Source of the DNA: Phycisphaera sp.
GTDB lineage: Bacteria > Planctomycetota > Phycisphaerae > Phycisphaerales > Phycisphaeraceae
Direction of reading: 5' to 3'
Assembly: GCA_016125215.1 (NCBI GenBank)
Contig: WGMF01000045.1
Span: forward strand, 1 to 58,994
DNA length: 58,994 bases
The notes under the pieces are model-generated. The model ran no database searches and was not told where the DNA came from. It saw only the letters and a program-made list of their open reading frames with translations. The translations under genes and the position numbers were made by a program. Positions 1-58,994 of the stretch are shown here, piece by piece. How positions within the stretch are numbered: the first letter of the stretch is position 1; every line of letters starts with the position of its first letter.

Positions 1-231
1 AGTCCTGTGAATACGCTGCGCCCATCCGTTGGCTCCTTGAACACTCGACCGTGAGTGTGAGCACAACGTACACGCAAGCCGCCCAGGGCGCAATACCTAA
101 CAAGCGCCGAACGCGCTACGGATGGGTTGGGAATGCTCTAGGGGTGTCCGTCGCTCCAAATAGCGTCCAAGGGGTGCCACATGGCGTGGCCGCGAAGGCC
201 GCCATGTGCGGACGTTCAATGACTCCCGAAA
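1..231. other. Left edge, no gene; one REP-like palindrome
   Basis: I see no convincing gene here. An inverted pair CCCATCCGT (22-30) and ACGGATGGG (118-126) is present, and a REP-like palindrome lies at 178-208. A 12-mer, ATACCTAACAAG, at 93-104 recurs at 1753-1764, on the other side of the transposase and orphan gene. Confidence 0.5.
178..208. repeat. REP-like palindrome, copy 1
   Basis: The outer arms CACATGGCG (178-186) and CGCCATGTG (200-208) are perfectly complementary, and inner GGCC/GGCC bases extend the stem around a gcga-type loop. It sits 24 bases beyond the 3' end of the RAYT gene. Related copies lie at 847-877 and, inverted, at 1088-1118. Confidence 0.8.
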
Positions 232-768
232 TCACAAAGGGTCCATCGAAGGCCCGGACAAGAGATCACCCGCATACCATCGGGCACTGGACCATTTCCA
301 ATCCGTTGGTGTTTTCACCAGCCCGCGTCGCACAGGGTTGTTGTGGATGTAATCGATCTTCTCAAAACTCTCGTGGTCGCTGACGATGTTGCGGTCGTAC
401 CCGCCGCCGGCCTGCCAGAATCGGGTGACGCCGCGGGGGTCGGTGATCTTCTGAAGGATCGGGGCATTGATCTCCCACCAGCGCCCGATGACCTGTTGCG
501 CAAAACGGGCCTTGAGGGTGTTGAGAATCTTTTCGACGGTCAGGTCAACCGATGCTGTCTGGAGTAACAGGTGGACATGTTCGGGCATGAAGACCCACGC
601 ATAGAGGCGGAAGTTCTGTTTGGATTTGAGGTAGGTCAGACGCTCGACCAGCAGGTCCCTGATGCGGTCATTGTTGAGCAGTGGCAATCGGTGGTAGCAG
701 GAGAACGTCAGGTACCGCCCGTGTCCCGGGTGTTCGATCCGGCGGAGGAGACGGCGGGGTGATGACAT
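232..768 (-). CDS. REP-associated tyrosine transposase (RAYT, Y1_Tnp family)
   Basis: The 178-residue product is a single-domain HUH endonuclease of the IS200/IS605-like RAYT type. These enzymes nick single-stranded REP hairpins. The HUH motif is in MPEHVHLLL (His64, His66). The candidate catalytic tyrosine is Tyr124 in GGGYDRNI, and the family-typical YIHNNPVRRGLV follows. Length and motif order fit an intact enzyme. It stands alone, without IS ends or an accessory gene. Palindromes with shared arms flank it on both sides (178-208, 847-877, 1088-1118), as expected for a RAYT and its non-autonomous REP substrates. The family assignment rests on motifs; the link to these particular palindromes is inferred from proximity. 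Confidence 0.9.
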   Translation of the reverse strand: MSSPRRLLRRIEHPGHGRYLTFSCYHRLPLLNNDRIRDLLVERLTYLKSKQNFRLYAWVFMPEHVHLLLQTASVDLTVEKILNTLKARFAQQVIGRWWEINAPILQKITDPRGVTRFWQAGGGYDRNIVSDHESFEKIDYIHNNPVRRGLVKTPTDWKWSSARWYAGDLLSGPSMDPL

Positions 769-846
769 GGGTCGAGGTTAATGATTAGTTATGGAGCACG
801 CAATCGGCACGAAACACATGGCGGCCTTCGCCGGGGTGCGGGGTGC

Positions 847-877
847 CACATGGCGTGGCCGCCTAGGCCGCCATGTG
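847..877. repeat. REP-like palindrome, copy 2
   Basis: Same outer arms CACATGGCG/CGCCATGTG as the copy at 178-208, with a cta loop variant. A half-copy at 815-831 in the opposite orientation lies just upstream. Together they form a BIME-like head-to-head pair. Confidence 0.8.
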
Positions 878-1087
878 CGGGAGACGCAAGAACAACCGAC
901 CACCCCGACCGATCGGAAGGGTCATCTCGTCCGACTTATGGGTATGCATATTTGGGTGGTTTGTGTTCTCGAAAGCGCAGCCCCACACCCCTCACCCAAG
1001 AACGCCCGAACAGCCAAAGATTCCTTCAGGACAAGGCGACGGGAGTGTCGAGGCGTCATTGGATTGACCACTACACGGGAGACACAA

Positions 1088-1118
1088 CACATGGCGGCCT
1101 TCGCGGCCACGCCATGTG
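1088..1118. repeat. REP-like palindrome, copy 3 (inverted)
   Basis: The whole 31-base unit is the reverse complement of the copy at 178-208, including the asymmetric loop. The RAYT gene is therefore flanked by oppositely oriented copies. Confidence 0.8.
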
Positions 1119-1167
1119 GCACCCGGCAAACGCTGCGTCGAGCTGGGGGATAACAGGATGTCAGGGT

Positions 1168-1269
1168 GTAGGGTGGGTCAAGCTCCAAAGGAGCGGACCC
1201 ACCAAGTTGTTCGAGCATCCCACTTCCATGCGTGGTGGGTCCGTCGCTTCGCTCCTCGACCCACCCTAC
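1168..1269. repeat. Double-hairpin palindrome, second repeat family
   Basis: A perfect 12-bp inverted repeat, GTAGGGTGGGTC (1168-1179) and GACCCACCCTAC (1258-1269), bounds 102 bases. Inside are GGACCCACC (1195-1203) and GGTGGGTCC (1234-1242), so it can fold as one long stem or as two hairpins. It does not share sequence with the CACATGGCG family. Confidence 0.7.
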
Positions 1270-1279
1270 CCCGCTCGGG

Positions 1280-1717
1280 CTACTTGCTAAGCCAAAACTG
1301 CCACCATCGTTTTCGACGCAATGGTGTCGAACCCTTCCATTCCTCTGTCGCGGTAACCGGTTTCCAATTCTGGGGATTCCATTCTTCTGGACGGTGCAAC
1401 TGCAGAGTCTGAGGGTCGAACACGACTAAGCTGTGTGCTGCTGCAAGGGAGCGAACGGCAAAGTCGACCTCATCTGCCCGCGGCCACACGCACTCAATGT
1501 ATAACGTATTTATCGCTCCTCCGAACTCGTGACTCCATGGAAGATTAGAGTCATCTACTGTATGAAAGCGCGCGATCAATTCACGATGAAACGTACAGAT
1601 TTTGTCGGTCGCCTCAGTTTCTCCGAAGGTCGAATCCATCGCATCACAAAATAAATCCTCCGCCTCGTCTGGCTTGAGACTTTGATCGGTATCAATGATA
1701 AGTAGATCGTAACCCAC
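1280..1717 (-). CDS. Uncharacterised small acidic protein, AT-richer than its neighbours
   Basis: A 145-residue product with a GTG start and an AGGAA stretch upstream. I do not recognise it firmly. The opening GYDLLIID and the later segment IECVWPRADEVDFAVRSL followed by HSLVVFDPQ resemble, from memory, small proteins with a YDLxxW start that occur in toxin/immunity neighbourhoods. The tail is basic and Trp-rich (RRKRWWQFW). Codon use (TTA, ATA-type, many A/T third positions) is clearly unlike the GC-rich neighbours, which suggests recent acquisition. It lies beside the RAYT/REP patch and has no signal peptide. Confidence 0.6.
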   Translation of the reverse strand: MGYDLLIIDTDQSLKPDEAEDLFCDAMDSTFGETEATDKICTFHRELIARFHTVDDSNLPWSHEFGGAINTLYIECVWPRADEVDFAVRSLAAAHSLVVFDPQTLQLHRPEEWNPQNWKPVTATEEWKGSTPLRRKRWWQFWLSK

Positions 1718-1789
1718 GGAAGATTCCTAACGGTTGATTATACAACGATCCGATACCTAACAAGGTGTATTGTACATCAACAAACCCCC

Positions 1790-2851
1790 TCACCCCAACC
1801 ACTCCACCAACTTCGGCGCGAAGTAGGTCAGGATCAGATCCGCCCCCGCGCGTTTGATGGCGATCGTCGTTTCGATCGCCGTGTTTTTCAGGTCGAGCCA
1901 ACCTTTTTCCGCGGCGGCGTGGAGCATCGCGTATTCGCCGCTGACGTGGTAAGCGGCTAACGGCAAACTCGTAACCCGGCGCATCTGGCTCAGGATGTCG
2001 AGGTACGGCACAGCCGGTTTGACCATCACCATGTCGGCACCCTCCGCGATGTCCGCTTCGAGTTCGGTGCGCCACTCGCGGGATCGGCGGTAGTCCATCT
2101 GGTAACTCTTGCGGTCGCCGCCGCCGGCGATGTGGCCCTGGCCGGCGTCGCGGAACGGGCCGTAGAAGTTCGAGGCGTACTTGACGCTGTAGGAGAGGAT
2201 GGCCACGTTCTCGAAACCCGCGGCGTCGAGGGCCTGTCTTATCGCGGCGACCATGTGGTCCATCATGCCCGAGGGGGCGACGACATCCGCGCCGGCCTGC
2301 GCTTGAGCGACGGCTGTCTGACCGAGCAGTTCGAGCGTCGCGTCGTTGGCCACCACCATCGCGTGGTCGTGACTGTCCAGCGCGCCGCAGTGGCCGTGGT
2401 CGGTGTACTCGCAGAAGCACAGATCGTTGTAGACCACCACGTCCAGCCCGGCGTCGCGCACGGCTTTGGTCAGGCGATTGACCGGCGCATCGGGATGGCG
2501 GGCATACGAACCGGTCCCATCTTTCATTTCCGGGGGGGTGACGCCGAAGAAGATGAACTGCGTTAAGCCGGCCTTGGACAGGTCGCGGATGAGGTTCATT
2601 GCACCCTTGACGGGGAGCTGGCTCACGCCCGGCATGGAGGCCACGGGGATCGCGCGGTCGCCGGGGTGGATGAACATCGGGTAGATCAGGTCCTGCGGGT
2701 GGAGTCGGACGTCGGCCACCGCATCACGCAGGGGGATGCCCCGACGGAGGCGACGGGGCCGGATCGGGCTGTATGGTTTGGGGTGGGCCCGGCGGTCAAG
2801 TGTGGCCGGGACAGGGGATTGCGACGGTTTAGTCGGGCGTTTGCTGGCCAT
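1790..2851 (-). CDS. hemB: Delta-aminolevulinic acid dehydratase (porphobilinogen synthase)
   Basis: HemB condenses two 5-aminolevulinate molecules to porphobilinogen, the first common step of tetrapyrrole synthesis, in the cytoplasm. At 353 residues it is slightly longer than usual because of a basic N-terminal extension of about 30 residues. The Schiff-base lysines are Lys224 in SYSVKYAS and Lys278 in MVMVKPA. Cys145, Cys147 and Cys155 in CFCEYTDHGHC form the zinc site of the Zn-dependent class. APSGMMDHM is also typical. It is monocistronic here. It matches the siroheme demand of the reductase at 40.5 kb only in the general sense that both need tetrapyrroles. Confidence 0.97.
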   Translation of the reverse strand: MASKRPTKPSQSPVPATLDRRAHPKPYSPIRPRRLRRGIPLRDAVADVRLHPQDLIYPMFIHPGDRAIPVASMPGVSQLPVKGAMNLIRDLSKAGLTQFIFFGVTPPEMKDGTGSYARHPDAPVNRLTKAVRDAGLDVVVYNDLCFCEYTDHGHCGALDSHDHAMVVANDATLELLGQTAVAQAQAGADVVAPSGMMDHMVAAIRQALDAAGFENVAILSYSVKYASNFYGPFRDAGQGHIAGGGDRKSYQMDYRRSREWRTELEADIAEGADMVMVKPAVPYLDILSQMRRVTSLPLAAYHVSGEYAMLHAAAEKGWLDLKNTAIETTIAIKRAGADLILTYFAPKLVEWLG

Positions 2852-3612
2852 AGGGCGTCATCATATCCCATCGTCTTTTCCGAGTCACGGCCAAACGGTC
2901 TGGTCAAATCGCCTGACCCCGGGCAAAAAACCCGTATTAACGACAGCGCCCCCGGCAGCCCCCAACCGTCCGACCGCACAGGTTATCCACTTTATTAGAA
3001 AGATTTGCCCCGGAGCCTTGACAGGATTCACAGCCGCTAGGTATTCTACTTAGTAGGTTCAGCCTGGTGGGACTGGGCAGAACAGGATTACACGGCTCGT
3101 CGGTCAGCGGTTCTCATTGCCATTTAATTTTTCTTTCGGCTCATTCATCCACCGACGCGTCAAGCGAACCCTCCCTCCAACCGGTCCCCACAGAACGAAC
3201 CCTCAGATCAAACGCCTCGTGACGGCTGTTCACAGCGGCCCCGATGCGTGCGGAGCAAGCCCGAGAATGGCTTGCTTTGTGGCGTGAAGTTTGGGCTTCA
3301 CGACCGGCTGGTCTGATGGGGTCGTTGAGCGGAACCTTCCGGGCATCGGGGTGGCCGACTGGTCTGACGCCTGTCTCCAGTTGGCTGGGTTGCTTGGGTT
3401 ATCGAGGCGAGTGTTTCGCCTCCGCGTTGGTTGGGTCGACCGCAATCGTACGGCTAAGGAGAGTTCGAGGTTCGGAATCATATCCATCGTCTTCTTCGCG
3501 CGTGTGGGCGTTCCACACAACCCCAGCGAAGACCGAACCGAAGACCGACCAAAAGCCCGCGGCTGCCTAGACCCAAAAAATCTGTCTCATCCATTAACAT
3601 TGGAGACCTCGA
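2852..3612. other. Long intergenic region between hemB and a pseudopilin; structured leader
   Basis: No gene is supported in 761 bases. The left part must hold the hemB promoter and the right part the pseudopilin promoter and leader. Three small hairpins cluster on the + strand: AGCAAGCC/GGCTTGCT (3254-3276), GTGAAG/CTTCAC (3284-3301) and GAGGCGA/TCGCCTC (3404-3422). An AT-rich stretch near 3120-3140 could be promoter sequence. Confidence 0.45.
3254..3422 (+). promoter_or_regulatory. Hairpin cluster in the presumed 5' leader of the pseudopilin gene
   Basis: Three stem-loops with perfect stems of 8, 6 and 7 bp lie 190-360 bases upstream of the pseudopilin ATG. The first two are adjacent. No known riboswitch was recognised. 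A structured untranslated leader is an inference. Confidence 0.3.
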
Positions 3613-4299
3613 ATGAACTGGAAGAAAACTGCCTTTACGCTCATCGAGCTGCTGGTGGTCATCTCGATCATCGCCCTGCTGGTCGGGATCCTGCTCCCGG
3701 CCCTCGGTGCAGCCCGCCGAACCGCCAACAAGATGAAGAACAGCACCCAGCTGGCCGGCATCGTCAAGAAGATGGTTCTTGACGCCGACCAGCTCAGCGA
3801 CAAGTTCCAAGGCCTGGGCAGCAGCAACCTGACCACGGCCGGCGTGTCTGCCATCCCGACCAGTGCCGTTGCCGCCGAGCAATTCGGCTACCTGTTCCGC
3901 AACGGTCTTGACGCCAAGCTGGCGATGAGCCCGCTGGACCAGAGCGTCACGGCCTTCACAGGCACGAGCGTCGCTGCGACATCCAACATCAGCTACGCCA
4001 TGCTCCGCCCCAACAGCACCTTCTTCAAGAACGACACCAGCGCTTCGACGCCGATCGTGGCTGACTTCGCCGGTGCCTCGAAGAGTGGTGCCAGCACCGC
4101 AAACAGCGCCAAGGGTGGCCTGTGGGTCAACCTGGACACCACCAAGAACTGGGAAGGCGGCATCGGCTGGGGCGACGCCCACGCCGGCCACGAGACCGAC
4201 ATGGTCAACAAGGGTGTGTTGTTCAACACCGTGACCGTGAGCAACATCTTCTCGTCCAACGCCTCGCTCACTTCCGCCGACGTTCTCAAGCTCGACTGA
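3613..4299 (+). CDS. Stand-alone type II/IV pseudopilin-like protein
   Basis: The 228-residue protein begins MNWKKTAFTLIELLVVISI, a class III prepilin signal. A prepilin peptidase would cut after Ala7, and Glu12 is position +5 of the mature protein. The hydrophobic helix is followed by a Ser/Ala/Thr-rich globular part with few charged residues and a C-terminal WGDAHAGHETDMV segment. It is not in the pilus operon at 15-29 kb; it is a single gene with a long leader and a strong terminator, which suggests high, independent expression. It could be a major fibre subunit or one of the many planctomycete prepilin-domain proteins of unknown role. Confidence 0.85.
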   Translation: MNWKKTAFTLIELLVVISIIALLVGILLPALGAARRTANKMKNSTQLAGIVKKMVLDADQLSDKFQGLGSSNLTTAGVSAIPTSAVAAEQFGYLFRNGLDAKLAMSPLDQSVTAFTGTSVAATSNISYAMLRPNSTFFKNDTSASTPIVADFAGASKSGASTANSAKGGLWVNLDTTKNWEGGIGWGDAHAGHETDMVNKGVLFNTVTVSNIFSSNASLTSADVLKLD

Positions 4300-4344
4300 G
4301 CCAAGAGTATCAGGGCTTGAAATCAAGCCTCAAGACAATCTCAA

Positions 4345-4375
4345 AACGGCTGTCCGAAAGGGCAGCCGTTTTTTT
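4345..4375 (+). terminator. Rho-independent terminator after the pseudopilin gene
   Basis: An 11-bp stem, AACGGCTGTCC with GGGCAGCCGTT (one G-U pair), closed by a GAAA tetraloop and running into T7 (4369-4375), 46 bases after the stop codon. This is the clearest intrinsic terminator in the window. Confidence 0.92.
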
Positions 4376-4519
4376 CTAACCACAATGGTCCGATGACCAA
4401 ATACATCTGTATTAAGGCACCGCCAGACATGGGGAAAGATCTCGCGATGGGGCGATGCCGCACCGGGGTAAACATCGATCAAGAATCAAAGTGGAAGCCA
4501 GTCGTGGTGTAACATTAAG

Positions 4520-6496
4520 TTAGCTTGAAATCTTCGGTCGCTTAAGGCTGTTTTGCTCAAACTCAAGGACTTTCGGGCCGTAGTCAAAGCCCGGTTCGTA
4601 GGACGAACCTTCCTTGCCATAATAGGTCATGTCGTGGATGCCCTGCGGCTGGAGAAGTCGCTCCTGAGAGAGTGCTTCGTCGTCGAGGCTGGTATTGTTT
4701 ACCAGTTCCAGAAGTTGGATCGTGGTTTTCTGATAGGGGTCGATCTTGAGTGATTCTTCGAGACACTTGCGGGCTTTGTCTCGATTGTGAAGGGAGAGAT
4801 ACGTTCGACCCATCTCGCGGAGGACTTGGTAATCGGGGGCGTCGTCATTATGGACGATGGCACGGTAGTGCTGCAGAGCCTGAACGAAATCCCCGTCGTG
4901 TTGGCAGATCAGTCCCGCAATAAAGTTGGAGTAAGCGTTTTTCGGTTCGTTGATGAGGGCCTGATTGATTGCGCCCCGGGCCTGGCCGTAGGAATTTAGG
5001 TCCATGTAGGCGGTGGCGAGGCTGGCCCAGGCGTTGGCGTTCGTGAAGTCGAGGCTCAACGCGAGCTTGAACCACTTGATCGCGGAAATCGTCTGGCCGT
5101 GCTTCTGGTCCACGCCCCCGAGGCGGACGATGACATTGGTGTCTCCCGGGTTCGCCTTGTAGGCCTGGACGAGATAGTCCACCGCGGCCTTTTCGTCGCC
5201 CTGATTGAAATAGAGTGCGCTGAGGTTGAACAGGGCGGCGGGGTTCTTGGCGTCGGCGTCGACGGCACGGGTGAAGAGCGTGATGGAGTCGTCCCAGTAC
5301 CCGACCTGGATATAGGCGTTGACCATGAGCACAGCCATGATGGCGGTGAGGCAGAAGCCGGTGACGATGCGTTTGATCGGGTAACGGTCGAGCAGTTCCA
5401 CGACGCCCCAGACGACCATGACGAGCAAGCCGATGTGCGGGAAGTAGCTGTATCGGTCGGTGTAGCTGTGAAGCCCGACGCGGACCACCCCGACGACGGG
5501 CACCATCGTGCCGAGGAACCACAGCCAGCCCACGAGCAGGTAGGGCCTGCGTCTGCGTTCGTGCACGGAAAGCCACGTGATGAGCACGAGCACGACGACG
5601 CAGACCACGATGTGCCAGTAGGCCCAGTTGATTTTCTGGAAGTAGAGGACCGTCAGCGCCCCGGGGGCAAAGAGTTTCTGGATGTACCACGTGTAGGCCA
5701 CGAGGACGATGGAGACACGGAAGGGCCAGGGCAGGGGGGCCGCCATGGCCTTGGTCTGCGCGAACATGGTCAGGGCGCTGACCGCGATGACCATCAAGAA
5801 ATGGGGCAGCTTTTCGAGGGTCAGTCGGCCCAGGCTCTTGAACATATCCCGCCGGGACCCTGCCATGTTCACCCGCTTGAGTGGCCAGAAGTCGAGCACG
5901 AGCATCAGGCACGGCAGGGTGACGAGCGTGGGCTTGGCCGCCAGCGACAGGGCAAGCATCAGCGTGAAGAGCAGGTACCGACCCGTGTTCGGGCGTTTGA
6001 CGTAGCTGTGGTAGTTGAGCAGCGTGATCAGGCCGAAGAAGATCGACAGCACGTCCTTGCGTTCGGAGACCCACGCGACGGATTCGACGTGCAGGGGGTG
6101 GATCGCCCAGATCATGGCCGCCACCAGCGCGGCACGGAGCCCCCCGAAGTACCGTCGAAGCACGTGGTAGACCAGCACGCCGTTGAGCAGGTGAAAGACG
6201 ATGTTGGTGAAATGGAAGCCCGCCGCCGTCTCCCCGAAGAGGTTGACATCCAGCAGATAGGAGAGCCAGGTCAACGGGTGCCAGTTGCCCATCTCGAAGG
6301 TGGTCCAGGCCCACTTGAAGTTGTCCCACGTCAGGCCCAACGGGATACGCTTGTTGAGGAAGAGGTATCCGTTGTCGTCGTAATCCACAAAGCCGCAGTA
6401 GAGCGCACGGTTGTAGACCACGATCACCATCAGCGACAGTATGAGCCAGATCATGGCTCGCTCGTTCTTTCGGACCCATTGCATCAACTGGCTCAT
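4520..6496 (-). CDS. Multi-pass membrane protein with C-terminal TPR repeats (GT-C/TMTC-like)
   Basis: The 658-residue product has a short cytoplasmic start, about ten or more hydrophobic segments up to roughly residue 400, then tetratricopeptide repeats to about 560. The early YDDNGYLFLN and HPLHVESVAWVSERKDVLS are typical of GT-C-fold proteins with TPRs, related to the eukaryotic TMTC and bacterial PMT families. Such proteins use lipid-linked sugars to modify proteins or glycans. The actual donor and acceptor are unknown. It is followed on the same strand by a GT2 glycosyltransferase and preceded by no gene for 140 bases. The start is the first ATG. Confidence 0.85.
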   Translation of the reverse strand: MSQLMQWVRKNERAMIWLILSLMVIVVYNRALYCGFVDYDDNGYLFLNKRIPLGLTWDNFKWAWTTFEMGNWHPLTWLSYLLDVNLFGETAAGFHFTNIVFHLLNGVLVYHVLRRYFGGLRAALVAAMIWAIHPLHVESVAWVSERKDVLSIFFGLITLLNYHSYVKRPNTGRYLLFTLMLALSLAAKPTLVTLPCLMLVLDFWPLKRVNMAGSRRDMFKSLGRLTLEKLPHFLMVIAVSALTMFAQTKAMAAPLPWPFRVSIVLVAYTWYIQKLFAPGALTVLYFQKINWAYWHIVVCVVVLVLITWLSVHERRRRPYLLVGWLWFLGTMVPVVGVVRVGLHSYTDRYSYFPHIGLLVMVVWGVVELLDRYPIKRIVTGFCLTAIMAVLMVNAYIQVGYWDDSITLFTRAVDADAKNPAALFNLSALYFNQGDEKAAVDYLVQAYKANPGDTNVIVRLGGVDQKHGQTISAIKWFKLALSLDFTNANAWASLATAYMDLNSYGQARGAINQALINEPKNAYSNFIAGLICQHDGDFVQALQHYRAIVHNDDAPDYQVLREMGRTYLSLHNRDKARKCLEESLKIDPYQKTTIQLLELVNNTSLDDEALSQERLLQPQGIHDMTYYGKEGSSYEPGFDYGPKVLEFEQNSLKRPKISS

Positions 6497-6587
6497 GAGG
6501 TGTCTCTGGCGTGTGTTATCCCGATTGGCCCGGACCGGCGGGCGCGGGTGTAATTGAGGATTGCGATCTCAGAAAGTGTACGAAAAG

Positions 6588-6711
6588 CCCTCCCCTTTGA
6601 AGGGGAGGGGTTGGGGAGGGGATGTGCTGCATGGCAATTCATTAGCTTTCCAACTGTCGGTGTTGTCTCGGAGCACCCTCCCCCAGCCCCTCCCTCTAAA
6701 GAAGGAGGGGT
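6588..6711. repeat. G/C-run inverted repeat between two glycosylation genes
   Basis: A C-rich then G-rich palindrome at about 6588-6619 (CCCTCCCC, ttga, AGGGGAGGG, then GGGGAGGGG) is answered by CCCTCCCCCAGCCCCTCCC and GGAGGGG at 6676-6710. Each half can fold alone, or the halves can pair with one another. It fills the space between the start of the GT-C/TPR gene and the end of the GT2 gene. Confidence 0.7.
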
Positions 6712-6727
6712 GTTGACATGGAAGAAC

Positions 6728-7480
6728 TCAGGCCTGGTCCGTGAACGGGCCGGGCTTGAGCAGCCCGCGGCGGGCCAGGAAAAACCGTGTGGCCGCGGCC
6801 ATGCAGCCCAGGCCGTATTTGCACGAGCGGATGAAGTTGATCGACGAGGCGTCTGTAAAATATTTCGTCGGGCAACTCACCTCGGCGATGGTGTAGCCCT
6901 TCCAGAGGATTTGCATGAGCATCTGATTGTCGAACACGAAGTCGTCCGAGTTGCGTTCGAGGGGGAGGGCTTCGAGCAGTTCCCTCGAAAACGCGCGGTA
7001 GCCGGTGTGGTACTCGGAGAGCTTAGCACCGGTCATGATGTTGGCGTAGAGGGTCAGGAAACGGTTGGCGACATAGCGCCACCAGGGCATGCCCTGTTTG
7101 CGCGCCTTACCGCCGAGCACCCGTGAGCCGAGCACGCAGGGGTACAGGCCGTTGGCAATCATCGTCGCCATCGCGGGGATGAGCAGCGGGGTGTACTGGT
7201 AATCGGGGTGGACCATCACGACCACGTCGGCCCCGTTCTCCAGGGCCAGTCGGTAGCATGTTTTCTGGTTGCCCCCGTAGCCTTTGTTGACCTCGTGCCG
7301 GTGGGCAAGGGTGTTGGGCAGTTTCTCCGCAAGTTCGAGCGTGTTGTCCTTGCTGGCGTCGTCGACGACGATGACCAGGTCCACGCAGCCCTGCGACATG
7401 ACCTCGTTGTAGGTGCGCTCCAGCGTGACCGCCGCGTTGTAGGCGGGCATGACCACGACGACCTTTTTGCCGTTGAACAT
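6728..7480 (-). CDS. Family 2 glycosyltransferase (polyprenol-phosphate sugar synthase-like)
   Basis: A 250-residue GT-A enzyme. It has VVVVMPAYNAAVTLE at the N-terminus, VVDDASKDNT for nucleotide-sugar binding, and VMVHPDYQYTP in the place of the metal-binding DxD, then the acceptor segment with SEYHTGYRAFS. No C-terminal membrane pair is seen, so it is probably a soluble, membrane-associated enzyme like dolichyl-phosphate mannose synthase. Such enzymes charge polyprenyl phosphate, which would feed the GT-C-like protein encoded next to it. That pairing is an inference from order (same strand, 231-base gap with a palindrome). Confidence 0.88.
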   Translation of the reverse strand: MFNGKKVVVVMPAYNAAVTLERTYNEVMSQGCVDLVIVVDDASKDNTLELAEKLPNTLAHRHEVNKGYGGNQKTCYRLALENGADVVVMVHPDYQYTPLLIPAMATMIANGLYPCVLGSRVLGGKARKQGMPWWRYVANRFLTLYANIMTGAKLSEYHTGYRAFSRELLEALPLERNSDDFVFDNQMLMQILWKGYTIAEVSCPTKYFTDASSINFIRSCKYGLGCMAAATRFFLARRGLLKPGPFTDQA

Positions 7481-7511
7481 CGGGCTATTCTACCTTGTCT
7501 GATTGTCCGGG

Positions 7512-8501
7512 TCAGCCGGCAACCGGGGGGCCGCCCGCGTCAGGCCCAGCGGTTTTTTGCAGGAGGATTTCAACCGTGGCGCCCCGGCCCGTGGCGGACT
7601 CGACCACGTCGCTGAGCACGAAAAGAGGCGCGGTCAGCTTCCAGAAGAGCGCGTGCCACTTCACGTGTTTCATCTGTTCGGGGGCGTAGGTCGTGTTGCC
7701 CTTGAGGTGTTCGTACAACACCTCGCGTTGTCCGCACCAGCGGTTGAGCAGGCTCTGCTGGAACCCGAAGGGGTTGTATTCAATGGAAAAGAATCGCTTT
7801 CGCAGGACGTGGTAGCCGCGGTCAGCCATGTGCTTTTGAAAATCCGCCGGCCTGAAGAAGAAGAGGTGGCGGGGCGGGTCGAGGTGGAGCCAGTCGCCCT
7901 TGAACCAGCGTGCCTGCCAACTGTCGATGTTGGGGAACGACATGACCAGAAGCCCGCCGGGCTTGAGGACCTTGCCCACGACATCCAGCACACGCGCCGG
8001 GTCGGGCAGGTGCTCGAAGACATGGAACATCGTCACCGCATCGAAGTGGGCTTCGGGGTAGAGCCCGACATCGAGTGTGCCGATCTTGAGGTGCAGGCCC
8101 TCGACCTTAGCAGCCCGTTGAGCCGATCCGCCCTCGAGCTCGATTCCGTGTGCCTCGAAATCACCGAGTGCCATCAGAGATTTGAGGAACTCACCGTTGC
8201 CGCAGCCCAGGTCCAACACCCGCCCGTGGCCGCCCAATGCTTTGGACAGCCGCGCGGCACGCTGCCGACGGAAGTAACCCAGCACCTTTTCAATGGTGGA
8301 CTCGAACTTGTCTTCGCCGGCCCCGTAATAAGAAGCGTCGTAAGCCCTGGCGAGTTGTTGAGTGGTCGGCGGTGGACAGAGGTATCGCGCTTCGCAACCC
8401 CGGCAACGCCGGAGTTCATAGTGGTCGCCGAACATGTCCACGACGGGGAACAGCCCCACACTCTCGCACCGGCCACAATATAGACACGGGGTATCGGTCA
8501 T
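7512..8501 (-). CDS. SAM-dependent methyltransferase with N-terminal zinc ribbon
   Basis: The 329-residue product starts with a CxxC...CxxC ribbon (CLYCGRC, then RRCRGCEARY). A class I Rossmann methyltransferase follows, with motif I VLDLGCGNGEF near residue 100 and FHVFEHL further on. This zinc-ribbon plus Methyltransf_11-type layout is common in bacterial glycan clusters. It lies 31 bases upstream of the GT2 gene on the same strand, which fits a shared transcript. A TTG 21 bases upstream is possible, but I prefer the ATG at 8501, which places the ribbon at the very start. The substrate is unknown. Confidence 0.85.
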   Translation of the reverse strand: MTDTPCLYCGRCESVGLFPVVDMFGDHYELRRCRGCEARYLCPPPTTQQLARAYDASYYGAGEDKFESTIEKVLGYFRRQRAARLSKALGGHGRVLDLGCGNGEFLKSLMALGDFEAHGIELEGGSAQRAAKVEGLHLKIGTLDVGLYPEAHFDAVTMFHVFEHLPDPARVLDVVGKVLKPGGLLVMSFPNIDSWQARWFKGDWLHLDPPRHLFFFRPADFQKHMADRGYHVLRKRFFSIEYNPFGFQQSLLNRWCGQREVLYEHLKGNTTYAPEQMKHVKWHALFWKLTAPLFVLSDVVESATGRGATVEILLQKTAGPDAGGPPVAG

Positions 8502-8619
8502 AGGAGAGGATTGGGCCTTCAATGCGGCCGATCACGCCGACTCGAATCTTATGTTGACCGACCATGGACCGCTAGTCGCCGGCCACCCGGATCGCTGTGC
8601 AAAATCCTACAATACCCGC

Positions 8620-9153
8620 ATGGTCACGCTCTTTATTGGTCTGGTGGTTGCCAACCTGCTGGTGCTCTGCACCAATTTTGTGCTCGGGCTGGGCGCGGTC
8701 GGGGCGGACAACCTGCCCACAGCGGTCTATCGTTACCACATCGCGCTGGGCATCGGCGCGGGGCTGATGGTCACACTCACGCACGTGGTGGTCTACACCT
8801 ACTTCATGGGCACGAGCAAATGGCTGCAGGCGGCGACGGACAAGGCGGGGATCTCGCCCGGGAAGTTTGCCCAGCCGGGGGCGCGGGCCAAGCGAAAAGC
8901 CTTCCCCCTCATCATGACGCCGATCCTCGTGACGATGGTGGCCATGTTCGCCGGGGCGGGGGCGGACCCGACGGCCGGCGCGGTGTGGTCCGGGCAGGTC
9001 CACCTGTTTATCGCGGCCGTGGCGATCGTCGTGAACATCGGGGCACACCTGCTCGAGTTCAGGGCCATCAAGGCCCAGGGCGCTCGCATGGATGAGGCTT
9101 TGGCGACGCTCAATGCCATGCCGAACGTCCGGGTGCAGGTGGCCAAGGGGTAA
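8620..9153 (+). CDS. Small four-helix membrane protein, function unknown
   Basis: A 177-residue product beginning MVTLFIGLVVANLLVL with about four hydrophobic segments. A conserved-looking HIALGIGAGLMVTLTHVVVYTYFMGTSK follows the first. Histidines lie within or near helices (HIAL, THVVVY, QVHLFIA, GAHLLEF), which might bind a metal or heme, but I cannot name a family. The gene is divergent from the methyltransferase and ends 4 bases before a LolA-like gene, so those two are probably co-transcribed. The ATG at 8620 is chosen because earlier in-frame codons would put a non-coding-like, divergent-promoter sequence into the protein. Confidence 0.7.
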   Translation: MVTLFIGLVVANLLVLCTNFVLGLGAVGADNLPTAVYRYHIALGIGAGLMVTLTHVVVYTYFMGTSKWLQAATDKAGISPGKFAQPGARAKRKAFPLIMTPILVTMVAMFAGAGADPTAGAVWSGQVHLFIAAVAIVVNIGAHLLEFRAIKAQGARMDEALATLNAMPNVRVQVAKG

Positions 9154-9157
9154 TGTG

Positions 9158-10069
9158 ATGAAATTGCGTATGACCACAATCGTGCGGGTCTGGGCGTGCA
9201 GCGCGTGCTTAGGCCTGTCTGCCATCGCATGTGCCACGGTGGACGAGGGCACAGCCGACGGCCCGGACACCGCCACCCCGGCCGACGCCCCCGCGCAGGT
9301 CGAGGCCCGCGACGTTGATGCTGTGACTCCCGCACCCAATGAAGCCGAGGTCAACGACACCCTCGACCGCATCGCCGAGCGCCAGAAAGACATCCGGACC
9401 CTTTCAGCCGAGGTCACGTTCGATCAGGTCAGCCCGCTCACCGGCGACACCCAGCGCCGCTTCGGGACGATCCACTACGCCGCCGGCCCGCCCGCAAAGT
9501 TCGCCGTCCACTTCGACCGCGTGATTGCCGACCGTGGCCTCGAAAACCAGGACCGATGGTGGGTCTTCGACGGTACGTGGCTCGTCGAACGCAACGACGA
9601 CAAAAAACAATTCCTCAAACGCCAGATCACCCCCCCGCCCCCGGAAGTTCAAGACAAAGACCCGGAAGTTCAGGGCCAAGACCCGGGAAACAACGCACGG
9701 CCCGACCCCCTCGCCACGGGCCAGGGTCCGTTCCCCATCCCCCTTCGCGCCGACCGCAAGACCATCCTCGAACGCTTCACGGTTTCCATTCAGAATGAAG
9801 AGGGCGAGCATCCCCCGTTACACCTCGTCTACACCCCGCACGACCCGCGCAAGATGGACTACGACCAGCTCCACATCGAATACGACCCCCACACCCTGTT
9901 ACCCATGAAGGTCCGCACGGTCAAAGAAGCCAGCGGCGACGAACGGGTCTTCAAACTCCGTGAGGTGAAAACCAACGAGCCGGTCGATGAATCCGTCTTC
10001 GACACCACCCCGCCCAGCCAGAAAGGCGAGCGCGGCTGGATGGAAGAGATCACGCCGTGGGAGAAATGA
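9158..10069 (+). CDS. LolA/LolB-like lipoprotein
   Basis: A 303-residue protein with a lipoprotein signal (LSAIAC lipobox near residue 23). An acidic, Pro-rich linker follows, then a beta-rich domain with IAERQKDIRTLSAEVTF and YAAGPPAKFAVHF, typical of LolA-like outer-membrane lipoprotein carriers. LolA itself is periplasmic, so a lipidated member is nearer to LolB or to planctomycete LolA-like paralogues. A Pro-rich insertion holds a 21-bp tandem duplication (9641-9661, 9662-9682) encoding PEVQDKD and PEVQGQD. It directly follows the small membrane-protein gene. Confidence 0.75.
   Translation: MKLRMTTIVRVWACSACLGLSAIACATVDEGTADGPDTATPADAPAQVEARDVDAVTPAPNEAEVNDTLDRIAERQKDIRTLSAEVTFDQVSPLTGDTQRRFGTIHYAAGPPAKFAVHFDRVIADRGLENQDRWWVFDGTWLVERNDDKKQFLKRQITPPPPEVQDKDPEVQGQDPGNNARPDPLATGQGPFPIPLRADRKTILERFTVSIQNEEGEHPPLHLVYTPHDPRKMDYDQLHIEYDPHTLLPMKVRTVKEASGDERVFKLREVKTNEPVDESVFDTTPPSQKGERGWMEEITPWEK
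9641..9682. repeat. 21-bp tandem duplication inside the LolA-like gene
   Basis: Two 21-bp units each begin CCGGAAGTTCA and encode PEVQ(D/G)(K/Q)D. A third CCGG follows. The first unit completes an exact copy of the CCCCCGGAAG motif (9638-9647). Confidence 0.8.
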
Positions 10070-10082
10070 TTTTTCAGGAATT

Positions 10083-10172
10083 GACGGGATAACAGGATTC
10101 ATTGGATCAACAGGATTATGATCCGTGCCCCTGGTCTGATCCCGTGAATCCAGCCGATCCCGTTATCCCGTC
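10083..10172. repeat. Inverted repeat overlapping the 3' end of pssA
   Basis: GACGGGATAAC (10083-10093) pairs with GTTATCCCGTC (10162-10172). Between them are further short inverted words (ACAGGATT, ATCC). The right arm lies inside the pssA frame, so the last residues of PssA are translated from repeat sequence. Confidence 0.7.
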
Positions 10173-11114
10173 TTCCTCTTTCTTTTCTCCCCGCCTCTGT
10201 GCCTCTGTGTTGAATCTGCCTTTGTTGATCGATCTCCACACCCACGCCGCCGGGGCGCTCAAGGCGTAAAACACGAACGCCGTTGCCACCGCGATGTGGG
10301 GGGAGATGAGCAGGAGCATCAGGACGATCATGGCCTTGACGAAGTTGCCGAAGCGTGCCCGGCCGCGGATGTAGCGGTTGAGGACGTGAGCGTAGCGCAG
10401 CCGACTGACCATGCCGAAGGCGACTAACAAGGTGATAGGGACGATGCCGATCGCGGCGGTTCGGCTGAGCCAGCCCATCGTGTCGCCGACCTGGTGGGCC
10501 AGGAGGTGCTGGTGGAGAAGGATGAGGCTGACCACGGTGCCGGCGGCGCCGGGCGAGGGCATGCCCTTGAAGCTCATGTGGTCCTTGTTCTCGGCAAGGT
10601 TCACTTCGATGTTGAAGCGTGCCAGCCGCAGCGCGGCGCAGGCGACGTAGATGCCCGCGACGACCAAGGCGGTGCGGTTGAGGTAGGTGTCGTGTTTTTC
10701 GGAAAGAAACGGCGCGCCGATGTTGACCAGTTGCACCGTCAGGAACGCGGGCGCCAGGCCGAACGTGACCATGTCGGCCATGGAGTCGAGTTGGCCGCCC
10801 AGGTCGGAGGTCTGGTGGGTCATGCGGGCAAGCCGACCGTCGAGCGCGTCGAAGGCCATGCCGACGAACACGCACACCGACGCGATGGTCAGCGGCGTCC
10901 AGTTCCAGAGCATCACGGTGTCCTGCGGGCGCGAGGCAAAAAAGACGGCCGCAAAACCGCACAGGACATTGCCCAGGGTGCAGGCGGAGGGCAGGATGGC
11001 CACGGAACGTCTGCGTCTGAGCCGGCGACGGAGTTGCCGTCGTCGCAGAGCATCACCGATGGCGGGGCCGTCGGCCTCGTGGCGATCACCGGGGACCAGT
11101 CGAATCTTTGACAT
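10116..11114 (-). CDS. pssA: CDP-diacylglycerol--serine O-phosphatidyltransferase
   Basis: PssA makes phosphatidylserine from CDP-diacylglycerol and serine at the membrane, the precursor of phosphatidylethanolamine. The CDP-alcohol phosphotransferase signature is present: FDALDGRLARM followed by GGQLDSMAD, giving the D..D/G..D..D set of metal and substrate residues. About seven or eight hydrophobic segments match type II PssA. The protein has a basic N-terminus rich in RRRQLRRRL. The final 40 or so residues are low complexity (FNTEAQRRGEKKEE and on) and come from an intergenic-type repeat, so the true domain ends near residue 290. No phosphatidylserine decarboxylase gene lies beside it. Confidence 0.93.
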   Translation of the reverse strand: MSKIRLVPGDRHEADGPAIGDALRRRQLRRRLRRRRSVAILPSACTLGNVLCGFAAVFFASRPQDTVMLWNWTPLTIASVCVFVGMAFDALDGRLARMTHQTSDLGGQLDSMADMVTFGLAPAFLTVQLVNIGAPFLSEKHDTYLNRTALVVAGIYVACAALRLARFNIEVNLAENKDHMSFKGMPSPGAAGTVVSLILLHQHLLAHQVGDTMGWLSRTAAIGIVPITLLVAFGMVSRLRYAHVLNRYIRGRARFGNFVKAMIVLMLLLISPHIAVATAFVFYALSAPAAWVWRSINKGRFNTEAQRRGEKKEEDGITGSAGFTGSDQGHGS

Positions 11115-11174
11115 CCCTACATCATATCGGCGTTGCCGCGCGGGACATCACGGCGTAGGCTTGTTGTTCATCCC

Positions 11175-11648
11175 ATGACCACGACACCCCACAACGCCGA
11201 CCTGCTCCAGCCGCCGACCGCGGTGCCTGTGAGCAGCCTGACAAACCGGATCGTATCGGGAGCGGTTTTTATCGTGACATTCGGGGTCCTGTTCGTGGGG
11301 GCCTGGCTCCGGCCGGACGCGCGGGGTATGGGCACACACGAAGAGCTTGGCCTGCCGCCGTGCGGCTTTGTCGTGGCCACGGGCCTGCCCTGTGCGACGT
11401 GCGGGTACACGACATCGTTTTCCCTCGCGGCGCACGGCAGTCTTGTGCAATCGTTCATCAACCAGCCGGCGGCCTGCGTGCTGGCGTTGTTTACCGCGTG
11501 CATGGCGGTCGTCAGCGGGGTCGCGTTCGTGTACGGTGGCTCGCTCGGACCGCTGGGCAGGGCGCTGTGGCGGCCGCGCGTCGTGCTGGGCTACGGGGCC
11601 TTCGTGCTCATCGCGTGGGTCTATAAAATCCTGATCGTGATAAGGTGA
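11175..11648 (+). CDS. DUF2752 family membrane protein
   Basis: The 157-residue product has the DUF2752 core LPPCGFVVATGLPCATCGYTTS, with paired cysteines in a C..(14)..CATCG arrangement, between hydrophobic helices. Family members are small bacterial inner-membrane proteins of unknown function. Divergent from pssA with only 60 bases between the starts, so the two share a promoter region. It ends 3 bases before a lipoprotein gene. The ATG at 11175 is preferred; the earlier in-frame start would lie in the shared promoter. Confidence 0.8.
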   Translation: MTTTPHNADLLQPPTAVPVSSLTNRIVSGAVFIVTFGVLFVGAWLRPDARGMGTHEELGLPPCGFVVATGLPCATCGYTTSFSLAAHGSLVQSFINQPAACVLALFTACMAVVSGVAFVYGGSLGPLGRALWRPRVVLGYGAFVLIAWVYKILIVIR

Positions 11649-11651
11649 CAC

Positions 11652-12335
11652 ATGATTAGATTGAACTTGTTACACCTAGACAGACAATCGACCGTGATGC
11701 GACCGGCCGTGTGCGCTGTGCTGGGCCTGGTGTCGCTGGGCCTGACGGGTTGCAACATCCTCGGGTGGGTGGCGCACGGCGTGGCGGGGGACAACAAGAC
11801 CACCGTGCGGGTCAACGCCGAATACACCGGCCTGGCCAACCAGAGCGTCGCGGTGCTCGTCTCGGCTGATGAATACACGCTCTACCGTTACCCCGATGCG
11901 CCGCTTGCGGTGGGCAAGGCCATCGCGGGCCGGATCGCCACGGGTGTCGAGGGTGTGACGGTGCTCGATCCTAATCAGGTGTTTGAGTTCCAGCGTCGCA
12001 ACAGCTACTGGGACGCCAGCCCCTACTCGCAACTGCTCGAGAAGCTCAAGGTCTCGCGGATCGTCCACGTCGACCTCGTGCAATACACCACGCACGAGCC
12101 GGGCAACAAACACGTCTGGCAGGGCGTGATCGTCGGGCAGGTCTACGTGGCTTCGAGCCAAGCCGAGGAACCCAACAACGCGGTCTACGCCTCGACGGTC
12201 AAATCGGCCTATCCCCCCGACCGACCGCTGGGTGTGGTCGACGCCGACGAACGCGAGATCGAACTGGGCACGCTCAACGCCTTCGGCCAGGCCGTGGCCG
12301 ACCTCTTCCAGCAGCACGAGGAGACAAAGGATTGA
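11652..12335 (+). CDS. Putative lipoprotein, paralogue of the next gene
   Basis: A 227-residue product with the lipobox LGLTGC and mature start CNILGWVAHGVAG. Codon 1 at 11652 has AAGGTGA in front; a second ATG at 11697 would give a shorter, more standard lipoprotein signal. The mature part is a predicted alpha/beta domain with SVAVLVSADEY and a segment KVSRIVHVDLVQYTT, suggesting a periplasmic domain that holds short parallel strands, as in LptE- or TolB-N-like folds. I do not recognise the family. The stop overlaps the TTG start of its paralogue. Confidence 0.7.
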   Translation: MIRLNLLHLDRQSTVMRPAVCAVLGLVSLGLTGCNILGWVAHGVAGDNKTTVRVNAEYTGLANQSVAVLVSADEYTLYRYPDAPLAVGKAIAGRIATGVEGVTVLDPNQVFEFQRRNSYWDASPYSQLLEKLKVSRIVHVDLVQYTTHEPGNKHVWQGVIVGQVYVASSQAEEPNNAVYASTVKSAYPPDRPLGVVDADEREIELGTLNAFGQAVADLFQQHEETKD

Positions 12336-13003
12336 AACGCCCGGCTGTCTATTTTGCCTTGTTCTGCACGCTGGCGCTCGGCGCGGGCTGCGAGTTGATG
12401 GGCTATGTCGCTAACGGCATCGCGCCGTCCAAGATCAAGGCCCTCTACAAGCTCGAAGACCGTCCGACACTCGTGCTTGTCGACGACCCGCTGGGCAAGC
12501 TGGGCAACCCGGCCCTGACCGGCGTCATCGCGGCGCGGGTCGGATTCGACCTCACACAAGCCAAAACATTGACCACGGTCATCGACCCTCAAGACCTCGC
12601 GTCCTATCAGCTTCGGCGGGGAAGGGCGTACGCCTCGACGCCGGTCGACGTGGTCGGCAAGGACCTGGGCGCTCAGCAGGTCATCCACATCTGGATCGAG
12701 AACGCCGGCATCGACAGGCCAAGCCCGACCCTGCTCCAGCCCTACGCCGTGGCGCGCGTGAAAGTCATCGACACCCTCACGGGCAAACGGCTCTTCCCCG
12801 TCCCGCAATCCGCCGAGCAGAAAGACGACAAGGTCGGCTCGCCCGTGGTCGTGCGCTTCGACCGACCGATCGCCTCGGAAGACAACGCCGTCGGCGAGGT
12901 CAGCATGGTCGCAAGGGAGATCGCGGATCGTTTAGGTGTGGGCGCGGCCCACCTCTTCTACGACCACCTCCCCCCCGAGCCCGGCTCCTCCCTCAAACCC
13001 TGA
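12332..13003 (+). CDS. Putative lipoprotein, paralogue of the previous gene
   Basis: A 223-residue product with a lipobox (LALGAGC) and mature start CELMGYVANGIAPSK. This parallels CNILGWVAHGVAGDN upstream, and TLVLVDDPLGK and GAQQVIHIWIENAG align with the corresponding strands there. A TTG start overlaps the upstream TGA (TTGA), with GGAGACAAAGG in front. The two proteins probably arose by tandem duplication and work together at the outer or inner membrane; the partner is unknown. A poly-C/CCGGAAG motif follows the stop directly. Confidence 0.7.
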   Translation: MKRPAVYFALFCTLALGAGCELMGYVANGIAPSKIKALYKLEDRPTLVLVDDPLGKLGNPALTGVIAARVGFDLTQAKTLTTVIDPQDLASYQLRRGRAYASTPVDVVGKDLGAQQVIHIWIENAGIDRPSPTLLQPYAVARVKVIDTLTGKRLFPVPQSAEQKDDKVGSPVVVRFDRPIASEDNAVGEVSMVAREIADRLGVGAAHLFYDHLPPEPGSSLKP

Positions 13004-13097
13004 CCCCCCCCCCGGAAGTTTGAGCCACGGATACCGGGGTGAAATCGTGATCCCGGTTTGATAGCCCCGTCACCCCGTACCCGTAAACCGCACGTCT

Positions 13098-14273
13098 ATG
13101 CAAGTGTTGCACCTGATCGACGCCGACGGGCCACACGCCTGCCCGACCACGTTGGCGCTGCTGTCCGACGCGATGGGTCGGCTGGGTGATATCGGGCAGC
13201 GCGTGTTCCTGCTCGGTGGGGAACAACTCGGGCAAGACGCCGTCGGGGTCGGGCTGTCCGAGGTGTCACGCGGGAGCGTCCCGCTGGGCAAGCCCCTGCT
13301 CGGTTGGCCGGTGCTCAGGCGTTTTCTGCGGGAATTCGGCCCGTTCGACCTCGTCCACTGCTGGTCGGTCGCTTCACTTACGCTTGCCTCGCTGGTGATG
13401 CGCAGGACGCCGCGGCTGCTCACACTCACGCACTGTCCCACCGATCGGCAGGCCCACTGGGTGCGCACGCTTACCAGAAACACCGAGGGATCGACAACCA
13501 TCCTGACCGTCAGCGCGATGATCCGCCGATCGCTCCTGACTCGGGGCGTGGGTGAACACACGGTCCACACGCTCCGGCCGGCGATCGACCTGTCGCGCGT
13601 CGTGCAGGCCCAACGTGCCGCGATCCGAAATGCATGGAAAGCCAGCGACTCGCACCGTGTCATCGGCGTGCTCAGTGACGACCCCCGCATGACCGATGCG
13701 CGCACGGTCACGCTGGCGGCCTCGATCCTGCAAACGGTACAGGATCAGCACAACGCGGATCGGTCCGACGCATCGAACTGGCGGATCGCGATGCACCCCG
13801 ACCTGCTGCATCGGCTGGGGTCGGCTGAATCGATGCGCGCTCTGGGTCGGCACGGGATGGTCATCACGGACGGGCGTTTGGCTGCACCGTGGAGTGTGCT
13901 GCCGGGGTGCGATTTTGCGGTGGTCACGGAGGGCTCGACGATGAGCACGCTCTGGGCGATGGCGGCAAACGTGCCGATCGTGGGGCTGGCAACGTACGAG
14001 AACTGCGAGGTGCTCGAAGACCGCCACTCGGCGCTGTTGGCCAAGCCCGACGGGCCGCGCGTGTTGGCACACCGACTTGAGCAACTCGACGCCGACAAGC
14101 AACTGGCGTGGAAGCTGCGCGACACAGCCCGACACGAGGCGTACAGCTTTTTCAGCCGAAAACGCTATTGCGACGACCTGGCCACGGTGTATCGGCAGAT
14201 CGTGGAGGACCGGGCTGTCGCGGTGCCGGCGATGGCGTCGACGGGGGGGTTGCGATTCGAGGGAAGGGGATAA
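13098..14273 (+). CDS. GT4-like glycosyltransferase with an altered E-x7-E motif
   Basis: The 391-residue protein has two Rossmann-like halves of a GT-B enzyme. The N-terminal MQVLHLIDADG with a later GPFDLVHCWSV is the acceptor half. The C-terminal CDFAVVTEGSTMSTLWAMA with VPIVGL is the nucleotide-sugar half. In GT4 enzymes the equivalent segment reads EG.....LEAMA; here the second glutamate is Trp, so donor binding may differ or activity may be lost. The N-terminal half shows other GT4-like features, such as LTVSAMIRRSLL. It follows the lipoprotein pair after a 94-base gap. Confidence 0.78.
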   Translation: MQVLHLIDADGPHACPTTLALLSDAMGRLGDIGQRVFLLGGEQLGQDAVGVGLSEVSRGSVPLGKPLLGWPVLRRFLREFGPFDLVHCWSVASLTLASLVMRRTPRLLTLTHCPTDRQAHWVRTLTRNTEGSTTILTVSAMIRRSLLTRGVGEHTVHTLRPAIDLSRVVQAQRAAIRNAWKASDSHRVIGVLSDDPRMTDARTVTLAASILQTVQDQHNADRSDASNWRIAMHPDLLHRLGSAESMRALGRHGMVITDGRLAAPWSVLPGCDFAVVTEGSTMSTLWAMAANVPIVGLATYENCEVLEDRHSALLAKPDGPRVLAHRLEQLDADKQLAWKLRDTARHEAYSFFSRKRYCDDLATVYRQIVEDRAVAVPAMASTGGLRFEGRG

Positions 14274-14315
14274 CGGCTCCGGGTCGAGATCGGGGCCGAC
14301 CAAGGAACCCGATGT

Positions 14316-14336
14316 CCCAGCCCCGGAGGGGCTGGG
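14316..14336. terminator. GC-rich hairpin between convergent genes
   Basis: CCCAGCCCC (14316-14324), loop GGA, GGGGCTGGG (14328-14336), then CTTT. A perfect 9-bp stem between the ends of the GT4-like gene and the converging membrane-protein gene, so a bidirectional terminator is plausible. The T tract is weak. A hairpin of the same design lies at 36965-36985. Confidence 0.5.
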
Positions 14337-14364
14337 CTTTGCAGGTGATGGCAGGGTATGTGGA

Positions 14365-15162
14365 TCAGAAAGGTAATCCCGTGGACTTGAGCAGCGCCAG
14401 GGCTGCGCCCTCGCCGAGGATCACGAGCACACCCGCGACGTAGAGGATGCCCGTGGCGGACTGGTTCGACCGGCGCCTGACACAATCATAGGTCATGTAA
14501 ATAAACACGCCTGGCACGATCAGCCCGACGAGGTAACGCGCCACAATCATCACCGTGTCCCACATCGCCTCGAAGCCCGCGTGGTCAAACTGATTCCACC
14601 ACGGCCAAAGCGCTACGCTCACGCTGAGCACCAGACGCAGGATGACGAGCACGCCGAGCATGACGACTAATCGCTTGAAAGGGTCCTGCGTCATCTCGCC
14701 CCCGGCGGTGAGATAGGCGTGGCCCAGCAGCATGGTCATGAGCATCCCCCCGAGCAGGCCCGATGCCGGCGCACAGCTCGCCACGCCCGCAAGCAAACCC
14801 GTCACGCCCCCGTACCCGGGCATGTAACGCAGCAGGAACACCCCTAGCAAAACCGCCCCGGTCAGGAACCCCACTGTCGCGGCGATCCTCTGCGCCAGCC
14901 GCCACCCGCGCTGCACAAGCATCAGTTGACAGCCCCCCGCAAATGCAAGCCCGACGCTGCAAACCTTCAAAACGACAGCGTGGCCCCGGTCGTCACCAAA
15001 CGCTTCACCCGTGACCGTCCACACCACTCCCGCCACGGTGAGCAGCGAGATTTCAATCAACCCCCCCAGCCGCAGCCAGCGCAGCGTGACCTGACGGGGG
15101 TCGCTCATCGCCTGTGACAGAGCGATGCCCGCGACGAACATGACCATGAAAGCCACCACCAT
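14365..15162 (-). CDS. Polytopic membrane protein, function unknown
   Basis: A 265-residue product with roughly seven or eight hydrophobic segments and little soluble sequence. It begins MVVAFMVMFVAGIALSQAM. Gly/Ala-rich helices, a central LLGGMLMTMLLGHAYLT and ALWPWWNQFDHAGF are the only landmarks; the helix count and an H in TM5 resemble copper-resistance D or cytochrome-oxidase accessory families, but the match is too loose to name. Divergent from the histidine kinase gene, 127 bases apart. Confidence 0.65.
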   Translation of the reverse strand: MVVAFMVMFVAGIALSQAMSDPRQVTLRWLRLGGLIEISLLTVAGVVWTVTGEAFGDDRGHAVVLKVCSVGLAFAGGCQLMLVQRGWRLAQRIAATVGFLTGAVLLGVFLLRYMPGYGGVTGLLAGVASCAPASGLLGGMLMTMLLGHAYLTAGGEMTQDPFKRLVVMLGVLVILRLVLSVSVALWPWWNQFDHAGFEAMWDTVMIVARYLVGLIVPGVFIYMTYDCVRRRSNQSATGILYVAGVLVILGEGAALALLKSTGLPF

Positions 15163-15289
15163 GTGGACAGTCTAGGGATTTCTTCGTCCGTTGACATCGG
15201 CCCCTTTTGGCTGGGGTTATCGGCCCACGGACCCCGCGGTCGGCAAGTGGACAGGCCACCCGTAAAGACCGATACCAACAAGGAGGTCC

Positions 15290-17161
15290 GTGGCTTGGTT
15301 GCGCGCGGCTCTGGAGGGACGCATGGCTGTGTGGTGGCATCCCAAGAGGTTATCACTCCGTAAGGCGCTGCCGCCCGGCGAGGCGCTGGCGCTGCCGGTG
15401 GGCCTGTGGGGTGGCGTGATTGTCATCGTCGTCTGCGTCGCGGCGGCGTGGTGGTCGCACCATTTCATCTTCGATAACCGTACCCTTCAACACGATGCGG
15501 AGGTGCGGCGGGTCGCACGCGCGATGGCGGCGGCCTCGTCCCGGTTCATTGCCGACCAGAACCCCGGCGGGCTTGAAGCCGTCACGCGGAGCGTGTCATC
15601 GGCTTTCGACCTGCAACGGGCGGTGGTCGTGCTGGGTGACGGCGTCGTCTTCGTGGACACCGATGCGCCGCTCTCGACGCTCGACCCGCAAGTGGCCGAG
15701 ACTCGCTCGCTGCCCCGGGCCGACGTTCCCCCCACCGACACCCGAAACGGCAATTGGGTCACACTCCCCATCGAACTCGACAAGGGCCCGTGCGCCTACC
15801 TCCACGTGCTGACCAACCCGACCGGCTCGGTGGCGTCCACCGGGTCGAACTTCTCGGGTATCGGGCTGATCGCGCTGGCGGCGATGGCGAGCCTCTGGCT
15901 GGCGTACCGCGACCTGCGCAGCCGGATGAGGCCCCTGGGATTGATCCACGACTCGCTCGACGCGATGGCTGGCGGCGAATCTCCCAGCGATGCGCACCGT
16001 GTCAATGAAACCCTGGGACGCGATGCCCAATCGTGGAACCGCCTGCTCGATACCGTGCTCAACCGTCAACGCGCCGCGGTGCTCGAGTCCTCCGCTGTCT
16101 TGCCCGCAGCGGTGGCGGGCGACTCCCGTTTGAGCGCAGCGTGTGACAACCTTGCGCAGGGGCTGCTTCTCATCGACGACGCGCTGCGTCTGGCCTACGC
16201 CAACGGCGCCGCGATGGGGATGCTCGGGCTGGACCGCCGTGCCTCGCTGCCCGCGCCGCTGACTCAACTGGTCAAGGACGAGCAGATCACCTCCGCCGCG
16301 GCCGGCGTGCTGCGCGAGCGGTCACGGGCCGGGACCGTGCTGGAACTCGACCGCATCTGTGACAACCAGCCGCTGGTCATCCGTGTGTCGATCCGCTACA
16401 CACAAGGCGATTACCTCACGGGCGTGGTGATCCTTATCGAAGACCTCACCCAGCAGCGTCGGGCCGACCGCTCACGCAACGCCTTCATCGCGCAGGCCAC
16501 ACACGAACTCCGTACGCCGCTGACCAACATGCGGCTCTACCTTGAAACCGCGCTGGACGAGGGGACGAACGACGCCAAGCTGCGCGGCGAGTGTCTCAAC
16601 GTCGTCAACCAGGAGTGCCGTCGGCTCGAAGCGATGGTCGGCGACATGCTCAGTGTCTCCGAGATGGAGGCCGGCTCGCTCAAGCTGCACGTCGACGACA
16701 TCCGCCTCGACGCGCTGTTCGAGACGCTGCAACACGACTTCAAGGCCCACGCGAAAGACTCGGGCCTGCTCCTGGCGTTCGACCTGCCGCCCAAGATGCC
16801 CGTGATCCAGGGCGACCGTGAGAAACTCACGCAGGCCCTGCACAACCTCATCGGCAACGCCCTCAAATACACCAACGCCGGCGGCAGCGTCACCGTCCAC
16901 CTCGAAGCCACAGCGAGCCAGCTCAACGTCGAGGTGCGAGACACAGGCATCGGCATCGCACCCCACGACCAGGAAAAAATCTTCGAGAAGTTCTACAGGG
17001 CCGGCGACGAACGCGTCACCAAAAAAACAGGCTCGGGCCTGGGACTGGCGCTGGCACGCGACGTGGCCCGGCTCCACGGCGGGGATATCACCCTCAACTC
17101 CGAACTCAACAAGGGCAGCACCTTCACCCTCACCCTGCCCATCCGCGTCGAGGGGGTGTGA
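15290..17161 (+). CDS. Membrane sensor histidine kinase heading the pilus/secretion operon
   Basis: A 623-residue kinase. Membrane segments at about 36-56 and 181-203 bracket a 120-residue periplasmic sensor region. A PAS-like domain spans about 285-390 (QGLLLIDDALRLAYANG). HisKA has the phospho-acceptor His405 in ATHELRTPL. HATPase_c carries NALKYTN, DTGIGIA and GSGLGLAL boxes. All catalytic boxes are intact. GTG at 15290 follows AAGGAGGT closely; an ATG at 15323 with GGAGGG in front is an alternative. No response regulator is adjacent. The next gene, with a 3-base overlap or 5-base gap depending on its start, is a STAS protein, so signalling may pass to an anti-sigma type switch or to a distant regulator. 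Confidence 0.93.
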   Translation: MAWLRAALEGRMAVWWHPKRLSLRKALPPGEALALPVGLWGGVIVIVVCVAAAWWSHHFIFDNRTLQHDAEVRRVARAMAAASSRFIADQNPGGLEAVTRSVSSAFDLQRAVVVLGDGVVFVDTDAPLSTLDPQVAETRSLPRADVPPTDTRNGNWVTLPIELDKGPCAYLHVLTNPTGSVASTGSNFSGIGLIALAAMASLWLAYRDLRSRMRPLGLIHDSLDAMAGGESPSDAHRVNETLGRDAQSWNRLLDTVLNRQRAAVLESSAVLPAAVAGDSRLSAACDNLAQGLLLIDDALRLAYANGAAMGMLGLDRRASLPAPLTQLVKDEQITSAAAGVLRERSRAGTVLELDRICDNQPLVIRVSIRYTQGDYLTGVVILIEDLTQQRRADRSRNAFIAQATHELRTPLTNMRLYLETALDEGTNDAKLRGECLNVVNQECRRLEAMVGDMLSVSEMEAGSLKLHVDDIRLDALFETLQHDFKAHAKDSGLLLAFDLPPKMPVIQGDREKLTQALHNLIGNALKYTNAGGSVTVHLEATASQLNVEVRDTGIGIAPHDQEKIFEKFYRAGDERVTKKTGSGLGLALARDVARLHGGDITLNSELNKGSTFTLTLPIRVEGV

Positions 17162-17166
17162 ACACC

Positions 17167-17502
17167 ATGCAGACCCACGAAACCACACAAGGCGTGGCCC
17201 ACATCGTCAGGCCCATCGGCCCCATCAGCGGTGACGATGCCGACCAGCTCGCGCAGAAGTGCCACGCCTCGCCTTCCCTGCGCCTAGGACGCCTCGCGCT
17301 CGACCTCTCCGCGGCGCCCTTTATCGACAGCCGGGGACTCGAACTGTTGCTCGACCTGTCCGAACAAGTCGCCCAGAGCGGCCGTACGCTCAAGCTCTGC
17401 GGCCTGAGCCCCACCGTCCGCGAAATCCTCGAATTGACCGACCTGCTCCCAAGGTTCGAGTGCTTCGACGACCCCAACGCCATCGCCAGGAGCTACCTCT
17501 AG
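17167..17502 (+). CDS. STAS-domain protein (anti-sigma factor antagonist type)
   Basis: A 111-residue single STAS domain. LALDLSAAPFIDSRGLELLL contains the conserved Asp-Ser at which SpoIIAA-type antagonists are phosphorylated, and GLSPTVREILELT is the usual C-terminal helix. Such proteins bind and release anti-sigma kinases. There is no RsbW/SpoIIAB-type kinase or sigma factor beside it; the upstream membrane histidine kinase is the only kinase nearby. A GTG at 17158 overlapping the kinase stop is the alternative start. It may act in a partner-switch that controls the downstream assembly genes. Confidence 0.88.
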   Translation: MQTHETTQGVAHIVRPIGPISGDDADQLAQKCHASPSLRLGRLALDLSAAPFIDSRGLELLLDLSEQVAQSGRTLKLCGLSPTVREILELTDLLPRFECFDDPNAIARSYL

Positions 17503-17520
17503 CCCTTGATCCGTGCAAGG

Positions 17521-17542
17521 CCCCCGTTTGTCCAGACGGGGG
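17521..17542 (+). promoter_or_regulatory. Small hairpin before the GspE/PilB gene
   Basis: CCCCCGT (17521-17527) pairs with ACGGGGG (17536-17542) around an 8-base loop, in the only sizable gap between the STAS gene and the ATPase gene. It has no T tract, so it may tune processing or translation rather than stop transcription. Confidence 0.3.
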
Positions 17543-17577
17543 ATCGCTCAACTATTCATGTGTTAGTCACGACCTCC

Positions 17578-19361
<1,784 letters not shown>

Positions 19362-19365
<4 letters not shown>

Positions 19366-20594
19366 GGTTGGCCTACCAGGCATTCGACCCATCGGGCAAA
19401 GCGGTCTCGGATGTGATCGAGGCCCGCGACGCCGGCTCAGCGACGGAAGAACTCCGCCGAAAGGGCCTTTACGTCACCCAGATCACCGGCGAAGCCTCAT
19501 CAAAGAAATCATCGGGCGCGACCGGGTCCAACAAAAGGATCGGCCGGGGCAGGCTGCTCAAGAACCTTTCGATCTTCACGCGACAACTCCACGTGCTCAT
19601 CTCCACGGGCACGACGCTGACCGATGCGCTGAGCGCTCAGGAACGCCAGACGCGCGATGCCGCCTGGCAACACGTGATCGAGCGCGTGCGTTACCGTGTG
19701 GAAGAGGGCGTCTCGCTCTCTACCGCTCTGGCGGACTACCCGCAATACTTCGACCCGGTCTACCGCAACCTCATCGCGGCCGGCGAGGCGTCGGGCAACC
19801 TCGTGTCGATCCTCGACCGCCTGGCCACGCTCGTCCGCAAACGCGCACAGGTCCGCAACGCGGTGATCGGGGCGATGGTCTATCCCGTGCTGCTTTTGTG
19901 TGTGAGCGCAGGCGTATTGACCACGATGTTTGTCTTCGTCCTGCCACGGTTCAAGAAACTTTTTGAATCGTTCGACGCGGCACTGCCCCCGACGACGCAA
20001 ATCATCATGGCCATCGGCGATTTTTGCAGGGGCTACTGGTGGGCACTGCTGCTCATGGTTACGGCGATCGTGGTCGGCGGGCGTTTTGCGATGCGCAGTC
20101 AAACCGGCAAGGAAAAACTCGAAACCCTTCTGATCCGCCTGCCGTTGTTCGGGCCGATGGTCCGGGGGTTTGCGACATCGGGGGTCATCCGCATCCTCGG
20201 CGTGCTGGTGCAGAGCGGCATCCCGCTGCTCGAAGCGCTGGGCCTGACACGCGAGGCCGCCAACCACCACGAATACGCCACGCTCCTGGGCAAGGCCCAC
20301 CACGCGGTCGAGCACGGCGAAGCGGTCAGCGGCGCGTTCAACGACACCTCGCTCATCGACCCCTCGATCTACGAAGCGATCCGCAGCGGCGAACGCAGCG
20401 GGCAACTGGCGGTCATGCTCATCTCGATGGCGGACTATCAAGACGAACAGAACGACGTGGTCGTGCGCTCGCTCACGAGCATCCTGGAGCCGATCATCCT
20501 GATCGTGCTGGGCTTGATCGTCGGCGTGGTGGCGGTGGGGATCTTCCTGCCGCTGTTTGACCTGACTTCCATGACCGGGGCGGGGGCACACTGA
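19362..20594 (+). CDS. gspF: GspF/PilC family inner-membrane platform protein
   Basis: A 410-residue platform protein with two repeated T2SSF domains. The N-terminal YQAFDPSGKAVSDVIEA and KNLSIFTRQLHVLISTGTTL are typical. Membrane segments lie near 168-192, 215-240 and at the C-terminus (IILIVLGLIVGVVAVGIFLPLF). The second repeat has LGVLVQSGIPLLEAL. It couples the ATPase to subunit polymerisation. It overlaps the genes on both sides by ATGA-type junctions, consistent with translational coupling. Confidence 0.96.
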
Positions 20595-21655
20595 TGCGCA
20601 GACTCTGGCCAACCCGGAGCGTCATCGGCGTGGACATCGGCTCACGCTGGGTCAAGGCGGCACAGCTCACGGGCGGCCCCGCGTACACGCTTGCGTCTTC
20701 GGCGCTCTATCCGCGTATCGGTCGGGACGGGACCGACTCGCCGGTGCCCGATGCCGACGAGTTGCCACGGTTGCGTGCGGTGCTCAACAGGCGCGGGTTT
20801 GTCGGCAACCGTGTGGTGGTCGCGGCCCCGAACGCGCTGGCCTACACCGCGGTGATGAGCCTGCCCGATGCTTCGAGCGGCGCACCGCTGGACCAGATCG
20901 CAAAAGGTGAACTCGCACGATCACACAAGCTCGGGCAGACCCCGATTGAATCGGCGTGGTGGGCGCTGCCCCCGTCATCAAGAAACGCAATCGGGCATCA
21001 GGCGATGGCCACGGCCTTGGCGTGCGACACGGCGGCGGCAATCGTCGAGGCCTTCGACCGTGTGGGGCTGGATGTGATTGCAATCGACTCACCGCCCTGC
21101 GCCACGCGGCGGGCCGGCCTGCTCAACGGCAAAGATTCGAACGCGGGTGTGGTGCTCGTTGACCTCGGCTGGACCGCCGCCCGGTTCACACTCAGCGTTG
21201 CGGGTGTCGTGGCTTACCACAGGCAACTCGACGACCTGGGGCTGCGGGCCTTGTTCGAAGGGCTGCATGAGCACGACAATATGTCGCTCGAAGCCTTCGA
21301 CGCGGCGCTGCCGACGCTGGACCTGTCAGAGGGCAACCCGCCCACCGCGGCCCACGCACGGATCGCCGGGGCGTGTGGCCCGTGGATCGGCCGGTTGGCC
21401 ACCGAGACCCGTGCGATGCGGACCTACGCGGCACACCAATACCCCGAGCACGTTGTGGCTGACGTGTCACTGGTCTCCACGGTGGCCTCGGTGCCGGGGC
21501 TGGCGAGGAAGTTCTCCGAGCACCTGGGCGCTGACGCCCATGCACAGCCCGTGGTCTCGTGTGTGGCGACCCACATGCAGACCGCGCGGGACGCCCAGAG
21601 CCCGGCCCTGACCACCGCTGTGGGATTGGCTGCGTATGAATGGATCGATGGATAA
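20594..21655 (+). CDS. pilM: PilM/GspL-type actin-like assembly protein
   Basis: A 353-residue protein with an actin-like ATPase start, SVIGVDIGSRWVKAAQL. The second phosphate loop is GVVLVDLGWTAARFTLSV. There is no transmembrane segment, which favours cytoplasmic PilM over the longer GspL. PilM docks to the N-terminus of PilN and to the ATPase. Here the PilN-like N-terminal motif is present in the next gene, supporting the pair. The stop is followed 11 bases later by pilN. Confidence 0.85.
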   Translation: MRRLWPTRSVIGVDIGSRWVKAAQLTGGPAYTLASSALYPRIGRDGTDSPVPDADELPRLRAVLNRRGFVGNRVVVAAPNALAYTAVMSLPDASSGAPLDQIAKGELARSHKLGQTPIESAWWALPPSSRNAIGHQAMATALACDTAAAIVEAFDRVGLDVIAIDSPPCATRRAGLLNGKDSNAGVVLVDLGWTAARFTLSVAGVVAYHRQLDDLGLRALFEGLHEHDNMSLEAFDAALPTLDLSEGNPPTAAHARIAGACGPWIGRLATETRAMRTYAAHQYPEHVVADVSLVSTVASVPGLARKFSEHLGADAHAQPVVSCVATHMQTARDAQSPALTTAVGLAAYEWIDG

Positions 21656-21666
21656 CGGACAACAAG

Positions 21667-22287
21667 ATGACCCGAGTCAACCTCATCCCCGAACACCTGA
21701 TCGAGAGCCGACGCGCCAGACGAACGCGTGCGCGCTGGATCGCGGCGCTGGTCGTTCTGGTGTGCGTCCTCTCACTGGGGGTGGGCTGGACGCGGCAGGT
21801 GCGGTTGCGTGTCATCGAAAAAGACCAGCGCCTGCGCGCGCAACTGGCGCAGATTGAAAGCTCATCCGACCGCCTGGCGGCACGCACGGTCACGCTCAAA
21901 AAAAGCAAAGAACAGGCCCAGCGCACGCTCGACGCTTACCAGATCGTGGATCGACGCAACGACTGGGCCCCGCTGTTGCCCGTGCTCGCCGGTGCGACCA
22001 ATGGCACGGTGGTGTTGCGGACCTGTGCGCTGGGGCCGGCGTCGGCTGGTGGGGAACCGCTCAATGCTTCGACGGGTGAACTGGGCCTTGCGGGTTATGA
22101 GCTGCGCATCTCGGCCCTGACCACCGACCCGGCGGAGGCCGCCAAGTTCGTCCTGCGTCTCGAACAGACCAAGGTCTTCGACTCCGTCAGTCTCACGCGA
22201 TCAAGCAAGCAGACCGTCGGCGGACACTCGGTGCTGGGCTTCGAGGTGGCTTGCACGATCACCCGGGGCAGGGGGGCTAAACGATGA
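21667..22287 (+). CDS. pilN: PilN-like assembly protein
   Basis: A 206-residue bitopic protein. It starts MTRVNLIPEHLIE, the PilN-type INLLP peptide that binds PilM. A single membrane helix at about 25-45 is followed by a coiled coil with KDQRLRAQLAQIE and a small periplasmic alpha/beta domain. It forms the alignment subcomplex with PilO. The start at 21667 places the motif at residue 3. Overlap with the next gene is ATGA. Confidence 0.85.
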   Translation: MTRVNLIPEHLIESRRARRTRARWIAALVVLVCVLSLGVGWTRQVRLRVIEKDQRLRAQLAQIESSSDRLAARTVTLKKSKEQAQRTLDAYQIVDRRNDWAPLLPVLAGATNGTVVLRTCALGPASAGGEPLNASTGELGLAGYELRISALTTDPAEAAKFVLRLEQTKVFDSVSLTRSSKQTVGGHSVLGFEVACTITRGRGAKR

Positions 22288-22898
22288 ACCGCCCATCCCG
22301 TAAACACAATCCGCAGTGGGCCCTCCACACCGTCGGCATCACGATGACCCTTGCCATGCTGGCCGCGTGCGGCTTTGTCGGTGTGCGCCCGCTGCTCGAA
22401 TCCCAGCGGTCGCTCTCAGAAACAAGTGGCAAGCTCATCGCGCAACGCAAAGAACTTGCCGCGGCTCAAGCGAGCACCTCCGGGCTCCAACGATCACTCG
22501 AAGAAGTCACGCTCAAGCTCCAAGCCATCCCCGTCCAGCTCCGCAGCCCGCAGCAGGTCAACGAGTACCTTGCGCAGCTCGTCACGATAGGCCAGCGCAC
22601 CGGTGTGGAGGTGATGGAGGTCAAGCCGATCGACCGCAACGCCACGGAAGGTGGTGCCGCCCGCTTCATGGGGTGGACCGACATCGTCCTGCGTGGCCGG
22701 GGGAACTACAAGGCGCTGCACCGATTCCTCGAGCGTGTCCGTGAAGAACTGTCCGACACTGAGATCGATTCGATGGAGATGGGCTACGAATCGCCCGACC
22801 CGGCGGTGGGCCTGCGGATCGGCATGAGGCTTCGGTGGTTCCATGCGGGTCGTGCGGATCGTAGCGTCGCCGGGGTTGATACCGAGCGTGCGAGGTAA
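22284..22898 (+). CDS. pilO: PilO-like assembly protein
   Basis: A 204-residue bitopic protein. One membrane helix (about 15-37) precedes a coiled coil (SLSETSGKLIAQRKELAAAQ) and a periplasmic domain with QVNEYLAQLVTIGQRTGVEV and YKALHRFLERV, as in PilO/GspM. It heterodimerises with PilN. Compared with typical PilO it lacks obvious extra segments. Confidence 0.82.
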   Translation: MNRPSRKHNPQWALHTVGITMTLAMLAACGFVGVRPLLESQRSLSETSGKLIAQRKELAAAQASTSGLQRSLEEVTLKLQAIPVQLRSPQQVNEYLAQLVTIGQRTGVEVMEVKPIDRNATEGGAARFMGWTDIVLRGRGNYKALHRFLERVREELSDTEIDSMEMGYESPDPAVGLRIGMRLRWFHAGRADRSVAGVDTERAR

Positions 22899-22945
22899 AC
22901 CCACGGCTGGACAAGGGGCCGGTTATATCGATGGATTGTGACGGC

Positions 22946-23509
22946 ATGAAACTGACCAGGGAACGCAAAATCCTCTTTGGCATCCTCGGCGTCGGCGCGC
23001 TGGCGCTGGTGTGCGACAGGATGCTTTTCACCCAGGGCGTGACCCAGCCGCGGCAGTCCGAAGCGGCGATGGTCCAGAGTGTGGGTCAAGCCGTTGACAA
23101 GGCCGCATCGCCGACGGTCTCCGTACGGTCCCGTGCTTCGACCGCGTCACACGCTCAAGCCCAGTTCGAAAGGCCCGAAAAAGTCGATGTTCAAAGCCGA
23201 CTCGACCGGGCGGTGCAAAGCCAGAATCTCGACGATGCGAGCCTGACGGACGTGTTTCTTGCCCCCGCGCCGTGGGACGACCCCGTGGCACAACTTAGCC
23301 GGGAGGCCTCGGGCGTGGAGAAGTTTGCCGCCGCACATCGGTTGCTGGCGACCGTGACCGGATCGTCGCCCATCGCGGTGATCGACGGGCTGTCGTACCA
23401 GATCGGCGCGAGTCTCGACGGTTACAGGCTCCTGGCCATCGGGCAGCGGCACGCCGTCTTCGAGGCCGACGGCAAGTCCGTGACACTTCAGATCAAGACC
23501 GACCGATAA
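22946..23509 (+). CDS. PilP/GspC-like periplasmic connector
   Basis: A 187-residue product starting MKLTRERKILFGILGVGALAL with one N-terminal membrane helix. A flexible linker leads to a C-terminal domain with HRLLATVTGSSPIAVIDGLSY and LLAIGQRHAVFEADGK. This fits the beta-rich HR domain of GspC/PilP, which contacts the secretin. It is the only protein in the window that would reach an outer-membrane channel, and no secretin gene is present. An ATG at 22931 is possible, but I prefer 22946. Confidence 0.65.
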   Translation: MKLTRERKILFGILGVGALALVCDRMLFTQGVTQPRQSEAAMVQSVGQAVDKAASPTVSVRSRASTASHAQAQFERPEKVDVQSRLDRAVQSQNLDDASLTDVFLAPAPWDDPVAQLSREASGVEKFAAAHRLLATVTGSSPIAVIDGLSYQIGASLDGYRLLAIGQRHAVFEADGKSVTLQIKTDR

Positions 23510-23630
23510 CCGCCAAAGCGTGTTGATGAGATTTTCTGAAGCGCTTAAGCGAGCGCCGCCGTTGCCCGATGAAGTCAATGTTATAGGGGGGAGTCCGCCT
23601 GTCGCGGGCTGGCCACACCCAAACACTTAC

Positions 23631-23637
23631 AGGAGGT
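23631..23637 (+). promoter_or_regulatory. Strong ribosome binding site before gspG
   Basis: AGGAGGT lies 6 bases before a GTG and decides the start of the major pseudopilin-like gene. Most genes upstream in the operon rely on coupled overlaps instead. Confidence 0.75.
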
Positions 23638-23643
23638 TGTCCC

Positions 23644-24138
23644 GTGATTCAAGGCAAGTTCAAAAACCGTCGCCACGCATTCAGCCTCATCGAGCTGGTG
23701 ATCGTGGTGGTCATCATCGGCATCATCGGCGCCATTGCGATCCCGCGCATCAGCCGCGGCTCGGCGGGTGCGGCGGACTCCAAGCTCGTCGCCGACCTGG
23801 CGGTGCTCCGCAACGCCATCGACCTCTACGCCACCGAGCACAACGGCGCCTTCCCCGCAGCCGCGACGCTCGACACGCAGCTTACGCAATACACCGACAT
23901 CGACGGCGCCACGAAGGCTTCGCCCGACTCGACGCACATCTACGGCCCGTACATCCGCAAGATGCCCACACTGCTCGTCGGCAGCAACAAGGGCCAGAGT
24001 GGTGTGGCCGACGCTTCGAGCGCGACGCTCGGCGCGGGCGGCGCGGGCTGGTTCTACAGCGACACGACCGGCGAGATCACCGCGAACCTGGCCGCCGGCG
24101 AGGGTGACGCGACCGGCAAGGACTACAACACCTACTGA
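23644..24138 (+). CDS. gspG: GspG-like major pseudopilin
   Basis: A 164-residue protein with the class III signal RRHAFSLIELVIVVVIIGII. The cut site would follow Ala12, and Glu17 is position +5. The N-terminal helix runs to about 55. GspG-like features follow: NAIDLYATEHNGAFPAA and YGPYIRKMP, then a terminal GWFYSDTTGEITAN. The length is near the family norm. It starts with GTG after an AGGAGGT site, separated from the upstream genes by 134 bases, so it may have its own promoter or high translation. Confidence 0.92.
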   Translation: MIQGKFKNRRHAFSLIELVIVVVIIGIIGAIAIPRISRGSAGAADSKLVADLAVLRNAIDLYATEHNGAFPAAATLDTQLTQYTDIDGATKASPDSTHIYGPYIRKMPTLLVGSNKGQSGVADASSATLGAGGAGWFYSDTTGEITANLAAGEGDATGKDYNTY

Positions 24139-24164
24139 ATCCAAGGCCGCTCGTACCCGTAGCG

Positions 24165-24704
24165 GTGAAACCATACTCGCCGCCCGTCGCAGCCCTTGTC
24201 GGCCGCAGCGGGCGGCGCTTTGTTGAGGGATCGGAGCAGCGTTTGACCGCGTGCAACCCCAGATCGGCGACCGACCGCGCGTTCAGCTTGATCGAACTCG
24301 TGCTGGTGCTTGCAATCGTCACCGTGCTGGCGACGCTGGCGATGCCCCGGTATTTCAGCGCGCAGCAACGCTACCGCGCCGACGCCGCGGCCAGGTCTAT
24401 CGCGATGGAACTCGAACACGCCCGTGACATGGCCCAGGCCACGAGCAGGAGCGTCACGGTCGCCTTCGATGTCACGAACAACCGGTGCGTGTTGACCGTG
24501 GCGGATGACGGCCAGACGCGCCCGCGACAGACCGAGCTATCCGATGACGCTCGGATCAAGTCGGCGAGCTTTACCGGCTCGACCGCGGTGACCTTTGACG
24601 GCTACGGTCAGGCCAGCGCGGACGGCAGCGTCGTGGTGACATCAGGCGGCTACGCCAAGACCGTGACCCTGACCGCTCAGACCGGTCAAACGGAGGTGAA
24701 GTGA
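24165..24704 (+). CDS. gspH: GspH-like pseudopilin
   Basis: A 179-residue product. The class III motif is ATDRAFSLIELVLVLAIVTV, with an unusually long leader (about 39 residues) if the GTG at 24165 is used; a TTG near 24243 would give a normal leader. The mature domain has the GspH pattern: a helix, then a beta-domain with ARSIAMELEHARDMAQ. It sits directly after gspG, as in many systems. Confidence 0.8.
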   Translation: MKPYSPPVAALVGRSGRRFVEGSEQRLTACNPRSATDRAFSLIELVLVLAIVTVLATLAMPRYFSAQQRYRADAAARSIAMELEHARDMAQATSRSVTVAFDVTNNRCVLTVADDGQTRPRQTELSDDARIKSASFTGSTAVTFDGYGQASADGSVVVTSGGYAKTVTLTAQTGQTEVK

Positions 24705-24705
24705 G

Positions 24706-26370
24706 ATGGCTGCACACTCACAAACACACCGGGGGCGGTCGAACGGCTTTACGCTCATCGAGCTGGTCGCGGCGTCGGCGATCCTGGCGATCGTCATGGC
24801 GGCGATGGCCTCGACGATGCTCTTGGCCAGCAAGGCGCTGCCCAGCGGTGACGACGTCTCGGTCCGCACCCTGCGCGCCAGCCGATGGGTCGACACGTTT
24901 GCCACGGAACTGGAGACCGCTCAGCGCATCATCAGCCACGACGCGGGGTCGATCACGTTTGTGGTGCCCGACCGCAACGGCGATGGGTACGGCCAGCGCG
25001 TGGCTTACACGTGGTCGTCGAGCAAAAAGACCTTGAGCCGAGGCCTCAACAACGCTGCGCCGAGCGTCATCCTCTCGGACGTGGACGCGTTTTCACTGAC
25101 ATGCCAGTACGCCAGCGCCACGGAACTCTACCCGGGCGTCGGTGTCGAGCAGGCGACCGATTCGCTCTTGATGACGATGGGCGACACCAGCGGCACCGCG
25201 GGCTCGACGATCAACAGCACCAACTGGGTGGCGCAGTACGTCAGCCCGACGATCAGCGCCTCGGCCATGACGTGGCGGCCGACGAAGGTCCGCTTCCAGG
25301 CCAAGGCCCTGCTTATCGCCTCCCCGATTGCGGTCCAGCTCCGCACGGCAACCACGACACTCTCGCCCTCGAATACGGTGCTCGATGAGCAGACGCTCCT
25401 CGGCTCCGTGTTGAGCTTGTTGAGTTACGGCTGGCAGCAGGCCACGTTCAACACCGTCCCCGCTCTCACGCCCGACACACCATTGACAATTGTCTGGCAA
25501 CCCTCGGGGCTAGTGAACTCCGCGTCGATCCTCACCGACACCAACACAGGAAGCGGGCTTGTCACCACATCAAACAGCGGCTCGTCGTGGAGCTACCAGA
25601 GCAACCAGAGCGTCGTGTGCGAGGTCTACGGCCGAATCACCACCCCCGGCGCGTCGCAACTTATCGAGAGGCGGTACCTCAAGTCTGTCACCCTCGAGAT
25701 GCGCACCGGCGGCTCGGACCTTACCCGGACACGGACCACCGTCCACACCTACAACACGCCTGAATTGCTCACCGACGGATGGTCCACGGACTTCACTTCG
25801 GACCCGACTAAGGCTGACCTCGACGCGGACGGCAACAAGGATTGGATACTCATGAATCGAGGCGCCAAGACCAATTGGTCGAACAGCGCCACGCCGTGGA
25901 CCGCGGGCGACGACCAGTGGCTGACCACGAACGGGAACAAGGACTTCACGCACCTCACGATCATCGATGTCACCATGAGGGACACGGTCTACGACGCGGG
26001 GGATAGTGGCGCGACCGCGGAAATCTACTACGACCGCTCGGGGAACAGTGTGGCCCGCATCCTCGCGCAGGTCCGCATGGAAAAAGACGGCACGCAGACC
26101 CTCACGCTCAACCACAACACCACCGCCACCACCGTCACCCCGCTGGCGATCTACCCGATGCTCACGGGTGATCCTGTCCAGCTACGCCTCGTGCTCGACC
26201 CCACCCACGACAGCGTCGCGCTCTTCAAGGATGGCGTCCACAAGGGCACTTTTGCCTACGCCCGACCCAACTCGCCCGGCGACAACGGACGCTACGCACG
26301 CTTCGGCTCGGTGGGGCTGGGGGCTGCGTTCTCATCGATCTCGATCCTGCACACGGAGGTCACGCCGTGA
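24706..26370 (+). CDS. Large GspJ-like pseudopilin with a C-terminal extension
   Basis: A 554-residue protein, far longer than usual GspJ (about 200). The signal is NGFTLIELVAASAILAIV, with the cut after Gly14. The first 150 or so residues look GspJ-like (ASRWVDTFATELETAQRI). The rest is Thr/Ser/Asn-rich beta sequence, ending in LRLVLDPTHDSVALFKDGVHK and then AAFSSISILHTEVTP. That last part recalls a LamG/concanavalin-like ligand domain. It starts 1 base after the GspH stop. A tip pseudopilin with a binding module is one reading. Confidence 0.82.
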   Translation: MAAHSQTHRGRSNGFTLIELVAASAILAIVMAAMASTMLLASKALPSGDDVSVRTLRASRWVDTFATELETAQRIISHDAGSITFVVPDRNGDGYGQRVAYTWSSSKKTLSRGLNNAAPSVILSDVDAFSLTCQYASATELYPGVGVEQATDSLLMTMGDTSGTAGSTINSTNWVAQYVSPTISASAMTWRPTKVRFQAKALLIASPIAVQLRTATTTLSPSNTVLDEQTLLGSVLSLLSYGWQQATFNTVPALTPDTPLTIVWQPSGLVNSASILTDTNTGSGLVTTSNSGSSWSYQSNQSVVCEVYGRITTPGASQLIERRYLKSVTLEMRTGGSDLTRTRTTVHTYNTPELLTDGWSTDFTSDPTKADLDADGNKDWILMNRGAKTNWSNSATPWTAGDDQWLTTNGNKDFTHLTIIDVTMRDTVYDAGDSGATAEIYYDRSGNSVARILAQVRMEKDGTQTLTLNHNTTATTVTPLAIYPMLTGDPVQLRLVLDPTHDSVALFKDGVHKGTFAYARPNSPGDNGRYARFGSVGLGAAFSSISILHTEVTP

Positions 26371-27317
26371 GGCTTGCAATGAAGCACGAGACTCGTGTGC
26401 CACTGACGGCTTGCCCGCCGGTGCAAGCATCTCCATTCAAAACTCTGGCGGGCGAGCCGCCAGTGGCACCCCTTGTGGTCCAGCCGACCGCCTCAGTGGA
26501 TTCAAACTTCCGGGGGGGGTTCACGTTGGTTGAGGCTGTGGTGAGTCTGGTGGTGGTCGGCGTCATGATGGCGGCGGCGATGAACCTTGTCGGCGGGGCG
26601 AGGATGACACTCGCCAGGAGCACCGACCGCGCACGCGGAACCCAGCTTGCCATGGACCTGATGAGCGAGGTCCTCCAGAAAGATTACGAAGAACCCAACG
26701 GCACCCCCGCGTTCGGCAGGGAGGCCGACGAGAGTGCGTCTAATCGGGCGCTGTACGACGACGTGGACGACTATCAAGGCTGGAATGAATCGCCGATCAA
26801 AGACCGCACCGGGCGTGCCGTCGAGAGTTTCACGGGCTGGTCACGCGGTGTGACGGTCGAGCCGATGAAGCTCGGCGCGACGAGCCTGACTTCATCCGAC
26901 GCCTCGGTGGCGGATATCAAACGCATCACCGTGACGGTGAAGAAGGGCAATTTGCAGGTGGCATCCCTCACCGCTTACCGGGCGCGTTCCTGGGTAAGCA
27001 CGCTGCCCGGGGGCGCGGGCGTCGAGGGCAACCACGCCCCCGTGGCCGTCGCGTGGGCAAGCGACTTGCGCCCGACGGTCAACACCGCGGTGGCCTTCGA
27101 CGGCGCGGCCTCCACCGACCCCGACGGCGACGCGATGGCCTATCACTGGGACTTTGGCGACGGATCGACAGCGGCCTCGGCCACGGCAAGCCACGCTTAC
27201 AGCACGGCCGGTCAATACACGGTGAATTTCACGGTCACAGACTCCCACGGCGGTGTCGACACGCAGAGCCTGGTGGTGAGTGTGACCCTGGTGGACCTCA
27301 ACTTGGTGGTGAACTAG
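26367..27317 (+). CDS. GspI-like pseudopilin fused to a PKD domain
   Basis: A 316-residue product. The GTG start overlaps the upstream TGA. After a 50-residue leader comes RGGFTLVEAVVSLVVVGVMM, a class III signal with Glu at +5. The minor-pilin body runs to about 210. A C-terminal PKD domain (about 225-310) shows FDGAASTDPDGDAMAYHWDFGDGS and YTVNFTVTDSHGG, the usual immunoglobulin-like fold of secreted polysaccharide-binding proteins. The leader is odd: it is encoded by a 23-nt-arm inverted repeat (26397-26469) followed by the AACTTCCGGGGG motif ending one codon before the cut site. Confidence 0.82.
   Translation: MRLAMKHETRVPLTACPPVQASPFKTLAGEPPVAPLVVQPTASVDSNFRGGFTLVEAVVSLVVVGVMMAAAMNLVGGARMTLARSTDRARGTQLAMDLMSEVLQKDYEEPNGTPAFGREADESASNRALYDDVDDYQGWNESPIKDRTGRAVESFTGWSRGVTVEPMKLGATSLTSSDASVADIKRITVTVKKGNLQVASLTAYRARSWVSTLPGGAGVEGNHAPVAVAWASDLRPTVNTAVAFDGAASTDPDGDAMAYHWDFGDGSTAASATASHAYSTAGQYTVNFTVTDSHGGVDTQSLVVSVTLVDLNLVVN
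26397..26469. repeat. Palindrome inserted in the leader of a pseudopilin gene
   Basis: Arms of 23 nt (26397-26419 and 26447-26469) match as an inverted repeat with two mismatches, around a 27-base loop. The arms contain GTGCCACTG and GCCCGCC. The element is in frame and supplies about 24 residues of the leader peptide, with no stop codons. Confidence 0.8.
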
Positions 27318-27319
27318 TC

Positions 27320-29080
27320 ATGCCCACGATCCGACCATCCCGGCACTCGGAGCGCGGCGGCGTCTATGTCGCGGTGCTGGCGGTGGCGGTGTTGCTCACG
27401 GTCATCGGCCTGGCGGCGGTGATGGTCTCACGCAAGCAGCTCGAAGCCTCCACCCTCACACGGGACTTCGTGCAGGCCCGGCTCAATGCGCGTTCGGGCA
27501 TCGAACTGGCCACGGACTGGATCGCACAAAACCCCGACTGGCGCACGAGTCGAAGCCAGGGCACCTGGGCAACAAAATTCGCCCTCGAGAACGGCTCGTT
27601 CTCCCTTGATGCACGCGACCCTGTCGATGGCAACTTTGCCAACAACGACACCGACCCGGTCGACCTCACCGCCACCGGCACCGCGGGGGACGCCCGCTAT
27701 CTTCTGACCGCACGACTGGAAAGCTCGGGCGGCCTGGACTGCCTCAAGTCCGCGCTGCTGTGCGGGAACAACCTGACCTTCGACGCCAGTAATGTGGACA
27801 GCGACCAGAAACTCGTCTGCAACTATGACACGGACAGCAAGAACGGTTCCATGGTCTACGGCAATGTGGAAACCAACCACAACCTCAGCGGCTCAGGCTA
27901 CATGGGATCAGCCATCAAGGGCACGGCTATTCGGGCAATCCCCCCGTCCGGCTCCGTGCTGGCCTACTACCTCGCCCACGGCACGACGATCAGCTACACC
28001 TCCCTGCCCGTGGGTGGTGTCAACACCATCACCAGCCCCGGCTTCGAGACCAGCACCACGGGGTGGTACGCCATCGGGGGCACGACCGTCATCGCACGGG
28101 ACACCACGGAACATCGATCCGGCAGCGCCTGTGTCGCGGTGACCAACCGTACCGCCTCCACCGCGGGCATCGGCCAGTCCATCCTTGCCGCGCTCTACGG
28201 CGGGCACACGTTTTACTTTGAGTCCAACGTCCGCAACGCCGTCAAGGACGAGAACGTGCCCGACATCCGCATGACTGTTTCCGTGACCGCGCAAACCAGC
28301 GGCGGAAGCCCCGTCACGCAAGAGTGGTCCACGCCGGCGACGTCCGTGACCAACGGATGGACCACGCTGAAACTGACCATCCCGATCACGTGGACGGGCA
28401 CGCTCAAGTCGGCGGAGGTCCGGTTCAACACCACTTCAAGCACCAGGGGCTTCCGTGTGGACGACGTGGTGATGAAAGACACGAGTGTCAGCACACTGAG
28501 CGCGATGCGGCGCGTGCTGCTCTCGCCGACGAATAACCCGTTCGGCTCTGGCCAGGCCAACAGCGAGGGTATCTACATCCTGGATTGTCAGGGCAAGGAC
28601 GTGATCGTGGAAGACTGCCGGATCGTGGGCACGCTGGTGCTGCGCGACCCCGGCTCGCACACGACGGTGCAGGGCTCGGTCTGCATGGAGCCCGCGGTCA
28701 GGGGCTACCCGGCGCTGATGGCGGACAACGATATCACCCTGTCCTTGAGCGCTGCGGGGCTGAGCGAATCCACGACCAACACCCATTTCAACCCCGCCGG
28801 CTCACCCTACCCCTACCCCGCCGGCTCGGTCAACACAACACTGACCGATGGCTACCCATCCAAGATCCGGGGCCTGGTTTACGCCGCGGGCAAGCTGGAA
28901 ATCCTTGGTCCAACCAGCGTGGAAGGGGTGATCATCGCCTGCGATGATATGGATGTCGTGGGCACGAACTTGACATTACGTTACTCCGCAACGAGCCTGA
29001 ACACCACGCCGCCGGGCTTTGACAACCAAATCCGCGCACTTTTTTTGGATCGCGGATCGTGGTCCAGAAGTATTGATTAA
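27320..29080 (+). CDS. GspK/PilX-like protein with a large carbohydrate-binding-like insert
   Basis: A 586-residue product. The N-terminus ERGGVYVAVLAVAVLLTVIG is a PilX/GspK-type signal lacking the +5 Glu, as GspK commonly does. RSGIELATDWI follows as in GspK. A region of about 325-480 starting near SPGFETSTTGWYAIGG resembles a CBM4/9-like jelly roll. The end (IYILDCQGKDVIVEDCRIVGTLVL) looks like stacked beta turns. It probably caps the pseudopilus with the J- and I-like partners. It starts 3 bases after the PKD pseudopilin gene and ends the operon. Confidence 0.75.
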   Translation: MPTIRPSRHSERGGVYVAVLAVAVLLTVIGLAAVMVSRKQLEASTLTRDFVQARLNARSGIELATDWIAQNPDWRTSRSQGTWATKFALENGSFSLDARDPVDGNFANNDTDPVDLTATGTAGDARYLLTARLESSGGLDCLKSALLCGNNLTFDASNVDSDQKLVCNYDTDSKNGSMVYGNVETNHNLSGSGYMGSAIKGTAIRAIPPSGSVLAYYLAHGTTISYTSLPVGGVNTITSPGFETSTTGWYAIGGTTVIARDTTEHRSGSACVAVTNRTASTAGIGQSILAALYGGHTFYFESNVRNAVKDENVPDIRMTVSVTAQTSGGSPVTQEWSTPATSVTNGWTTLKLTIPITWTGTLKSAEVRFNTTSSTRGFRVDDVVMKDTSVSTLSAMRRVLLSPTNNPFGSGQANSEGIYILDCQGKDVIVEDCRIVGTLVLRDPGSHTTVQGSVCMEPAVRGYPALMADNDITLSLSAAGLSESTTNTHFNPAGSPYPYPAGSVNTTLTDGYPSKIRGLVYAAGKLEILGPTSVEGVIIACDDMDVVGTNLTLRYSATSLNTTPPGFDNQIRALFLDRGSWSRSID

Positions 29081-29100
29081 TAATAAACTTACATTAATAT

Positions 29101-29142
29101 AACCCGATGAGAAAACCGTGAATCATGACGGTTGTGCGGGTT
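29101..29142 (+). terminator. Imperfect hairpin after the pseudopilin operon
   Basis: AACCCG (29101-29106) pairs with CGGGTT (29137-29142), and inside AACCGT (29114-29119) pairs with ACGGTT (29128-29133). An AT-rich stretch (29080-29100) precedes it. There is no T tract, so it is only a candidate end of the operon. Confidence 0.35.
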
Positions 29143-29202
29143 ATCCGGTTTCAAAAATGGGAATACTCTGATATGCTCTGGACACCCCCGAATGAGGGGG
29201 AT

Positions 29203-29208
29203 AAGGAG
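29203..29208 (+). promoter_or_regulatory. Ribosome binding site of the PEP-CTERM gene
   Basis: AAGGAG lies 7 bases before GTG and decides that start. Just upstream, CCCCC (29185-29189) and GGGGG (29196-29200) could form a small hairpin close to the site. Confidence 0.6.
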
Positions 29209-29215
29209 CTAAGTC

Positions 29216-29836
29216 GTGACCAGAGTATTTTGCACCCGTTTATTGTCAGCGGTATTGGTTGCTCTTTTTGTCAACACCGTCGCGTCCGCCGCGACCAACG
29301 TGCCCCTTTACGAAGGCACCGTCAACGCTTCCCCGACTTACGTCGCCGGCACCGGTGTGGATCGCGTGACGCTGTTCCAATCGCTCATCAGCACCGGCGT
29401 GACCTCCGTCGGGACGGCTTTCTCAACCCCGACCACAGGCAGACAATTCCGCTGGACGCTCTACAACTCCAACTCAAGCGGCACCTTCGGCACCGTGGTC
29501 GGGACGACCTCCACGCTCTCGTCCGTGGCCGGCTCGCAGTCCTACTTCACGCCCGTGGACTGGGACCTCACGCTCAACGCCTATTACGCGCTCCGCCTCG
29601 AGTTCGTCACCGGCAACGACTACACGTTCACACGCTACGACTCCGTGGTGAATTACACCACGCCCGGCGGGGAGTTCAAGCTGACCAAGTACGGCACGTA
29701 CAACGGCTCATCCACGACCTACGGCAACGGGATCGCCCCGGCGCAGATTCTCGTCATCCCCGAGCCGGGCACGGCGATCCTCTTTGGGCTGACCGCGGTT
29801 GCGGGGATCGCGCTGGTCAGGCGGCCACGCCACTAG
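29216..29836 (+). CDS. PEP-CTERM sorted secreted protein
   Basis: A 206-residue protein with a Sec signal (VALFVNTVASAA) and the C-terminal tripartite sorting signal: IPEPGTA, a hydrophobic stretch ILFGLTAVAGIALV and RRPRH. Exosortase would cut at the PEP motif. The mature domain is beta-rich, Thr/Ser-rich and lacks cysteines, as many of these exported extracellular proteins do. No exosortase is in the window. The gene follows the pseudopilin operon after 135 bases and its 3' end overlaps the HD-GYP gene by 20 bases. Confidence 0.9.
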   Translation: MTRVFCTRLLSAVLVALFVNTVASAATNVPLYEGTVNASPTYVAGTGVDRVTLFQSLISTGVTSVGTAFSTPTTGRQFRWTLYNSNSSGTFGTVVGTTSTLSSVAGSQSYFTPVDWDLTLNAYYALRLEFVTGNDYTFTRYDSVVNYTTPGGEFKLTKYGTYNGSSTTYGNGIAPAQILVIPEPGTAILFGLTAVAGIALVRRPRH

Positions 29837-31439
29837 CGCCGCGGTGGCCCTCAACCATCTTGTCGTATTCCGAAAAATCGAGCATCACAAACATGGCCGC
29901 GAGTTGTGGGTCGAGCTGTGTCCCCGCGCTGCGCCTGATTTCCGCTAACACCTTGTCACGCGGCATGGCGGAGCGGTAGGACCGCGTCGAGCTCATGGCG
30001 TCGAACGTGTCGGCACAGGCGATGATCCTGCCCAGGAGCGGGATGTCGTTGCCCGCAAACCCGTCCGGGTAGCCACGCCCGTCCCAGCGTTCGTGGTGGT
30101 GGAGCACGCCGGGGAGCATGGGCTTCATCGGCGGGATGTCTTTGAGGATGTCGTGGCCCGTGCGTGGGTGTTTCTTGATGTGGGCAAACTCTTCATCGGT
30201 CAGTCGGCCGGCTTTGCACAGGACGCTCTCGGGCACGCCGATCTTGCCCACGTCGTGGACGAGGCCGGCGATGCGGACGGTTTGGAGTTCGCTTTCTCCC
30301 AGGCCTGCCCGCTGTGCCAATCGCCACGAGAGATAAGACACGCGCTCCGAGTGGCCGTGCGTGTAAGGGTCCTTGGCGTCGATGGCGGACGTCAGGGCAC
30401 GGAGCGTGCCCATGAACATGACGCGCTGCTCCTCGAAGCGTGCGAGATTTTCGTGGAAGACGCCCAGGAAGTCGGCAATGGCGTCGACGAGTTGTGTTTC
30501 CACGCTCGAGACTTCGTTGTCATCCCCCAGCTTGTTGCCGGCCATCAGGACGCCGATGACCTGCTTGTCGTGGATGATCGGTTCGGTGATGACCTCGGCG
30601 TTGACCAGGCGTGCCAGAGGGTGGCGCTCGGGGTTGAGCAGACGCGTCCAGTTGTCGCGCGTCGTGTCGGCAAGCAGCGCCCCGCACTCGTGGGTGAAGT
30701 CCCGGATATCGCAGGGCAACTCACCGGAAAACACCAGTGAGCCTGAAAGCTCTGCCAGGGGTTGATGCCCGTTGAGTTTGATGGCGACCCAGCCGAACTC
30801 GAGCACCTGGCGCAGTTGTTCGCACGCCATGGTGAGCGCTTCGTAGGGCTGGGCGTTGGCGTTCATCATCCTGCCCATCTGGTAGAGCAGTTGGGTCTCT
30901 TCGTAGGCGTGGAGCAGTTGCCCGCTGAATTCTTCGATGGATTGGGTGTCGCGCTGCGTGGTGGTCAGGTCGTCCCACGCCCAGCGGAGGATGTGTTTGA
31001 GCTGGGAGGGTTCGGGGCTGCCGTGGCCGACGAATTGGCCCAGCGCGTGTGTAAAATTTCCGTCACTCATCGGGGTCCACGGCGGGGCCCCGTGCGATTG
31101 CGTACAACCCTTCTCGAAAGCCATGGCCACGAGGAGTCCCGACTCAACAAGGCCGCGGTCGTCGTCGCGCAGCGCCACAAGCGTGACGCCGGGGGCGACC
31201 TGGACGGGCGACAGGTCGGGGTCCTTGCGCAAGCCCGGAAGCGCGTTTTGTATCACGCCACGGACCGCATCACCGCGTGCCCACACCCCGACGCTGTCAT
31301 CGAGCGGCGGCTCGTGGACCATGTTGCCCGACGCGTCATAACGCCAGAGCAGCACGCCCAGTTGAGTGCAACGCTCTGTAAGCCTGTGGAGCGCTTCAAG
31401 GTCTTCACGGGCCTGGGGTGTTTCGTGAGTCGGTTCCAT
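29817..31439 (-). CDS. GAF-HD-GYP phosphodiesterase
   Basis: A 540-residue soluble protein. A GAF-type sensor spans about 190-335 (MGRMMNANAQPYEALTMACEQL to DAIADFLGVFHENL). HD-GYP is at about 345-520, with the metal ligands in HDVGKIGVP and the GYP box HHHERWDGRGYPDG intact. HD-GYP domains hydrolyse c-di-GMP (or cGAMP). The preceding CheY-like gene overlaps by one base (TGATG) on the same strand, so the receiver and the phosphodiesterase work as a split two-component output. Convergent 20-base overlap with the PEP-CTERM gene. A GTG one codon upstream is possible. Confidence 0.93.
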   Translation of the reverse strand: MEPTHETPQAREDLEALHRLTERCTQLGVLLWRYDASGNMVHEPPLDDSVGVWARGDAVRGVIQNALPGLRKDPDLSPVQVAPGVTLVALRDDDRGLVESGLLVAMAFEKGCTQSHGAPPWTPMSDGNFTHALGQFVGHGSPEPSQLKHILRWAWDDLTTTQRDTQSIEEFSGQLLHAYEETQLLYQMGRMMNANAQPYEALTMACEQLRQVLEFGWVAIKLNGHQPLAELSGSLVFSGELPCDIRDFTHECGALLADTTRDNWTRLLNPERHPLARLVNAEVITEPIIHDKQVIGVLMAGNKLGDDNEVSSVETQLVDAIADFLGVFHENLARFEEQRVMFMGTLRALTSAIDAKDPYTHGHSERVSYLSWRLAQRAGLGESELQTVRIAGLVHDVGKIGVPESVLCKAGRLTDEEFAHIKKHPRTGHDILKDIPPMKPMLPGVLHHHERWDGRGYPDGFAGNDIPLLGRIIACADTFDAMSSTRSYRSAMPRDKVLAEIRRSAGTQLDPQLAAMFVMLDFSEYDKMVEGHRGASGVAA

Positions 31440-31858
31440 CACGATCCTTGTTGTGCGGTGTCCGGTGCCGTCGCTTGCGTGTCCCGGTCATCCAAAGGCC
31501 CGAGCACGTCGCAGACTTTGTCCATCAGGTCCCGTGCGCTGAAGGGCTTGGCAATCAGGGCGCGGATGTTGGTCTGGGCCAGTTCGCTGGGTGAGAGCTT
31601 GTGCCCGCGCGCGGTGAGCATGATGACCGGCAGTTCCCTCGTTCGTTCGTCGAGCACCAGTTGCTTGCTCATCTCAAACCCGTCGAGGATCGGCATCTGG
31701 TAATCGGTGACGATCAGGTCGGGCCTGTGCTTGATCGCCGCGGCCAGCGCTTCCTGTCCGTTGCGGACGGTCATCACGTTGACCCCCGCGCGCTTGAGCT
31801 TGAAGCTCAGGATGTGCGTGACGTGCATCTCGTCGTCGGCCAGCAGGATTGTGCGCAA
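31439..31858 (-). CDS. CheY-like single-domain response regulator
   Basis: A 139-residue receiver domain with the acidic pocket LLADDE, phospho-acceptor in LIVTDYQMP, Thr in IMLTARG and Lys in IAKPF. There is no DNA-binding domain. TTG start with GGAGGG about 7 bases upstream. It heads a two-gene unit with the HD-GYP gene and probably controls its activity by protein contact. Confidence 0.92.
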   Translation of the reverse strand: MRTILLADDEMHVTHILSFKLKRAGVNVMTVRNGQEALAAAIKHRPDLIVTDYQMPILDGFEMSKQLVLDERTRELPVIMLTARGHKLSPSELAQTNIRALIAKPFSARDLMDKVCDVLGPLDDRDTQATAPDTAQQGS

Positions 31859-31994
31859 GGAAGGTCCCTCCGACCCGGTGCGAAAACCGCGCGGGCCCGA
31901 AAAGGTTATCGGTAAAAATAGGAACCGCCTTAAGATGAACCGGGCAATCGGGACACCCGCAAAAGCCCGATATCCCGCGGTGTTGCGGGCGTTT
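31859..31994. other. Intergenic region between the regulator and moxR
   Basis: Probably the promoter of the CheY/HD-GYP pair. A short palindrome CCCGC..GCGGG at about 31975-31990 lies just after the MoxR stop (read on the minus strand) and may end that transcript. Confidence 0.3.
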
Positions 31995-32921
31995 TCACAC
32001 CGGGCTGGGGACGGTCTCGAGCACCTGCTGCATCACGCGCTGTGCCGAGACGCCGTCGGCGTCATGCATGTAGCTCTTGCTGATGACGCGGTGGGCAAAG
32101 ACGGGGATGACGTTGGAGATCAGGTCGTCGGGGACCACGTAATCGCGCTTGTGCAACAGCGCGGTCGCCTTCGCGGCGTGGACGAGCGCCAGCGCTCCAC
32201 GGGGTGAAACGCCGATCTGCAATTGATCGCTGTTGCGCGTGGCGGTGGCGATGCGTACGACGTACTCGATCAGGCTCGGGTCGACCTGCACCTCGTGGAC
32301 TTTCTTCTGCAGGCCGACAAGCTCCTCCGTGGTCATGACCGGTTCAAGATCGTTGAGCCGGGTACGCGAGGGGTCGGTTTCGAGGATGCGGGCCTCGTCC
32401 TCGGCGCTGGGGTAGCCGAGCGTCACGCGCATGAGGAAGCGGTCGAGCTGCGACTCGGGCAAAAAGTAGGTCCCCTCGAACTCGAAGGGGTTCTGCGTGG
32501 CAATGACCATGAAGGGCTGGACGAGCCGGCGCGTGTGGCCGTCGATCGAGACCTGCGCCTCGTTCATCGCTTCGAGCAGGGCCGACTGTGTGCGCGGCGT
32601 GGTGCGGTTGACCTCGTCAGCCAGGATGATGTTGGCAAAGATCGGCCCGGGCTTGAAGATGAACTCGGCCTTCTGCTGGTCCCAGACGGTGACGCCGAGG
32701 ATGTCGGCCGGCAACAGGTCGGGCGTGAGCTGGATGCGCGAGAGCGAGCAGTCGAGGCACTTGGACAGCGCCATGGCCAGCACGGTCTTGCCCACACCGG
32801 GAACGTCTTCGATGAGCACGTGTCCCCGCGCCAGCAGGCAGACGATCAGCCGATCGATCGCGCTCTGGTTGCCATAGAACACGCGCTGGACCGTGGCTCG
32901 TAAACGATCGAGGCTCTGCAT
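31995..32921 (-). CDS. MoxR-family AAA+ ATPase
   Basis: A 308-residue AAA_3 chaperone-like ATPase. Walker A is DVPGVGKTVLA, Walker B IILADEVNRT, sensor 1 VIATQNPFEFEGTYFLPESQLDRF, followed by the lid domain. MoxR proteins help mature or insert metal or cofactor into partners, usually VWA-domain or DUF58 proteins encoded alongside. None is beside it; the upstream gene on the same strand is a beta-helix protein 126 bases away. The ATG at 32921 (MQSLDRLRATV) fits the family better than the upstream start. Confidence 0.92.
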   Translation of the reverse strand: MQSLDRLRATVQRVFYGNQSAIDRLIVCLLARGHVLIEDVPGVGKTVLAMALSKCLDCSLSRIQLTPDLLPADILGVTVWDQQKAEFIFKPGPIFANIILADEVNRTTPRTQSALLEAMNEAQVSIDGHTRRLVQPFMVIATQNPFEFEGTYFLPESQLDRFLMRVTLGYPSAEDEARILETDPSRTRLNDLEPVMTTEELVGLQKKVHEVQVDPSLIEYVVRIATATRNSDQLQIGVSPRGALALVHAAKATALLHKRDYVVPDDLISNVIPVFAHRVISKSYMHDADGVSAQRVMQQVLETVPSPV

Positions 32922-33047
32922 CCGCCTGGCTCCGATAGGGGGAATTCGGCAGTATACACGAGGCCCCAAGCGCAAACACCGACCCAATCAGCCCGCGGTT
33001 GCCCCATCGTTTCCCCCTCGGCTCGGTTCCACGGATGGGCAGGGGCG

Positions 33048-34787
33048 TCACCGCGATGGGTCTGCCCGTATTTCGTTGCCGCTTTGTTCGATGTCCGTGC
33101 AGTTTTCGAGCCGGAGGGGTTGGGAATTGTCCGCTTGCGCGGCTGCGGGACCGATCGTGTTGTCACGGATCACCGCCCCGTTGACGTTGCGCATACTTAT
33201 GGCCGCGGCGGATTGGCGGTTCATCGGGCTGGTGTGCCAACCCGTGACGTGGTTGCCGGTGATGGTGATGTTGTGTGCCACCGCGCCCCGGCCTTTGACA
33301 TAGATGTCGATGGAATTGAAGAACGTGTCGGTGAAGGTGTTGTTGCGGATGATGGTATCGCTGGGCAGGGGGCCCTCGTAGAAGCTGCCGATCTCATTGC
33401 AGAGCGTCACGCCACAACCGCCTACGCCGTTGATGATGTTGTCCTCGATCAGTCCTCCGCTGGTGCGAGCCATGACCGCGTGGCGTCGTTGTGGCCCGAA
33501 CGTGTTGCCGCGCACGATGTAGTCCCGGCCCGAGGCGTCGGTGTTGTAAAGCCCGGTGAAGTCCAGCTTGTCAACCCCGCCGGGGAACAGGTTGCCACCG
33601 GTGTGCAACCCCGGGTCGGGGATCGGCTTATTCAGGGTGACCACCGCCCACCGGCCCTGCATACCCTCGGGCGCAGGTTGAGGTTCGATAGCGGTCACCG
33701 TAAGACCATCGGTTATCGTGCCGGGCTTGGGGCGGTAGGCCATCAGCCTGTCGCCAACGCGGGGCAGGAACTGCAATTCGGCGATGAGGTAGCGGTTGTC
33801 GCCCAGGTCCTGTCGTACCCAATACGGGCAGACGGAGATGTTGATGCTGTCGTCCATCAGACCTTCGTAATGACCGTTCTCAATCACCGGCCCAACCGCG
33901 TTGTGCTTGCAGTGAAATCCGTCCTTGGGCGTGGTGACCAGCCGGTCGCTGCCGGGCTTGTAGGTGATCTTGACATTGTTGATAAAGATTCGGCCGCGGT
34001 TGTCGAACAGCCCGTGTGTCATGCCGAACTTGGCGGTGTAGAACGTGTTGTTCTCGAGGTGGCAGTTAGCGCTTCGGACGACCGCGATGTTGGCACCGTG
34101 TCCACCGTATTTGAGCGTGACCACGAACCGGTCGCCCGGCTGCAACTCCCCCGCGTTCATTCGGTTCTTTTCTGCCAGCTTGACCCGCAACAGGCCCCCG
34201 GGCTGCTCGGATACATCCTCCAGGTAAAAATGCATCGCCGCACCGTCCTTGCGCCTGCGTTCGACCGGATCGAAGCAAGCGCCCCAGCCCCAGTCCGGGC
34301 TCTGCTTGCCGATCCTGCGGTAGACCTCGACGGGGTTGTCGTAGCCGTCCTGGATTTTGAGCAGGAATGTCCCCGCCCCCGCGTCCACACCGGTGATTAC
34401 GCCCTGCGTGAACGGCAGCGGGTCGCAGTCGAAGACGAAGCCACGCACCGTGACGTCATCACAATCCTCCAGCTTGACGAGGTTGTTCCAGGGGTTGTTG
34501 ATCAGCTCCGCGCCGTGGCCCTCAAGGGTCAACCCCGTCACGCCGACGAGATCGATGTGGTATTCCAGCTCCGCCCTGGCCAAGCGGTAGCGTTTGTTTT
34601 CGAAAACCACTTTGGCTCCCGGTGCGGACGCCGCCGCGGCAGCGACCGCTCTGCGAATCGCCGGGCCATCGTCCGTTCGGCCGTCACCCACGGCGCCAAA
34701 GTCTTTGACGTGAAACTCCCCCGCAAACAAAGGCGAGACACACAACAAGGCACCGCACAACCCCACCACGATCTGAGTCTTGACCAT
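33048..34787 (-). CDS. Secreted right-handed beta-helix protein (pectate-lyase-superfamily type)
   Basis: A 579-residue protein with a Sec signal peptide (VVGLCGALLCVSPLFAG). The mature start HVKDFGAVGDGRTDDGPAIRRAV is the classic opening of the pectate lyase 3 superfamily. Repeated short strands such as IEDNIINGVGGCGVTL and IRNNTFTDTFFNSIDIY build a parallel beta-helix. Members include polygalacturonases, GH110-type galactosidases and lyases, and I cannot choose among them. It probably acts on a polysaccharide outside the cytoplasm. It is single, on the minus strand, divergent from cdaA. Confidence 0.85.
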   Translation of the reverse strand: MVKTQIVVGLCGALLCVSPLFAGEFHVKDFGAVGDGRTDDGPAIRRAVAAAAASAPGAKVVFENKRYRLARAELEYHIDLVGVTGLTLEGHGAELINNPWNNLVKLEDCDDVTVRGFVFDCDPLPFTQGVITGVDAGAGTFLLKIQDGYDNPVEVYRRIGKQSPDWGWGACFDPVERRRKDGAAMHFYLEDVSEQPGGLLRVKLAEKNRMNAGELQPGDRFVVTLKYGGHGANIAVVRSANCHLENNTFYTAKFGMTHGLFDNRGRIFINNVKITYKPGSDRLVTTPKDGFHCKHNAVGPVIENGHYEGLMDDSINISVCPYWVRQDLGDNRYLIAELQFLPRVGDRLMAYRPKPGTITDGLTVTAIEPQPAPEGMQGRWAVVTLNKPIPDPGLHTGGNLFPGGVDKLDFTGLYNTDASGRDYIVRGNTFGPQRRHAVMARTSGGLIEDNIINGVGGCGVTLCNEIGSFYEGPLPSDTIIRNNTFTDTFFNSIDIYVKGRGAVAHNITITGNHVTGWHTSPMNRQSAAAISMRNVNGAVIRDNTIGPAAAQADNSQPLRLENCTDIEQSGNEIRADPSR

Positions 34788-34977
34788 TCCGTCATTTTAT
34801 TCTGTTCGACGCCGATGGGAAGTGTTGGGCAAAGTGTATCCCAGCCGATCGGTCGCTTCATCGAGATATCGGGCTTGCCGCCAAGACCGCAACGACACAT
34901 CAACCCCGGTAAAACGGGTGTTCATAGGGTGATAGGTCCGATACAATGGCCAGACAAGCTTGTTGTTTTTACCTGGG
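34788..34977. other. Divergent promoter region of the beta-helix gene and cdaA
   Basis: 190 bases with no gene. It must hold both promoters. GATAGGTCCGATACAATGG near 34930-34948 has a TACAAT that could be a -10 element for cdaA. Confidence 0.35.
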
Positions 34978-35874
34978 ATGACCGCCAACCTTTCATGGAA
35001 GCCCCCGTCTGTGGACCTGACCGATCGATTCAACCAGCTTTACCGACGCATCGAGACCTACCCGTGGTGGGTCGTGCTGGTCGAGATGACGGTCATCTGG
35101 CTGGCGGTCTACATGGTCTTCCGCTTCCTGCGCGGCACACGCGGGGCGCGCGTCATCAAGGGCATGGCCGTCGTGCTCATCATCGGCACGCTGGGCTTTA
35201 AGCTCCTGGCACGCGACAACGCCTTCGAGCGACTCAACTTCCTCTACAGCAACTTCATGTACGCCGCGTCGCTGGCGCTGCTGGTCATCTTCCACCCCGA
35301 GTTGCGACGCGCCCTGGTCCGACTCGGTGAGACACGCTTCTTCAGCACCGCCCGCCTGCGCAAGGCCCGCGTGATCGAAGAGGTCATCGCATCGGTTGCC
35401 TACCTGAGCAAAAACAAGATCGGCGCTCTGATTGCCATCCAGCGCGACGTGGGCATGAGCGGCATCGTCGAGGCCGGCACCAGGATGGACGCGCTGGTGA
35501 GCAAGGAACTGCTCGACACGATCTTCTGGCCCGGTTCGGCGCTGCACGACATGGGCGTCGTCATCATCGGCGACCGCATCGCCGCGGCGGGCGTGCAGTT
35601 CCCCCTGGCCGAGGGCGGCGACCTGCCCAGCGAGCTCGGCTCACGACACCGCGCTTCGCTGGGGCTGTCACAGGAAGTTGACGCCCTGATTATCGTCGTC
35701 AGCGAGGAGACCGGCACGATCAGCGTCGCCGAGCGCGGCGTACTCGAACGCAACTTCGACGCCGACTCCTTGCGCAGCCGACTCGTCAAGGGCCTGGGCA
35801 AGCTCCGTCTCACCCCGACCAATGGCCTGGACGGCGACGGCGTGTCCGAAGACCACCCCAACGCCGCCGCGTAA
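34978..35874 (+). CDS. cdaA: CdaA-type diadenylate cyclase with a DMG variant of the DGA motif
   Basis: A 298-residue protein. Three membrane helices near the N-terminus (WWVVLVEMTVIWLAVYMVF and two more) are followed by a DAC domain. It converts two ATP into c-di-AMP at the membrane. The RHR motif (about 223-225) in SRHRASLGLS is intact, as is VVSEETGTIS. The usual LHDGA is LHDMGVV, keeping Asp191 but changing the two residues after it. The next gene encodes a YbbR protein, its known regulator, as in CdaA-CdaR pairs. The ATG at 34978 is preferred over a TTG six codons upstream. Confidence 0.92.
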   Translation: MTANLSWKPPSVDLTDRFNQLYRRIETYPWWVVLVEMTVIWLAVYMVFRFLRGTRGARVIKGMAVVLIIGTLGFKLLARDNAFERLNFLYSNFMYAASLALLVIFHPELRRALVRLGETRFFSTARLRKARVIEEVIASVAYLSKNKIGALIAIQRDVGMSGIVEAGTRMDALVSKELLDTIFWPGSALHDMGVVIIGDRIAAAGVQFPLAEGGDLPSELGSRHRASLGLSQEVDALIIVVSEETGTISVAERGVLERNFDADSLRSRLVKGLGKLRLTPTNGLDGDGVSEDHPNAAA

Positions 35875-35901
35875 CCCACACCGAGCACCGCAATCTTTAC
35901 G

Positions 35902-36936
35902 ATGGAAACACTGGCCAAAACAACCTTGTGGGAGAAAATCCAGACGCTCATCGTCGTCACGATCATCGCGGCGCTCGTCTGGCTCTACGCCGAGGACGAG
36001 AACATCAAGGACTACCCCAACGAGGTGGTGGACGTGAAGTTCGTCGCGCCCACGGGCAAGACGCTGCTCATCGAACCGTCCACACCGCAGCGCATCCGTG
36101 TGAGCGTGAGGGCCTCGCAGGGGCAGTTCGCCCAGTTCCAGCGGGATTACCAGTCCGCGCCGCTCGAGATCGTGGTCAACGACAACCCCGGCAGCGACGA
36201 CCCGGTCCAGCAGGTAGTGCTCCGCGACGCGCTGCTGGCCAACAGCAAAATCTCATCGATGGGGCTGAGCGTGACCGACACGCAGCCCACGATCATGCCC
36301 GTGACCGTCGAGGCGCTGCGTAAAGTAGAACTGCCCGTGCGCCTCGACGCCGGCGACGCGCAGCTCGTCGGCACGCCGATCATCGACCCGGCCACCGCGA
36401 GCATCTCACTGCCCGGGAACCTGGCCCAGAAGGTGGAAAACCAGGCCATGACCGTGATGCTCAGCGACGTGCCCAACCTTGCCTCGCTGCCCGACGGCGT
36501 GGCGCACACCGTAGAGCAACTGCCCATCCACACGCCCAAGCCCGTCCGCAACTACAACCCCAACCTCAAGCCCCAGCCCGCCGTGGCCAAGCTCACCTTC
36601 ACGATCCGCAAACAGACCGACACCCTCACGCTCACCACCGTGCCCGTCCTGGTGCTCCTGCCCCCGTCCGCGCTGGGCACCTACACCGTCAAGATCAACG
36701 AGGTCAATTATTTCGTCCACGACGTGTCGGTCGCCGGTCCCAGTGACACGGTCGCCAAGATCAAAGCCGGCGAACTGCGCGTCAGCGCCGTGCTCGCGCT
36801 CTCAGCCGAGGAACTGGACAAGGCCATCACCGCCAAGGAGCTCCGCTTCGACCTGCCCACCGGCGTGAGCGTGACCTCGACCATCCCCCGCCTCGAGTTC
36901 ACCATCACCAAACCCGCGCCCACGGACACACCCTAA
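35902..36936 (+). CDS. YbbR-domain protein (CdaR-like regulator of CdaA)
   Basis: A 344-residue protein with an N-terminal membrane helix (IQTLIVVTIIAALVWLYA) and three or so YbbR-type beta domains outside the membrane, each with a strand pattern such as TPQRIRVSVRASQ and RKVELPVRLDA. CdaR binds CdaA through its helix and alters c-di-AMP synthesis. It follows cdaA by 27 bases. It lacks the GlmM gene that often completes this operon. Confidence 0.85.
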   Translation: METLAKTTLWEKIQTLIVVTIIAALVWLYAEDENIKDYPNEVVDVKFVAPTGKTLLIEPSTPQRIRVSVRASQGQFAQFQRDYQSAPLEIVVNDNPGSDDPVQQVVLRDALLANSKISSMGLSVTDTQPTIMPVTVEALRKVELPVRLDAGDAQLVGTPIIDPATASISLPGNLAQKVENQAMTVMLSDVPNLASLPDGVAHTVEQLPIHTPKPVRNYNPNLKPQPAVAKLTFTIRKQTDTLTLTTVPVLVLLPPSALGTYTVKINEVNYFVHDVSVAGPSDTVAKIKAGELRVSAVLALSAEELDKAITAKELRFDLPTGVSVTSTIPRLEFTITKPAPTDTP

Positions 36937-36964
36937 CTCAATGTCAGATCGCCCCCGTTGAACG

Positions 36965-36985
36965 CCCACGGTCTCCGACCGTGGG
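36965..36985. terminator. Perfect 9-bp hairpin between convergent genes
   Basis: CCCACGGTC (36965-36973), loop TCC, GACCGTGGG (36977-36985). It lies between the YbbR gene end (36936) and the permease end (37030), in convergent orientation. No T tract. Same stem length and loop size as 14316-14336. Confidence 0.5.
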
Positions 36986-37029
36986 TCCAGCCTCATTTCA
37001 AAACAATCCCGCACGCCCCATCCGCCACC

Positions 37030-39597
37030 TCACCCCCGCGCGCCGGCCAGCAGCACGCGCGGGTGCGACCGCATCAGCCCCACCGTCGCGGGCAACGCCG
37101 CCAGCAGCGCCGCGAGAATCACCGTCGCATAACCCCAGCCCACCACCGCCCACGGCACACGCAGCGGGTATACCAAGCCCATCAACGAAGCATCGAAACG
37201 CGACGCGATCAGGGCGATCCGCCACGCCAGAAGCGATCCGCACGCACACCCCACCAGCGCGATCACCACCGTCTCGCCGACGATCAAACGCCCAAGCATC
37301 CCGCGTGACGAACCCACCGCGCGGACCACGCCGTATTCAAACCGCCGCGCCGCGATGTTGGCCACGATCAGGTTCCCCACCCCCAGACACGCAATGACCA
37401 TCGAGGCAATCGCGATCGCGCTGGCCGCGGCCAGCACACGCGCCAGCCACATGTTCACGTTCTCTAAAATCTGCCGGCTCGTCCCGGCCTTGACGCCCGG
37501 CACCTTGTCGCGGATATCCGACAGAACCTTGAAGTCCGAAACCCCCGGGTCGATCTTGAAGAGCACGAGGTTGATGTCGCCCACCCCGAAGTAGCGGTAG
37601 GCGTCCTGGCGCGTGCCGAAGACGCAGCTCACCGAAGCGTCGGCATAAGCCCGCTGGATGCCAAAGACATGCACCGCCAGGTCCAGCCCCGGCGACGCCA
37701 CCACGCCCACCACCTCGAAATCCACAGGCCCCTCGAAAGGCGTGTCGAACCGGACCGTCCCGCCCACGCCCAGGCCGTGCGCGATGAGATACTCCCTGCT
37801 CACCAGCACCGCCCGTCCCTTGTCCATCTTCGCCAGCGCCTCGTGTTCATCGCCCTGCACCCACGTCATGTCCGTGAGCTTGACGAACTGGTGGATATCC
37901 GAGGCGACGAACTGCGTGTTGGTCGGCGAGATGCCCGCAAGCCCGAAACGCTGCGCCTTGGGGTCGACGGGGAACATCGTCGTCGGGCAGATGGCGCTGA
38001 TCGACGAGACGCTCTTGAGGTTGTCGTACTGCTGCTGTGTAAGCGAATTGAATGAGTGGACAAACCCGTCGGGCATCTTGACGGTCGAAAAGTAATTCGA
38101 GATCGCGCCGCGCATGTTGGTCCAGATGACCAGCAGCATCGCCAGACCGACCATCAACGCCCCGCCCGTGAAGGCATGGCGGAACGGCGTGGCCAGCACA
38201 CTCTGGCGCAGCAGCGTCACCGGCACACGCAGCACCCGCGCCAGCACCGGCGTCAAGCCCCAGGCCAAGACCACACACACCGGCACGCTGAGCAGAAACA
38301 CCCCGAGGAAAAGCGTCGGCAAACCCAGCGCGGTGTTGAGCCAGAATATTTTTTCAGCCGGCCACGGAAGTCGTAAAACCATCGGCTGCACCGCCAGCAA
38401 AACCAGCGCGAGCCCCGTCACCCACGCCACGCCACGGAAGCGCGGCTTGTGCGACACACTGGCCAAAGCCCGCAACGGACTGACCGACGCCGCCACCACA
38501 GCCGGGTAGACCGCACCCGCCGTCCCCGCGACCACCGCCGCCAGCACCGCGAGTGCTACACCTTGATAGCCCACGATGAACCCGCCCTTGAGCACGTGCG
38601 CCTCACGCAGGTACATGACATACGCCATGCCGATGCCCACCGGCACGCCCGCCAGCGCGCCGCACAACGCCAGCAACCCACCCGCGAGCACCTGCGAAGT
38701 GGCCACCATCCACCGCGGCGTGCCGATGCAGCGCAGGATCGCCAGCTCGCGCGTGCGCTGCGACACCGCGGTCGTCAGGCCCGTGATGATGATGAACACC
38801 GCGCACAGAAAGACCAGCGTGCTGATGACAACCAGGCCAAAGCGTGAGGCCACCATCGCCCGGTTGATCCCCGCCGACGCGGAGGCCGAGGTCTCGATCA
38901 TCACGCCCGGCCCGAGTGTCGACTTGTATTTCGCGGTCACTTTGTCAGAAAGCATCGGGTCGGTCAGTTGCAGGTCGATCTGGTCGTAAAGCCCCGACAG
39001 CTCGGCGATCTGCTGCACCTGCCCGAGCGTGACGACGGCAACCCGGCGCTGGAGCACTTCGAGCGGGGGACGGTCCGCGATGCCCACGACCTTGAGCACG
39101 ATCGGATCGCCGAAGCGTACAACCTTCAGCTCATCACCCACGACCGCACCGATGCGTTCCTGGAGTTTCTGGTCGATCACACACTCGCCGGCCCGTGTGA
39201 CGGTCCGTCCCTCGGCGAGTTTCATGGGGTACATGCGTTCGTGCAGGTCGGGGTCGATGCCCTCGGCGACGAGCGTTTCGATTTGGCCTGTGCGTTCGAG
39301 TTTGAGCGAGACACCGGTGGAGAATCGCGGGGCGGCCAGCTTCGTCTCGGGCCAGCTTCGGACCTTCTCAAGCGTCTTGTTGTCCAGCCTGGCGCCGAAT
39401 TGTTGACGGATGCGCAGGTCCGCCGTGCCGACCATCTGCCCCAGCGCCAGGCGCACCGAACCCTCGAACGTGTCGATGGCCACACCCATGGCCACCGTCA
39501 GCGCGGTCGCCAGCGCCACCGCGCAGGCCAGCAGCGTGGTCCTGCCCTTACGGCCGGCTAAGGTGTTGATAGCGAGATGCCACAGCGGTGTGGTCAA
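37030..39597 (-). CDS. ABC transporter permease, FtsX/MacB type
   Basis: An 855-residue permease. The first helix (TTLLACAVALATALTVAMGVAID) and a large MacB-type periplasmic core are followed by FtsX helices with GLVVISTLVFLCAVFIIITGL and SQRTRELAILRCIG. A second half repeats the plan (LIVANIAARRFEYGVVRAVGSSRG), so it is a duplicated FtsX type, as in LolC/E-like and other export systems. I take the TTG at 39597, with AGGTGG upstream, overlapping the ATPase gene by 50 bases. It pairs with that ATPase and may move a lipoprotein or peptide; the cargo is unknown. Confidence 0.9.
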   Translation of the reverse strand: MTTPLWHLAINTLAGRKGRTTLLACAVALATALTVAMGVAIDTFEGSVRLALGQMVGTADLRIRQQFGARLDNKTLEKVRSWPETKLAAPRFSTGVSLKLERTGQIETLVAEGIDPDLHERMYPMKLAEGRTVTRAGECVIDQKLQERIGAVVGDELKVVRFGDPIVLKVVGIADRPPLEVLQRRVAVVTLGQVQQIAELSGLYDQIDLQLTDPMLSDKVTAKYKSTLGPGVMIETSASASAGINRAMVASRFGLVVISTLVFLCAVFIIITGLTTAVSQRTRELAILRCIGTPRWMVATSQVLAGGLLALCGALAGVPVGIGMAYVMYLREAHVLKGGFIVGYQGVALAVLAAVVAGTAGAVYPAVVAASVSPLRALASVSHKPRFRGVAWVTGLALVLLAVQPMVLRLPWPAEKIFWLNTALGLPTLFLGVFLLSVPVCVVLAWGLTPVLARVLRVPVTLLRQSVLATPFRHAFTGGALMVGLAMLLVIWTNMRGAISNYFSTVKMPDGFVHSFNSLTQQQYDNLKSVSSISAICPTTMFPVDPKAQRFGLAGISPTNTQFVASDIHQFVKLTDMTWVQGDEHEALAKMDKGRAVLVSREYLIAHGLGVGGTVRFDTPFEGPVDFEVVGVVASPGLDLAVHVFGIQRAYADASVSCVFGTRQDAYRYFGVGDINLVLFKIDPGVSDFKVLSDIRDKVPGVKAGTSRQILENVNMWLARVLAAASAIAIASMVIACLGVGNLIVANIAARRFEYGVVRAVGSSRGMLGRLIVGETVVIALVGCACGSLLAWRIALIASRFDASLMGLVYPLRVPWAVVGWGYATVILAALLAALPATVGLMRSHPRVLLAGARG

Positions 39598-40282
39598 GTC
39601 CGTCCACCTCGAATTGCCCGAGCGTCCGGCCGTCGCCCAGGACATAGACCCGTTCACAATGGGCCGCGGCCGCGGCCTCGTGCGTCACCATCAGCACCGT
39701 CATCCTCTGTTGCTGCGCCACCGAACCGAGCAGCGTCCAGAGCTTCTCACTCGAAGCCGAGTCGAGGTTGCCCGTCGGCTCGTCCGCAAGCAAGACCGGC
39801 GGGGCAAACAGCAGCGCCCGCGCAATCGCCACGCGCTGCTGCTCACCCCCCGAAAGCGCATCGGGCCTATGGTCCGCACGTGCCGCGATGCCCAGTTGGT
39901 CGAGCAGTTCATCGACCCGTTTATTCAATTCCGTACGGGAGGGGCGTGACGCGATCACCCCGGGCAGCGCGACATTCTGCCGTGCGGTCAGCGTCGGGAT
40001 GAGGTTGAACTGTTGAAACACAATGCCGACCGTCGAGCGGCGGTACTCGGTGAGCGCACCCTCGGAGGCGCCCGAGATATCTTTGCCCGCCACGACGACC
40101 TTGCCCTTGTCGGGTTTGTCGAGGCCGGCCACGAGGTGCAACAACGTGCTCTTGCCGCTGCCCGAAGCGCCCATCACCGCGTAGTACCCCGGCTGGTCGA
40201 TGGTGATCGACGCGCCGCGCAGGGCCGCGATCTTTGCGGACCCCTGCGTATAAGACTTATAGACATCGGTGAGTTGAATCAT
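39548..40282 (-). CDS. ABC transporter ATP-binding protein, LolD/MacB type
   Basis: A 244-residue nucleotide-binding domain: Walker A GASGSGKST, Q-loop region VFQQFNLIPTLT, signature LSGGEQQRVAIARAL, Walker B VLLADEPTGNLDS, and the switch His in MVTHEAAA. The subfamily is that of LolD, MacB and FtsE. It precedes its permease on the same strand with overlap. The start ATG at 40282 (MIQLTDVYKS) is chosen because the family begins there. Confidence 0.95.
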   Translation of the reverse strand: MIQLTDVYKSYTQGSAKIAALRGASITIDQPGYYAVMGASGSGKSTLLHLVAGLDKPDKGKVVVAGKDISGASEGALTEYRRSTVGIVFQQFNLIPTLTARQNVALPGVIASRPSRTELNKRVDELLDQLGIAARADHRPDALSGGEQQRVAIARALLFAPPVLLADEPTGNLDSASSEKLWTLLGSVAQQQRMTVLMVTHEAAAAAHCERVYVLGDGRTLGQFEVDGLDHTAVASRYQHLSRP

Positions 40283-40361
40283 CGCCGGGTGAGCATAGGC
40301 GGCGACGGCAGCCGCGAGCAATTAAGGAGATCTAACTCAATAATCCACACTAACGATATTC

Positions 40362-40452
40362 ACCGCAGAGAGCGCAGAGTTCGCAGAGAAGAATGTATGA
40401 ATTTATGTTTCCAACCCACTGTTTTCTCCGCGTTCTCTGCGATCTCAGCGGT
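40362..40452. repeat. CAGAG-type inverted repeat
   Basis: ACCGCAGAGAGCGCAGAG and on (40362-40390) is mirrored by CTCCGCGTTCTCTGCG with CTCAGCGGT (40422-40452). The arms of about 30 nt contain imperfect repeats of CGCAGAG. It fills the space between the reductase stop and the ABC ATPase start. Confidence 0.75.
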
Positions 40453-40466
40453 TTATTTCTGATCGG

Positions 40467-42119
40467 TCACGCCACGAGCGACGCCGCGTCTTCCGCCAGG
40501 GCCGCGTCGGTGATGAGTTTCTGCAGGGCTTCGGGTTCGTTTCGGCTGACCCAGGTCTGGAACGGTTCGTCCTCGTCGATGCGCGAGGCCATGTAGGCAT
40601 CGATCAGGCCCTTGATCGCCAGGTGGACGCGCGATGCGGGGATTTTCTTGGCAATCACTTCGCCGAACTTCGGGTCGGTCCCGAAGCCCGCGCCGAGCAG
40701 CACGTTGTAACCATCGACCTTCATCGGCTTGCCGTTCTCGTCGAGCGTGCCGTCGGGGTCGTGTGTGGGGATGCCCGTCAGGCCGATGTCCGCGACCTGG
40801 TACTGGGCGCAGGCGTTGGGGCAACCGGTGAAGGAGATAAAGACCGGCCGATCCAGTTCGGTGTGTTCTTCGAGGTATCGCAGCACCGCGCCGGCCCGGT
40901 GTTTGGTCTCAACCACGGCGAGGTTGCAGAACTCAGACCCGGTGCAACTGATGAGGTTGGTGCGGAGCGAGTGCGCGCCGGGCGTCAAGCCGACGCTGGT
41001 CAACTGGTGGCTCAGGGCTTCGACGTGGGCTTCGGGCACGTCGAGGATGAGCACGTTTTGCTTGTTGGTCAGGCGGATGCGTTTGTCACCCGTGGCGTGT
41101 TTGTCAGCCAAACGTGCGATGTCCGCCATGTTGCGTGCGGTCCATCGGCCGCGCTCGATGGGGACGCCGACGTAGAAGTTGCCGTCGTTTTGCTTGCCCG
41201 TGCCCACGTGGTCGTTGTGGACCGCGGTGGGGTGCTGGATTGTGTCGTCGTGTTCGAGCTTGTAGCCGAGGATCTGCTCGATCATGTCGCGGGTCCACTG
41301 CCAGCCCTTGTCCGCCACGAGAAACTTGAGCCGGGCGCGGGTGCGCTTCTCACGGTAGCCGTGGTCACGGAAGAGTATCGCAATGGCCCGGCAGACCTCG
41401 GTGACTTGCTCGGGCTTGAGGAATACACGCATCGGCTGGGCAAAGTGCGGCGTGGAGGACAGACCGCCGCCCACGAGCAGGCCATAGCCCGCCGGCCGAC
41501 CGGTCTGCTCATTGCGGGGGACGCCGAAGATGCCCACGTCGTTGATCTGTGGCTGGTGGCAGTGGAGATGGCAACCTCCCACGCTGGTTTTGAACTTCCG
41601 GGGGAGGTTGGAAAACTCTTTACCACCCTTTTCATACATCAGCGCCACGTCGCGGACGGCTTGGGAGCTGTCGATGATCTCCTGGGTGCTCACGCCGGCC
41701 AGCGGGCAGGAGACGACGTTGCGCGGCGCGTCGCCACAGGCGAACTGGCTGTTCATCCCGAGGGCCGCAAGCTTCTCGAAGATCGGCTTGATGTCTTTGA
41801 TCGTCAGCCAGTGGAGCTGGATGGTCTGGCGCGTGGTGATGTCCGCGATGCCGCGGGCGTACTGGTCGCAGATGTCACTGATGCCGGCGAGTTGCCTGGG
41901 TGTAAGTTGCCCGCCGGGGATCTTGATGCGCAGCATAAAGTGCCCGATGTTGGGCTTCTGGCGGTAGACGCCGAACCACTTGAAGCGTTGTGCGAGGTCG
42001 CCGGCGTCGATCGCGTCGTAGTCGCCCTGTTCGGAGTAACGCATCAGGTCTGCGAGCACGTCAAAGCCGTCCTTGGCTTGCTTGAGTTCTTCCACTTCCT
42101 GCGCGGTGCCTTTGGCCAT
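40467..42119 (-). CDS. Siroheme-[4Fe-4S] nitrite/sulfite reductase
   Basis: A 550-residue ferredoxin-type reductase with duplicated halves (nitrite/sulfite reductase ferredoxin-like, then hemoprotein domain). In the C-terminal third, CTGSEFCNLAVVETK gives Cys-x5-Cys and CPNACAQYQ gives Cys-x3-Cys, the four ligands of the cluster that bridges siroheme. It reduces nitrite to ammonia or sulfite to sulfide. The pattern of ligands does not separate the two. There is no nitrate transporter, nitrate reductase or cys gene next to it, so nitrite versus sulfite stays open. AACTTCCGGGGG is embedded in codons for NLPRK. Confidence 0.88.
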   Translation of the reverse strand: MAKGTAQEVEELKQAKDGFDVLADLMRYSEQGDYDAIDAGDLAQRFKWFGVYRQKPNIGHFMLRIKIPGGQLTPRQLAGISDICDQYARGIADITTRQTIQLHWLTIKDIKPIFEKLAALGMNSQFACGDAPRNVVSCPLAGVSTQEIIDSSQAVRDVALMYEKGGKEFSNLPRKFKTSVGGCHLHCHQPQINDVGIFGVPRNEQTGRPAGYGLLVGGGLSSTPHFAQPMRVFLKPEQVTEVCRAIAILFRDHGYREKRTRARLKFLVADKGWQWTRDMIEQILGYKLEHDDTIQHPTAVHNDHVGTGKQNDGNFYVGVPIERGRWTARNMADIARLADKHATGDKRIRLTNKQNVLILDVPEAHVEALSHQLTSVGLTPGAHSLRTNLISCTGSEFCNLAVVETKHRAGAVLRYLEEHTELDRPVFISFTGCPNACAQYQVADIGLTGIPTHDPDGTLDENGKPMKVDGYNVLLGAGFGTDPKFGEVIAKKIPASRVHLAIKGLIDAYMASRIDEDEPFQTWVSRNEPEALQKLITDAALAEDAASLVA

Positions 42120-42305
42120 GGGAGGCTCCAGATAATCGGTCTGTGTTGGTCAATCGGGACCCGAGGTCCAAGCCCCTCATCGTAACGACAGCCGGGTTGG
42201 GATTCTAGCCTTCCCAAACATGGTTCGCGGGATCAGCTACATTAATGGCGGTTTTAGGCCGAAAAGGGGTATCGGACACACGGTTTTGCCTTTAGGGAAC
42301 TCACC

Positions 42306-43685
42306 ATGCACATCACGATGGTCGGCACCGGTTATGTGGGTCTGGTCACGGGCACCTGTTTGGCCAATACGGGCAACGACGTGACCTGTCTCGACGTGGA
42401 CCCCCGGAAGATCGACCTGCTCAACTCCGGCGGCGTGCCGATCTACGAGCCCGGGCTCGAGGAGATGGTCAAGCGCAACGCCAGGGCCGGCCGGTTGCAC
42501 TTTACGACCGATAAGGCCAAGGCCTACCAGAGCGCGGAGGTGATTTTCGTCTGCGTCGGGACACCCAGCGATGAGCGGGGCCACGCCGATTTGAAGTACG
42601 TCCTCGCGGCCGCGGCGGACATCGGCGACGCCATCGAGAAAGCCCCCGGCGCAACAGGCGGCTCGATCCAGGAACGCCGCTCGAAGATCATCGTCGTCAA
42701 GTCCACCGTGCCCGTGGGCACCAACGCCAAGGTCAAGCAGGCCATCGCGGCGCGTACAAACAAGACCTTCCGCATGGCGTCCAACCCCGAGTTCCTCAAG
42801 GAGGGGGCGGCCATCAACGACTTCAACAAGCCCGACCGCGTCGTGATCGGCTGCGAAGACAAGGGCACCGGCGACCGCTTGCGTGACCTCTACGAACCCT
42901 TCGTCCGCCAGGGCAACCCCATCTTCGTCATGGACATCCCCAGCGCCGAGATGGTCAAGTACGCCGCCAACGCGATGCTGGCGACCAAGATCAGCTTCAT
43001 CAACGAGATTGCCAACCTGTGCGAGAGCTACGGTGCCGACGTGGACGAGGTCCGCCGGGGCATGTGCAGCGACAAGCGGATCGGCAACCAGTTTCTTTAT
43101 CCGGGCTTGGGCTACGGCGGGTCGTGCTTCCCCAAGGACGTGCTCGCGTGCATCTCGATGGGCGACCAGAGCGAATTCACCACGCACCTGCTCAAGGCGG
43201 TCCACCAGGTCAACCAGAACCAGCGTTCGCAGTTCATGAAGAAGCTCGACAGGCACTTCGGCGGCGGCAGCCTCGCGGGCAAGACGGTCGCCGTGTGGGG
43301 CATCGCCTTCAAGCCGGGCACGGACGACATCCGCGAGGCGCCGTCGATCACGCTGATGCAACACTTGATTAGCCGGGGCGCGAACGTGGTGGCCTACGAC
43401 CCCGTCGCGGTCGACGTGTGTAAAAAACTCCCGGGGGTGGGGGACAAGATCGCTTACGCCGACGAGCCTTACGCGGCGCTCGAGGGGGCGCACGCGCTGG
43501 TCATCTGCACCGACTGGGACGAGTTCCGCCACCCCGACTTCGACGTGATGCGCCAGAAGATGGCCGACCCGGTGGTCTTCGACGGCCGAAACCTCTATCG
43601 CCTCGACGCGATGCGCGAGGCGGGCTTCGTGTACCACTCGGTGGGCCGCGACGCCGTGGGCGCGGGGGAAAAGGTCAAGGCTTGA
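42306..43685 (+). CDS. ugd: UDP-glucose 6-dehydrogenase
   Basis: A 459-residue enzyme that oxidises UDP-glucose to UDP-glucuronate for surface polysaccharide. The N-terminal NAD-binding MHITMVGTGYVGLVTG, catalytic Cys274 in YGGSCFPKD, and the helical centre (MVKYAANAMLATKISFINE) are all intact. IAFKPGTDDIREAPS begins the C-terminal domain. Its 3' end converges on and overlaps a methyltransferase gene by 11 bases. Confidence 0.96.
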   Translation: MHITMVGTGYVGLVTGTCLANTGNDVTCLDVDPRKIDLLNSGGVPIYEPGLEEMVKRNARAGRLHFTTDKAKAYQSAEVIFVCVGTPSDERGHADLKYVLAAAADIGDAIEKAPGATGGSIQERRSKIIVVKSTVPVGTNAKVKQAIAARTNKTFRMASNPEFLKEGAAINDFNKPDRVVIGCEDKGTGDRLRDLYEPFVRQGNPIFVMDIPSAEMVKYAANAMLATKISFINEIANLCESYGADVDEVRRGMCSDKRIGNQFLYPGLGYGGSCFPKDVLACISMGDQSEFTTHLLKAVHQVNQNQRSQFMKKLDRHFGGGSLAGKTVAVWGIAFKPGTDDIREAPSITLMQHLISRGANVVAYDPVAVDVCKKLPGVGDKIAYADEPYAALEGAHALVICTDWDEFRHPDFDVMRQKMADPVVFDGRNLYRLDAMREAGFVYHSVGRDAVGAGEKVKA

Positions 43686-44517
43686 CCAGCCGGCAATCGA
43701 TGCCGAACGTGAACAGATCACCGACCCCCGGAACCCCCGGAAGGTACGCCAACGCGCGCAGCCCGCGCACGGGGGTGCGTTCGAGTTTGTCGATCTCCAG
43801 GCCCGCTTCGATGACACACCCCTTGAACCGCGCGAAGGTGACGCGGTTGAGGCCCGTCTCTTCCCATGACTTCGGCGGCGGCACGATGGGTTCGCGGTAG
43901 ACGTTGCGCACCTGCATCACCGCATCAAAACCAAATAGAAGATGCGCCCAGGGCACCTGCGTCGCCCAGGGCAGGTGATAACCCAGCGGGCTGTAGAACA
44001 GCGGACCGAAGCGCGAGCGGAAGACGCCGCCGGGTTTGAGCACACGCTTGATCTCGCGCAGCGCAGAGGTCGGGTCCATGACGTGCTCGAAGACATTGGT
44101 GCTCAACACCGCGTCGAAGGTGTCGGACCCGAACGGGATCGTGTACCCCTCGACAAGCCCGAAGCGCAGGTTCGTGATCCCCTGATGCGACTTGAAACGC
44201 TCAGCGTCCTCCAGGCTCCGTGGGTCGATGTCGCAGCCGCAGGCTTCGAGCGATTGTTGGGCGAGCCACGCGGTCTCCCCGCCCCAGCCGCAGCCGAAGT
44301 CGAGCACACGCTTGCCGGCTAAACCGCCCAGTTCGCGCACAAAGTCCGCATAACTCCCCGCGGCCTTGGCAAACTCGTAGGCCGCGTGTTCACCCGACGC
44401 ACAGGGCGCGTCGGCCACACGGGGGAAAAAGCGTTCGAGTGAACGCAACAGCCGTGCGCGATAACCCAACGCGGTTGGCGTCCACGACGAAACTCCAGCG
44501 GTCAGGCCCGAGGTCAT
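43675..44517 (-). CDS. SAM-dependent methyltransferase (Methyltransf_11 type)
   Basis: A 280-residue class I methyltransferase. Motif I is KRVLDFGCGWGGETAWLA, the acidic ligand is in CGCDIDP, and STNVFEHVMDPTSALREIKRVLKPGG is the familiar post-motif region. The later segment with LGYHLPWATQVPWAHLLFGFDAV resembles enzymes encoded in cell-surface glycan loci. The substrate is unknown. It overlaps ugd by 11 bases in convergent orientation. Confidence 0.85.
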   Translation of the reverse strand: MTSGLTAGVSSWTPTALGYRARLLRSLERFFPRVADAPCASGEHAAYEFAKAAGSYADFVRELGGLAGKRVLDFGCGWGGETAWLAQQSLEACGCDIDPRSLEDAERFKSHQGITNLRFGLVEGYTIPFGSDTFDAVLSTNVFEHVMDPTSALREIKRVLKPGGVFRSRFGPLFYSPLGYHLPWATQVPWAHLLFGFDAVMQVRNVYREPIVPPPKSWEETGLNRVTFARFKGCVIEAGLEIDKLERTPVRGLRALAYLPGVPGVGDLFTFGIDCRLVKP

Positions 44518-44907
44518 GCCCGGTTCATCGTCGCGGTTGAGACCCGAACGTGAAAGTTATACGGTGTGCAATCAACGTCCCAGAACAAAGACGCCAAAGT
44601 CAGTAGCCGCAGATGAACGCAGATGAACGCAGATGGACGCAGATGGACGCGATTGGGGAGATAGCGGATAGTGGATGGCTCCCGGAAGTGATGGCGGATG
44701 GATCAATTCTATTTAGCCCCGCTGCTCGCGGCGGGTATCTCACCGGTTGCAAGCGACCGGGCTAGATGATTCGCAGGCCAACTACCGTCACCAGTCACCA
44801 CTCACTACTCACCCACTTCGCCAGTCCCCGGCAATCCCCGGCCACATCAGGATTTCTGCTGTCTTTTCCCATCTGCGTTCATCCGCGTCCATCTGCGGCT
44901 ACCGGCT
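44518..44907. other. Intergenic region with a tandem and inverted repeat
   Basis: No gene is supported in 390 bases. Four consecutive 10-base units GCAGATGAAC/GCAGATGGAC (about 44609-44648) form the left side of an inverted repeat answered at 44871-44902. The centre is unlike either. Confidence 0.55.
44603..44902. repeat. CGCAGAT-type long inverted repeat with 10-bp tandem units
   Basis: The left arm begins GTAGCCGCAGATGAACGCAG (44603 onward) and continues as 10-base units. The right arm, ATCTGCGTTC to ATCTGCGGCTAC (44871-44902), is its inverse with a few mismatches. The right arm ends 6 bases before the sugar-kinase stop. Confidence 0.75.
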
Positions 44908-45816
44908 TCACCCCTCGATGCGCAGCATATCGCAATACCGTGCGAAGCGCTGGTCGATTTCTTTGCGGGTAAGTGTCTTGAGGCGGTCGAGGCTGAAGGC
45001 TTCGATGTTGTAGCTGGCCACGATGGTCCCGTAGGCCATCGCGGCGCGGACGCCGGCCAGTGACATGTCGCCCGTCGTCGAGAGGTGGCCCATCATCCCG
45101 CCGGCAAAAGAGTCCCCCGCGCCGGTGGGGTCGACCACGTCCTTGGCGGTGTAGGCCGGCAGGGCGACCATGCCGTCGCGGTGCATGAGGAACGCCCCGT
45201 GTTCGCCTTTCTTGATGACGACGAACTTCGGACCCAGCGCGATGATCGCTTCGGCGGCGCGGACGATGTTGGTCTTGCCCGTGAGGAGATGGGCCTCCGA
45301 GTCGTTGAGCACTAGGCCGTCGATTTTGCTGAGCAACTCCAGCAGGGTCTTTTTTTCGTTTTCGATCCACAGGTCCATCGTGTCCGCCACGACGAGCGCG
45401 CGCCGGGGGAACTGTTCGAGCAGTTCGAGTTGGCCGGCTGGATGGGTGTTGGCCAGGAAGACGAATCGGCTGTCGCGGTAGGCGTCGGGCACCCCCGGAA
45501 GTTTCTCGGCAAGCACATTCAACTCGACCGACAGGGTGTCGCGGTCGTTCATGTTGTTGTGATACCGCCCGTGCCAGCGGAAGGTCTTGCTGCCCTTGCG
45601 CTGCTCAAGCCCGGTCAGGTCGACCTTGAACCCCCGGAAGGTTTTAAGAAATTCTTCGGGAAAGTCTTCACCCACCGCGGCGACAAGCCGAACGGGCGCA
45701 AAGTAACTCGCCGCCGCCGCGAAGTAGATGGCCGACCCGCCGAGCACCTGCAGCGCGTTGCCGATCGGGGTTTCGATGCTGTCAATGCCGATGGACCCGG
45801 TGACGATCAGACTCAT
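44908..45816 (-). CDS. PfkB-family carbohydrate kinase
   Basis: A 302-residue kinase. It starts MSLIVTGSIGIDSIETPIG; the PfkB N-terminal LGGSAIYFAAAASYF and the C-terminal signature DVVDPTGAGDSFAGGMMGH with the catalytic Asp are both present. It phosphorylates a sugar or nucleoside; the substrate is not evident. Upstream ATGs in frame lie in a repeat region, and the start at 45816 has GGAG 7 bases upstream. It stands between two long inverted repeats. Confidence 0.9.
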   Translation of the reverse strand: MSLIVTGSIGIDSIETPIGNALQVLGGSAIYFAAAASYFAPVRLVAAVGEDFPEEFLKTFRGFKVDLTGLEQRKGSKTFRWHGRYHNNMNDRDTLSVELNVLAEKLPGVPDAYRDSRFVFLANTHPAGQLELLEQFPRRALVVADTMDLWIENEKKTLLELLSKIDGLVLNDSEAHLLTGKTNIVRAAEAIIALGPKFVVIKKGEHGAFLMHRDGMVALPAYTAKDVVDPTGAGDSFAGGMMGHLSTTGDMSLAGVRAAMAYGTIVASYNIEAFSLDRLKTLTRKEIDQRFARYCDMLRIEG

Positions 45817-45891
45817 GATTTCTCCAATGCGAAGACGGATTAGCTGTGTATGAATACAGAAGAACGCGGGCGGGACAAGACAGAAAGAATA

Positions 45892-46078
45892 TCCGCAGAT
45901 GACGCAGATTTCACAGATTGAAGGCACAAACCATTCAACACAGAGAGCACAGAGGACACAGAGAAATCAAAACTTTGGAGGTCCCAGTCACGGGTTTTAT
46001 CTCTGTGCTCTCTGTGTCCTCTGTGGTGAACAATGCCTTGATCCGGTTTGAATCTGTGTCATCTGTGTCATCTGCGGA
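45892..46078. repeat. Nested inverted repeat of two word families
   Basis: Outer arms, TCCGCAGATGACGCAGATTTC and on (45892-45919) with TCTGTGTCATCTGCGGA (46051-46078), enclose inner arms of CACAGAGAGCACAGAGGACACAGAG type (45934-45964 and 46000-46030). It lies between the gltX stop and the pfkB start. It is the most elaborate palindrome in the window. Confidence 0.78.
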
Positions 46079-46092
46079 TGAGTCGGCTGGGC

Positions 46093-47598
46093 TTAGCCGC
46101 CTTGCCCCAGGCATCGGCGGATACGGGCGAGGGTGCGGTCCTTGCCGAGGAGGTCGAGCGTTTCGTGGATGGACGGCGAGACGGTCGAGCCGGTGACGGC
46201 GACACGCACGGGCTGCGCGACCTTACCCATGCCCAGGGATCGCGCCTCGGCCAGCGCTTTCATCTTGTCCTCGGCGGCCCGGCCCGACCACGGGTCGATC
46301 GCCGCAAGCACGGGGAGCAACTCGCGCAGCACGGAGTACCCCTCGCCGTCGTTTTTCGCCAGCGTCTTGTCCACGGCCTTGGCGTCATAGGTGAGTTTGC
46401 TGTCGTCGATGAAGAAGAACGCACCGAGTTGCGCGGGGTCGGCCAGGGTTGTGCTGCGCGGCTGGTAGGCGTTGGCGACCAAAGCGAAACGCGCGTCGTC
46501 GAGTTCGTTCAATGACCCCGGGCCAAAGGCTTGCGTGTGTGCCTTGAGCAGCGCCCGCCACTCATCCGGGGGGAGTTGTTGGATCGTCTGGGCGTTGAAG
46601 GCCTTGAGTTTGTCGCGGTCGAACTTCGAGTTGGCCTTGTTGATGCGCGACAGGTCGAAGCGCTCGGCGAGGAACTTCATGTCGAAACGCTCGATGTTTT
46701 CACCGGGATTCCAGCCTAACAAGGTGATGTAATTGCAGACGACCTGCGGGAGATAGCCGGAGCGTCGGAAGTCGGCGACTTCGATTTCGGGGAGCGCGAG
46801 GTGGAGGTGGTCGGCGATGGCTTGGGCGATGTCGGCATCGTCGTTGTCTTTATTCAGGAATGCCGCGAGGCGTGTTTGGTTAACTTCCGGGGGGCCCTCC
46901 GCTTTGGAGATTTTTGCCGCTGAGCGGGCCGCCTTCGCCTTGTCGCGCTTGCTCATCTTCGACCCGTCGGGGTTCATGATGGACGGCGTGTGTGCCCAGA
47001 CGGGGCGTTTGAACCCCAGCGCGTCGATGAGGGCCGCGTGCTTGGGGGTGTTGGACAAATGCTCTTGTCCGCGGATGACGTGTGTCACGCCCATGTCCGC
47101 GTCGTCCACCACAACGGCGAGGTGAAATGTCGGGTACGCAAGGCCGGCTTCGTCCCTGGCTTTGAGGATCACAAAATCTTCGAGGTCTTTCCCGGGGGTG
47201 GTGATGGTCCCGTAGACCGCATCATCGAAGGTGATGTCCTGGCCCATGCGGAAGCGCACCGCGCCGTCGCTCTCGTAGGCCAGGCCCCCGGAAATGAGTT
47301 GTCTAACAATCTCGTGGTAACGGTCGAGGCGTTGGCTCTGGCGTGGGATGCCATCGGGCGAACCTTCGACACCATCCCAGTCGAGTCCGAGCCACCTTAA
47401 ATCCTCAACAATCGATCTCGCGGACTCCTCGGTCGAGCGTTTGCGGTCGGTGTCTTCGAGGCGGAGTAAAAACTTCCCGCCCCGGCCGCGTGCGTAGGCC
47501 CACGAATAAAGAGCCGTGCGCGCCCCACCGACGTGCAGGCGTCCCGTCGGCGAGGGGGCAAAGCGCGTCACAACCGGTTGTGCGTCTGGGTTTGTCAT
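46093..47598 (-). CDS. gltX: Glutamyl-tRNA synthetase with an insert after KMSKR
   Basis: A 501-residue class I synthetase charging tRNA-Glu. HIGH-like RFAPSPTGRLHVGG (about 12-25) and KMSKR (214-218) are intact. After KMSKR, a Lys/Ala-rich and acidic stretch of about 55 residues (220-275) precedes FRRSGYLPQVVCNYITLLGW, where bacterial GluRS usually runs straight on. One exact copy of the CTTCCGGGGG motif (46884-46893) falls inside this insert. The gene is divergent from glnS, 65 bases or so apart. Confidence 0.96.
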   Translation of the reverse strand: MTNPDAQPVVTRFAPSPTGRLHVGGARTALYSWAYARGRGGKFLLRLEDTDRKRSTEESARSIVEDLRWLGLDWDGVEGSPDGIPRQSQRLDRYHEIVRQLISGGLAYESDGAVRFRMGQDITFDDAVYGTITTPGKDLEDFVILKARDEAGLAYPTFHLAVVVDDADMGVTHVIRGQEHLSNTPKHAALIDALGFKRPVWAHTPSIMNPDGSKMSKRDKAKAARSAAKISKAEGPPEVNQTRLAAFLNKDNDDADIAQAIADHLHLALPEIEVADFRRSGYLPQVVCNYITLLGWNPGENIERFDMKFLAERFDLSRINKANSKFDRDKLKAFNAQTIQQLPPDEWRALLKAHTQAFGPGSLNELDDARFALVANAYQPRSTTLADPAQLGAFFFIDDSKLTYDAKAVDKTLAKNDGEGYSVLRELLPVLAAIDPWSGRAAEDKMKALAEARSLGMGKVAQPVRVAVTGSTVSPSIHETLDLLGKDRTLARIRRCLGQGG

Positions 47599-47663
47599 GA
47601 AGCAGCGGATTGTAACCGTACAACCGTGCAGGCTCGAATCCCCGTGAAAACCCTGCTATCGTG

Positions 47664-49466
47664 ATGCACTCACACACGGACACGCCCATGAACGCTCCCG
47701 ACCACAATCCCTCGAACAACGAAACCACGCCAACTTCCGGGGGGGGACGGCTGGCCAACTTCATCGACGAGGTCGTCGAGCAGGATTTATCCTCCCACAA
47801 GCACGGCGGAAAGATCGTCACGCGCTTCCCGCCCGAGCCCAACGGCTACCTCCACATCGGCCACGCCAAGTCCATCTGCCTCAACTTCGGCACCGCGCTC
47901 AAGCACCACGGCGTGTGCCACCTGCGCATGGACGACACCAACCCGACCAAAGAGGAGCAGCACTACATCGACATGATCCAGCGTGACGTCCGCTGGTTGG
48001 GGTTCGACTGGAGCGAACACGAGTACCACGCTTCGGATTATTTCGATGCGCTCTACGACTGGGCCACGAAGCTCATCGAGGCGGGCAGGGCGTACGTCTG
48101 CGACCTGCCCCCGGAAGAGGTGAGCAAGTCGCGCGGGACGCTCACGACCCCCGGAAGAGAAAGCCCCTTCCGGGGGAGAACCGCTCAAGAAAACCTCGAC
48201 CTCTTCACACGCATGCGAAACGGCGAGTTCCCCGACGGCTCACGCACACTGCGGGCGAAGATCGACATGGCGGCGCCCAACCTCAACCTGCGCGACCCGG
48301 TCATGTACCGCATCCTCCACGCCAAACACCCCCGCACCGGCGACAAGTGGGCCATCTACCCCATGTACGACTGGGCGCACGGCCAATCCGACTGGATCGA
48401 GGGCGTCACGCACTCCATCTGCACACTCGAATTTGAAGACCACAAGCCCCTCTACGAGTGGTACATCGATCAGCTTCAGGCCATCGGCGTGCAGCCCCAG
48501 CGCGCCATCTCGAAGGCCGGCCCGTATCGGCCAAGACAATACGAGTTTGCCCGGCTCAACCTCACCTACACCGTGATGAGCAAGCGCAAGCTGCTCGAAC
48601 TGGTGCGCGATAAACACGTCCACGGCTGGGACGACCCACGCATGCCGACGATCTCGGGGATGAGGCGACGAGGATACCCCCCCAGCGCTATCCGGGGGTT
48701 CTGTGACGGCATCGGTGTGGCCCGTCGTGAAAACACGCTCGACATCTCACGCCTGCAATTCCACGTGCGCGAGGAACTCAACAAGACCGCGCCGAGGCGC
48801 ATGGCGGTGCTCGACCCGCTGCGCGTGGTCATCACCAATTACCCCGAGGGCCAGACCGACGAACTCGACGCGGTCAACAACCCGGAAAACCCCGCGGCGG
48901 GTTCTCGTAAGGTGCCCTTTGCACGCGAGCTGTTCATCGAACGCGAAGACTTCATGGAAGACCCCCCCCGGAAGTTTTTCCGTCTAGCGCCCGGGAGGGA
49001 AGTCCGCCTTCGTTATGCGTATTTCATCACCTGTCAGGAAGTGGTCAAGGACGCTTCCGGGGGTATCCAGCAGCTCAACTGCACCTACGACCCCGCGACG
49101 CGCGGCGGCGATGCGCCCGACGGCCGGAAGGTCAAGGCGACATTGCACTGGGTCAGCGCCGAGCACGCGCTCGACGCCGAGGTACGCCTGTATGACCACC
49201 TGTTTACGAAAGAAGACCCCGAGGACCAGCCGGAGGGCAAGACCTATCTCGACGTGTTGAACCCCGACTCGCTCAAGGTGGTCACGCACGCCAAGACCGA
49301 GCCGAGCGCCGCCAACACGTCGGTGGGCGAGGTCTTACAGTTTGAAAGGTTGGGCTATTTCGCGCTCGACCCCGACAGCGACACGGCTGCAAAGAAGCCC
49401 GTCTTCAACCGCACGGTGACGCTCAAGGACACCTGGGCCAAGGTGCAGGCCAAAGCCGGCGACTGA
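47664..49466 (+). CDS. glnS: Glutaminyl-tRNA synthetase
   Basis: A 600-residue class I synthetase that charges tRNA-Gln directly, so this organism need not rely only on the GatCAB transamidation route. [16 protein letters not shown] is the HIGH region, VMSKRKL is the KMSKS loop, and [14 protein letters not shown] begins the anticodon-binding barrel. Starts at 47661, 47664 and 47688 are all possible; the region before NFIDEVVEQ is not conserved. Six exact copies of CTTCCGGGGG or its complement lie in the gene (47734, 48108, 48148, 48167, 48965, 49054). Confidence 0.96.
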
Positions 49467-49495
49467 ACCCGTCACCACTCACGAGTCACACGATC

Positions 49496-50272
49496 TTATC
49501 GATACAAGCTCGGCCAGATGCCCGTGGGCGGGTCGGTGGATTCGTCGATCATTTTGTCGTTGTATGACGCGCTGAGGTTATCGCCGGCGGGGATGAGTGA
49601 GAGGGCGTCGTCAAAGCGGACACGGGGAACCCATTGGCCCGAGCCATCCGAGTAGGTAGCGTTGACCCCTTCTTTGTGTCGTTGGTCGACGTGCGTGGGT
49701 GAGGACACGGTGTCAGCCAGGATCGTCACACGGGGGGCAAGTTCACCGAGCTTGTGCATCGGGCTGGGGAAAGTCCCCTCGACCCACCAAGGCCCGCCGG
49801 GGAACGCGCCATAGCCCAGACGTGTGTGCAACGTGGTGGATGATGGGGTTTCTTCCGGGGGCCAGGGGTTGCCTGGGGTGTTGTATTGGAAACGGTCCAC
49901 GGTTTCGCTCGGGCAATAGAAGCCCCGCGCATCGGTAATCAGCCCCGCCTTCCACAACGGACCCATGCAGGCGAGGTATTGGGTGCCCAGGTCGCGGAAG
50001 TTGATGAGGTAGTTGAACTGTCGCTCGACTTCGGTGGGGCCAACCCCCCAGCCCCGCGCGCCAACGGGCACGTAATCGTTCCAGTCCGTGGCGTAGGTGC
50101 GTTGGATCGTGTAGAGCTGCCGGAGGTTGCTTGCGCAGACCGTCCGCCGGGCCAGTTCCTTGACTCTACCCATCGCGGGCAACGCCAGCGCCACGAGCAG
50201 GGCGATAATGACCACCGCCATGAGCAGTTCGATGAGCGAAAAGGCAAGCCGTGCTGGGCGGGTCCCGGTCAT
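49496..50272 (-). CDS. H-X9-DG type prepilin-like protein
   Basis: A 258-residue protein with a class III signal TRPARLAFSLIELLMAVVII. A cut would follow Ala9, and Glu14 is at +5. Near the C-terminus, RHKEGVNATYSDGSG fits the planctomycete/verrucomicrobial H-X9-DG pattern (His, nine residues, Asp-Gly). Such proteins occur in large families with unknown roles and are usually not in pilus operons, as here. A longer start at 50356 would put a Pro/Gly-rich non-leader ahead of the signal, and I reject it. Convergent with glnS. Confidence 0.85.
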   Translation of the reverse strand: MTGTRPARLAFSLIELLMAVVIIALLVALALPAMGRVKELARRTVCASNLRQLYTIQRTYATDWNDYVPVGARGWGVGPTEVERQFNYLINFRDLGTQYLACMGPLWKAGLITDARGFYCPSETVDRFQYNTPGNPWPPEETPSSTTLHTRLGYGAFPGGPWWVEGTFPSPMHKLGELAPRVTILADTVSSPTHVDQRHKEGVNATYSDGSGQWVPRVRFDDALSLIPAGDNLSASYNDKMIDESTDPPTGIWPSLYR

Positions 50273-50336
50273 ACGCTCAATCCTACCCCCCGGGGCGTCA
50301 ATCTGAAAACAGTGGTTTGACGGTGGTCTTGTTCGT

Positions 50337-51512
50337 ATGATGTACGGTATGTCCACGGGTGGCGGCCGACAAGATCACGAATACGCAGACGCTTTGCCAC
50401 AGCGGGCGGTGCGTGGGCGGAGCACGCAGACCAACCCCGGCAATCGGTACGAGTCGGTGCGCCTGCACGTGTTGGGCGAATACTGGGACCACCGGGCTGC
50501 GGAGGGTGAACAACCCCAGCAGACGCCGACGGTGGTTTACACCGACAAGACGAAGTCCATCCTTAACCGACTCGACCCCGACGCCTCGCCGGATATCCCG
50601 TTCGAGTGGTCGCTCAATCCTTATCGTGGGTGTGAGCACGGGTGCGTTTATTGCTACGCCAGGCCGGACCACGAACGGCTCGGATTGTCATGCGGGCTGG
50701 ATTTTGAGACGAAGATTGTGGCTAAAACGGAAGCGCCCGTGTTGCTGCGCAAGGAGCTGGCCGGCCCGAAGTGGCAACCGATGACGATTGCGATGGCGGG
50801 GGTGACGGATGTGTATCAACCCATCGAGCGTGAGTTGCGCATCACGCGCGGGTGTCTGGAGGTCATGGCTGAGTGTCGTCAGCCGGTTGCCATCGTGACC
50901 AAGAGCCGACTTGTGCTGCGTGACCTGGACCTGCTGACCGAGTTGGCCCGGTATCGCGCGGTGCGTGTGGCGGTGAGTCTCACGACGCTCGACCACGACC
51001 TGTCGATGAAGATGGAGCCGCGCGCCGCCAGCCCGAAGCACCGGTTGGAGACGATCCGGCGATTGAGCGAGGCGGGCGTGCCCGTGGTCCTGATGACCGC
51101 GCCGATCATCCCGGGCCTCAACGACCGTGAACTGCCCGCGCTGCTCAGGGCCGGCAGCGACGCGGGGGCGAAGACGGCGGGATATGTGTTCTTGCGTCTG
51201 CCCTGGCAGCTCAAGGCGCTCTTTGAGGATTGGTTGTCGCGCGAGTTCCCCGACCGGGCGGGTCACGTCCTGAGCCTGCTCAGGCAATCGCACGAGGGCA
51301 AGCTCTACGACGCGACCCCGGGGGTCCGCCAGCGCGGCACGGGGCCGATCGCCGAGCAGGTCCGTGATGTGTTCAAGCTCTTCACCCGCAAGCACCACCT
51401 CGACGAGAAACTCCCGCCGATGTCGGGCGAACATTTCCGTCGGCCGTCGTTGAACGGGCAGATGGGGCTGTTTGCCGATCGCGAAATGAACGGGCCCGCG
51501 TCCGACATTTAG
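50337..51512 (+). CDS. Radical SAM protein (PA0069/Rv2578c family)
   Basis: A 391-residue radical SAM protein. The cluster ligands are Cys99, Cys103 and Cys106 in YRGCEHGCVYCYARP. LGLSCGLDFETKIVAK and LRKELAGPKWQP are characteristic of this SplB-related family. The reaction is unknown; members are widespread and sometimes near DNA-repair genes. It is divergent from the prepilin gene and convergent with a sulfatase, with only 13 bases between the two stop codons. Confidence 0.9.
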   Translation: MMYGMSTGGGRQDHEYADALPQRAVRGRSTQTNPGNRYESVRLHVLGEYWDHRAAEGEQPQQTPTVVYTDKTKSILNRLDPDASPDIPFEWSLNPYRGCEHGCVYCYARPDHERLGLSCGLDFETKIVAKTEAPVLLRKELAGPKWQPMTIAMAGVTDVYQPIERELRITRGCLEVMAECRQPVAIVTKSRLVLRDLDLLTELARYRAVRVAVSLTTLDHDLSMKMEPRAASPKHRLETIRRLSEAGVPVVLMTAPIIPGLNDRELPALLRAGSDAGAKTAGYVFLRLPWQLKALFEDWLSREFPDRAGHVLSLLRQSHEGKLYDATPGVRQRGTGPIAEQVRDVFKLFTRKHHLDEKLPPMSGEHFRRPSLNGQMGLFADREMNGPASDI

Positions 51513-51525
51513 CCGAGCCGCGCGG

Positions 51526-53451
51526 TCAGTAACATCGTAAAGCCGTCATGACGGTGGTCTTGTCTTCCGTGAGGATGCGCACGTTGCGGAGCTCGACCCG
51601 CCCAGCTTTGACGAGCGAGAGGGCAAACCGCTTGTTATCGAGGAAAGCCTGTGAGCCGGGCAGCTCGCAGTGTCCCCATTTCTCGGTGGGGTCAAGTGTG
51701 ATGCCGTTGCCGGGGCCGGCGAAGTGGACGGGCGTCTGTGTGGTGGAGCGAGCCTCGAAGACGAGGTAGCCCATGCGTCCGCCGGGGGGGAAGAATCGGT
51801 TACGGACCACAAAGCCCGGCTGATCGGACTCGATCACCAGCGAGCCTTTATCCGCGGAGACCCGGCCGGCGTCGGTTTGGCTGAACCACGTGCCGACGGT
51901 CCGGTGGTTGTATTTTTCATTGGGGTGATAGGTCAGCACGCCGGTCTGTTTGTAGTAACCGTCGATGATGTCTGCCATGAGCCCGACCTGTTGCGGGTTG
52001 GTCGCAGCGAGGTCTTGGGTTTCACCGATGTCGTCCTTAAGGTTGTAGAGTTCGTAACGGTTCGACTGGTCTTTAGGGTTGTCGAACCAGAAGCGGTAGA
52101 GCTTCCAATCGCCCAGACGCAACGATGTGTTGGGCGTGTTGTTGGTGGCCGGCACCGCGTGGGGGAAGTCGCAGAGTGTCGGGCCGCGGTCGAAGGGCTT
52201 GCCCTCCAGCGCCGGGACGTAGCTCACGCCGTCTTTGTGCTGTTCGGGTCGGGGTGGCAGGCCCGTCATTTCGAGAATGGAAGGGTAGTGATCGACCGAT
52301 GAGGTCACGTTGTGGCTGATGCCCCCGGGCCGGGTCACGCCCGGCCAGCGGACGATCAAAGGCACGCGTACGCCGCCGTCGTAGTTGTTGCCCTTGCCGT
52401 TGCGCAGCGGCGCGTTGCTGGTCGGTGTCGTGCCGTCGACGGTGTCGTACATGTTCCCGCCGTTGTCTGAGGTGAAGATGACGACGGTGTTCTTATCGAG
52501 GCCCCGGTCTTCGAGCGCCTTCATCAGGCGGCCGACGTTTTTGTCGAGCACCTCGATCATCGCGCCCATGGTCGGGGCGTGCTGCGGATTGTCCGGGTCG
52601 ATCTTTTTGTGCTTCCATTTCTCGACCAGCTCGGGCTTGCTCTGGAAGGGCGCGTGGACGCTGTAGGCCCAGTAACAGATGAAGAAGGGCTTGTGCGCCT
52701 CGGCCTGTTTCTTCATGTATCCGATGGCGAGGTCGGCGAGGTGGTCGTCGATGTGGGTGTCGGGCGGGACATCGTCGTTGAGGGTGTCGCAGTCCCACGG
52801 GGGGAAGAACTTTCGCTGCGGGTTTTTGCCGGGCGGTCCGGGGTGCCAGCGTCCGCCCTTGACGTAATCAAAGCCCTGGTTCTCCGGGTAGAACTGGGTC
52901 TCGTGGCCCATGTGCCACTTGCCGAAGAAGGCGGTGGCGTAGCCGGCTTGTTTCATCGCCTCGCCGAGCGTGAAGTGGGCGGGGTCGAGGTAGTTGAGCG
53001 ATGACGGGCCGAGGCCGCGCACGTCCGCCGGGCCGGTGGTTTGCTCTTTGTGCACTTTGATGCCCGCGATGTGGCCGCTGGCAGTGGTCAGGCCGTGACG
53101 CACGGGGTACTGACCTGTCATGATGCTCGCGCGGGTCGGTGAACAGAGGGGGCTTGCGGCGTAAGCGTCGGTGAATCGCACCCCGCTTTGTGCCAGCGCG
53201 TCGATGTTTGGCGTCTCGTAGAACGTGCTGCCGTAGACGCCCGTGTCCCGCCAGCCCAGGTCGTCCGCGAGGATCAAGAGCACGTTCGGCCTGCCCGAAA
53301 CGGTATCCGACACCGTTTTTACCGTCGACACCGTTTTTACCGTTTTTACCTGCGACACCGTTTCTTTCTGTGCAACAGACCCCGTGGGGGTGGCCAGCCC
53401 GATCGCACCGGCGAGGCAAAGACCCGTGAAATTTTTTCCTGTGGGTTTCAT
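51526..53451 (-). CDS. Secreted sulfatase (arylsulfatase A type)
   Basis: A 641-residue sulfatase with a Sec signal (AGAIGLATPTGSVAQ). The formylglycine precursor is Cys103 in LCSPTRAS, the cysteine type that needs FGE. Metal and base residues lie in LILADDLGWRD, GKWHMGHE and VIFTSDNGG. A C-terminal jelly-roll-like extension follows (about 520-640). Between signal and domain is a VKTVS-type linker encoded by an 18-bp repeat (53309-53350). It belongs to the locus of three sulfatases and FGE. Probable target: sulfated polysaccharide outside the cytoplasmic membrane. Confidence 0.94.
   Translation of the reverse strand: MKPTGKNFTGLCLAGAIGLATPTGSVAQKETVSQVKTVKTVSTVKTVSDTVSGRPNVLLILADDLGWRDTGVYGSTFYETPNIDALAQSGVRFTDAYAASPLCSPTRASIMTGQYPVRHGLTTASGHIAGIKVHKEQTTGPADVRGLGPSSLNYLDPAHFTLGEAMKQAGYATAFFGKWHMGHETQFYPENQGFDYVKGGRWHPGPPGKNPQRKFFPPWDCDTLNDDVPPDTHIDDHLADLAIGYMKKQAEAHKPFFICYWAYSVHAPFQSKPELVEKWKHKKIDPDNPQHAPTMGAMIEVLDKNVGRLMKALEDRGLDKNTVVIFTSDNGGNMYDTVDGTTPTSNAPLRNGKGNNYDGGVRVPLIVRWPGVTRPGGISHNVTSSVDHYPSILEMTGLPPRPEQHKDGVSYVPALEGKPFDRGPTLCDFPHAVPATNNTPNTSLRLGDWKLYRFWFDNPKDQSNRYELYNLKDDIGETQDLAATNPQQVGLMADIIDGYYKQTGVLTYHPNEKYNHRTVGTWFSQTDAGRVSADKGSLVIESDQPGFVVRNRFFPPGGRMGYLVFEARSTTQTPVHFAGPGNGITLDPTEKWGHCELPGSQAFLDNKRFALSLVKAGRVELRNVRILTEDKTTVMTALRCY
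53309..53350. repeat. 18-bp tandem repeat in the sulfatase linker
   Basis: GACACCGTTTTTACC occurs at 53309-53323 and 53327-53341, 18 bases apart, followed by a partial GTTTTTACC (53342-53350). In the protein this gives repeats of VKTVS. Confidence 0.85.
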
Positions 53452-53517
53452 ACGTGATGGTCTCCATCGGGTAGCACGGCTTGCCCAGCCAACCCGTCCC
53501 CACGCCGGGAGTGTCGG

Positions 53518-54918
53518 TCACGCCCCTCTGAGAATCGCGTGCGTCTCGTCGGGAGAATAGGCCTCCGTACCGAAGGCGTCATCAAACATTTTTCGGTGCC
53601 GATCAAGTTGTTTGTGGTGCTCACGGTCGTGGGCGGCGTTGCGCACCTCATGAGGGTCCGCGACAAGGTCGAGCAGTTGCTCAGCACTTTCACCGCCGGG
53701 GCAGCGGATGTATTTGAACCGCTGCGTGACGATCATCCTGCCGACGCCGGTCTCGACCGGGAGGTACTCACGCCAAGGGGCTGAGGCGGGATGATCGACA
53801 AGGGGTTTGATCGACCGCCCGAGCAGGCCGGTGGGAGGCGTGACACCCGCGATGTCGCAGAAGGTCGGCAAGAGGTCCAGGCCGTTGGAGACCAGGTTTG
53901 CGGTGTCTAATCGGGGAGACTTCACCGGGGCGCTGCTTTGGGAACTTCCGGGGGGCGGTTGACTTCCGGGGGGGCAAACGATCAGGGGGATGCGGGCGGC
54001 TTCGTCGTAATAGGTGGATTTGTGTTCGAGACGGTGGGCCGCGTCCATGTCACCGTGGTCGCTGGTGAAGACGACCCAGGTGTTGTCTGCGTGCGGGCCT
54101 TGTGCGAGGGCGTCGAGGACGGTGCCGATCTGTCTATCGACGCGTTGGGTCAGGCGTGCGTAGGCCCATCGGTGTTCGCGCCAGCGTTCTTCGCTCCATT
54201 GTTCGCGGGCCCGTTTGCGGAACGGGCGCTGCTCGATCATGGTGCGGATCATCTCGGGTTCGTCCCGCTGTGGCTCGAAGTTCGCAGGCAGGGGCGGGCA
54301 GTGGCGGGCAAAGAATTCTTCATCACTCACGCCCTTGGGCCGGGTGAGTGCTTCGTCGAGCGTGGCACACTCGGTCTTGCCGTGCTTGAGCAGGCCCAGC
54401 TCACTATCGTTCGTGGCAGAATCGCGGATCGCCATGTAACAGATGTCGTGCGGGTTGATGAAAGACGCGACGAGGAAGAAGGGCTTGTCACGCTCTTGCT
54501 TGAGGACCGTCGCACAATCGTCTGCCAGTTGTTCGCGTTCGTCTTTGCTCAAGACCTCGAAGCCGATGTCCTGCGCGGTCATCTTGGGCAGGTGTTGCTT
54601 GCCGCCATAGAGCGTGTCGTAGCCGGCTTGCCGCATGAGGTGCCCGAGGCCGTGTTGTTTAATTTCATCCGGCACGACGGTCCCGGGGCGCAGGTGGTTA
54701 CTGAACATGCCGATCTCGCTTGGGAATCGGCCCGTGAACAAGCTGAACCGCGACGGCGAGCAGACCGGGTTGGCACAGTAGGCCCGGTCGAACCGCACAC
54801 CCCGCGCCGCGAGTCGGTCCATCGCCGGTGTGTGGACGTAGCGGTTGCCTGCGCAGCTCATCATGCCAAAGTGTTGCTGGTCGGTGAGGATGAAGAGGAT
54901 GTTGGGGCGGTCGGGCAT
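53518..54918 (-). CDS. Sulfatase without a signal peptide
   Basis: A 466-residue sulfatase starting MPDRPNILFILTDQQHFGMM. The formylglycine precursor is Cys53 in VCSPSRFS, and VVFTSDHGDM and GKQHLPK carry further active-site residues. It resembles choline- or heparan-sulfatase groups more than arylsulfatase A. No signal peptide is visible, and the upstream TTG at 54945 does not add one. A Pro/Gly/Ser-rich stretch (PPGSQPPPGSSQSS) is encoded by two exact CTTCCGGGGG motifs (53945, 53963) and looks like an insertion between conserved parts. It starts 27 bases after the FGE gene ends. Confidence 0.92.
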   Translation of the reverse strand: MPDRPNILFILTDQQHFGMMSCAGNRYVHTPAMDRLAARGVRFDRAYCANPVCSPSRFSLFTGRFPSEIGMFSNHLRPGTVVPDEIKQHGLGHLMRQAGYDTLYGGKQHLPKMTAQDIGFEVLSKDEREQLADDCATVLKQERDKPFFLVASFINPHDICYMAIRDSATNDSELGLLKHGKTECATLDEALTRPKGVSDEEFFARHCPPLPANFEPQRDEPEMIRTMIEQRPFRKRAREQWSEERWREHRWAYARLTQRVDRQIGTVLDALAQGPHADNTWVVFTSDHGDMDAAHRLEHKSTYYDEAARIPLIVCPPGSQPPPGSSQSSAPVKSPRLDTANLVSNGLDLLPTFCDIAGVTPPTGLLGRSIKPLVDHPASAPWREYLPVETGVGRMIVTQRFKYIRCPGGESAEQLLDLVADPHEVRNAAHDREHHKQLDRHRKMFDDAFGTEAYSPDETHAILRGA

Positions 54919-54945
54919 GATCAAAACGACTCCATTGTCGGGCAA

Positions 54946-56076
54946 TCAATGCGCTGCGTCGTGTTGCCCGGTGATAACGATGCACCGGAACCCCACGTGA
55001 CTCAATCCGGTATCGGGCGACGACGCCATCTTCGCGCTGGGGCGGTAGCTCGAACAGTACGACGCATTACACAGGAACGACCCGCCCTTCTGCACGCGCG
55101 TCACTTTGGCGTACGGGTTACGCGGGTCAAATGAATCGCTCGGCCCGGTCGGGTTCTGGCAGCACGCGCCGCCAGCTATCTCGGCCTGCCGGGCGTAGGT
55201 GTCCGGCCGATACTTGTCCGCGGTCCACTCCCAGGCGTTGCCCGCCATGTCGTACAAACCCAGCGCGCTGGGCGGGAAACTTTTCACCGGTGCCAGCCCC
55301 GCGTATCCGTCGCTTGCGTCGTTTTGATAGGGGAAGTGCCCCTGCCAGATGTTGGCCATCTGTTTGCCACCCGGGGTCAACTCACCGCCCCAGATATATC
55401 GCTCACCGTCGTGATCGAAACGCGCCGCACGCTCCCACTGTGCCTCCGTCGGCAGCGACTTGCCCGCCCACTTGGCATAAGCCTCCGCATCCTCCCACGA
55501 AACCTGCACCACCGGGTAATCGTCCATCCCCTCGATCGAACTGCCCGGCCCGCTCGGGTGACGCCAACTCGCGCCGATCGTCCACGTCCACCACTGCGAG
55601 TAATCGTTGAGGTCCACCGCGTGATCGGTCGGAGTGAACACCAGTGATCCGGGCTGGAGCACTTCATCACTGGGTTTGGGCGTGCCGGGCGGGACCTGTT
55701 TTATCATCTCCTCCCAATCCACCGGGCGCTCGGCTGTGGTGACATAGCCCGTCGCATCCACAAACGCACGGAACTGCGCGTTGGTCACTTCCGTCTGATC
55801 GATCCAGAACCCGTCGACATGGACGCGATGGGCCGGCCGCTCGTCGGGCCGACCGTCCTCACCGTCCCAACCCATCGTGAACTCACCGGTCGGCACCCAC
55901 ACCATCCCAGGGTGCGCGTCGTTTGCTGCTGTCGTTGCCGGGCGGCTTGTTTGAGTGTTATCAACATGGGGCTTCCCCCCGCCGGTGCCCGACTCGCCAC
56001 AAGAGATCAGGCCCACAACAAAACCCAGCACGATCAGACACACGCCGGGACGCTTCAGGTGTTCAAGCCCATGCAT
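54946..56076 (-). CDS. Formylglycine-generating enzyme, lipoprotein form
   Basis: A 376-residue FGE/SUMF1-type oxidase that converts the sulfatase cysteine to formylglycine. A lipoprotein signal (VVGLISC, Cys26) precedes the domain. GMVWVPTGEFTMG opens it, and MAGNAWEWTAD and the two active cysteines Cys336 and Cys341 in SFLCNASYCSSYRPS are intact, as needed for true FGE. Homologous modules lacking these cysteines are common in bacteria, so their presence is informative. The gene lies just upstream of one sulfatase on the same strand and 120 bases from another, divergent one. Confidence 0.95.
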   Translation of the reverse strand: MHGLEHLKRPGVCLIVLGFVVGLISCGESGTGGGKPHVDNTQTSRPATTAANDAHPGMVWVPTGEFTMGWDGEDGRPDERPAHRVHVDGFWIDQTEVTNAQFRAFVDATGYVTTAERPVDWEEMIKQVPPGTPKPSDEVLQPGSLVFTPTDHAVDLNDYSQWWTWTIGASWRHPSGPGSSIEGMDDYPVVQVSWEDAEAYAKWAGKSLPTEAQWERAARFDHDGERYIWGGELTPGGKQMANIWQGHFPYQNDASDGYAGLAPVKSFPPSALGLYDMAGNAWEWTADKYRPDTYARQAEIAGGACCQNPTGPSDSFDPRNPYAKVTRVQKGGSFLCNASYCSSYRPSAKMASSPDTGLSHVGFRCIVITGQHDAAH

Positions 56077-56195
56077 AAGCGATATGTTAACGATCAGACG
56101 CACACAATACCGCCGGCCTACCCGCGTTCATCTTTGACGCCAAGACAACGTCCCGGGCTTGTTCCCTTCAATCCCCTGTCGAAAGACCCTCCGTG

Positions 56196-57707
56196 ATGCC
56201 AACAGACCAGACCTTCAGCCGACGCGAGATGCTTGCCCGCATGGGATGGACCGCCGCCACGGTGGCATTGGCCTCTTGCTCAGCCGTGAAGGCTGAATCC
56301 GCATCGGCCCATACGCCCGGACCCGCCGCTTTGCACAGGCCCAACATCATCTTCATCCTCACCGACGACCAGCGCTACGACGCCATGAGTTGCATGGGCC
56401 ACCCGATCGTCAAGACGCCCAACATGGACCGTCTGCGCCGTGAGGGCGTGCTCTTTCAGAACGCCTTTGTCACCACCTCGCTCTGTTCGCCGGCCAGGGC
56501 CAGTTTCCTCACCGGGGCCTATGTACACACCCACGGCGTCATCGGGAACTGGGGCTGCGAGATCGACCACGACGCCACCCCCACCTTCCCGCGGTTGCTC
56601 CACGATGCGGGCTACCGCACCGCCTTCGTCGGCAAGTGGCACATGAAACACACCAACCAGCCCCGCCCCGGCTTCGACTACTGGCTGGCCTTCGCGGGCC
56701 AGGGCGTCTACAACGACCCCACCCTCAACGAAAACGGACGCGAGTTCAAAGCCACAGGCTATATCACCGACCTGCTCACCGACTACGCTCTGAACTTCAT
56801 CAACCAACAAAATCCCGATCAGCCTTACTGCCTCTACCTCTCACACAAAGCCGTCCACTCGCCATTCACCCCCGCACCCAGACACGAAAACATCTACCCC
56901 GACGCCCAAATCCCCGAGCCTCCGAGCTTCCAAGACACCAAAGCTGGCAAACCCGCCTGGCAACGTGGCGGCATCGCCGACCCGCGATACCAGCAACCCA
57001 GAGACGTGCCCGATTCAATCACGCCCGGGCCGTGGGACCCGAACAACGCCCGACGCTTGGGCTACCTCCGCACACTCAGTGCCGTCGACGACAGCCTCGG
57101 CCGAATCCTCAAAACCCTCGAAGAACGCGGCGAACTCGACAACACCCTCATCCTCTACACCAGCGACAACGGCTACTTCTTCGGAGAGCACGGCCTGGGC
57201 GACAAACGACTCATGTACGAAGAATCACTCCGCATCCCCATGCTCATGCGCTACCCCCCACTCGTCAAACCCAACTCGACGGTGACACAGATGGTCCTGA
57301 ACATCGACGTGGCCCCGACGCTCCTCGATCTTGCCGACGTGCCCGCGCCAGCCACCGTGCAAGGCCGATCCGTCCTCCCGCTTTTAGCAGGCAAGACCGC
57401 CGGCTGGCGCACCTCGTTCCTCTACGAATACTGGATCGACCTGACCGACCGCATCCCCCGCATGGTCGGCGTACGCACCGACGGCTGGAAACTCATCCGC
57501 TACCCCGACCTCCAAGACATCGACGAGATGTACGACCTCACAGCCGACCCGACCGAGATGACCAACCTTGCCCAGGACCCGAAATACGCTGAACAACACC
57601 AGCAACTCAACGCGGAGTTGAATCGACTGATGATCGAAACAGGCTATGGCTCCAAACCCATCCCGAAAGAACCCCGCGTCACCTGGCCGGCAAAAACTGA
57701 ACACTGA
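56196..57707 (+). CDS. Tat-type lipoprotein sulfatase
   Basis: A 503-residue sulfatase. The N-terminus has SRREML followed by a hydrophobic stretch and VALASC, fitting a twin-arginine signal with a lipobox Cys28. Formylglycine precursor Cys97 is in LCSPARASF. IIFILTDDQRYDAM, GKWHMKH and YTSDNGYFFGEHG supply metal and base residues. A GTG one codon upstream is possible. It is divergent from the FGE gene and leads into the propeller gene 40 bases on. The product would be anchored outside the cytoplasmic membrane. Confidence 0.93.
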   Translation: MPTDQTFSRREMLARMGWTAATVALASCSAVKAESASAHTPGPAALHRPNIIFILTDDQRYDAMSCMGHPIVKTPNMDRLRREGVLFQNAFVTTSLCSPARASFLTGAYVHTHGVIGNWGCEIDHDATPTFPRLLHDAGYRTAFVGKWHMKHTNQPRPGFDYWLAFAGQGVYNDPTLNENGREFKATGYITDLLTDYALNFINQQNPDQPYCLYLSHKAVHSPFTPAPRHENIYPDAQIPEPPSFQDTKAGKPAWQRGGIADPRYQQPRDVPDSITPGPWDPNNARRLGYLRTLSAVDDSLGRILKTLEERGELDNTLILYTSDNGYFFGEHGLGDKRLMYEESLRIPMLMRYPPLVKPNSTVTQMVLNIDVAPTLLDLADVPAPATVQGRSVLPLLAGKTAGWRTSFLYEYWIDLTDRIPRMVGVRTDGWKLIRYPDLQDIDEMYDLTADPTEMTNLAQDPKYAEQHQQLNAELNRLMIETGYGSKPIPKEPRVTWPAKTEH

Positions 57708-57747
57708 CACCTTTTTCTTCTCTTGTGGGGATCGAGGGCCAATCGAT

Positions 57748-58764
57748 ATGAAACAAGCGCTGATATTACTGGTCTTGCTTCTGCTGACACCCCCGACACT
57801 GGCTGGCGGTGGGGAAGGCGCAGACACGGGCACCCCCACGTCCGCTGCGTTGGTCCGCGTGGTTTCGGTCGAGCGTTGCCCGGGCAACCCGCTCATCACG
57901 CCCGGGTCATCAAAGACCCTGGGCCACAATATCAATGGACCCTCGGTCATCCGCGTCCCGTCGTGGGTCAAGAATCCGCTGGGGAAGTATTACCTGTACT
58001 TCGCCCACCATCAGGGCCCGCATATCCGTCTGGCTTACGCCGATGCCATCACGGGCCCATGGACGGTCTACGAGCCGGGCACGCTCCACCTCAGCGAGAT
58101 GCCGGGGTGGGGCGGCCACGTGGCCTCGCCCGATGTCCACGTGGATGAGAAGAACAAAACCATCCGGATGTATTTCCACTCCTGCAGGGGCGTGGGCCAG
58201 CAGAACGGGACGGCTACCTCCGAGGACGGCATTCACTTCAAAGTCTCAGAGACGCTCCCGGGCGGGTGGTATTTCCGCGTCTTCGAGTACGACGGCGTTT
58301 ACTACGGCATCAGCCGCTACGGCGAGCTGCTGCGCTCGAAAAACCCCCTGGGCCCATTCGAGCAGCGCCGGGGATCGCTCATGCCGCCGGAGATGCTTGA
58401 CCGAAAGAAGGTGCGCCAGGTCAGGCATACCGCGGTGCTCAGGAAAGGCCCTCTCCTGCTGGTCTTCTACTCCCGGGTCGGCGACGAGCCGGAGCGGGTC
58501 CTGCTCTCGACGGTCCAACTGTCTGACGACTGGACCAAGTGGGTCCTCTCCGAGCCCGTCGAGGTGATCCAGCCTGAGACCGATTACGAGGGCATCCAGT
58601 GCCCCCTGAAGAAGTCCACGGGAGGGGTTGCCCCCAAGCAGGCACGAGAGCTCCGCGACCCCTATGTTTTCGAAGAAGACGGGCGCTACTACCTCTTCTA
58701 CTCGATCGCCGGCGAGGCCGGCCTGGCGATGGCGGAACTGGAATTGGAAATCAAACCCCAATAG
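57748..58764 (+). CDS. Secreted beta-propeller glycosidase-like protein (GH43-like)
   Basis: A 338-residue protein with a Sec signal (LILLVLLLLTPPTLAG). Repeats such as YYLYFAHHQGPHIRLAYA, SPDVHVDEKNKTIRMYFHS and ELRDPYVFEEDGRYYLFYS are blades of a five-bladed propeller as in GH43/GH117-like enzymes. The last contains the Arg-Asp-Pro turn often seen with the catalytic aspartate of GH43. It is co-directional with a sulfatase 40 bases upstream and probably trims a sulfated glycan. The exact family needs a profile search. Confidence 0.8.
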   Translation: MKQALILLVLLLLTPPTLAGGGEGADTGTPTSAALVRVVSVERCPGNPLITPGSSKTLGHNINGPSVIRVPSWVKNPLGKYYLYFAHHQGPHIRLAYADAITGPWTVYEPGTLHLSEMPGWGGHVASPDVHVDEKNKTIRMYFHSCRGVGQQNGTATSEDGIHFKVSETLPGGWYFRVFEYDGVYYGISRYGELLRSKNPLGPFEQRRGSLMPPEMLDRKKVRQVRHTAVLRKGPLLLVFYSRVGDEPERVLLSTVQLSDDWTKWVLSEPVEVIQPETDYEGIQCPLKKSTGGVAPKQARELRDPYVFEEDGRYYLFYSIAGEAGLAMAELELEIKPQ

Positions 58765-58994
58765 TCGGCGGGACAGAAATCGACCACATAAAGGACCGGC
58801 GGATTCAAATCCGAAGCGCAACACCGGACCAGACCACATAAAGGTGTCAGGATTGCTCTGTGGAAAACCTCTGAGGTTCGGCGCTTGTCCGGTCGCGCCC
58901 CGGTGTGGTTGAATGTCCATCATGGTGGATGGTCACCACCAGCAAGTCACCACACCCCCGGTAAAAGCGAGTAGCGTGGGCCGGGGTTAGGGTG
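58765..58994. other. Right edge, no gene; 13-bp direct repeat
   Basis: No gene is supported. GACCACATAAAGG occurs at 58782-58794 and 58832-58844, 50 bases apart. Confidence 0.5.

Follow-up and report, generated by a model that had tools for sequence, protein, structure and literature searches.

Why should a long palindrome lie between the start codon and the prepilin cleavage site of a pseudopilin-like gene, and is it read there as protein? The question is raised by a gene in the 58,994-nt stretch of DNA that we analysed (the window), for which a preliminary description had proposed that a mobile palindrome is tolerated in a part of the protein that prepilin peptidase removes. The relevant features are:

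232-777, reverse strand: open frame for a Y1 (IS200-like) transposase that by eye resembles the one on contig C53 (see below)
24706-26370, forward strand: pilin-like upstream gene (N_methyl), its TGA overlapping GTG 26367
26355-26360, forward strand: Shine-Dalgarno sequence GGAGGT, 6 nt ahead of GTG 26367
26367-27317, forward strand: pseudopilin-like gene (N_methyl and PKD), with a GTG start overlapping the upstream stop (GTGA)
26367-26519, forward strand: leader of 51 codons, predicted prepilin cleavage falling between Gly (codon ending at 26519) and Phe (26520)
26397-26469, no strand assigned: REPIN-like palindromic doublet of 73 nt, arms at 26397-26419 and 26447-26469
26401-26423, forward strand: REP unit 1
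26443-26465, reverse strand: REP unit 2, inverted
26496-26498, forward strand: rival GTG start, which would give an 8-codon leader
26505-26516, forward strand: copy of the dispersed 12-mer AACTTCCGGGGG

The window gene, its start and its leader

From GTG 26367 the reading frame is open through the palindrome to a prepilin site (SNFRGG/FTLVE), and the protein matches Pfam N_methyl (1.2e-5, residues 49-72), with the type IV prepilin-like features of a G/F cleavage site, E5 and a hydrophobic helix. The neighbourhood is a pilus/secretion-type cluster (PilM_2, PilN, GspH and more N_methyl proteins), and the window's own genome holds three matches to Peptidase_A24 (prepilin peptidase). At E up to 10, the N_methyl prepilin motif matches this genome 70 times, and 64 of the matches are above the Pfam cut-off.

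The 23-nt arms of the palindrome pair at 21 of 23 positions (91% complementary) around a 27-nt loop, which bears out the earlier account of an in-frame inverted repeat with two mismatches. The long leader of that account also stands, at 51 codons including the start rather than the 50 residues given. Palindrome and motif, which had been said to form the leader, both lie inside it but do not make up the whole, as the palindrome comes after the first 10 codons, and a gap of about 12 codons lies between it and the motif. Coding log-odds for the three parts of the leader were -1.9, -7.8 and -0.1, as compared with +20.7 for the next 60 mature codons, and gene calling with a codon model set the start of the gene at 26538, not 26367.

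We surveyed orthologous leaders at 94 loci (L031-L044 and L098-L177, the latter being the best 80 of 274 relatives; L045-L060 were left out), from which 15 loci without a recognisable cleavage motif and 5 duplicates were removed, leaving 74 distinct orthologues. In 51 of the 74, start and upstream stop overlap with an identical -1 offset, and a Shine-Dalgarno match of at least 4 nt was found in 32 of these 51 coupled orthologues. Their leaders measure 6-52 codons (median 16), with 41 under 30 codons and 10 of 34-52 codons. When the gap from upstream stop to cleavage site was counted independently of the choice of start, it reached 100 nt or more in 14 of 73 orthologues; 11 of these 14 are in frame, and 10 combine start codon, frame and open reading, two of the ten (L166 and L168) being near relatives. 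Judged from the sequence, the window leader is probably translated from GTG 26367. A leader protein conserved in relatives without a palindrome, which the preliminary description had named as evidence against its proposal, was not seen. We could thus rule out a conserved leader that merely looks palindromic, because neither the sequence nor the length of the leader is conserved among the orthologues.

A repeat family in the window's own genome

Within the window, the arm pattern (up to 3 mismatches) has two matches where 0.01 are expected from 100 shuffles. Across the window's own genome (4.04 Mb, 58 contigs), we found 162 arm half-sites at the same tolerance (85 + 77) and 41 complete inverted doublets, the reversed control giving 0 for both; the shuffles and the genome copies rule out a chance palindrome. 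The doublets are laid out as GTGC-CACTGGCGGCTTGYCCGCCAGTG-spacer-mirror image over 72-75 nt and have the characters of REPINs, namely an inverted REP pair with a short spacer, present in many, over-represented copies. None has diverged as far as the window copy, which has 4 arm substitutions; the other 40 have 0-2. According to codon-model gene calls, 33 doublets lie between genes, 6 partially so and 2 inside genes; a search for the same palindrome between genes elsewhere, which had been suggested at the outset, thus found it there. All six frames of the REP arms are free of stop codons, which is also true of 52% of shuffled arms. At up to 1 mismatch, the REP core occurs in 8 of the 41 genomes searched, own genome included, a patchy spread with 133 copies in the own genome, 91 in G024, 56 in G037 and 1-21 in the five others.

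Two further in-frame REPINs were observed outside leaders. One (L200, 2405-2477; contig C33, about 119.7 kb) lies within a cytidylyltransferase-like gene whose frame matches CTP_transf_3 (2.4e-23), the model aligning with residues 1-83, ahead of the insert. The other (L195, 2458-2530) is at the C-terminus of a long gene and codes for its last residues.

Seven Y1_Tnp matches were found in the genome, six of them above the cut-off. An open frame on contig C53 (PF01797 Y1_Tnp, 1.2e-5) has the same REPs on both sides in opposite orientation (880-906, forward, and 1523-1549, reverse), a layout as in a RAYT gene, and is putatively RAYT-type. No REPs were seen near the six other Y1 places (3-6 kb checked at each), nor near the Y1 frame of the window within its first 4 kb. 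There being one genome per species, no movement was seen; we regard the term "mobile palindrome" as well founded because of the 41 full doublets and the REP-flanked transposase gene, and the palindrome is probably mobile.

The recurrent motif had been reported to end beside the cleavage site, and it does so, coding for N-F-R-G directly ahead of the cleavage Gly. It is a separate dispersed repeat that is not leader-specific, and the copy at the cleavage site is one among many. The window has 18 copies of the exact 10-mer CTTCCGGGGG, nine on each strand, and 49 of a looser 11-mer (up to 2 mismatches) as compared with 35.8 expected. In the own genome, AACTTCCGGGGG has 185 exact copies, sometimes in tandem, against 1 for the reversed control. 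It is present in 26 of the 41 genomes, with 164 copies in G006, 122 in G015, 253 in G016, 40-42 in G014 and G002, and 0-19 in the rest. A 280-kb sample of the own genome, non-random in that it was taken around the window, REPs and transposases, has 18 exact copies; 4 are intergenic and 14 lie within called genes, in every phase and on either strand. This dispersal rules out the motif as part of the palindromic element. When the 220 nt ahead of the cleavage site were compared for 69 of the 70 N_methyl matches, only the window gene had a shorter form, AACTTCCGGGG. The motif has more the look of a dispersed recognition word, at a guess of the uptake or repair type, than of a leader element.

Repeats in other prepilin leaders

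A co-directional gene follows 24 of the doublets in the own genome, and in 21 of these the upstream gene is co-directional too. A coupled, in-frame, open read-through of the doublet occurs in 4/4 prepilin-class genes vs 0/20 others, three of these 20 having no upstream co-directional gene in reach. The four are the window gene, GspG (T2SSG, 1.1e-32), GspK (T2SSK_1st, 3.9e-15) and a Tad-like prepilin (7.8e-5). When single and degenerate REPs were added (77 clusters and 41 pairs, within the genome stretches examined), the comparison became 4/4 vs 4/37; Fisher p values are ~9e-5 for the former and ~7e-4 for the latter, the prepilin class having been assigned after the sequences were seen. The four coupled non-prepilin cases are a cytochrome-like protein with a lipoprotein signal, a protein with a Sec-like signal (signals judged by eye) and two that look non-coding. 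No pilin-type Pfam match was found among the 37 non-prepilin genes, 8 of which had no match of any kind. At L353 and L196 (contigs C16 and C30), in-frame REPs were observed before an apparent Sec signal peptide and an apparent lipoprotein signal peptide, respectively.

A general nearness of REPs to pilin genes is ruled out, as a REP lies within 220 nt of only 3 of 69 N_methyl matches (of 70), these being the window gene, GspG and one uncoupled gene on contig C36.

In the window gene, GspG and the Tad-like gene, a rival start is possible at a GTG or TTG that follows the doublet or lies at its end. In GspK the last ATG, GTG or TTG sits in the first REP arm, so any translation of the gene has to include the spacer and the second arm. 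GspH (PF12019, 3.5e-5), whose ATG overlaps the GspG stop, has a leader with a second palindromic doublet family (CCCCTCCC..GGGAGGGG type; at least 115 matching pieces in the own genome, both palindrome strands counted), and since a TTG lies within its second palindrome, part of it would be coding from either start. GspI and GspJ of the same operon have leaders of 8 and 7 codons without repeats. These Gsp genes belong to a single type II secretion operon (L188; contig C13, 66-69 kb), which has palindromes in the leaders of GspG, GspH and GspK.

Other repeats occupy the same place in relatives. The L036 leader contains 34-nt inverted arrays of CGGGTAT units, that of L104 31-nt inverted heptamer arrays, and those of L035 and L105 other repeats, all four multi-copy in their own genomes by whole-genome BLAST. 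Leader-matching pieces number at least 142 in G006, 65 in G041 and 43 in G012, other leaders of the joined query included, and the G044 leader has several among the matches listed, one at 96% (E 1e-17); these copy numbers are lower bounds, with 33-40 candidates scored per genome and both palindrome strands counted. Among the BLAST matches listed, 120-nt segments of the mature part mostly matched only themselves, besides weak matches. Three other long coupled leaders (L034, L137 and L140) likewise gave only self-matches at E < 1e-5, and no repeat was found in them.

No possible start follows the repeat in L035, L104 or L105, and the only one in L036 is a TTG ahead of the second array. In L035, L104 and L105, as in GspK, the repeat is translated if the gene is, because no ATG, GTG or TTG comes after it. 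L109, grouped with L104 and L105 in a supported clade, has a homologous GTGA site and a leader of 15 codons vs 45 and 39 in these two, and by its sequence appears to be in effect an empty site. The tree, of the 51 rows with -1 overlap and with many forks unsupported, gave a change count of 3 vs a shuffled mean of 2.7, which is uninformative on independence. Palindromes are also present in the leaders of L166 and L168 (Desulfuromonadaceae); G042 contains two more partial copies of them, and a good rival start follows the repeat. A second prepilin at one locus (L112, in the genome of G006) was also seen to have a 35-codon leader, with an inverted array of ATGGCAG-like heptamers.

How the palindrome may have come to be tolerated

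We consider it probable that the palindrome is an in-frame REPIN-like insertion, translated within a coupled leader and removed by prepilin peptidase; here we infer the translation start, the cleavage, the mobility and the removal of the leader as the reason for tolerance. A non-autonomous REPIN-like doublet, for whose movement a RAYT-type Y1 transposase is the probable agent, would have entered a pseudopilin gene, translationally coupled to its upstream neighbour, in the stretch that codes for the leader. The insertion would have kept the frame, ribosomes would read through it to make a 51-residue leader, and prepilin peptidase would cut at GG/FTLVE and discard that leader; the mature pilin would be unchanged because the leader is cut off. 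Other prepilin genes of the own genome may have followed the same course, and so may those of relatives, with different repeats. The original proposal is thus upheld by the 41 doublets, the REP-flanked transposase and the parallel leaders in several genes.

An unlikely alternative is that the palindrome is an ordinary intergenic REPIN, the frame through it being open by chance and translation restarting at GTG 26496 to give a normal 8-residue leader (MDSNFRGG/FTLVE). Most doublets (33/41) do lie between called genes, the window leader lacks codon bias, 11 of 24 doublet pairs are open by chance, and many N-terminal REPs elsewhere were judged extragenic in the portions of PMC3733652 consulted. 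However, no Shine-Dalgarno sequence was found before GTG 26496, whereas a strong one and a conserved overlap mark the start at 26367; the frame is kept in 10 of the 14 long-gap orthologues; and the absence of any start after the repeat in GspK, L035, L104 and L105 speaks against a restart. It is far less probable that the palindrome persists because of a function in the mRNA, its hairpin tuning coupling or stability between the two pilin genes with the coding frame incidental. The fold predicted for the whole window leader is strong (-72.5 kcal/mol, z = -3.2), and the consulted portions of the same paper consider REPs as possible RNA elements between co-directional genes, but the palindrome is not conserved, the large majority of coupled leaders are short, and different lineages hold different repeats at the same place. 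We give almost no credence to a long leader that is itself a selected protein feature (for targeting or delayed processing) and palindromic by happenstance: leaders are long in several lineages, in three of which no repeat was found, yet neither their sequence nor their length is visibly conserved, and the leader repeats are the genome-wide repeats.

An insertion that is translated and then removed may be part of something wider. Because the coupled start lies upstream and proteolytic removal follows downstream, an insertion need only keep the frame, and cleavable prepilin leaders, perhaps export leaders generally, could form a recurrent safe harbour for mobile palindromic repeats, a suggestion that we hold to be evenly balanced. 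It would cover, in the own genome, five prepilin leaders with two repeat families and possibly a lipoprotein and a Sec signal peptide, and, with other repeats, other planctomycetes and possibly a Desulfuromonadaceae lineage. In G024, which is rich in the same REPIN (at least 46 doublets in 51 stretches), 33 pairs included no coupled case, and one pair concerned a pilin. Palindromes in coupled prepilin leaders of relatives were not significantly more frequent than in other coupled genes (6/116 vs 2/91, p = 0.47; with a looser cut-off 6 vs 3, p = 0.73), the control set itself containing GspK-like prepilins and one of the two control matches being prepilin-like by eye. The rule is thus supported in the own genome and in individual relatives, but not yet as a general enrichment.

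REPINs with RAYT transposases have been described in extragenic space (Bertels & Rainey 2011, PMC3116915). As set out in the consulted sections of that paper, they resemble the present family in the inverted REP doublet, short variable spacer, many copies, predicted hairpin and REP-flanked Y1 gene; unlike them, some copies here are apparently read in frame within cleavable leaders. In-frame palindromes in genes are already known. Dimers of GTAG/CGTC REPs inside open reading frames code for 20-30 residues, N-termini included, and Planctomycetes are named among REP hosts (PMC3733652). The examples in the parts of that paper at hand stress DNA synthesis and repair genes and include no prepilin leaders, and our doublets have GTGC as their outer tag. 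Rickettsia palindromic elements, of about 150 bp and with a conserved peptide, occur in varied genes (review PMC10969869); from what the review states in the passages used, they are likewise palindromic repeats tolerated in frame inside proteins, but the present element is 72-75 nt long and lies in a part that is predicted to be removed. The open-access literature gave no account of prepilin leaders with REP or palindromic insertions; the recurrent use of cleaved prepilin leaders is the part for which we found no precedent in print.

In the usual view, REPs are intergenic, and N-terminal copies are often ascribed to mis-called starts. The cases described here suggest a simple rule, that mobile DNA can enter proteins in peptides that get removed. 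If true, this would explain odd long prepilin leaders and would warn gene callers against trimming them; throw-away leaders may let repeats settle inside genes without harm.
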